A DNA stretch of 25,110 nt from a virus: IMG/VR virus record IMGVR_UViG_3300042383_001393, positions 1 to 25,110 of that record; one strand, written 5' to 3'. Made by a program: the position numbers and the translations under genes. Each line of letters begins with the position of its first letter. The stretch's first letter is position 1. Under the pieces are notes generated by a model. That model was given only the letters and a program-made list of their open reading frames with translations. It did not search any database and was not told the DNA's origin. This document shows, piece by piece, positions 1 through 25,110 of this stretch.

Positions 1-45
1 CTACCAGCAGACTGGGACTGTGTTTACCGTGCCTCAAGCAAGTGA
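1..45 (+). CDS. C-terminal end of a gene entering from the left (partial)
   Basis: Frame 1 is open from the window edge to a TGA at 43-45 and encodes 14 residues ending YRASSK. The next base begins the stop codon of the convergent minus-strand gene, so the two genes would meet end to end, which is normal packing here. Too short to identify; it could be chance. Confidence 0.35.
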   Translation, partial: LPADWDCVYRASSK

Positions 46-321
46 TTATTTCTTGGTGATTTTGACGGTGCCGTCGGGCTCTCGCCCCTGAATTTCACGC
101 ATCATTAGTACAGTTTTTAATTTCATATTAAGCCGCAGAAGGTCATTGTCCAACATGCGAATGCGATCAATCAATCCAATGGTCAATTTGTTGGCTTCAC
201 TTAGTACTGGGTCGATGTCTTCAGTGGCCCACTGCCAAGTAAAATAAACCATATAACAAGATCCACAAGCCGCCACAATGGGGAATCCGTATTTTCCAAT
301 GAGTTCAACTATATTAACCAT
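46..321 (-). CDS. Small membrane protein, holin/UviB-like, paralogue of the gene at 1100-1381
   Basis: A 91-residue protein with one hydrophobic N-terminal segment (about residues 8-30) containing the motif KYGFPIVAA, followed by a charged, probably coiled-coil region (about 40-75) and a basic tail ending ITKK. The layout (short N-terminus, single membrane helix beginning GFP, cytoplasmic coiled coil) resembles small BhlA/UviB-type holin-like proteins, but no catalytic or diagnostic residue proves this. The ATG follows an AAGGAAAC ribosome site. It is clearly related to the gene at 1100-1381: both have I/F-x-L-I-x-x-x-GFP at the start and a helix with LDN/LDNR followed by IR near the middle. 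A homing endonuclease on the opposite strand separates the two. Membrane location is likely; a lysis role is only a guess. Confidence 0.75.
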   Translation of the reverse strand: MVNIVELIGKYGFPIVAACGSCYMVYFTWQWATEDIDPVLSEANKLTIGLIDRIRMLDNDLLRLNMKLKTVLMMREIQGREPDGTVKITKK

Positions 322-361
322 TTAATTTGTTTCCTTATTGTCCCCTATCAATCCAAATTAC

Positions 362-369
362 ACTAAATA
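362..369 (+). promoter_or_regulatory. Late-promoter-like box ACTAAATA before the HNH gene
   Basis: Matches the NNTAAATA core of T4-type late promoters and lies exactly 5 bases before the ATG at 375, the same spacing as at many other genes in the window. Confidence 0.5.
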
Positions 370-374
370 AAAAT

Positions 375-1103
375 ATGATTAACGAATATTCTTTACCAGA
401 AGCAATTTCTTTACACTATCTAAACAGATACATAAAATTTATTTCTAGCATAAAAAATACTGATAACACTTCTATTACTGAAAAACATCACATTTTACCA
501 AAAAGTATGGGTGGTTTAGATCATCCAGGAAATTTGATAGATCTTACACCGAGGCAGCATTATTTAGCTCATTGGATGTTATGGAAAGCATATAAATCAA
601 AACAGATGACTGCTGCATTTTTTTCGATGAATAACCGCGTTAATCCCTATTGTCAAAGAAATTTTATACCAAATTCTAGAATCTATCAAAAAGTACGAGA
701 GGATTTTTTGAAAGAAATTTCAGATTCAACGTCTTTATTATGGCAGGATCCTGAATATCGACGAAAACATCAAGTAACAAATTCTTCAATCAAAACTAGG
801 CAATTGCGATCAGAGAAAGCTCGAGAATTATGGAAGAACTTAGAATATCGAGAAAAAATAACATTGTCTAGAAAAAAGGCTTGGGCTGAAGGTAGAATCC
901 ACCGAGATCATTCTAAATGCGGGAACAAAGGAGAGTTAAATGTTGCTAAACGTCCTGAGGTTAGGTTTAAAAATACAGGCAAAAATCATTATTCATTTAG
1001 GGAAGGATTTGTTAGACCAACATGTCCTCATTGTGGTCTAACTTCAACGCCAGTGAATATCAAAAGATGGCACGGAGATAAATGTAAAAAATTCAAAAGT
1101 TAA
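375..1103 (+). CDS. HNH homing endonuclease with C-terminal zinc finger
   Basis: A 242-residue free-standing homing endonuclease. The HNH motif is near the N-terminus: H38-H39-I-L-P, then GG, N53-L, and R-x-H62 followed by H66. The middle has two copies of an LW-x-x-x-EYR-x-K motif typical of modular DNA-binding repeats in phage homing enzymes. The C-terminus has C217-x2-C220-x12-H233-x3-C237, a zinc finger. The start at 375 is preferred over an upstream in-frame ATG at 327 because the box ACTAAATA sits 5 bases before it. The gene is visibly richer in A+T than its neighbours and lies on the opposite strand between two paralogous membrane-protein genes, as expected for a recent mobile insertion. 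It would cut an allele lacking the insertion and spread by repair. Its stop overlaps the stop of the convergent gene. Confidence 0.88.
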   Translation: MINEYSLPEAISLHYLNRYIKFISSIKNTDNTSITEKHHILPKSMGGLDHPGNLIDLTPRQHYLAHWMLWKAYKSKQMTAAFFSMNNRVNPYCQRNFIPNSRIYQKVREDFLKEISDSTSLLWQDPEYRRKHQVTNSSIKTRQLRSEKARELWKNLEYREKITLSRKKAWAEGRIHRDHSKCGNKGELNVAKRPEVRFKNTGKNHYSFREGFVRPTCPHCGLTSTPVNIKRWHGDKCKKFKS

Positions 1104-1381
1104 TCTTTACGACAATCTATTTTTCCATCTGCCCTTGCGATGCGATCTAGATCAGGTTGTATGCCTAATGCATTACTCATCAGTGTGTCTATGCGGATAA
1201 CTTCTGAATTCATGGTCTTTACACGATTGTCCAGCGCCATAATCAACCCACTGAGCGATTTTACGCTGCCTTTAACACCATCCAGAATAAATTTTAAAAC
1301 CAAAAAGATAAAGTACCCGGCTGCCAGAGCTGCTGCCATGGGAAACCCTACGTCAGCTATGAGTTTAAAAATGTCATCCAT
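1100..1381 (-). CDS. Small membrane protein, holin/UviB-like, paralogue of the gene at 46-321
   Basis: A 93-residue protein with a short N-terminus (DDIFKLIADVGFP), one strongly hydrophobic segment (about residues 12-33, rich in Ala, Phe, Ile), then an amphipathic region (about 40-70) with LDNR and VIRID, and a polar tail. The same architecture and motif order occur in the gene at 46-321, so the two are tandem paralogues. A GGGAG ribosome site lies 7 bases before the ATG, and AATAAATA (minus strand) lies farther upstream, giving a short normal leader, unlike most late-type genes here. Likely a single-pass inner-membrane protein; a holin or accessory lysis role is possible but not shown. Confidence 0.75.
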   Translation of the reverse strand: MDDIFKLIADVGFPMAAALAAGYFIFLVLKFILDGVKGSVKSLSGLIMALDNRVKTMNSEVIRIDTLMSNALGIQPDLDRIARADGKIDCRKD

Positions 1382-1396
1382 AAAGAACTCCCGGTG

Positions 1397-1404
1397 TATT
1401 TATT
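1397..1404 (-). promoter_or_regulatory. Late-promoter-like box AATAAATA (minus strand)
   Basis: Read on the minus strand as AATAAATA, 15 bases before the ATG at 1381, with a GGGAG ribosome site between. One of only two boxes here with room for a normal leader. It is divergent to TATAAATA at 1430-1437. Confidence 0.55.
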
Positions 1405-1429
1405 AATTATTTGACTGTTCATATACTAG

Positions 1430-1437
1430 TATAAATA
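1430..1437 (+). promoter_or_regulatory. Late promoter TATAAATA
   Basis: Perfect T4 late-promoter consensus, 5 bases before the ATG at 1443. By T4 geometry (box at -13 to -6) the first transcribed base is the A of the ATG. Confidence 0.75.
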
Positions 1438-1442
1438 GATCT

Positions 1443-1616
1443 ATGAGATCACTTTTGTCACTGATTTTTATTCTGGTCTGGTGCTGGTTGGGGTATTCAT
1501 TCGTCAACGTTCTGATTCAGAATAGCATCCTAAACAACCCGGCATTTAAAGCAGTGTTTGCTTTGGTCTGGATCTGGATGATGTTTGTGATCGTTGACGT
1601 GATACACGACAAGTAG
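1443..1616 (+). CDS. Small two-helix membrane protein (57 aa)
   Basis: A 57-residue ORF starting MRSLLSLIFILVW. It has two hydrophobic segments, about residues 3-24 and 37-54, separated by a short polar loop (QNSILNNPAFK), and a short charged C-terminus (DVIHDK). This is the shape of a small two-pass membrane protein, compatible with a small holin or an accessory membrane protein. It is short enough to be missed by length-filtered gene finders. It is supported by the perfect TATAAATA box exactly 5 bases upstream of its ATG and by an uninterrupted hydrophobic pattern. No family recognised. Confidence 0.7.
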   Translation: MRSLLSLIFILVWCWLGYSFVNVLIQNSILNNPAFKAVFALVWIWMMFVIVDVIHDK

Positions 1617-1620
1617 GCAG

Positions 1621-1649
1621 TTGACATTGTGATTGTTAGATGCTACAAT
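1621..1649 (+). promoter_or_regulatory. Sigma70-type promoter TTGACA-17-TACAAT
   Basis: TTGACA at 1621-1626, 17-base spacer, TACAAT at 1644-1649, preceded by TGC (extended -10). The same TTGACW-N17/18-TGC-TAnnnT pattern occurs at 3323, 6842 and 19170. A late-type box overlaps its 3' end (1647-1654), so the gene at 1660 may be read both early and late. Confidence 0.75.
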
Positions 1650-1654
1650 AAATA
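1647..1654 (+). promoter_or_regulatory. Late-promoter-like box AATAAATA overlapping an early promoter
   Basis: AATAAATA ends 5 bases before the ATG at 1660, the standard spacing in this window, and shares three bases with the -10 hexamer of the sigma70-type promoter. Confidence 0.5.
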
Positions 1655-1659
1655 TTGTT

Positions 1660-1812
1660 ATGAACTTGAGAATTTCACTTCCCAAACATGACCCTGCCAA
1701 AATTCGTTCCGGGGTTCGACCTGGCAAGATTGAGACCAGCAAAAAGAGCAAGGCTCAGCATCAGCGCAGGTATAAACATCAAAAACGCGAATGGTTTCAG
1801 AATGAATCTTAG
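1660..1812 (+). CDS. Small basic protein (50 aa)
   Basis: A 50-residue ORF, very rich in Lys, Arg, Gln and His (for example TSKKSKAQHQRRYKHQKREW near the C-terminus), so probably nucleic-acid binding or unstructured. It is supported by both a sigma70-type promoter and a late-type box placed directly before its ATG and by an 11-base overlap with the next gene, as in an operon. Another frame is open from 1688, but the promoter geometry favours this one for the first gene. No family recognised. Confidence 0.55.
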   Translation: MNLRISLPKHDPAKIRSGVRPGKIETSKKSKAQHQRRYKHQKREWFQNES

Positions 1813-2029
1813 AGTTTTTCACTGTGGAATTAGTTTTTCCACACACAACCCCCTGACTGGATCAAAAGAACGAGACCACGTAAGTGGTTTTATACTAGCA
1901 CAGGATCCTGATCATTGTAAAGCTATTGCTCAGCAGAATTGGACCAAAGGCAAGCTGGAATGGTGTGATGAGAACACTTGGGAGCAAACCAAAGATACCA
2001 ATCAAAAATGGCTTAACGTGAGATTATGA
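1802..2029 (+). CDS. Hypothetical protein (75 aa)
   Basis: Begins MNLRVFHCGISFSTHNP. The frame is open farther upstream, to an ATG at 1688, but that part is compositionally unlike a protein and covers the gene at 1660. The start at 1802 gives a compact 75-residue product with an alpha/beta look and a Trp-rich C-terminus (W at about 47, 53, 59 and 70). The gene overlaps the previous one by 11 bases and the next by ATGA, implying translational coupling. No family recognised. Confidence 0.6.
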   Translation: MNLRVFHCGISFSTHNPLTGSKERDHVSGFILAQDPDHCKAIAQQNWTKGKLEWCDENTWEQTKDTNQKWLNVRL

Positions 2030-2274
2030 TTTTTGTTAGGGTCAGACCCTCTGAACATGCCGACAAAATGAATATTCGAGTTGTATTACCCAGTGATGTA
2101 TCATCCTCACTGTACTGTGAAATATACGAATGGTTAGACCAACAGACGGATATCAAAGTAGTACTCAATAATAGGTTATATTGGGAGATCAACCAATCTA
2201 CTTTATCATTCTTTGCATTGAAATTTAGTGATCCAAAAGTAAAATTTGTTCTCTATGAGGATCGAGTTGGATGA
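2026..2274 (+). CDS. Hypothetical protein (82 aa), LKFS family
   Basis: An 82-residue protein coupled to its neighbours by ATGA overlaps at both ends. Its C-terminal part contains LSFFALKFSDP followed by a short strand KVKFVLYED. The next gene has TTMFILKFSNQ at the matching place, so the two are probably diverged tandem copies. The genes at 7097 and 7305 end with a similar LLTFF-(V/L)-(L/I)-KY motif, hinting at a small family scattered in this genome. Function unknown; the alternating charge and hydrophobic pattern suggests a small cytoplasmic alpha/beta protein. Confidence 0.65.
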   Translation: MIFVRVRPSEHADKMNIRVVLPSDVSSSLYCEIYEWLDQQTDIKVVLNNRLYWEINQSTLSFFALKFSDPKVKFVLYEDRVG

Positions 2275-2498
2275 CGACAATGAAATTCACAATCTACAGT
2301 AACTCTGACTCTGAGAGTGATATTATATATTTTTCACCATATAATCTGCTAACAATAGCAGAAATCGATCATTGGCTCAATGAAGTGGCGCCAAAAAATT
2401 GCTTTATCCACAGTGGGTGGATACTGCCCAAGGAGTTAACCACTATGTTTATTTTAAAGTTTTCCAATCAAAACACAGAGGTGGTGTATGTTGGTTAG
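2271..2498 (+). CDS. Hypothetical protein (75 aa), LKFS family
   Basis: A 75-residue protein that overlaps the preceding gene by ATGA and the next by 11 bases. It begins MTTMKFTIYS and ends with FILKFSNQNTEVVYVG, matching the C-terminal motif of its upstream neighbour. An in-frame ATG three codons in is an alternative start. No recognised domain; probably a diverged duplicate of the gene at 2026-2274. Confidence 0.65.
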   Translation: MTTMKFTIYSNSDSESDIIYFSPYNLLTIAEIDHWLNEVAPKNCFIHSGWILPKELTTMFILKFSNQNTEVVYVG

Positions 2499-2748
2499 TG
2501 TCTTTTTGTCATTTGCGGTAGGCATTACTGCAGGTTGGTTGTTTCGGCGCTGGTTTGTTAAAAGAGAGACTGAGCATCTGGAGGCTCGACGTAAAGAAGG
2601 TGCTCAACTCTCTATTGAAATCAAGGAGTTGATGGATTCAAACCTGGCGTTAACCAATCGTGTGCTTCAGATCCGTGATGAACTTCAGGAAATAGCAGAG
2701 CGTGAGAGAAGGTCCAAACCTGTTGATTTGAACTATTGGATCAACTAA
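2488..2748 (+). CDS. Membrane-anchored coiled-coil protein (86 aa), spanin-like
   Basis: Residues 1-18 form one hydrophobic N-terminal segment (LVSVFLSFAVGITAGWLF), followed by RR and a long charged helix (about 22-78) with heptad-like hydrophobics that should form a coiled coil. This is the topology of an inner-membrane spanin (Rz-type) or another membrane-tethered coiled coil. It is the last gene of the ATGA-linked set 1660-2748. A lipoprotein that could be an outer spanin partner lies elsewhere in the window (8037), not next to it, so the spanin idea is weak. Confidence 0.65.
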   Translation: MLVSVFLSFAVGITAGWLFRRWFVKRETEHLEARRKEGAQLSIEIKELMDSNLALTNRVLQIRDELQEIAERERRSKPVDLNYWIN

Positions 2749-2786
2749 AGTTAACCAAAATGCTTAAAAATTTGCCAGTAGTGTGC

Positions 2787-2792
2787 TATACT
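2787..2792 (+). promoter_or_regulatory. Extended -10 promoter before tRNA-Leu
   Basis: TGC-TATACT matches the extended -10 of the other early promoters here. No good -35 sits 17 bases upstream (TTAAAA only). The start would fall about 19 bases before the mature tRNA end at 2818. Confidence 0.45.
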
Positions 2793-2817
2793 TAAATAAG
2801 TAAGAACAGTGCAACTT

Positions 2818-2905
2818 GGGGATGTGGTGTAATCGGCAGCCACAACGTGCTTAAACCGCGTTGCTCTCAATGAGCGTGAGGGTTCGACCCCCTCCATCCC
2901 CACCA
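2818..2905 (+). tRNA. tRNA-Leu (anticodon UAA)
   Basis: Complete class II tRNA. Acceptor GGGGATG pairs with CATCCCC; the anticodon stem ACGTG/CGCGT encloses loop CTTAAAC, giving anticodon UAA. The long variable arm is GCTC/GAGC. The T arm is GAGGG-TTCGACC-CCCTC. The 3' CCA is encoded. It probably supports phage use of UUA codons. Confidence 0.93.
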
Positions 2906-2911
2906 AAATTT

Positions 2912-3313
2912 ATGTTTACCAGCAAGCTCCTAAAACCCGCAAATGAACATCTGGATCAATTGACTTTTGATCTACTGGCAAAAAAGGCGCCACGCTTTTA
3001 TTCATTTGATCAAAACAACAGTGGTGGTAGTTATGATGTGGATGAAGAACAGGGTATTGACTGCCATGTGTTCATTCAAGCATTTGATGCTGAACATGCA
3101 AACAGTCGTGCATGCGATATTGGCATTTATTTCAACGGAGTAGAAGAGAACAAAGATTGTGAATGCTGTGGAGATCGCTGGCATCCATGTAGTGAGAGTG
3201 ATGGGTATACCAACCCCAATGACGGCGGCTACATTAGCAGTGATTACACTGTGCATTATCTGGATGGCAGCATTGTGCAATTCCTGCATCCACAACCCAA
3301 TAAAAGATGGTAA
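2912..3313 (+). CDS. Hypothetical phage protein with CECCGDRW motif (133 aa)
   Basis: A 133-residue protein starting 6 bases after tRNA-Leu. The frame is open into the tRNA, but the ATG at 2912 is the first one outside it. Features are FYSFDQNNSGG at about 31-41, an acidic stretch, an ADAEHAN-like helix, then GIYFNGVEE and DCECCGDRWHPC at about 87-98 (a possible metal or disulfide knuckle), followed by a Gly/Asp/Tyr-rich segment ending in HYLDGSIVQFLH. The set FDQNNSGG, IYFNG and CCGDRW is one I associate with a hypothetical family seen in many phages, with no known function. No ribosome site is obvious; it may be expressed with the tRNA. Confidence 0.75.
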   Translation: MFTSKLLKPANEHLDQLTFDLLAKKAPRFYSFDQNNSGGSYDVDEEQGIDCHVFIQAFDAEHANSRACDIGIYFNGVEENKDCECCGDRWHPCSESDGYTNPNDGGYISSDYTVHYLDGSIVQFLHPQPNKRW

Positions 3314-3322
3314 CCAAATTGT

Positions 3323-3351
3323 TTGACTAAAGTTGAGCAATTTGCTATACT
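3323..3351 (+). promoter_or_regulatory. Sigma70-type promoter TTGACT-17-TATACT
   Basis: TTGACT at 3323-3328, 17-base spacer, TGC then TATACT at 3346-3351. Transcription would begin near 3358, giving the gene at 3416 a leader of about 58 bases. It could continue into the structured RNAs and tRNA-Met. Confidence 0.8.
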
Positions 3352-3415
3352 TAAAGAGTAGCAGTAAACAGAACAAAATTTAGCAGTAAACACAGAACAC
3401 ACAGAGGATAAAAAA

Positions 3416-3700
3416 ATGGTTGTTATCAATGGTAAGCAGTGCAGTATTGAGTTTTATCGGCAGCTGGCTCCAGTGACGTTTTTCCAGCGTGGTCGGCAGG
3501 TCACACAGAATCGCATGAGCACCACCGCTGTGCTGGTGGGCGAGCAGGGTGAGGTGATGGATGTCGCCACCGTTAAGCCCTACCACAAGGATGCGTACAA
3601 CCGCAAGAAGGCCAACGAAGCTGCTGTTCACAAGCTGGCGGAACAGTTCGAGCCCACTGTTAAGGTGCAGATTCTGCGGGGCTTCTTCAACAAGCCGTAA
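3416..3700 (+). CDS. Hypothetical protein (94 aa)
   Basis: A 94-residue protein preceded by AGAGGAT, a good ribosome site 6 bases before the ATG, and by a strong sigma70-type promoter, so probably an early gene with a conventional leader. The product is basic and has a predicted strand-rich first half (MVVINGKQCSIEFYRQL, TTAVLVGEQGEVMDVATV) and a helical second half (DAYNRKKANEAAVHKLAEQF). Codon use looks richer in G+C than its neighbours. It is followed directly by the structured RNA pair at 3710-3933. No family recognised. Confidence 0.75.
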   Translation: MVVINGKQCSIEFYRQLAPVTFFQRGRQVTQNRMSTTAVLVGEQGEVMDVATVKPYHKDAYNRKKANEAAVHKLAEQFEPTVKVQILRGFFNKP

Positions 3701-3709
3701 CAACGATTT

Positions 3710-3812
3710 TGCAGATTAGCAAACAGACTGTATTTAAAAAGGTTGGACTTATAATCCATCCATTAATAACCCTCGCAGTCAGGGTCACCGTTAGGAAGTT
3801 TGCTAATCTGCA
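3710..3812 (+). ncRNA. Structured RNA element A (tandem with element B)
   Basis: A perfect 15-base-pair stem (3710-3724 with 3798-3812) closes 73 bases. Inside are GACTG (3726-3730); a hairpin GGTTGGA/TCCATCC with one mismatch (3741-3747 and 3755-3761) and 7-base loop CTTATAA; and a hairpin ACCCT/AGGGT (3769-3773 and 3781-3785) with loop CGCAGTC. The loop CAGTC (3776-3780) can pair with GACTG, a pseudoknot. Element B keeps this layout with a wholly different outer stem. Not a tRNA: no D arm or TTCRA loop. T4 encodes two stable RNAs of unknown function in its tRNA cluster, a possible analogy. Confidence 0.75.
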
Positions 3813-3820
3813 TAACAATT

Positions 3821-3933
3821 TCACAGTGTGAACTCAACTAACTAGACTGTTTTGAAAAGACTAGAACTAGAACTAGATCATTAAAATGACCCTCGCAGTC
3901 GGGGACCATAAAGTAGTTGAGTTTACATTGTGA
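3821..3933 (+). ncRNA. Structured RNA element B (tandem with element A)
   Basis: A 20-base-pair stem (3821-3840 with 3914-3933), containing two G-U pairs, closes 73 bases. As in element A, GACTG (3845-3849) follows the stem, and a hairpin CCCT/GGGG presents the loop CGCAGTC (3894-3900), whose CAGTC can pair with GACTG. Shared strings are AGACTGT, CATTAA and ACCCTCGCAGTC. The central hairpin of element A is replaced by three tandem copies of CTAGAA/T. The outer stem has no sequence match to that of A, yet pairs fully, which argues for selection on structure. Confidence 0.75.
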
Positions 3934-3948
3934 TTTTAATCTGAGTAT

Positions 3949-3976
3949 GGACCCGTAGCTCAATGGAGTTAAAGGC
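3949..3976 (+). pseudogene. tRNA 5' fragment (truncated duplicate of tRNA-Met)
   Basis: GGACCCGTAGCTCAATGG is nearly identical to the first 18 bases of the tRNA-Met starting at 3984 (two differences). It stops after the D-loop region with no anticodon or T arm. Probably a remnant of a tRNA duplication or of homing-endonuclease activity in the tRNA cluster. Confidence 0.65.
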
Positions 3977-3983
3977 AAAATGT

Positions 3984-4060
3984 GGACCTGTAGCTCAGTG
4001 GTCAGTAGCGATCGGCTCATAACCGAAGGGTCGTTGGTTCAATCCCAACCAGGTCCACCA
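3984..4060 (+). tRNA. tRNA-Met (anticodon CAU)
   Basis: Acceptor GGACCTG pairs with CAGGTCC. The anticodon stem TCGG/CCGA holds loop CTCATAA (anticodon CAU). The T arm is GTTGG-TTCAATC-CCAAC, with discriminator A and encoded CCA. The D stem is weak (three pairs). CAU may be read as Met or, if lysidine-modified, as Ile; sequence alone does not decide. The 3' end of the minus-strand endonuclease ORF overlaps it by 44 bases. Confidence 0.9.
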
Positions 4061-4700
4061 ATAAAAAATTTCCGGTTCTAATTGCTTTGATTTCTTGTTC
4101 TTTAACAATCTTCAAACAATGCGGAAATTCTTTCCACTTAGCTCGATCACGTTCAGTTTCAAAACCTTTTACTTCAATCCAAAGATTTAGTTCAGGAAGA
4201 TAAAAGTCAGGGAAATATTTCCTAGTTTGACCTTCCCAATAGTAAGGAAACGAAGTTCCACGTTCAACTTTGAGGTTTTGTTCTAAACACCATTTATAAA
4301 AATCAAGTTCCCATTTACCCTGACAAATAAAATCATTATGATAATATCTTTTTGTTCTACGTGAGTTTCCATAAAGATGTGATTCGGGATGATTTTCAAC
4401 TGCTCTTGCCATAGATTTTTTGTGATTTTCTCTAGCTTCTAGAGACATTCTGCGTTTTTTGTTTGCTTCACTAATCTTTTTTCTTGTTGACTCAGCGATA
4501 ACATATTCCTCTCCAGTTTGTTTGGATTTGATATGTTGATTAGACCCTTTCTTTCCTAACATCCCGTAAGAAGGTTTTATTTTCGATGGGTTTGGATTGT
4601 GATGGCATCGAATTTCGTGTTGAGCGTTTGAGTTTTTTGTTTTGGCAGGCCTTCCGCAATACTGACATTTTAGAAGGTGTTCGGTATCAGATAAATACAT
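4017..4700 (-). CDS. Homing endonuclease, PD-(D/E)xK type with zinc finger and NUMOD-like repeats
   Basis: A 227-residue enzyme. Residues 12-32 form a zinc finger, C12-x2-C15-x12-H28-x3-C32. Residues 64-100 carry NUMOD3-like DNA-binding motifs (STRKKISEANKKRR). The C-terminal nuclease domain has E131, then PD165-F-Y-L and E176-V-K178, the catalytic pattern of the restriction-endonuclease fold seen in some phage homing enzymes. The start at 4700 is chosen because AGGGAG lies 9 bases upstream; an ATG at 4745 and a TTG at 4772 are alternatives. The gene sits between tRNA-Met and tRNA-Leu(UAG), on the opposite strand. The last 14 codons read the antisense of tRNA-Met and give the tail GIEPTTLRL, a known artefact of antisense tRNA, so the original C-terminus may have been lost. 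Confidence 0.85.
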   Translation of the reverse strand: MYLSDTEHLLKCQYCGRPAKTKNSNAQHEIRCHHNPNPSKIKPSYGMLGKKGSNQHIKSKQTGEEYVIAESTRKKISEANKKRRMSLEARENHKKSMARAVENHPESHLYGNSRRTKRYYHNDFICQGKWELDFYKWCLEQNLKVERGTSFPYYWEGQTRKYFPDFYLPELNLWIEVKGFETERDRAKWKEFPHCLKIVKEQEIKAIRTGNFLLVDLVGIEPTTLRL

Positions 4701-4842
4701 TTGCTGTGACTCCCTAGAAGTTATAGAGTGGTTGGATAGTTGCATATCGCGAACCACAAATATATTTAGCAAAGATTACTCAAAGTGGGCAATTTGCTCA
4801 AAGGGTCTACCAAGTTTTTTCGGTCTTCCACCCAAGGGTAGA

Positions 4843-4850
4843 GATAAATA
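4843..4850 (+). promoter_or_regulatory. Late-promoter-like box GATAAATA before tRNA-Leu(UAG)
   Basis: GATAAATA would start transcription near 4856, about 46 bases before tRNA-Leu and just before a small hairpin (4860-4877). No ATG follows at the usual spacing, so it could serve the tRNA. Confidence 0.35.
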
Positions 4851-4859
4851 AATAAAGAA

Positions 4860-4877
4860 GAGCAACTTAGGTTGCTC
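4860..4877 (-). terminator. Hairpin followed by a U-rich tract on the minus strand
   Basis: Perfect 7-base-pair stem GAGCAAC/GTTGCTC with a 4-base loop. On the minus strand it is followed by TTCTTTATTTATTTATC, a terminator-like tract. It could end minus-strand transcripts from the ADP-ribosyltransferase gene before they reach the endonuclease. On the plus strand it could aid tRNA 5' processing. Confidence 0.45.
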
Positions 4878-4901
4878 CCGCCGAAATACAAAAATTCATG
4901 T

Positions 4902-4987
4902 GGTCGGATGGCGAAATTAGGAATACGCATCAGTCTTAGGAACTGACGTCGCAAGACATGAGGGTTCGACTCCCTCTCCGACTACCA
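4902..4987 (+). tRNA. tRNA-Leu (anticodon UAG)
   Basis: Class II tRNA. Acceptor GGTCGGA/TCCGACT has a G-U first pair. The anticodon stem TCAGT/ACTGA encloses loop CTTAGGA, anticodon UAG. The variable arm is GTC-GCAA-GAC. The T arm is GAGGG-TTCGACT-CCCTC. CCA is encoded. It is the second leucine tRNA in the window. Confidence 0.92.
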
Positions 4988-5025
4988 AAATTACTGGGCT
5001 TAGTGATAGACTTTTTCAGTGTATC

Positions 5026-5033
5026 ACTAAATA
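5026..5033 (+). promoter_or_regulatory. Late-promoter-like box ACTAAATA
   Basis: Lies 6 bases before the ATG at 5040, giving at most a one-base leader by T4 geometry. Confidence 0.5.
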
Positions 5034-5039
5034 GATTAT

Positions 5040-5552
5040 ATGTTTATCTCAGAGGTAATGGTCAAAAAATTTGATCCTTTGTTAATTGAATTTTGGAGAC
5101 AACAAAGTCAGGATAAACTTGACCAGTATTTTACGACTGACGGATGCATTTCGGCCAGTCAGAATTTTTTAGAGTTCTTGGACACAAAAGGGCTGTCGGG
5201 TTTTGCAGAAATAATACCAATTGGTTACATAATTACCACAAACGGAAAGCAAATCAAAGCACAAGGTTGGTTTCATCTGGATCACCCGGTTCTAACACCG
5301 GATGCTTTAACCAGTCATGATATCAGACAGATGAGATCAACTGGTCTAAACCCCAAGAAGCGAAAAGATCGCAAAACATATATCTACCAAAACAATCTGG
5401 AAGAAGAGTTTCGGTGGGTACCACACAGCTGGGTAGAGCTACGTGGTCGGATCCTGGATCCCAGTGGTTTTTACATCGATGGCGAGAGTGGTCAGTTCGA
5501 TCGTTTGGTGGAAAACAAATCAAACCTAACAGAAAGATATCGGTATTTTTAA
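5040..5552 (+). CDS. Putative cysteine peptidase / transglutaminase-like protein (170 aa)
   Basis: A 170-residue protein. A Cys-His-Asp set is visible in the usual order: C36 in TDGCISASQNFLEFL (start of a helix), H129 in WVPHSWVELRGR and D140 in ILDPSGF. The string HSWVEL-x-G-R-I-L-D-P is characteristic of transglutaminase-like and related papain-fold proteins, in which Cys, His and Asp form the triad. The segment between is rich in Lys/Arg (about 105-112). The substrate is unknown; roles could be protein crosslinking, amide hydrolysis or peptide-bond cleavage. The start is supported by the ACTAAATA box 6 bases upstream. The N-terminus MFISEV contains an I-S-E site like those in the candidate capsid-targeting leaders, but is too short to claim one. 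Confidence 0.6.
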   Translation: MFISEVMVKKFDPLLIEFWRQQSQDKLDQYFTTDGCISASQNFLEFLDTKGLSGFAEIIPIGYIITTNGKQIKAQGWFHLDHPVLTPDALTSHDIRQMRSTGLNPKKRKDRKTYIYQNNLEEEFRWVPHSWVELRGRILDPSGFYIDGESGQFDRLVENKSNLTERYRYF

Positions 5553-5582
5553 TTTCAGTGGGCACTTTGATAGTCAAACTGC

Positions 5583-5675
5583 ATGACAACACTGAACAGC
5601 ATTGTAATAGACAATCATGACAGTAAGATCGTAACTGTTTGGATAGGAGATCCTGTTCTATATGCGTTTTTATGA
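5583..5675 (+). CDS. Possible 30-residue ORF
   Basis: Begins MTTLNSIVIDNHDSKIV and ends WIGDPVLYAFL. It fills the gap between the peptidase-like gene and the convergent ADP-ribosyltransferase gene. No ribosome site or promoter box is obvious, so it may be chance. Confidence 0.25.
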   Translation: MTTLNSIVIDNHDSKIVTVWIGDPVLYAFL

Positions 5676-5693
5676 TCAAATGTAGCAGCAATA

Positions 5694-6821
5694 CTAAACC
5701 TGTGAAGCAAAACGAATCAATCTGGTGATCTTTTCTTTGTATTCGTCGATGGCTTTGGATTTTTGTTTTGAGTCAGTGATTTTGTTTATGTCTCTGACTG
5801 AGAGTTCTAACTTTTGCTTTTCTGGTGCCACAATTGATTTGATAAATTTTGTGTACTTACTAATTGCCCCCGGCGATGCCATCTTCAATACCCATTCAAT
5901 ATGGTGAATAGTGAGTTTAACATCTACCACTGAGATTCCAAATTCAGCCAGTTTGGGTTTAAGTGTCTTCATCACGTCATTTAGCATGAGGTCAGCGTCT
6001 TTTCTCAGTTTTTTTAGGTCCTGGTCCAAAAAGTATTCTGTGAGACCAAAAGGTGCGAAGTTATACCTGGGCGTTACTTCAAAAGATCCAAAGTAACTCA
6101 CACGGTCGTCGTACGCAATGTTACCTGGAGTGTAGGGTTTCCTGTATAGTAAACGAAAAATATGTTGTTTGCTGGCAGATGAGAAACTTTCAGGTTTGTT
6201 GTTTGTGAGCAGGAAATAAAACAATTTTTTATATTCCTCTTGAGAGCGAAACTGTTCTTGAGAAATAGACTGAATGAGTTCGTTGGGATCTCGTCCAGCG
6301 ACCTGTTGGGCAAATGGTTTAAACTCTTTGAATATCTGAATTTTGTAGTTTCCAGCCGGTAAGATAACTTCATCCTCAGCACCCACACCAGATTGATTAA
6401 CATCCACTCCAACTTCTGCAGGAACAACTGTGGTCAGAATCACTCCTCGGTAACCAACCATATGTTCGCCACTTTTTTGTCGAGCCGATTCAGCAGATGC
6501 TAACACTGAGTTAAAGTAATAAGTTGGTCTGGTGATTGCAAACTGTGAAGCAGTGTCCAAGTCTCTGGTCCAGCTGGTGATTGATTGTGTTTTGACCACT
6601 CCATCTTTGATATCGTCTAGAAACTTTTCATAAGATTCCCGGTCAAGAAAATTCATACCGCGATACAGCTTACCACCCTGATAGGGAAAATAGCTGAGAA
6701 TGTTGTCAAATCGGTCTGCACTGATCCATCTGTTCATGGGATCGTTAACATATTTTCTCAAAAAATCCACAGCATCTTCTGTTGACTCAATCACGAAGTG
6801 TTTGATTTCCCTGAATCTCAT
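5694..6821 (-). CDS. ADP-ribosyltransferase of the R-S-E class (375 aa)
   Basis: Transfers ADP-ribose from NAD to a protein, probably on arginine. The three R-S-E elements are in order: R54 in KLYRGM, the Ser/Thr strand S80-I-T-S83-W-T, and E149-D-E151-V-I-L-P, the ExE motif that marks arginine-specific enzymes. T4 Alt, ModA and ModB, which modify host RNA polymerase and other proteins, belong to this class. Residues 160-375 are helical and unrecognised. The start at 6821 is chosen because a perfect TATAAATA lies 5 bases before it; an ATG nine codons upstream (6848) would put the promoter inside the gene. The N-terminus MRFREIKHFVIES resembles the leaders at 13105 and 14746 and ends in hydrophobic-x-Glu, so the enzyme may be packaged, as T4 Alt is. 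Confidence 0.85.
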   Translation of the reverse strand: MRFREIKHFVIESTEDAVDFLRKYVNDPMNRWISADRFDNILSYFPYQGGKLYRGMNFLDRESYEKFLDDIKDGVVKTQSITSWTRDLDTASQFAITRPTYYFNSVLASAESARQKSGEHMVGYRGVILTTVVPAEVGVDVNQSGVGAEDEVILPAGNYKIQIFKEFKPFAQQVAGRDPNELIQSISQEQFRSQEEYKKLFYFLLTNNKPESFSSASKQHIFRLLYRKPYTPGNIAYDDRVSYFGSFEVTPRYNFAPFGLTEYFLDQDLKKLRKDADLMLNDVMKTLKPKLAEFGISVVDVKLTIHHIEWVLKMASPGAISKYTKFIKSIVAPEKQKLELSVRDINKITDSKQKSKAIDEYKEKITRLIRFASQV

Positions 6822-6826
6822 GTAAT

Positions 6827-6834
6827 TATTTATA
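6827..6834 (-). promoter_or_regulatory. Late promoter TATAAATA (minus strand)
   Basis: Perfect consensus on the minus strand, 5 bases before the ATG at 6821. Back to back with the sigma70-type promoter at 6842, so late and early transcription diverge from here. Confidence 0.8.
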
Positions 6835-6841
6835 CTAAGAA

Positions 6842-6871
6842 TTGACATCGCTCACGTTGTCTTGCTATCAT
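6842..6871 (+). promoter_or_regulatory. Sigma70-type promoter TTGACA-18-TATCAT
   Basis: TTGACA at 6842-6847, 18-base spacer ending TGC, TATCAT at 6866-6871. Counting 7 bases from the -10 places +1 at 6878, the A of the ATG, so the transcript would be leaderless. It heads the operon 6878-10643. Confidence 0.8.
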
Positions 6872-6877
6872 AAGAGT

Positions 6878-7093
6878 ATGGCAAACAGAAAAACATTCAG
6901 CGTAAGGGAGTTGGTGATCAACATCAACTATCGTTTGGAGCATAGCACTTGCACTGACGCTGAACGATTTGCTATGATCAGCGTGCTGGAAAACGTGCTT
7001 CACGAAACCGGCAACTATGCTGGGTTTCAGTATTTGGGCTCGCCTGCTGACCCCAGTCGCCGCAAGTACTACTTCCACGGTAATCTGGCGTAA
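6878..7093 (+). CDS. Small phage protein of the ETGNYxGF type (71 aa)
   Basis: A 71-residue protein: a helical part with HSTCTDAERFAMISVLENVL, then HETGNYAGFQYL and RRKYYFHGNLA. The combination of a Ser-Thr-Cys helix start with ETGNYxGF and RR-Y-Y matches a hypothetical protein that I recognise as common in phages; the function is unknown. The first gene after the early promoter at 6842, it would be translated from a leaderless message. The start at 6878 is preferred over the upstream ATG at 6842, which coincides with the -35 region. Confidence 0.75.
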   Translation: MANRKTFSVRELVININYRLEHSTCTDAERFAMISVLENVLHETGNYAGFQYLGSPADPSRRKYYFHGNLA

Positions 7094-7096
7094 AAT

Positions 7097-7303
7097 ATGA
7101 TTATTAAAACTAGTGACCCAGAATTTCGTCAGATAGATGCAGCATGTCGTCGTTCAGTCACTGACTGGTGACGTACTGGCTGTGCCGGTTCTTTTAGCAC
7201 CTGGTTGCATAAAGAATGGGGTATTGACATTAGTGATACAAATAACATCAAAATTGACAACCCAGAGCTATTGACATTCTTCCTAATCAAATACGCAGCA
7301 TAG
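7097..7303 (+). pseudogene. Paralogue of the next gene, interrupted by an in-frame TGA
   Basis: Reading from ATG 7097, the frame encodes MIIKTSDPEFRQIDAA and so on, meets TGA at 7169-7171 (codon 25), then continues RTGCAGSFSTWLHKEWGI to NPELLTFFLIKYAA and TAG at 7301. Both halves match the following gene: KxSDP at the start, W(L/M)xxEWG(I/L) in the middle and (N/D)PELLTFF(L/V)(I/L)KY at the end. The codon before the stop is TGG, so a Trp codon changed to TGA is one simple explanation. TGA is a normal stop elsewhere in this window (for example at 12308 and 22293), so a genome-wide recoding is unlikely. It may be a recent pseudogene, a readthrough gene or a sequence error. Confidence 0.7.
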
Positions 7304-7304
7304 C

Positions 7305-7568
7305 ATGACTGTTAAACTCAGCGATCCAAACAACAACCACATCAAGCGAGCATTTGTTGCTGCCTGGACTTTAGAATTTGGCCCATATGGAGAGAGAACC
7401 GCACAAAAAGGATATTCTATAACTGCCAGCAGAAAAAATTTTGTCAAATGGATGAAATCTGAATGGGGGTTGTCTGGCTTCAAAGGAGCAGACGAATACC
7501 GTGATGCCACGTTGATAGTTGATGACCCCGAATTGCTAACATTTTTTGTACTCAAATACGGATACTAA
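7305..7568 (+). CDS. Hypothetical protein, intact copy of the interrupted gene (87 aa)
   Basis: An 87-residue protein beginning MTVKLSDPNNNHIKRAF. It contains FVKWMKSEWGLSGF (about 46-59) and ends DDPELLTFFVLKYGY. It starts one base after the stop of its interrupted paralogue at 7097-7303, so the pair is a tandem duplication. The C-terminal motif is also loosely shared with the genes at 2026 and 2271. Small, probably cytoplasmic; no function recognised. Confidence 0.75.
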   Translation: MTVKLSDPNNNHIKRAFVAAWTLEFGPYGERTAQKGYSITASRKNFVKWMKSEWGLSGFKGADEYRDATLIVDDPELLTFFVLKYGY

Positions 7569-7578
7569 GAATACACAA

Positions 7579-7899
7579 ATGAGAATTGCTTGGGCAGCAC
7601 AAGATGATCGCGGATTTTTCAGAGCACTTGTGATTTTAAGTTCTGAAAAAATCTTCTACGAGGATATAATGGGCAATGCTTCCAGGATTGAGTTTAAATG
7701 CGCTCACATCACTGGCCACATCGACACCAAAAAATTGAGCTTTGAAATTTGGGAGCCATGTTTGGCAGGTCGCATCAATCAGTATCGTGAGCGGGCTATC
7801 AAGCATAGATACAAAATTGTCCCCAATGAGACGCTGTTAACTGTGGCAGACATGTCAAGCCTCGAACAACTGATAGTTTGGCGTATCCTTTCCACATGA
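7579..7899 (+). CDS. Hypothetical protein (106 aa)
   Basis: A 106-residue protein beginning MRIAWAAQDDRGFFRALVILSS. The frame is open upstream to 7546, but that part overlaps the previous gene, and the ATG at 7579 gives normal packing. The first half looks strand-rich and the second half helical (AGRINQYRERAIKHRYK). It overlaps the next small gene by ATGA. No family recognised. Confidence 0.65.
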   Translation: MRIAWAAQDDRGFFRALVILSSEKIFYEDIMGNASRIEFKCAHITGHIDTKKLSFEIWEPCLAGRINQYRERAIKHRYKIVPNETLLTVADMSSLEQLIVWRILST

Positions 7900-8027
7900 T
7901 TCTCACATTGATTATTTTGCTGATACTGATTCCGTTGCCCATAATGCTGGTGCATCGATTAATGGATTGGCACACCCACAACAAACGCAAAAACAAGAAA
8001 AATATCGAGATGTATTTCTTTATCTGA
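7896..8027 (+). CDS. Tiny membrane protein (43 aa)
   Basis: A 43-residue ORF. Residues 1-19 are hydrophobic (MILTLIILLILIPLPIMLV), then a basic tail follows (HNKRKNKKN at about 28-36). It is a single-pass membrane protein with a positive cytoplasmic tail. The start overlaps the preceding stop (ATGA), supporting translation by coupling. It lies directly before a lipoprotein gene and could belong to a lysis or envelope module, but no family is recognised. Confidence 0.6.
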   Translation: MILTLIILLILIPLPIMLVHRLMDWHTHNKRKNKKNIEMYFFI

Positions 8028-8036
8028 GAGGCACCC

Positions 8037-8315
8037 ATGCGCTACGCAATGATTTTGTTAATGGTTTTTTTGATGAGTTGCAGGATTCGTCAACAGAATG
8101 AAGTTCACACCACCACTGATCCGCACGTCACTCACATTCAGTTACCGCCAGGACAGAAGGTTTCCTTTGTTCACCCAGTGTCTTCAAATGTCAGTGTGGA
8201 GACCCGCAAGGCCTACCCGGATGAACAGTCAGAAACTGTGGAGATGAAATTTTACGACATAAGTGGTCGCTGCTATCTAAAATACATAATTCAGGAACAG
8301 TCAGTGCAGAAATAA
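8037..8315 (+). CDS. Putative lipoprotein (92 aa)
   Basis: The signal sequence MRYAMILLMVFLMSC has a basic residue at position 2, a hydrophobic core and a lipobox L12-M-S-C15, so C15 should be lipid-modified and the 78-residue mature part anchored in a membrane, probably facing the periplasm. The mature part is polar and strand-rich (HVTHIQLPPGQKVSFVHPV, SVETRKAYP). Phage lipoproteins of this size include outer spanins and superinfection-exclusion proteins; the sequence does not decide between them. GAGAGG 5 bases upstream is a good ribosome site. Confidence 0.7.
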   Translation: MRYAMILLMVFLMSCRIRQQNEVHTTTDPHVTHIQLPPGQKVSFVHPVSSNVSVETRKAYPDEQSETVEMKFYDISGRCYLKYIIQEQSVQK

Positions 8316-8318
8316 ATA
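8311..8318 (+). promoter_or_regulatory. Late-promoter-like box AATAAATA
   Basis: Overlaps the stop of the lipoprotein gene and lies 7 bases before the ATG at 8326. Weaker than the 5-base cases, and TAA stops followed by AT-rich sequence could mimic it. Confidence 0.35.
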
Positions 8319-8325
8319 CAAAGAC

Positions 8326-8466
8326 ATGCTAAACGATATCACAGAATTTTTGTTTTGTCCAGTTCACGGTGTGTTTGCGCCTACTAGATGGCCTGTAATA
8401 GTGCCTGTTGTAAGTGCCGGTGTGATGTTTATTCGTCAATGCCTGCGTAGGGGTAAAAATGTTTAA
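8326..8466 (+). CDS. Small membrane protein (46 aa)
   Basis: A 46-residue ORF beginning MLNDITEFLFCPVHG. It has a hydrophobic segment around residues 19-36 (TRWPVIVPVVSAGVMFI) and a basic end (RQCLRRGKNV). It overlaps the DUF3307 gene by 8 bases, as do other pairs in the operon. Likely single-pass membrane protein; function not recognised. Confidence 0.5.
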   Translation: MLNDITEFLFCPVHGVFAPTRWPVIVPVVSAGVMFIRQCLRRGKNV

Positions 8467-8782
8467 TGTGTTATGGTGGTTATTGGCAGGTCATTTTTTT
8501 GGCGATTATGTGTTTCAAAATGATTTTTTGGCTCGATCCAAAAATCATAAAAATCCTTTACCAGGTATACCCTGGTTTTGGAGTCTGTTGGCCCACAGCG
8601 TGGTGCATGGCAGCTTGGTGTTGCTGGTGACTGGCAGTCTAAGATTGGCTAGTTACGAAACCATAACCCATTTGGTAATAGACTTCCACAAAAGCAATGA
8701 AGACATTGGTTTTCACACAGATCAGGCCCTGCATATATTTTGTAAACTGATTTGGTTTGTTATGAACATGTTTGATCTATAG
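8459..8782 (+). CDS. DUF3307-like membrane protein (107 aa)
   Basis: A 107-residue membrane protein. It matches the DUF3307 pattern: HFFGDYVFQNDFLARSKN near the N-terminus (H12, D16, Q20), a second segment WSLLAHSVVHGSLVLLV (about 41-57), then THLVIDFHK and DQALHIFCKLIWFV at the C-terminus. Conserved His and Asp residues inside membrane segments are typical of this family, whose function is unknown; members occur in bacteria and in many phages. It lies among small membrane and lipoprotein genes. Confidence 0.8.
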   Translation: MFNVLWWLLAGHFFGDYVFQNDFLARSKNHKNPLPGIPWFWSLLAHSVVHGSLVLLVTGSLRLASYETITHLVIDFHKSNEDIGFHTDQALHIFCKLIWFVMNMFDL

Positions 8783-8791
8783 AGAGGAATT

Positions 8792-9052
8792 ATGACATCT
8801 TTAAGTAAAGTCAGTGGTTCGCATCGTTATATTAATGACCTCACAATGAGTATTGTGGTGGTTGTCTTGGTGGCTGGTTTTGGGATTTGGGAGTACTTCA
8901 GAATTTGCAAATTTCGCGAAGCTCACACACAAACAGTGAACAAAGTCTGCCCAGTGATCGCAAGCACTGGTGGTAAACCCACCAGAATTCAGGATGACCA
9001 GTGTCAGATGGAAATCTCCAAAGACGTATGGATTACTCTAAAGTTGGACTAA
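8792..9052 (+). CDS. Single-pass membrane protein (86 aa)
   Basis: Residues 1-17 are polar, residues 18-36 hydrophobic (MSIVVVVLVAGFGIWEYF), and the remaining 50 residues polar with two cysteines (C50 and C69 or nearby) that could form a disulfide outside the cytoplasm. GAGAGGA lies a few bases upstream of the ATG. Its TAA overlaps the next ATG by one base. No family recognised. Confidence 0.7.
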   Translation: MTSLSKVSGSHRYINDLTMSIVVVVLVAGFGIWEYFRICKFREAHTQTVNKVCPVIASTGGKPTRIQDDQCQMEISKDVWITLKLD

Positions 9053-9396
9053 TGACTGATAAAGTTATCACCTATCTGGAATATCCGGCAAATCCTGTAA
9101 CATACTCTGTGGAAAAATTTTTGCAATCAGGGTATGTGGGTGTTGGCTGGAATGATCTACTGACTGAAATGTTTGAGAAACTATTTCAAGCAGGTTGGGA
9201 TGGCAGACTGCTACAACTAAAACAAAAATTTGGAACTTTGCGAGTCTACTTGTATCAATCAAGTGATACCCTATGGGACATCACCAATGAATACGAGAAC
9301 AGAAGTTCCTTTGTGTGTGAAGATTGTGGTGGTGTGCCTGCGGAGATTCGCAATATTTTCGGTTTTCTTTACACCAAATGTGCAGATTGTATATAA
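9052..9396 (+). CDS. Phage protein with KFGTLR motif and zinc ribbon (114 aa)
   Basis: A 114-residue protein starting within the previous stop (TAATG). It contains GWNDLLTEMFEKLF (about 30-43), then the strand LLQLKQKFGTLRVYLY (about 53-68), and a C-terminal pair of knuckles C-E-D-C and C-A-D-C (about 95 and 111) forming a probable zinc ribbon. The KxKFGxLR strand plus C-terminal CxxC pairs recur in a hypothetical protein found in many phages and prophages. Function unknown. Confidence 0.75.
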   Translation: MTDKVITYLEYPANPVTYSVEKFLQSGYVGVGWNDLLTEMFEKLFQAGWDGRLLQLKQKFGTLRVYLYQSSDTLWDITNEYENRSSFVCEDCGGVPAEIRNIFGFLYTKCADCI

Positions 9397-9400
9397 CGCT

Positions 9401-10030
9401 ATGTCAAAAAACAAAAAAAATTCTGGCAGTGCAGAAGTATCAGAATTTCTAGACGATCAATCCTATTTTGATTCAGATGTCACATCTAATCTGGATCGAA
9501 ATGGGATTTATCTGTTCAGTGAGGAATTTACCACCTCCAGCGTGGCCAGATGTATCAAATTTATACTGAATAAAAATTACAGCCCAGCAAACCGAAAACC
9601 ACAACACATTACTCTGATGTTCATGAGTGATGGCGGTGATTTAAGTGCTTGTTTTGGTTTAATTGATGTGATGAAAGGCAGCCGTATTCCCATTCATACC
9701 GTGGGTATTGGCAGCATAGCCAGCAGTGCCCTGTTTGCATTCATGGCTGGTGAACCTGGTCATCGCACTGTCACGCCCAACACCAGTATCATGAGCCACC
9801 AATTCAGTTGGTATACTGGTGGCAAGGCTCATGAACTAATGGCCCAAACTTCTGAACTCGCCAGGCTGGAACGACGTTTAATAAATCATATTAAAACCTG
9901 CACCAGTTTGAAAACTGATGCTGACATACGTCAGTACCTGCTTCCTCCCAGTGATGTTTACTTGGAGGCTCGTGATGCAATTAAACTGGGGATTGCAGAC
10001 CGGGTGGCTACCTATTATCCCTACAAATAA
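9401..10030 (+). CDS. ClpP-like serine protease (209 aa)
   Basis: A ClpP/crotonase-fold serine peptidase of family S14 type. The oxyanion-region loop reads SDGGD (76-80), where ClpP has SPGG. The nucleophile is S108 in GSIASSALFAFMAG (compare GQAASMGAFLLAAG). H133 in MSHQ corresponds to MIHQ, and D185 in SDVYLEA is followed by AIKLGIAD, as in ClpP. The triad is complete. Length is near the normal 200 residues; the first 35 residues are extra and polar. The frame is open to 9230, but that part overlaps the previous gene. In phages ClpP-like proteases often process capsids or scaffolds; the next gene encodes an exported protein, so another role is possible. No ClpX-type ATPase is in the window. 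Confidence 0.88.
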   Translation: MSKNKKNSGSAEVSEFLDDQSYFDSDVTSNLDRNGIYLFSEEFTTSSVARCIKFILNKNYSPANRKPQHITLMFMSDGGDLSACFGLIDVMKGSRIPIHTVGIGSIASSALFAFMAGEPGHRTVTPNTSIMSHQFSWYTGGKAHELMAQTSELARLERRLINHIKTCTSLKTDADIRQYLLPPSDVYLEARDAIKLGIADRVATYYPYK

Positions 10031-10040
10031 TGGAGTTGAT

Positions 10041-10643
10041 ATGAAAAAGATACTGTTTTTTGCAATGTTGGCGTTTCAGTGCCAAGCACTGGATCATCAG
10101 ATCAGGCTGGAAGCAGTTAGCATGAAGGATCACCAAGTGCAATCCCTAGCCAAGGGAGTCAGAATCACTGATACCATTAAGCTATCGGGTGATAATCTGG
10201 CTGCAGAAATTCGCCTAGAGTCAGTGCAGAGCAGAAATTACAATGCCCCCATGTACTGGCAAAACGTACAGTTTTTCCAACAACGTCAGAATACACCCAG
10301 CCAAGCCAGTGCTGCACTGTTGAAAAACAATCTGATCAAGTTACAGGATCTGGAGATTGGTGCCCGTGGTGGAGTTCGCCAGTTGTTTGGACCTGATGGA
10401 GTAAACGATACGGGTTATATTTTTGAACCACGTGTTCGTTATGCTCTGGGTGCAATGACTCTCAGAGCTGGATACGAAATCAGCAAAAGTTTGACTAATG
10501 ATCGTAACACCAAGTACAATATTAAAAAGCTGGGTGTGGGTTACAATCTTACTCCGGGGCTTGCAGTAGTGACTTCTTATGAACTACAACGTGGTTATCT
10601 GCATCGCACTGTCTGGACTTTTGGAGTTGCATTTCAGAAGTAA
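10041..10643 (+). CDS. Secreted, probably outer-membrane beta-barrel protein (200 aa)
   Basis: The signal peptide MKKILFFAMLAFQCQA is cleaved before LDHQ by Sec rules. The mature part has alternating strands typical of a small outer-membrane barrel, especially in the second half (FEPRVRYALGAMTLRAGYEI, KLGVGYNLTPGLAVVTSYEL, TVWTFGVAFQ). The C-terminus ends GVAFQK, close to the aromatic end used for barrel assembly but with an extra Gln-Lys. TGGAG lies 7 bases before the ATG. A phage-encoded porin-like protein, such as Lom of lambdoid phages, may alter the host surface after infection. Exact family not recognised. Confidence 0.65.
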   Translation: MKKILFFAMLAFQCQALDHQIRLEAVSMKDHQVQSLAKGVRITDTIKLSGDNLAAEIRLESVQSRNYNAPMYWQNVQFFQQRQNTPSQASAALLKNNLIKLQDLEIGARGGVRQLFGPDGVNDTGYIFEPRVRYALGAMTLRAGYEISKSLTNDRNTKYNIKKLGVGYNLTPGLAVVTSYELQRGYLHRTVWTFGVAFQK

Positions 10644-10657
10644 ATCGTTTTAAGCCT

Positions 10658-10678
10658 GGGCTGGACAAAATCCAGCCC
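10658..10678 (+). terminator. Hairpin at the end of the 6878-10643 operon
   Basis: Perfect 8-base-pair stem GGGCTGGA/TCCAGCCC with a 5-base loop CAAAA, 15 bases after the stop of the last gene. The tail AATCATTCAT is only moderately U-rich, so termination may be partial. Confidence 0.6.
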
Positions 10679-10684
10679 AATCAT

Positions 10685-11133
10685 TCATAGTAACACTGTT
10701 TGGTCGAGGCAGCTCGACCCGCATTGAGTCAGCATCGGATATTGCGGACGGATCTTGCGAGTTACGCACCTAAACAAATGATAGCGGCTCTGTGAAAAAG
10801 ATACAACCGCTAAACACACTGACGCATGTCAATACTGTGTCTGTGTGTTTCCGTTGGTTTTCGCACATTAGCTTGAAGGTTGAGCAGGATTAAGTGAGTT
10901 TGCCCTTATGGTCCAACGTGTGTGAAACGAAGAAGAAGCAGGGGGTACAGGCCAACCGCCTCCGCATAAACTTCTGTATTGACTGGATCAAGAACTCATA
11001 GCAGATCTTTTCCGCTTCGCCCCGCGGACGGGCGAAGAGTGGCTGAATCTATAGCAGTGATATCTTAAAAGTTCATTAAAAATCGCGTCGAGCTGACTGC
11101 GGAAGCGAAGACGCTGATGTGCGTAGCACATCA
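10685..11133 (+). ncRNA. Gene-free region of about 500 bases with many strong inverted repeats
   Basis: No convincing ORF lies between 10644 and 11144. Inverted repeats include GGTCGAG/CTCGACC (10702-10708 and 10713-10719), TAGCGG/CCGCTA near 10781-10811, AAACACAC/GTGTGTTT near 10813-10851 enclosing TGAC-GCAT-GTCA, TTTCGCACA with TGTGTGAAA near 10858 and 10919, CTTCGCCC/GGGCGAAG (11015-11022 and 11030-11037), and TGATGTGC/GCACATCA (11115-11122 and 11126-11133). The density suggests a structured RNA or a regulatory or replication region. It does not match tmRNA, RNase P RNA or SRP RNA signatures that I looked for. Confidence 0.5.
11115..11133. repeat. Hairpin abutting a late-type promoter
   Basis: TGATGTGC-GTA-GCACATCA, an 8-base-pair stem with a 3-base loop, shares its last two bases with the box CATAAATA. 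It could terminate incoming transcription just before the new start, or regulate access to the promoter. Confidence 0.55.
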
Positions 11134-11139
11134 TAAATA
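11132..11139 (+). promoter_or_regulatory. Late-promoter-like box CATAAATA
   Basis: Exactly 5 bases before the ATG at 11145, so transcription should begin on the start codon. Confidence 0.65.
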
Positions 11140-11144
11140 ATGAC

Positions 11145-12308
11145 ATGAACACTAGAGAATTAATGGAAAAACGATTGGGTGGATTCACAGTCCACAGACT
11201 GGATCTCAACGACCAGCTGGATGAAGCTCTCAAGCTGAACCCACCAGGACAGCGCAGAATTACCGATCCCGAGATGCAAGCCATGGCTGGCAGAATCAAG
11301 AGCAAGACCAAGACTCCCAAAGAACGCATGGGTGCGTACATACATGCCAGCAACATCACCAAGACTGATGATGCTGAGGACGTTTGGGATCTGGATCAGT
11401 TGCGACAGAAAATCACCAAGCGACCGCTGACGCTGATGGGCATCAACACCAAGATGGTCAAGAGTGCCCCCAGTGCCAAGATGGTCAAGAGCAGCGACAA
11501 GGACAAAGTGCTCTATGACATCAGTTTACCAGCACTCAAAGGCATAGTGGTGGACGAAGAAACTGGCGAGTTTGTGGAAATCACAACCTGCCCCAGTGCT
11601 GGCGAATGTCAGAAATACTGCTATGCTCGACGTGGTGGGTATGTGATGTTTCCTACCAGCTCACTGAGTGCTGCCCGAGCTCTTAACTTTTTGGTGAACG
11701 ACCCAGCTGGATACTTTGGATTAATCAGCACTGAAATTAACAAAATCAAGAAAAAGCTCAAGAAGAAAGACATAGAGCTGGTGGTTCGTTGGCATGACGC
11801 TGGTGACTTCTTCAGCAAAGAGTACCTGGAGATGGCTTTGGATCTGGCCAAAGCAAACCCCGATGTGCAGTTTTATGCCTATACCAAAGTGGCTGATATC
11901 GCTGTTGGAAATCTTCCCAGTAACTTCCTGATCAACTTCAGCACTGGTGCCAAACGCAGCGATGTTATTCAGATTCAACGAGCAAAAGACGCTGGTAAAA
12001 CTGTCAAGCAGGCCATCACTGTGCCACAGAGCATGTTCTGGGATCTGATCCAGCACGAAGGCAATGCACTTATTAAAGATGCCAAGGGTCGCATTCAGTT
12101 CAAGGACGCCAAGAGCCTGAACACGTTCCGTCAACAGTTGGCCAAGACCTACCATGTGCCTGTGCAGGACATCATCACTTATGATCAGATGCTGGATACA
12201 CCACAGAGTGATCAACCCAGATGGCATGTGATTGTGACTCAGGGCGACGGCGATCGTGCAGCATTCAGACCAGATGTAATTACCAGCTTCCTGTTGTGGC
12301 ACCGCTGA
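11145..12308 (+). CDS. Gp88-like phage protein (387 aa)
   Basis: A 387-residue protein. The recognisable part is the cysteine motif TTCPSAGECQKYCYARRGGY (about 147-166), followed by VVRWHDAGDFFSKEYL (about 212-227) and FYAYTKVADI, the pattern of the phage family named after gene product 88. The Cys-rich loop (C149, C155, C159) may bind metal or an iron-sulfur cluster; no reaction is established. The N-terminus MNTRELMEKRLGG resembles the MKLRDL leaders of nearby genes, but the site following it is less clear. It is preceded by the late-type box at 5 bases and by a gene-free structured region, and it begins the accessory-enzyme block. Confidence 0.75.
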   Translation: MNTRELMEKRLGGFTVHRLDLNDQLDEALKLNPPGQRRITDPEMQAMAGRIKSKTKTPKERMGAYIHASNITKTDDAEDVWDLDQLRQKITKRPLTLMGINTKMVKSAPSAKMVKSSDKDKVLYDISLPALKGIVVDEETGEFVEITTCPSAGECQKYCYARRGGYVMFPTSSLSAARALNFLVNDPAGYFGLISTEINKIKKKLKKKDIELVVRWHDAGDFFSKEYLEMALDLAKANPDVQFYAYTKVADIAVGNLPSNFLINFSTGAKRSDVIQIQRAKDAGKTVKQAITVPQSMFWDLIQHEGNALIKDAKGRIQFKDAKSLNTFRQQLAKTYHVPVQDIITYDQMLDTPQSDQPRWHVIVTQGDGDRAAFRPDVITSFLLWHR

Positions 12309-12320
12309 TCAGCATTGTTG

Positions 12321-12328
12321 TATAAATA
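12321..12328 (+). promoter_or_regulatory. Late promoter TATAAATA
   Basis: Perfect consensus followed by CC, 5 bases before the ATG at 12334. Leaderless by T4 geometry. Confidence 0.8.
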
Positions 12329-12333
12329 CCGGC

Positions 12334-13101
12334 ATGAAAGCCATTATATTTTTGGGATCACTGAAGCAAAAACAATCAGACAGCAATAGTGCTTATATTG
12401 CAAAATTAGTGGAAAAGCAGCTACTGGAACGGGGTTTCAAAGAAGTTGAATTGTTCAATCTGAGAAAAATCCAGTACGAACCTGGTGTAAGCAATGTTAC
12501 TGAAAGCGGCAACGCTGATGGTATGACTCAAGCACTAGCCAAGGTACTGGGAGCTGATTGTGTGATTTTCTCCACTCCCATCTGGTGGGGAATACACAGC
12601 AGCCTGATCCAGGCCCTGATGGAACGCATGTGCTACTATGACGATTTTGCCATCAAGACTGCTATCAATCCCCTGTATGGCAAAACATTTGGTGCAATCA
12701 TAAGCGGCAGTGATGACGGCTTTCAACAAATCACTGGGCTACTATTGAACTTTGCAACCAACATGGGATTCACTGTGCCACCAGATGCAATTGTGCCCTG
12801 TGTGATGCAAGATCGCAAAGACATCCGCACTGACCAGAGAACACAACAACACATTGAACTATTTGCTAGAAATCAAGCTGCCTGGACTCAGCTGCTCAGA
12901 CGTCGTAAGATTGGCGCTGAGGTTCAGGAAAACAAAGAACCCAGACCTGATTACATGAGCTGGCAGCCACATGTTTCTGCCGCCAAGTCTGAACCAATTG
13001 AACCTGAACCAGTTGAAACAGAGCCACTGGATGAAATCAATGAGCCAGTAACTATGCCTGTTATAAAAAATCATGATTACATGAGAGAACAAGGGCTGTA
13101 A
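12334..13101 (+). CDS. NADPH-dependent FMN reductase / flavodoxin-like protein (255 aa)
   Basis: Flavodoxin-fold protein. The first strand and phosphate loop read IIFLGSLKQKQSDSNSAYIAKLV (about 4-26), with the SNS signature that binds the FMN phosphate. A second flavin loop, STPIWWGIHSSLIQALMERM (about 79-98), matches the T-P-I-x-W/Y-G motif of NAD(P)H-dependent FMN reductases and quinone reductases. GAIISGSDDGFQQ (about 119-131) is the third loop. The fold ends near residue 185. Residues 205-240 are a Pro/Glu-rich acidic linker (for example EPIEPEPVETEPLDE), unusual for the family and perhaps a tether. It likely moves electrons from NAD(P)H to flavin or quinone. The next gene starts 3 bases downstream, so the amidoligase is probably co-transcribed. 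Confidence 0.82.
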   Translation: MKAIIFLGSLKQKQSDSNSAYIAKLVEKQLLERGFKEVELFNLRKIQYEPGVSNVTESGNADGMTQALAKVLGADCVIFSTPIWWGIHSSLIQALMERMCYYDDFAIKTAINPLYGKTFGAIISGSDDGFQQITGLLLNFATNMGFTVPPDAIVPCVMQDRKDIRTDQRTQQHIELFARNQAAWTQLLRRRKIGAEVQENKEPRPDYMSWQPHVSAAKSEPIEPEPVETEPLDEINEPVTMPVIKNHDYMREQGL

Positions 13102-13104
13102 TTT

Positions 13105-14721
13105 ATGAAACTTCGTGATCTAATAGAACAAAATGTGACTGAAATCAAAATGGCCCCGGGCAGTCTCAGCACACAGGCAGCCAAATTGAGACCCACACTG
13201 GGTTTTGAAATGGAAATGTTTGTGGACGGTAACATATATGATCTGGATGAAGAACCAGATTTTGATTATGATGAAAAAATGAAAACATACGACGATGTTG
13301 AAGACTTTTTTTTAGATGGTCCAAATTCCAGTCGTGCAGTTAGACGTTTCATGAGAAGCATAGATCAAGATTTTGAATATTGGAAAACAGTTCAAATTAA
13401 CCGTGATTGGGAATCAGCAAAAACTGATTATGTTCGAGAATGGATAGTTGACAACACAGATATCAAAGACACCGAAGGGTATGACTTAGACTATTTGGAA
13501 GACCATGTTGAGCAAGCAATATCAAATGAAACCCATGAATATAACATGGCTCACGAACAATATCTCCAAGATTTTGACGATCATTATACATTTGAAGACT
13601 TTTTATCAAGCGAAGATTTAACAATGGCCAGTGATATCTATAATAGATACTCGGGCGAAATTGAATGGCCACGCATCAAGAAAGCATCTGTATTTGGAGA
13701 AGTATCAAAAACAATAAAAAATGTAACTGGTCGTAATGCTACTTGGAGTGAAGATTATCATGGTGTGGCCAGGGGCGGTGACTATTACATCGTGGAACCG
13801 GACTCCTCATTGAGCTCAAATAACTCTGATCATGGAGTGGAAATTATTGGACCACCTCTGCCATATGAACAAGCTGTGAGAGAATTCGCTAAGATTTATA
13901 ACTGGGGGCAACGTAACTGTTATACTGATTCTGAAACCGGATTGCATATCAACATGAGTTTTCCTGCGTTTGATCGGGCAAAAATTGATTATGTTAAACT
14001 GGTTATACTGAGCGGCGATGAGTATGTGCTGAAACAGTTTGAAAGAGAATTTAACAGTTATTCCAGAAACATGACTCGTGAAATTAAAAATAAAGCAGCT
14101 AACTTAACTTCGTCTACCGCTTTTGATTCTGCATATACAGATCAAATTTTCAATCAAATGCGCAAGCATTTTACTCAGATTACATCTAAATATATACACA
14201 CAGGCAAGACTCGCCACATAGACAGCATTAACATACATGATAACAGGGTAGAATTCCGCAGTCCTGGTGATAATTGGTTAGATAAGCCAATAGAGGAATT
14301 GTTAGCTGTGGTAAATCGTTACACTGTGGCGTTGAGCGCAGCCATGGACCCAGACGCTTACAGAAAAGAATACCTCAAAAAATTCTACAAGATAATCAAG
14401 CCTGGCAACGACTCCACTCGCAGTCTGTTTGCACAAGTGCTAGCAGGTGAAATTAACAAAGAAGAGTTTAGAGCTGCAATGACTGGTATCATTCAACAGA
14501 GAGAACTAACCCAACTCAGATCTAAACCTCAGACTGCACCTGAAACAAAACCCGAAGCACCCAAACCTGGAGAGTACTCCTGGAAAGTAGTGGATTCGAA
14601 TGGCCGGATACTGCATCGCTTCAATAGCACAGATGCAGACAGAGACAACAAGATCCGAGCTTGGGCATCAACACTGAATGGTCCAATGCCTTCGGAAGTA
14701 CAAGTATATAGAGATTTTTAA
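13105..14721 (+). CDS. Amidoligase-like protein with candidate capsid-targeting leader (538 aa)
   Basis: Resembles the COOH-NH2 ligases of the glutamine-synthetase/glutamate-cysteine-ligase fold (phage and bacterial amidoligase_2 type). Family motifs in order are T31-L-G-F-E35-M-E37, ETGLH281-I-N283 and N-R-V-E383-F-R385, which supply metal and substrate ligands. Such enzymes join a carboxylate to an amine using ATP; the substrate here is unknown. A large insert (about 45-200) is acidic and helical. The C-terminal 55 residues (YSWKVVDSNGRILHRF) form a separate small domain after a Pro/Glu/Lys linker. The N-terminus MKLRDLIEQNVTE is nearly shared with the next gene and ends in V-T-E. It has no late box of its own, so it probably depends on the promoter at 12321. 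Confidence 0.75.
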   Translation: MKLRDLIEQNVTEIKMAPGSLSTQAAKLRPTLGFEMEMFVDGNIYDLDEEPDFDYDEKMKTYDDVEDFFLDGPNSSRAVRRFMRSIDQDFEYWKTVQINRDWESAKTDYVREWIVDNTDIKDTEGYDLDYLEDHVEQAISNETHEYNMAHEQYLQDFDDHYTFEDFLSSEDLTMASDIYNRYSGEIEWPRIKKASVFGEVSKTIKNVTGRNATWSEDYHGVARGGDYYIVEPDSSLSSNNSDHGVEIIGPPLPYEQAVREFAKIYNWGQRNCYTDSETGLHINMSFPAFDRAKIDYVKLVILSGDEYVLKQFEREFNSYSRNMTREIKNKAANLTSSTAFDSAYTDQIFNQMRKHFTQITSKYIHTGKTRHIDSINIHDNRVEFRSPGDNWLDKPIEELLAVVNRYTVALSAAMDPDAYRKEYLKKFYKIIKPGNDSTRSLFAQVLAGEINKEEFRAAMTGIIQQRELTQLRSKPQTAPETKPEAPKPGEYSWKVVDSNGRILHRFNSTDADRDNKIRAWASTLNGPMPSEVQVYRDF

Positions 14722-14732
14722 AAACACAAATG

Positions 14733-14740
14733 GATAAATA
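14733..14740 (+). promoter_or_regulatory. Late-promoter-like box GATAAATA
   Basis: Exactly 5 bases before the ATG at 14746. Confidence 0.65.
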
Positions 14741-14745
14741 ATCAC

Positions 14746-16401
14746 ATGAAACTCCGGGATTTTTTAAGCGTAAACATTAGCGAAGGTTCAAACAAAAAGG
14801 ACGATCCATCTTTACTGAATGTGGAAAAGTTAAAATCCAAAAAAGAAGATGATGAGGATATTGAGCATCAACCTGGGTCAGAAACCACGCAAGTAGAAGC
14901 CACGAAAACCAGTTACGCTAAAGCAGCTTCGCTATTGTTGCCTCTTATCCAACCAGGAGCCAGAGTTCTGGATTATGGTGCAGGTCTGGGATCCGGCACA
15001 AATGCCATGAGATCGGTGTTAACAGATATTGCTCAAGTTGATTCCTATGAGCCTGAACCCAAACGAGCCAAATCAAAGCCCACTTTCACAAAGTCATCAG
15101 AGATTACCGAACAATACGACGCTGTGGTGTGTTTGAATGTGTTGAACGTGTTGCCACCGAACATTCGAGACAGAGTAGTAAAGCACATTGGCAAACTGCT
15201 CAAAACTGGAGGTATGGCTGTTATTGGTGTTAGAGGATATCGAGACGATATCGATCGAACTAAAAATTTCGAACCCGGAGATGAGCCCGGATCAGTTTGG
15301 ATTTTGAGACCTGGTGGCAGAATTTACCAAAAGGGTTTTGACGGCAATGAACTCATTGAGTACGTGGTTAGTATATTGGGACCAGGGTTTGATGCTAAAA
15401 AGGTACCTAACCTCACAAAAACTGCTGTTATGATAACTAAAACATCCAAGCCTAAAAAAAAGAGTTCTGACATAGTTTCGGAATCTGTACAGAGTGGGCA
15501 GGTACTGACGGATTTTCTAAAGTTTGCAGTACAAAAACTGGAGTTACAGCAATTGCCCAAAATTAAATTTCAAAAGAATTTTGCTACCAGCCACCCTACT
15601 GCTTTTGGATACTTTGACCCACACACTGATCATATTGTGTTAGTGCTAGATAAAAGACATCCCATGGACATCATGAGAACACTGGCTCATGAATTAGTTC
15701 ATTATGTACAAAGATTAAATAATGAACTGGAAGATCACAGCGGTGAAACTGGCAGTGAACATGAAAACCAAGCCAATGCTGCTGCTGGAATTCTGATGCG
15801 TGACTTTGGCAAAACACATCCTGAATATTTTCATTCAAACGACAAACAGCTGAGTGAAACTGATATGTTAGATCCCGTTGGTCGTCATTCTATTCTGAGA
15901 TCGCCTAAACTCAAATCCATGCTGAAGTTCCCACACAAAACTATGCCATTAAGTGGCCACGAGGGCATCCAACTGAACATAATTGACCAGGGTCTGATTA
16001 AAGAATTAGTAGCAACCAATGAAGTACATGGCGAGATTGATATTGTGGCTTGGGTCAAATTTGAAGTAAAAAGAAAATCCTGGCAAGTTAAAAATGTTCA
16101 CGTAACTCCTGAATATGGAAACCTGAATCTAGGAGCTAGAATTTATAAAGAAGTAGCACAACACTACGGAGTTATCATAACCAGTGACCTTGGGCAGACA
16201 CCAGAAGGAAAATCTATATGGTATAGAACTGACGGAACTCCGGGATTGGAAAAAATTGGCATTAACCCCAGATTATTTGATTATTACAAACAAAAATACA
16301 TCAAAGGTGACCCTAAAACAGCGTATAACTCATCAAACAAGCATTTGGTCCTAGCATTTGATTTCAAAAATAGAATTAGTGATCTAGAGGAACAGTTATG
16401 A
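14746..16401 (+). CDS. Three-domain fusion: methyltransferase, zincin metallopeptidase, GNAT-like domain (551 aa)
   Basis: Residues 1-13 are the leader MKLRDFLSVNISE. Residues 55-230 are a class I SAM-dependent methyltransferase: motif I is VLD76-YGAGLGSG, the acidic end of strand 2 is in SYEPEP, and motif IV-like YDAVVCLNVLNVLPP precedes LLKTGGMAVIGVRG. Residues 245-385 form a zincin with H315-E316-L-V-H319 and a probable third ligand E340 in the helix SEHENQANAAAG. Residues 420-520 look like a GNAT acyltransferase: VHVTPEYGNLNLGARIYKEV, then ITSDLGQTPEGKSIWYR. The same module occurs in the next gene. Targets are unknown. The next gene overlaps the stop by four bases. This combination is unusual. 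Confidence 0.78.
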   Translation: MKLRDFLSVNISEGSNKKDDPSLLNVEKLKSKKEDDEDIEHQPGSETTQVEATKTSYAKAASLLLPLIQPGARVLDYGAGLGSGTNAMRSVLTDIAQVDSYEPEPKRAKSKPTFTKSSEITEQYDAVVCLNVLNVLPPNIRDRVVKHIGKLLKTGGMAVIGVRGYRDDIDRTKNFEPGDEPGSVWILRPGGRIYQKGFDGNELIEYVVSILGPGFDAKKVPNLTKTAVMITKTSKPKKKSSDIVSESVQSGQVLTDFLKFAVQKLELQQLPKIKFQKNFATSHPTAFGYFDPHTDHIVLVLDKRHPMDIMRTLAHELVHYVQRLNNELEDHSGETGSEHENQANAAAGILMRDFGKTHPEYFHSNDKQLSETDMLDPVGRHSILRSPKLKSMLKFPHKTMPLSGHEGIQLNIIDQGLIKELVATNEVHGEIDIVAWVKFEVKRKSWQVKNVHVTPEYGNLNLGARIYKEVAQHYGVIITSDLGQTPEGKSIWYRTDGTPGLEKIGINPRLFDYYKQKYIKGDPKTAYNSSNKHLVLAFDFKNRISDLEEQL

Positions 16402-17675
16402 TACTGAATGAAATGTTTGATACCAACAAGATTCGCAAAGCTGCTGGTTGCCTGATTGTAGCCAAGAGTACTGGAAGGTTTTGTCTTAACCATCGCAGCC
16501 AATATGTTAGTCATCCCAATACCTGGGGCTGTTGGGGTGGACAAATTGACCCAGGTGAGGATGCACAAACAGCAGCCAAGAGAGAAATGGCAGAAGAAAG
16601 TGGATACTCAGGTCCAGCAGAAATGATCCCCATTAGTGTGTTTGTGGAACCCACGAGAGGTCACAAATACTATATCTTTTTGGCAGTGATTGATGAAGAA
16701 TTTGAGCCTGAACTAAATTGGGAATCAAAGGGATTTTGTTGGGTCGAGTATGGGGATTGGCCTACTCCACTGCATCCAGGTCTGAAACCCACGCTGTCAA
16801 ATCAAGCCAGTCAGGAGCAGATGCTGAAATTCGCCAATAAAACTATTGATGAAGATCAAGTAAATGAAATTTTACAAATGGCTGATAGTGGTCATTCTGA
16901 TGACTTCATGAATCCCAGTGTGGAAAGAATGCTGCGATCAATGCTAAAATATGAACGATTTCAAAATTATGATCTTCCAGGATTCCCCGACATTACAGTA
17001 ACTTATATCACACTTTCTGGTTCTAAACAGCGTCGTGCTGTGGTTTTGGATGATGAAGACGAGTTCGTAGTGAGTATTAGCTTTTCAGAACAAATGCTGA
17101 ATCATAAAAAAGCACTGGTGGCGTCTACAATCTGGACCCATCCGTCTTACCGTGGTAAAAATTTAACTGCTAACATTTATCAAATGTTGTCCAAGGAGTT
17201 GGATGTGGTTATAGTCAGTGACGATACACACTGGCCCGGGGCGGTGGCTATTTGGACTAGAAAATTGCCAGAAATGGGTGAATATGTAGTTCCTTTGTTT
17301 ATTGATCCCGACACTGGCGCCGCTCACGTAAGCGGTGGTGATCCCTACGAGGATCACCGACTTAGATGGGCATTCAAAACTGGTGTTAAAAACCTACAAC
17401 AGTACTTGAAATCAACTGATATTGAACACAAACAGGTAACGGAATTCACTATAGATGTGATCGAGGATTTCACTCAGCGTGCCAAACCCGGCAGCAGACC
17501 TGGCAGTTTAAAGCGTAAAGCTGGCAAAGGCAAAGATGAGAAAATCACAGCCAGTGACCTCAAGCGACTAAAGAGTCGTGCTAATCGTATGAAACAAAGT
17601 GACAATGCTGAAACTCGCAAGCGAGGCGTTCAACTGGCCAGACAGGTCAGCTGGTACAGAAATTTTCATAAATAG
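16398..17675 (+). CDS. Nudix hydrolase fused to a GNAT-like domain (425 aa)
   Basis: Residues 12-140 form a Nudix domain with a perfect box G48-x5-E54-x7-R62-E63-x2-E66-E67-x-G69, which binds Mg and hydrolyses a nucleoside diphosphate linked to another group (for example NAD, ADP-ribose, caps or oxidised dNTPs). Residues about 190-300 form a GNAT-like domain: STIWTHPSYRGKNLTANIYQML followed by VIVSDDTHWPGAVAIWTRKL, parallel to the C-terminal domain of the previous gene. Residues 360-425 are strongly basic (RPGSLKRKAGKGKDEK) and may bind nucleic acid. GAGGAAC precedes the ATG, which overlaps the previous stop. The N-terminus MILNEMFDTNKIRKAAG may be a divergent leader. The Nudix domain could recycle products of the ADP-ribosyltransferase encoded at 5694. 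Confidence 0.85.
   Translation: MILNEMFDTNKIRKAAGCLIVAKSTGRFCLNHRSQYVSHPNTWGCWGGQIDPGEDAQTAAKREMAEESGYSGPAEMIPISVFVEPTRGHKYYIFLAVIDEEFEPELNWESKGFCWVEYGDWPTPLHPGLKPTLSNQASQEQMLKFANKTIDEDQVNEILQMADSGHSDDFMNPSVERMLRSMLKYERFQNYDLPGFPDITVTYITLSGSKQRRAVVLDDEDEFVVSISFSEQMLNHKKALVASTIWTHPSYRGKNLTANIYQMLSKELDVVIVSDDTHWPGAVAIWTRKLPEMGEYVVPLFIDPDTGAAHVSGGDPYEDHRLRWAFKTGVKNLQQYLKSTDIEHKQVTEFTIDVIEDFTQRAKPGSRPGSLKRKAGKGKDEKITASDLKRLKSRANRMKQSDNAETRKRGVQLARQVSWYRNFHK
17667..17674 (+). promoter_or_regulatory. Late-promoter-like box CATAAATA
   Basis: Formed by the last codons and stop of the Nudix gene (CAT AAA TAG), exactly 5 bases before the ATG at 17680. It decides the start of the next gene over the upstream in-frame ATG at 17599. 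Confidence 0.6.
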
Positions 17676-17679
17676 TTGT

Positions 17680-19140
17680 ATGCTTATTGAAGAACTGTTA
17701 AGGGAAGCATCACGCGGTATTTTGTTCAGGAAGCGTGATGATCTATGGCGCAATGAAGATGGTGTGGAAATCAGACTAGAAGAAATCATAAGATTTCCCA
17801 AATATGGCCAAGCTGAGACTGCTGAGCTACTGGACCAGTACAAAAAGACACTGGATAATCTGAAAGATCAAAATGTATCTGATATAACTCAAATCAACGA
17901 GTACAAGAACATGTACCGAGCGTTTGCTATTGCAGTCTTCAATGTCGTTGACAGTGATAAAAAAATTGCATTTGTTAAATGGATTACCAAAATTGATCCA
18001 GACTCTTTGGGGCAGTGGGACAATAACGAACTGGGTGGTTTTATTTTTCAGGGTGGAAGAACTCTCAAAAATCTCAGCGGATTCAAACCCACTAATCTGC
18101 TGCCCACGCAGACAAAATTTGCCAATCCCAGGGCGATTTTGAATGCACTTAAAACCAATTTACAAAATGCTGATCAGGGCAAACAGATTTATCAGGACCT
18201 GGAAACGTTGGTGAACACAGGCAAATTTGAATTTTCTATACCTGCATCCAAAACAGCAGCAATTCGTGACGATCTGGGCGAGATCATCGGTCCCATTATG
18301 TTGTGGATGAACAAAATACCACAGACTGATGCTGCTAAACGAGCGTTGTTAAAGGGTAAATCCTGGAACAGTTGTAGTATAGAATTTCCCAACATTATGA
18401 ATGCAGGCCTGGTTGACAGTTATTTGGTGACCCCAGACGGAGTTCGTATTGGAATCAGCAGCAAAGGCAACAAAGGTGCAACAGCCAGCGTATCCAACAT
18501 CTATGATGGGATAGAAACTTTACGGGATCAGAACAGTGATTTACTAAAGAAAGCTCATGTGAAGAAACTGGAAAAATTGATTGATATATTGGTGAAAGAA
18601 AAAACACGTGAATCCCCTCTGACGTTGGGCATAACCATGGGTTTGATTACCCAAGATCAGGCGCAAGCCATCAGGGATTCCTTTGAGAAAAACAGATTTG
18701 AGCGAGACCAACTGAAAAGAAAACTCAAAGCCAGTAGAAAATTTGATAGTTCTGTTGACCCGCTGAAAGCACAACTGGATTCGGGACCCATGAAATTGGC
18801 TTCCGATATACAGAACAGTGAGTTTTATCAGAATCAAACTGTGGGTTACACTATTGGGTTTCATGCACTGGCCATGGTCGCCAAAGCTGTGGTTGAAAAA
18901 ATCAATCAGGGTCCGGATTTCAGCAGAGCAGCATTGGACGTGCTCAACAGCTCTTCGCTGATTCAGCTGCACATGTATACGAAATTTCGACCAGACGCCA
19001 ACAAAACAACAGGCAAGCTGACTCTGGACAAATGGGAAGTGATTTTCCCCATGGAGTTTACTGGTAAACTGGAAATCAGTTCTGAAAAATCCTACTGGTT
19101 CTCAGGACAAAAAGGCCGAATGACGTTCAAATACAGCTAA
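17680..19140 (+). CDS. Unknown protein with leader-like N-terminus and possible nuclease core (486 aa)
   Basis: A 486-residue protein beginning MLIEELLREASRG, where L-R-E followed by A fits a T4-type prohead-protease site. Most of the protein is helical. One segment is notable: residues 246-265 read DSYLVTPDGVRIGISSKGNK, an Asp on one strand followed by hydrophobic residues and S-S-K262, then GATASVSNI. This D-(x)n-(S/E)-x-K arrangement resembles the core of PD-(D/E)xK nucleases, but a convincing upstream Glu is not certain, so the assignment is tentative. The ATG at 17680 is set by the box CATAAATA 5 bases upstream. It is the last gene of the late block before the early promoter at 19170. 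Confidence 0.65.
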   Translation: MLIEELLREASRGILFRKRDDLWRNEDGVEIRLEEIIRFPKYGQAETAELLDQYKKTLDNLKDQNVSDITQINEYKNMYRAFAIAVFNVVDSDKKIAFVKWITKIDPDSLGQWDNNELGGFIFQGGRTLKNLSGFKPTNLLPTQTKFANPRAILNALKTNLQNADQGKQIYQDLETLVNTGKFEFSIPASKTAAIRDDLGEIIGPIMLWMNKIPQTDAAKRALLKGKSWNSCSIEFPNIMNAGLVDSYLVTPDGVRIGISSKGNKGATASVSNIYDGIETLRDQNSDLLKKAHVKKLEKLIDILVKEKTRESPLTLGITMGLITQDQAQAIRDSFEKNRFERDQLKRKLKASRKFDSSVDPLKAQLDSGPMKLASDIQNSEFYQNQTVGYTIGFHALAMVAKAVVEKINQGPDFSRAALDVLNSSSLIQLHMYTKFRPDANKTTGKLTLDKWEVIFPMEFTGKLEISSEKSYWFSGQKGRMTFKYS

Positions 19141-19169
19141 ACCGTTGATTTCAAAACAGTTAAAAAATA

Positions 19170-19198
19170 TTGACAACCAGCAAAATGATTGCTAAACT
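19170..19198 (+). promoter_or_regulatory. Sigma70-type promoter TTGACA-17-TAAACT
   Basis: TTGACA at 19170-19175, 17-base spacer ending TGC, TAAACT at 19193-19198. Seven bases downstream is 19205, the A of the next ATG, so this early-type transcript would be leaderless. Confidence 0.78.
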
Positions 19199-19204
19199 AG
19201 TGAT

Positions 19205-20368
19205 ATGAGTAAAGCACAGCCTGCAAAAAATCGCGGTCTTGTTTATCGTGGCGTTGACGCTAGCATAGTGGGTTCTACGGAGCCCACGTGGCCTACTGCT
19301 GAAGATCAATATATTTGGACTCCCAATCAGCGCAATTGCGCTTTGGGTGCGGCATTTCGCTGGTACAACATCACTCAGGACGCCAAGCGTGCCAACGAAT
19401 TTGTGGCTGAATGGTTGAGCCAAAGCCCTAAACGTGCTGATCTGGCACAGATTGTGCGCAAGCACGGAAATATGTCACCCACTATGGGTTGGTTGTGTCG
19501 TTCAGCTCAGATGGGGTATGTGTTGCGTATTCGGGATCTACGCAAGATTCAGGCAGCACTGACCGAAATGGTGATTGCAAAACGTGCTGAAATGGCTGAA
19601 CAAGCCAAATCTGTCGCAGTCGCTCCAGTGAAGAAACGTACAATTCAGGATCATCTTCAGGAAAAGATATACGAATGTGGTGGTGAAATTCAGGGTCATT
19701 TTGATGATTTTGTTGTTGGCGGCTGTCAATCAGAACCCAATCTGCTTCCCATCCTGATTCGGTACAACATTCCACAAGCTCGAGTTCGAGATCTTACTGC
19801 GGATCTGGAAAAGCAGTTGCTTGAGTTTCGTGAAGTACAAAAAGGCGCCGACCCTCAACTAGTTGAAGGATACAGCCAATACGGAAAGCGCCAGATCACT
19901 CGCATGGTGGATTGGTGCACCAAAGCTCTGGAACAGCTTTTTAGCTACGGTACTATGAAGGCTGCTGCTCGCAAGCCCAAGACTCGCAGAGGACAAACTC
20001 CGCAGAAAATGGTGAGCAAGCTCAAGTATTTGGACAAAGATGTGGAGCTCAAGATTCAGAGCATCGACCCCACGCAGATACTCAAAGCCACTGAACTTTG
20101 GGTTTACAACGTGAAGAAGCGCAAGCTGGGTATCTACTTGGCGGACGATTCTCAGGGATCCTTGTACATCAAGGGCAGCAAGATTTTAGGCTACAGCGAA
20201 ACTCGCAGCATCTGCAAGACACTGCGCAAGCCCGATGCTCAACTTAAAGAGCTCATGGCAGCAGGTAAACCAGCCAGCAAGAAGTGGTTTGAAGACATCA
20301 AAGCAGTGGAAAGCAAACTCAACGGACGCATCACTGAAGAATTCCTGCTGCTCAAGGCCTACAAATAA
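19205..20368 (+). CDS. Unknown basic protein (387 aa)
   Basis: A 387-residue, Lys/Arg-rich, mostly helical cytoplasmic protein. It begins MSKAQPAKNRGLVYRGVDAS. The first 140 residues include a Trp-rich region (PTWPTAEDQYIW) and a helix ending in MVIAKRAEMAEQAK, followed by an Ala/Val/Lys linker (about 137-147) and a second helical domain. The C-terminal third contains a small strand-rich unit, LWVYNVKKRKLGIYLADDSQGSLYIKGSKILGY (in pieces, about 300-332), that could be a DNA- or RNA-binding fold. Codon use is even and the gene has its own early-type promoter. No family recognised; it could be a DNA-associated or replication accessory protein. Confidence 0.75.
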   Translation: MSKAQPAKNRGLVYRGVDASIVGSTEPTWPTAEDQYIWTPNQRNCALGAAFRWYNITQDAKRANEFVAEWLSQSPKRADLAQIVRKHGNMSPTMGWLCRSAQMGYVLRIRDLRKIQAALTEMVIAKRAEMAEQAKSVAVAPVKKRTIQDHLQEKIYECGGEIQGHFDDFVVGGCQSEPNLLPILIRYNIPQARVRDLTADLEKQLLEFREVQKGADPQLVEGYSQYGKRQITRMVDWCTKALEQLFSYGTMKAAARKPKTRRGQTPQKMVSKLKYLDKDVELKIQSIDPTQILKATELWVYNVKKRKLGIYLADDSQGSLYIKGSKILGYSETRSICKTLRKPDAQLKELMAAGKPASKKWFEDIKAVESKLNGRITEEFLLLKAYK

Positions 20369-20371
20369 ATA
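20364..20371 (+). promoter_or_regulatory. Late-promoter-like box AATAAATA
   Basis: Overlaps the stop of the previous gene and lies exactly 5 bases before the ATG at 20377. Confidence 0.55.
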
Positions 20372-20376
20372 GCAAC

Positions 20377-20799
20377 ATGAGCACATATCTAATACCTAAA
20401 TTAGAAGATTTTATAACCGATACTAACGGCGGAGGCTGGGCTTACACGACCTCCCTCCCTACGGGAATACACGTTCCCACAACCACATCCACAACCACAA
20501 CCACATCCACATGCGCAACCACTAGTTCTTGTAACCCGTATACCAACAATGTTTGGTTTAATGATCCTTGGGGCATGGGTGAACAAGGAGTTATCGAAGT
20601 AGCTGACATCAAAATAAAGGGTTTAGGCAGCATCAAACAACTCCTGGAAAATCAAAAATTTCTGGCACTTCCATCAGAACTGGACCTGGAGAATCCCACT
20701 ATCAAAGATGCTGTGATTGGCTGGTACAATGCAATTGAAAATCTCAAGAAATCTCATGAACAGTTAATAATGTTGGCAAAATTAATCCATGAAGAATAA
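20377..20799 (+). CDS. Hypothetical protein with Thr-rich linker (140 aa)
   Basis: A 140-residue protein with three parts: an N-terminal segment (about 1-33) containing LEDFITDTNGGGWAY; a low-complexity Thr/Ser linker (about 34-51); and a conserved-looking C-terminal part starting NVWFNDPWGMGEQG and continuing into a helix LGSIKQLLENQKFLAL and a final helix NAIENLKKSHEQLIMLAKLI. The layout suggests two anchored ends joined by a flexible tether, as in some virion or assembly proteins, but no family is recognised. It overlaps the next gene by 11 bases. Confidence 0.65.
   Translation: MSTYLIPKLEDFITDTNGGGWAYTTSLPTGIHVPTTTSTTTTTSTCATTSSCNPYTNNVWFNDPWGMGEQGVIEVADIKIKGLGSIKQLLENQKFLALPSELDLENPTIKDAVIGWYNAIENLKKSHEQLIMLAKLIHEE
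20477..20522. repeat. CCACAA/CCACAT microsatellite
   Basis: Short tandem units of CCACAA, CCACAT and ACATCC, purine-poor on one strand, encoding the Thr/Ser linker of the gene at 20377. Slippage could vary linker length. Confidence 0.7.
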
Positions 20800-21247
20800 T
20801 CTCTATCGCAAACTGGATGATGGTACCTTTGAACTGGTATCGATAAATGATGTGGAATTTTCTGGCAATTTATCGCATAATATCCCCGTGGGACACACTC
20901 TGATCTCTGTTAATAAAAATGGACAGAGTAGAAAATATCATGTGGAACCAGACACTGTGGCGTTGCTGGCTGCTGCTGTGGATCTTAGTACACAGTTGGC
21001 TAAACTGTTAGCAGAAGCAGGGCAGCCCTTGACTCGTAATTATACCCCTGAACAACTGGAGCTTTTTAGTCAGCTCAAGGAAACTGGAGTCAATTCACTG
21101 TGGTTTCCCAGTTATCATGATACTGCTGAACGTTTCATGGAAATACTAATCAAACATGTGGAATCCGTGTATGATTCTACTTGGATTAAAGATACTCGAG
21201 AAAAATACCTATCAGCTATAACACTGTCATTAGAAAACAACGCATGA
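20789..21247 (+). CDS. Hypothetical protein (152 aa)
   Basis: A 152-residue acidic protein. Residues 1-50 look strand-rich (KLDDGTFELVSINDVEF, VGHTLISVNKNGQSRKYHVEP). Residues 55-80 are a hydrophobic helix (TVALLAAAVDLSTQLAKLLAEAG) and the rest is helical. It overlaps both neighbours (11 bases upstream, ATGA downstream), consistent with one translation unit 20377-21504. No recognised family. Confidence 0.65.
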   Translation: MKNNLYRKLDDGTFELVSINDVEFSGNLSHNIPVGHTLISVNKNGQSRKYHVEPDTVALLAAAVDLSTQLAKLLAEAGQPLTRNYTPEQLELFSQLKETGVNSLWFPSYHDTAERFMEILIKHVESVYDSTWIKDTREKYLSAITLSLENNA

Positions 21248-21504
21248 TAGATTTCACAAAACAAGATCAAAAGAATCAGATTCGAGAGCGTTTGACAAAA
21301 TCAGTTCTGGTTTTAAAGTTTCAACTCAGCAATAAACGCACAGTGAGTTTAACTGGCACTTGTTGCTCCGAGCTGATTCCTTCTCAGGACCCAACCAGTC
21401 ATGCTGGACCACCCAATAATGAATTGCAAGTGGTTTGGGATCTGGAACTTAATCAATGGCGATCATTTCGCTGGGAAAGACTTATTGAGGTAACGGATAA
21501 ATAA
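21244..21504 (+). CDS. Small phage protein of the WRSFR type (86 aa)
   Basis: An 86-residue protein: an N-terminal helix DQKNQIRERLTKS, a strand VLVLKFQLSNKRTVSLTGT, and a C-terminal VVWDLELNQWRSFRWERLIEV. The order L-x-K-S-V-x-V-x-F, then T-G-T, then V-W-D and N-x-W-R-S-F-R resembles a short phage protein with an SH3-like barrel (the DUF2693 kind) often found beside replication or structural genes. Function unknown. It overlaps the previous gene (ATGA). Its last codons GAT AAA TAA create the late-type box of the IF-1 gene. Confidence 0.65.
   Translation: MIDFTKQDQKNQIRERLTKSVLVLKFQLSNKRTVSLTGTCCSELIPSQDPTSHAGPPNNELQVVWDLELNQWRSFRWERLIEVTDK
21496..21503 (+). promoter_or_regulatory. Late-promoter-like box GATAAATA before the IF-1 gene
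   Basis: Overlaps the stop of the preceding gene and lies 7 bases before the ATG, leaving a leader of about two bases. Confidence 0.45.
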
Positions 21505-21510
21505 ATTCAG

Positions 21511-21729
21511 ATGTCAAAAGACGATTGTATTAGAATGACCGGCGTAGTGGTGGATGTTCTACCCTCTACAACCTTCCGGGTACAGATTACTGAAGAACAC
21601 AGTGTATTGGCGTACATGAGCGGAAAAATGCGCAAAGCCAAAATCAGGATTATCCTGGGAGATACTGTGGATCTGGAAATCAGTCCTTATGATCTCACCA
21701 AAGCGAGAATTGTTTATAGAGTCAAGTGA
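21511..21729 (+). CDS. infA: Translation initiation factor IF-1
   Basis: A 72-residue protein, exactly the length of bacterial IF-1. It matches IF-1 over its whole length: S-K-D-D-x-I-x-M-x-G-V-V at the start, V-L-P-S-T-T-F-R-V (strand 2), the signature loop S-G-K-M-R-K-x-x-I-R-I at about 38-48, G-D-x-V-x-L-E-x-S-P-Y-D-L and the end K-A-R-I-V-Y-R. This is a single OB fold that binds the 30S A site beside IF-2 and IF-3. The conserved Lys/Arg of the RNA-binding loop (K40, R42, K43) are present, so it should be functional. Phage-encoded IF-1 is rare but has been reported from some very large phages. It precedes the superoxide dismutase gene, which has its own late-type box, by 15 bases. Confidence 0.93.
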   Translation: MSKDDCIRMTGVVVDVLPSTTFRVQITEEHSVLAYMSGKMRKAKIRIILGDTVDLEISPYDLTKARIVYRVK

Positions 21730-21730
21730 A

Positions 21731-21738
21731 CATAAATA
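21731..21738 (+). promoter_or_regulatory. Late-promoter-like box CATAAATA
   Basis: Two bases after the IF-1 stop and 6 bases before the ATG at 21745; at most a one-base leader. Confidence 0.6.
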
Positions 21739-21744
21739 CTCTAT

Positions 21745-22293
21745 ATGAAAGAGTACATTAAACTATTCGAAGCAGAGAAGAGACCAGACAAACTCAGTCT
21801 GGTCTCTTTGCCTTATCGCACTGATGAGCTTGAGCCCGTGATGAGTCAGGCCACGGTGGAATATCATTATGGCAAGCTGAGTCGAGGATACGTGGACCGT
21901 TATAATGCGGGCGAGGGCGACCCTGATTTTAACTATGGTGGAGCCATGTTGCACAATCTTTTTTGGCCACAGCTTCGACCACCTGGTGGTGCCAACAAAC
22001 CCACCGGATTGATCTTGGACAAAATTAATAAAGAGTTTGGTGACTACGAAAACTTTAAAGAAAAGTTCATTGAAGCAGCAATGGCACTGCAAGGATCTGG
22101 TTGGTGTTATCTCAGCAGAGCTGGTGATATTCGCACGCTGGCCAATCAGAACTACAACAAATCTATTGTGTTGGCGGTGGATCTTTGGGAACACAGCTGG
22201 ACCGTTGGAGAAAACAAGCCAGACAAAGCTCGTTACATTAAGAATATCTGGAAAATCATCAACTGGGATGTTGTGAATCAGAGGTTGGTATGA
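21745..22293 (+). CDS. sod: Compact Mn-type superoxide dismutase with candidate capsid-targeting leader
   Basis: Converts superoxide to oxygen and hydrogen peroxide. All four metal ligands of Fe/Mn superoxide dismutases are present: H41 (EYHYGK), H70 (MLHNLFW), D146 and H150 (VDLWEHSW). Y49 fits the active-site tyrosine. G66, where Fe enzymes have Gln, and Q135 in LANQN, where Mn enzymes have their active-site Gln, indicate the Mn or cambialistic type. H41 to H70 is 29 residues, against about 47-55 in E. coli SodB and SodA, so the helical hairpin is much shortened, and the usual second-shell KHH is KLS. Ahead of the domain is MKEYIKLFEAEKR, which resembles the leader of T4 internal proteins with a cut after L-F-E or A-E. 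The 182-residue gene overlaps the phosphoesterase gene by four bases. Confidence 0.92.
   Translation: MKEYIKLFEAEKRPDKLSLVSLPYRTDELEPVMSQATVEYHYGKLSRGYVDRYNAGEGDPDFNYGGAMLHNLFWPQLRPPGGANKPTGLILDKINKEFGDYENFKEKFIEAAMALQGSGWCYLSRAGDIRTLANQNYNKSIVLAVDLWEHSWTVGENKPDKARYIKNIWKIINWDVVNQRLV
21778..21808 (+). repeat. Perfect 12-base-pair hairpin inside the start of the superoxide dismutase gene
   Basis: AAGAGACCAGAC pairs perfectly with GTCTGGTCTCTT across the 7-base loop AAACTCA. It begins 33 bases after the A of the ATG and encodes the junction between the leader and the enzyme domain. Confidence 0.85.
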
Positions 22294-22736
22294 CTGTATC
22301 AGAAATTTCAGTTCACCAACACCAAAATGGCACTTATGCGTCACTGAAACTGACCACACAAACAGCACAGCAGCTAGCTGACTGGTGTGATCAACAAGGC
22401 ATACCACATGACCCGGCTGAAGAATTCCACTGCACACTTTGTTACAGCAGAACACCTCTGCCACAGGCAGTGGCTATTCAAAAATCTGTGAGTATTAAAG
22501 CAAAAATATCAGAATGGAAAAATCTTGGCGATCATGCCTGTACAGTTTTGATTAATTGTCCAGATGCACATAAAATTTTTAAACTGTTAGAAAAGCACGG
22601 TGCTAGCCATGATTGGCCTGAATATACTCCTCATGTCACTGTGAACAGTACCCAACATCTGAATCCACTACCAACGGTGACTCCAGATTTTGAGTTGGAA
22701 TTTGATCACATCGAGGTTAAACCATTGGAAGTTTAA
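22290..22736 (+). CDS. acb1: 2H phosphoesterase, Acb1-like anti-CBASS protein (148 aa)
   Basis: A 2H phosphoesterase with both catalytic motifs: H47-C-T49 (EFHCTLCYS) and H115-V-T117 (YTPHVTVN). Length, spacing of the two motifs and surrounding sequence (G-x-Y-A-S-L-K near the start, ADWCDQQGIP, HCTLCYSRTPLP, GASHDWPEYTPHVTV) agree with T4 gp57B, now called Acb1, which has HxT motifs near residues 44 and 113. Acb1 cleaves the cyclic di- and trinucleotide signals of the host CBASS defence and so blocks abortive infection. Substrate range here is inferred from family resemblance; LigT-like RNA 2',3'-cyclic phosphodiesterases are the main alternative. It overlaps the superoxide dismutase gene by ATGA and shares its late-type promoter. 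Confidence 0.82.
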   Translation: MTVSEISVHQHQNGTYASLKLTTQTAQQLADWCDQQGIPHDPAEEFHCTLCYSRTPLPQAVAIQKSVSIKAKISEWKNLGDHACTVLINCPDAHKIFKLLEKHGASHDWPEYTPHVTVNSTQHLNPLPTVTPDFELEFDHIEVKPLEV

Positions 22737-22745
22737 ACATTTGTT

Positions 22746-22753
22746 GCTAAATA
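22746..22753 (+). promoter_or_regulatory. Late-promoter-like box GCTAAATA with a normal leader
   Basis: Lies 19 bases before the ATG at 22773, and AAGGG lies 8 bases before that ATG. Unlike most late boxes here it leaves room for a short leader and ribosome site, as suits an abundant structural protein. Confidence 0.55.
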
Positions 22754-22772
22754 CCCAGTAAGGGTATAACAA

Positions 22773-25110
22773 ATGAGTCAGCAACTGATCAATATTGGTA
22801 ACGTAGCAAATGATGGTACTGGTGTTCGCCTTCGCGACGCTTTCAGAATCATAAACGAAAACTTCACAGATTTATACACTGCCGGAATCACCAACTATGC
22901 TAATGTGGTGAGTTTTCCAAATGCTACACAAAACATTGGTGTCACTGCATACAGCGTGGCTGAAGATCTGATGTATTTTAGCAATGGAGCCAGTTGGCAG
23001 CCATTGCTAACCAATGACAGCAATATTGTTTTGTTTGGAAACTTGGTAGCAGGAAATATTGACGCCACTGGTTTAGTCAATATAACTGGAAACATTTCAG
23101 CCACTCTGGGCACGTTCTCTAATGCCACAGTAACCAGCAATGCCACTTTTGGCAACATCAACTCAGTGAGCGGCATACTAAGTGTAACTGGCAATGCCAA
23201 TGTGGGCAACCTGGGAACAACCGGATTGATCACAGCCACAGCCAATATCACTGGTGGCAATTTGATTACCGCTGGTATTTTGAGTGCTGGCAACGTCACA
23301 GCTAGTTCAAACATCAGTGCTGGCAACATTAACTCAGTGAGTGGCATACTAAGCGTCACTGGCAACGCCAATGTGGGTAATTTGGGCGCCGGCGCAGGGG
23401 TTTTTACAGGAACGTTGAGCGTGACTGGCAACGCCAATGTGGGAAACATTGGAGCAAATGCAGCGGTACTGGCTGGCCCACTCAGTGGCGTGACCACAAT
23501 CAATGCTAGTGGCAACGCCAATGTGGGAAACATTGGAGCAAATGCAGCGGTACTGGCTGGCCCACTCAGTGGCGTGACCACAATCAATGCTAGTGGCAAC
23601 GTCAATGTGGGCAATATTGGAGCCACAAATTCAGTCATCACAGCCAATGGCACATTCGGCAACATTAACAGCGTCAGTGGTATACTTTCTGTAAGCGGTA
23701 ATGCCAATGTGGGCAACATTGGCGCAGCGGTGGGGGTGTTTACCAGCGACATTATTGGGCAATCCAATCTATCAATAACCAGCAACATCACTGCTGGCAA
23801 TATCAACGGTGTGAGTGGCATTCTGAGTGTAACTGGCAATGCCAATGTGGGCAACATTGGCGCTGGTAATGCAGTAATAACAGCCAATGCCACTTTTGGA
23901 AATATCAACGGAGTCAGTGGTATTTTGAACGTGAGCGGTAACGCCAACGTGGGCAACATTGGAGCCACAGCAGCGGTACTGGCTGGTTCACTGAGTGGTG
24001 TGACCACGATCAGCGCCAGTGGCAACGCCAACGTGGGAAACGTTGGTGCCACCAGAGGTGTTTTTGGCAGCATTGTAGGTAACTTGGAAACACCGTCACA
24101 ACCCAATATCACTGTGGTGGGAACTCTTACTGGCCTCACAGTGAGTGGAAACGTCATTGGACAGAGTAATCTAGCAATCACCAGCAACATCACTGCTGGC
24201 AATATCAACGGTGTGAGTGGTGTCCTGAACGTCACTGGCAACGCCACTGCGGATTTAGTGATAACCAACAATAACGGAAATGGTACCAATTACCGTGTGG
24301 GAGATGACATCTGGATTGGCGACATTAACATTACCAACACCATGAGTTTGAGAGGTGGTCAGGATGCAGCCAATGCTTATGTTGTGTTCGGTAATGCCAA
24401 CAATTATAAACTGGGACGTGCTGGCGTTGGTGCTCTGACCTATGATGATGCATTCACTGTGGCGGGCAATATCACTGGTCAAGCTAATTTGTTTGTGACC
24501 AGCAATATCACTGCGGGCAACATCAACAGTGTGAGTGGAATACTGAGTGTAACTGGGAACGCTAATCTGGGCAATGTTGGCGCCAACAATGCAGTGTTCA
24601 CCGGAACGCTGAGCGTAACTGCTAACGCCAATGTGGGCAACCTGGGAACTGCTGGTTTGATCACAGCCACTGGTAACATCACTGGCGGCAACGTGGTCAG
24701 CAACGGCAATCTAGACACCAGTAACCTGTTGGTTACCAACAACTCCAATTTGGGTAATGTAGCAAATATTAAAATTTCTGGAGGCAGCCCAGATTATGTG
24801 TTAAAAACCGACGGCGCAGGCAATCTCAGCTGGGTGGCTGCTGGCGTTGTAAGCGGCGGAACAGCAAATCGGTTGGGTTATTATGCAACCACAGGTTCAA
24901 CAATCACCGACACTGGTGCAAATTTAACCTGGAACGGAACAGATACTCTCACAGTGACTGGCACAGTGAGTGCCGGCAATCTGAGCGGCAACCTTACCAC
25001 AGCAGCACAACCCAATATCACATCTGTGGGGACACTGGGCAGTCTCACAGTGACTGGCAATCTCTCAGCTGGAAACATCAGCAGTGGTGGAGGGTTAAGC
25101 GTAACAGGTA
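22773..25110 (+). CDS. Repetitive tail-fibre-like structural protein (partial, runs off the right edge)
   Basis: Open for 779 codons to the window end. It begins MSQQLINIGNVANDGTGVRLRDAFRIINENFTDLY, the N-terminal signature of many phage tail-fibre and neck/whisker-type proteins (N-D-G-T-G, then L-R-D-A-F and I-N-x-N-F-x-x-L-Y); I give it here only as a description of conserved residues. The rest is Gly/Asn/Thr/Val-rich repeats: the unit SVTGNANVGNIGA and close variants occurs about 11 times, alternating with ITAGNING/SVSGIL and AVLAGPLSGVTTI. Such repeats form long beta-helical or collagen-like rods. Two adjacent units are an exact DNA duplication (23427-23594). Toward the right edge, SPDYVLKTDGAGNLSWV and RLGYYATTGSTITDTG are typical of distal fibre segments. 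Probably a receptor-binding or fibre shaft protein. Confidence 0.82.
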   Translation, partial: MSQQLINIGNVANDGTGVRLRDAFRIINENFTDLYTAGITNYANVVSFPNATQNIGVTAYSVAEDLMYFSNGASWQPLLTNDSNIVLFGNLVAGNIDATGLVNITGNISATLGTFSNATVTSNATFGNINSVSGILSVTGNANVGNLGTTGLITATANITGGNLITAGILSAGNVTASSNISAGNINSVSGILSVTGNANVGNLGAGAGVFTGTLSVTGNANVGNIGANAAVLAGPLSGVTTINASGNANVGNIGANAAVLAGPLSGVTTINASGNVNVGNIGATNSVITANGTFGNINSVSGILSVSGNANVGNIGAAVGVFTSDIIGQSNLSITSNITAGNINGVSGILSVTGNANVGNIGAGNAVITANATFGNINGVSGILNVSGNANVGNIGATAAVLAGSLSGVTTISASGNANVGNVGATRGVFGSIVGNLETPSQPNITVVGTLTGLTVSGNVIGQSNLAITSNITAGNINGVSGVLNVTGNATADLVITNNNGNGTNYRVGDDIWIGDINITNTMSLRGGQDAANAYVVFGNANNYKLGRAGVGALTYDDAFTVAGNITGQANLFVTSNITAGNINSVSGILSVTGNANLGNVGANNAVFTGTLSVTANANVGNLGTAGLITATGNITGGNVVSNGNLDTSNLLVTNNSNLGNVANIKISGGSPDYVLKTDGAGNLSWVAAGVVSGGTANRLGYYATTGSTITDTGANLTWNGTDTLTVTGTVSAGNLSGNLTTAAQPNITSVGTLGSLTVTGNLSAGNISSGGGLSVTG
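23427..23594 (+). repeat. Exact 84-base tandem duplication in the fibre gene
   Basis: Copy 1 (23427-23510) and copy 2 (23511-23594) are identical and in frame (28 codons). Other repeats in the gene differ at many third positions, so this duplication is recent or homogenised. An assembly artefact is possible. Confidence 0.9.

Follow-up and report, generated by a model that had tools for sequence, protein, structure and literature searches.

Tandem homologous elements predicted to fold as pseudoknotted RNAs beside a phage tRNA-Met gene

Phage T4 carries two stable RNAs beside its tRNAs, RNAC and RNAD, which have been seen on Northern blots and among late RNAs and whose roles are unknown (PMC9697503, PMC3014915). 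Comparative handles on such RNAs have so far been scarce. Small structured RNAs beside tRNAs are a kind of phage RNA known from T4; the fold and the family described here, which we term the A/B family, are previously unrecorded, being absent from Rfam and not found in searches of open-access papers. The locus holds a pair unrelated to the T4 RNAs in a T4-like place; its fold is definite, it shows covariation, and a second phage is available for comparison. The locus lies in a 25,110-nt stretch of viral DNA (positions 1 to 25,110 of IMG/VR record IMGVR_UViG_3300042383_001393), called the window below. The window encodes a ClpP-like protease, IF-1, an Fe/Mn superoxide dismutase, a member of the 2'-5' RNA ligase family, a NUDIX protein and a 387-aa protein common to PA5oct and Sinorhizobium phages, and its proteins link the phage to large T4-superfamily and jumbo phages. 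At its end, positions 22895-25110 show internal repeats with self-similar blocks of about 85-114 bases in an alignment to a sister contig, which may represent a plus-strand structural gene rich in repeats.

Elements A and B follow each other between a small ORF and tRNA-Met, with an outer stem (P1) that encloses two hairpins (P2 and P3):

3323-3351, plus strand: candidate sigma-70-like promoter, TTGACT-17-TATACT, the second hexamer being preceded by TG; a consensus match, the regional total of such matches being near chance
3416-3700, plus strand: ORF of a 94-aa basic protein (pI 9.8), stop codon 9 nt before A
3710-3812, plus strand: element A, whole structured RNA, P1 of 15 bp around 73 nt
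3710-3724, plus strand: A, P1 5' strand UGCAGAUUAGCAAAC, perfectly complementary to 3798-3812 and recovered by the descriptor scan too
3726-3731, plus strand: A, pseudoknot 5' strand GACUGU, partner of 3775-3780
3741-3761, plus strand: A, hairpin P2, GGUUGGA-CUUAUAA-UCCAUCC
3769-3785, plus strand: A, hairpin P3, ACCCU-CGCAGUC-AGGGU, with loop positions 3775-3780 as pseudoknot 3' strand
3798-3812, plus strand: A, P1 3' strand GUUUGCUAAUCUGCA
3821-3933, plus strand: element B, whole structured RNA, P1 of 20 bp around 73 nt
3821-3840, plus strand: B, P1 5' strand UCACAGUGUGAACUCAACUA, 20 unbroken pairs with 3914-3933, including two G-U
3845-3850, plus strand: B, pseudoknot 5' strand GACUGU
3859-3879, plus strand: B, hairpin P2, GACUAG-AACUAGAA-CUAG(A)UC
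3890-3904, plus strand: B, hairpin P3, CCCU-CGCAGUC-GGGG, with loop positions 3895-3900 as pseudoknot 3' strand
3914-3933, plus strand: B, P1 3' strand UAGUUGAGUUUACAUUGUGA
3984-4060, plus strand: tRNA-Met (CAT), the next gene after B

The coordinates, stem lengths, 73-nt interiors, GACTG strands and CGCAGTC loops that the initial annotation assigned to both elements are all exact. On the plus strand, A has a minimum free energy of -35.3 kcal/mol (z -5.65) and B of -29.7 kcal/mol (z -3.42), each beating 200 of 200 dinucleotide shuffles. The minus strand of A folds well, too. We take plus as the RNA strand because the G-U pairs of B, in P1 and closing P3, become mismatches on the minus strand and because the neighbouring ORF and tRNA lie on plus.

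From 5' to 3', both elements run through P1, GACUGU, an A/U-rich linker, P2, a linker beginning with CAUUAA, P3, a further linker and P1 again, P3 being of the CCCU/AGGG type with 4-5 bp and the 7-nt loop C-GCAGUC. The shared pseudoknot proposed earlier between GACTG and CAGTC holds and can be drawn more sharply, as 6 bp between GACUGU and GCAGUC that end in a U-G pair and leave one loop C unpaired. The bare duplex (five Watson-Crick pairs plus U-G) amounts to about -6.7 kcal/mol. Between P3 and the loop helix, one strand is continuous and a single C bridges the other side. Judged from its sequence, the core would thereby be a circularly permuted H-type pseudoknot, with the last strand moved to the front, locked inside a stem. 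We are highly confident that both elements are real, structured and homologous, the pseudoknot included.

The homology of A and B is confirmed by a covariance model trained on B plus a variant of it, one base different, from a sister contig: in the window, this model gives A 43.5 bits (E 1.3e-6), the next-best match reaching 17 bits. In the alignment of A with B, 11 pairs carry two-sided changes and 97% of cells are paired, compared with 27-44% in controls whose partners are slid by 1-3 columns. Identity amounts to 40% in the P1 arms (in the model's register) and to 79% in the unpaired core. The variant comes from one of three near-identical sister contigs of the same phage species (the longest with 10 mismatches in 22.8 kb); the only difference among them in the A/B region is a change from C to T at 3867, in the P2 loop of B in contig L003.

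RNA-pattern scans of the viral collection return, among the matches listed, the three sister contigs and one independent contig, L236/L238. L238 is a 15.9-kb viral contig of a distantly related phage, in which the gene order is the same as in the window: ORF, A', B', tRNA-Met. Its ORF encodes 96 aa and is 49% identical to the 94-aa ORF of the window; A' starts 3 nt past the stop codon and B' 5 nt beyond A'. A' is clearly a family member. It is scored at 37.4 bits (E 1.1e-5) by the model of A and B, its P1 of 13 pairs with two mismatches is very unlike those of A and B in sequence, its P2 differs too, and its pseudoknot reads GACUGC/GCAGUC.

B' is scored by the models at 17-20 bits (E 0.08-0.28). 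Its P1 is composed of a 13-bp outer part, an 18-nt insertion and a 7-bp inner part with one bulge, and it carries two P2 hairpins. The loop of its P3 (GCCC-CGCGGUU-GGGU) has its partner, AACCGU, just within the inner P1; compared with A and B, this pseudoknot (AACCGU/GCGGUU) replaces G-C by A-U and U-A by C-G, pairing being kept. The plan of pseudoknot and P3 alone arises in 99 of 3,000 shuffles of the B' interior, and together with the adjoining inner P1 in 17 of 10,000. Since competing local hairpins are possible, membership of B' is probable, short of certain: it is probably a diverged member that keeps the architecture and little core sequence, identified mainly by position and plan, with added support from its place beside A'. 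Elsewhere in L238, a structured-looking stretch between B' and tRNA-Met (2416-2541, z -2.24) fits neither the A/B models nor Rfam, and the gap between tRNA-Met and tRNA-Arg contains a perfect 15-bp hairpin (2647-2689, CTTTATCATAGTTGA/TCAACTATGATAAAG). The two phages also share an unusual gene pair: IF-1 (window 21511-21729, Pfam E 4e-22) adjoins Fe/Mn superoxide dismutase (21745-22293, E 4e-22) and is adjacent to it in L238 as well.

We delimit the family by a P1 of at least 13 bp, a P2, a P3 of 4-5 bp and a 7-nt loop, all of whose bases but the first pair with a strand just inside P1. All of these are found in A, B and A', and in B' with the P1 insertion and two P2 hairpins; the family is therefore present beyond the window's species, in L238. 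When A, B and A' are compared (with the B variant, four distinct rows), two-sided changes occur in 17 of 31 pairs and 96% of cells are paired, counts that lean toward P1, P2 and P3 because the alignment was fitted to a model of these helices, the pseudoknot pairs being outside it. Slid structures are 30-40% paired, and none of 500 column shuffles equals the real alignment. In P2, five of the six modelled pairs have changed on both sides, and identity in the unpaired core is 60-79% among the three elements. The pseudoknot pairs, identical in A and B, change from U-G to C-G in A' and show the two compensatory changes in B'. Moreover, complementarity in L238 is matched within elements, A' with A' and B' with B', each having its own pseudoknot sequence.

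Together with the recovery of A by the B-only model and the syntenic pair in the second phage, these pair counts bear out the initial annotation's description of tandem homologous RNAs with covarying stems. Broken stems at homologous loci had been named as evidence that would speak against it; at the single related locus found, the stems are kept with changed sequence. As a distant phage keeps the pair, its place and its fold despite this sequence change, it is very probable that the phage produces genuine structured RNAs. The same findings bear on the alternative that A and B act as DNA, namely as inverted repeats at mobile-element ends, hairpin sites or origin elements. Long inverted repeats do lie here beside an endonuclease-like gene (window 4017-4712). 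However, B contains G-U pairs in P1 and P3, U-G is tolerated in the pseudoknot, the crossing helix carries compensatory changes, the position between ORF and tRNA is fixed, and in L238 no endonuclease-like ORF adjoins tRNA-Met or the A'/B' pair, all of which makes a DNA-level role most improbable.

Beyond the window species, L238 is the one contig in which these searches find the A/B family. The check by covariance models that had been proposed for phage genomes adds no further member: the RNA models were run on about 55 records of related or jumbo phages, many of them fragments, which include the closest phages by ClpP-like protease (63% and below), T4, Sinorhizobium Phosso and phiN3, Pseudomonas PA5oct and Caulobacter Cr30. 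A weak match in Cr30 (22 bits) is inside a RuvC-like gene, has no P3 and was dismissed as chance. Searches by blastn of annotated phages (near and distant) and plasmids (distant) give only tRNA-Met or chance matches, an RNA-pattern scan of GTDB genomes gives two matches that are presumed chance, and three other RNA patterns recover from the viral contigs, among the matches listed, only the sister contigs and chance. Contig L235, which has the hairpin motif, was set aside, its outer stem being absent and the R3 model giving no match. Protein scans of the viral contigs lead to the sister contigs, again to L238 and to distant relatives, and a descriptor scan of tRNA-rich relatives reveals no convincing diverged copy. 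Given that these searches yield no further member, the family is either narrow or outpaces the models by fast divergence.

Rfam 15, whose tested families include ribozymes, riboswitches, pRNA, antitoxin RNAs and resistant RNAs, gives only tRNAs and sub-threshold chance matches in the window and L238, at gathering thresholds and at E up to 10; no family matches A/B or A'/B'. The initial annotation had further stated that the elements are not tRNAs, in agreement with the silence of both ARAGORN and the Rfam tRNA model (E up to 10) on A and B. A tRNA origin of A, considered for its anticodon-like 7-nt P2 loop CUUAUAA, was rejected, the loop being absent in B and A'. The statement that no known ribozyme is present likewise stands as far as Rfam matches go (none). 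Compact pseudoknotted cores, a closing stem of free sequence, tandem copies and conserved unpaired residues would suit self-cleaving ribozymes that process the ORF-tRNA transcript, but at E up to 10 no Rfam ribozyme matches, and a catalytic centre would be expected to retain its unpaired core sequence, much of which B' has lost. We consider ribozymes very unlikely.

The 94-aa protein upstream of A, whose orthologue in L238 has a pI of 10.6, yields a confident small alpha/beta model (mean pLDDT 82). The PDB offers no match with E below 0.1 and Pfam no family that passes the cut-off, so it is the charge alone that suggests RNA binding. The promoter-like sequence at 3323-3351 precedes the ORF, which the initial annotation named an early gene and which may be one, and could drive it together with A, B and tRNA-Met; in L238, a promoter-like TTGACA-17-TAGAAT is found ahead of a tRNA-Leu gene, itself upstream of the ORF. 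None of the three gaps (ORF to A, A to B, B to tRNA-Met) contains a convincing promoter or terminator. At window 3341-3351 and at L238 141-151 and 1576-1586, a promoter-like TTTGCTATACT is followed by TGAGTAG or AGAGTAG ahead of ORFs and tRNAs, a recurrence that possibly marks a phage promoter class. Directly upstream of the intact tRNA-Met, positions 3947-3982 hold a partial duplicate of its 5' part (GGACCCGTAGCTCAATGG), probably a relic of tRNA duplication or deletion. The 3' end of tRNA-Met is abutted by the minus-strand endonuclease-like ORF (4017-4712; PHROG 15137, E 6e-22). A tRNA with anticodon CTA, called tRNA-Pyl by ARAGORN, is present in L239 (9794-9867; contig 3300042568_001401 of the same phage) and in L270 (16792-16865) and is a possible amber suppressor; TAG ends 4 of the 32 ORFs counted in the window.

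In the simplest reading, one transcript would comprise the ORF, A, B and tRNA-Met. Building on the observed homology, pairing, covariation and synteny, we infer for A and B, at close to but short of an even chance, that they are paralogous functional RNAs that would be co-transcribed, excised via P1, stable and active in trans. The long P1 stems would serve as processing stalks cut by a double-strand-specific RNase (RNase III type), the compact bodies would persist as small stable RNAs, and, as the analogy with RNAC and RNAD suggests, these might act in trans on a protein of the host or of the phage. Against this reading count the restriction of the family to two phage lineages, the weak match of B' (20 bits, E 0.28) and the lack of an own promoter or clear terminator for A and B.

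The short distance between stop codon and A (9 nt in the window, 3 nt in L238) suits a role in the 3' UTR at least as well. There, the folds would remain in cis within the ORF/tRNA transcript and stop exonucleases as tandem resistant RNAs of flaviviruses do, shielding the small-protein mRNA at its 3' end or the tRNA precursor on its 5' side. This is consistent with A following an orthologous ORF so closely in both phages, with the occurrence as a tandem pair and with an architecture that outlives its sequence: B' changes pseudoknot and P2 and keeps the plan, and with its core sequence mostly lost, it suits a mechanical role more than one in which its sequence is recognised in trans. In contrast, the identity of 60-79% in the unpaired core of A, B and A' exceeds what a pure roadblock needs, Rfam gives no match, known resistant RNAs included, and the pseudoknot partner of A and B is 5' of the hairpin, the order in flavivirus resistant RNAs being the reverse. 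A cis roadblock is the main rival, though less likely than not. Stable RNAs acting in trans are slightly preferred over it because of the conserved unpaired core and the T4 precedent.

The same 9-nt spacing of a pseudoknot-containing stem past a stop codon is classical for stimulators of readthrough or frameshifting, which A could be for the upstream ORF. Yet the frame past the stop ends after 17 codons in the window and after 6 in L238, neither with a conserved peptide, and the spacing in L238 is just 3 nt. Stop-codon readthrough was rejected for these short frames, and we give such a stimulator hardly any credence.

Among known systems, flavivirus xrRNAs resemble A and B as tandem, compact, pseudoknotted, three-way-junction-like RNAs beside a coding region; A and B differ in that the pseudoknot partner is upstream of the hairpin and within a long closing stem, and in having no Rfam match. 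The phi29 packaging RNA (Rfam Phage_pRNA) is likewise a phage RNA with a long closing helix and loop pairings. Its loop pairing occurs between molecules, whereas complementarity in the A/B family is matched within each element, again with no Rfam match.

ToxI and related type III antitoxin RNAs are tandem pseudoknot RNAs as well, with units of roughly 36-50 nt. A and B differ from them in unit size, closing stem and gene context, and no Rfam match connects them. As tandem pseudoknots of phage origin, A and B might nevertheless be decoys or mimics of a host defence RNA such as a type III antitoxin, and escape from type III systems is documented for phages of the T4 family (PMC5449768). With units of about 103-120 nt, a 15-20-bp closing stem and no toxin-like gene recognised beside them, we judge A and B very improbable as decoys.

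The comparison with T4 made in the initial annotation stands for position and fails for homology. As in T4, small RNAs occur in tandem next to a tRNA gene in a phage of the T4 superfamily, and a gene for a homing endonuclease is close. The A/B models miss RNAC and RNAD: the R2 model, run with filters off on the T4 tRNA cluster, gives at best 9.6 bits (E 0.89) with the wrong plan, and the R3 model has no match in the whole of T4. Unlike A and B, RNAC has a tRNA-like T-arm hairpin (GGGUUCGAAUCCC), and its predicted fold is without the long closing stem and the loop-to-strand pseudoknot. A and B may tentatively, and with less than even likelihood, be an undescribed class of phage RNA, an unlike pair with a permuted pseudoknot in a long stem, that during infection would target the translation or RNA-decay machinery of the host; we regard this as conjecture. 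The A/B pair, whose nearest positional analogue is RNAC and RNAD of T4, comes with a structure that can be tested, a narrow sequence target and a conserved protein next door. It indicates that structured RNAs unlisted in Rfam occur in the tRNA regions of large phages.
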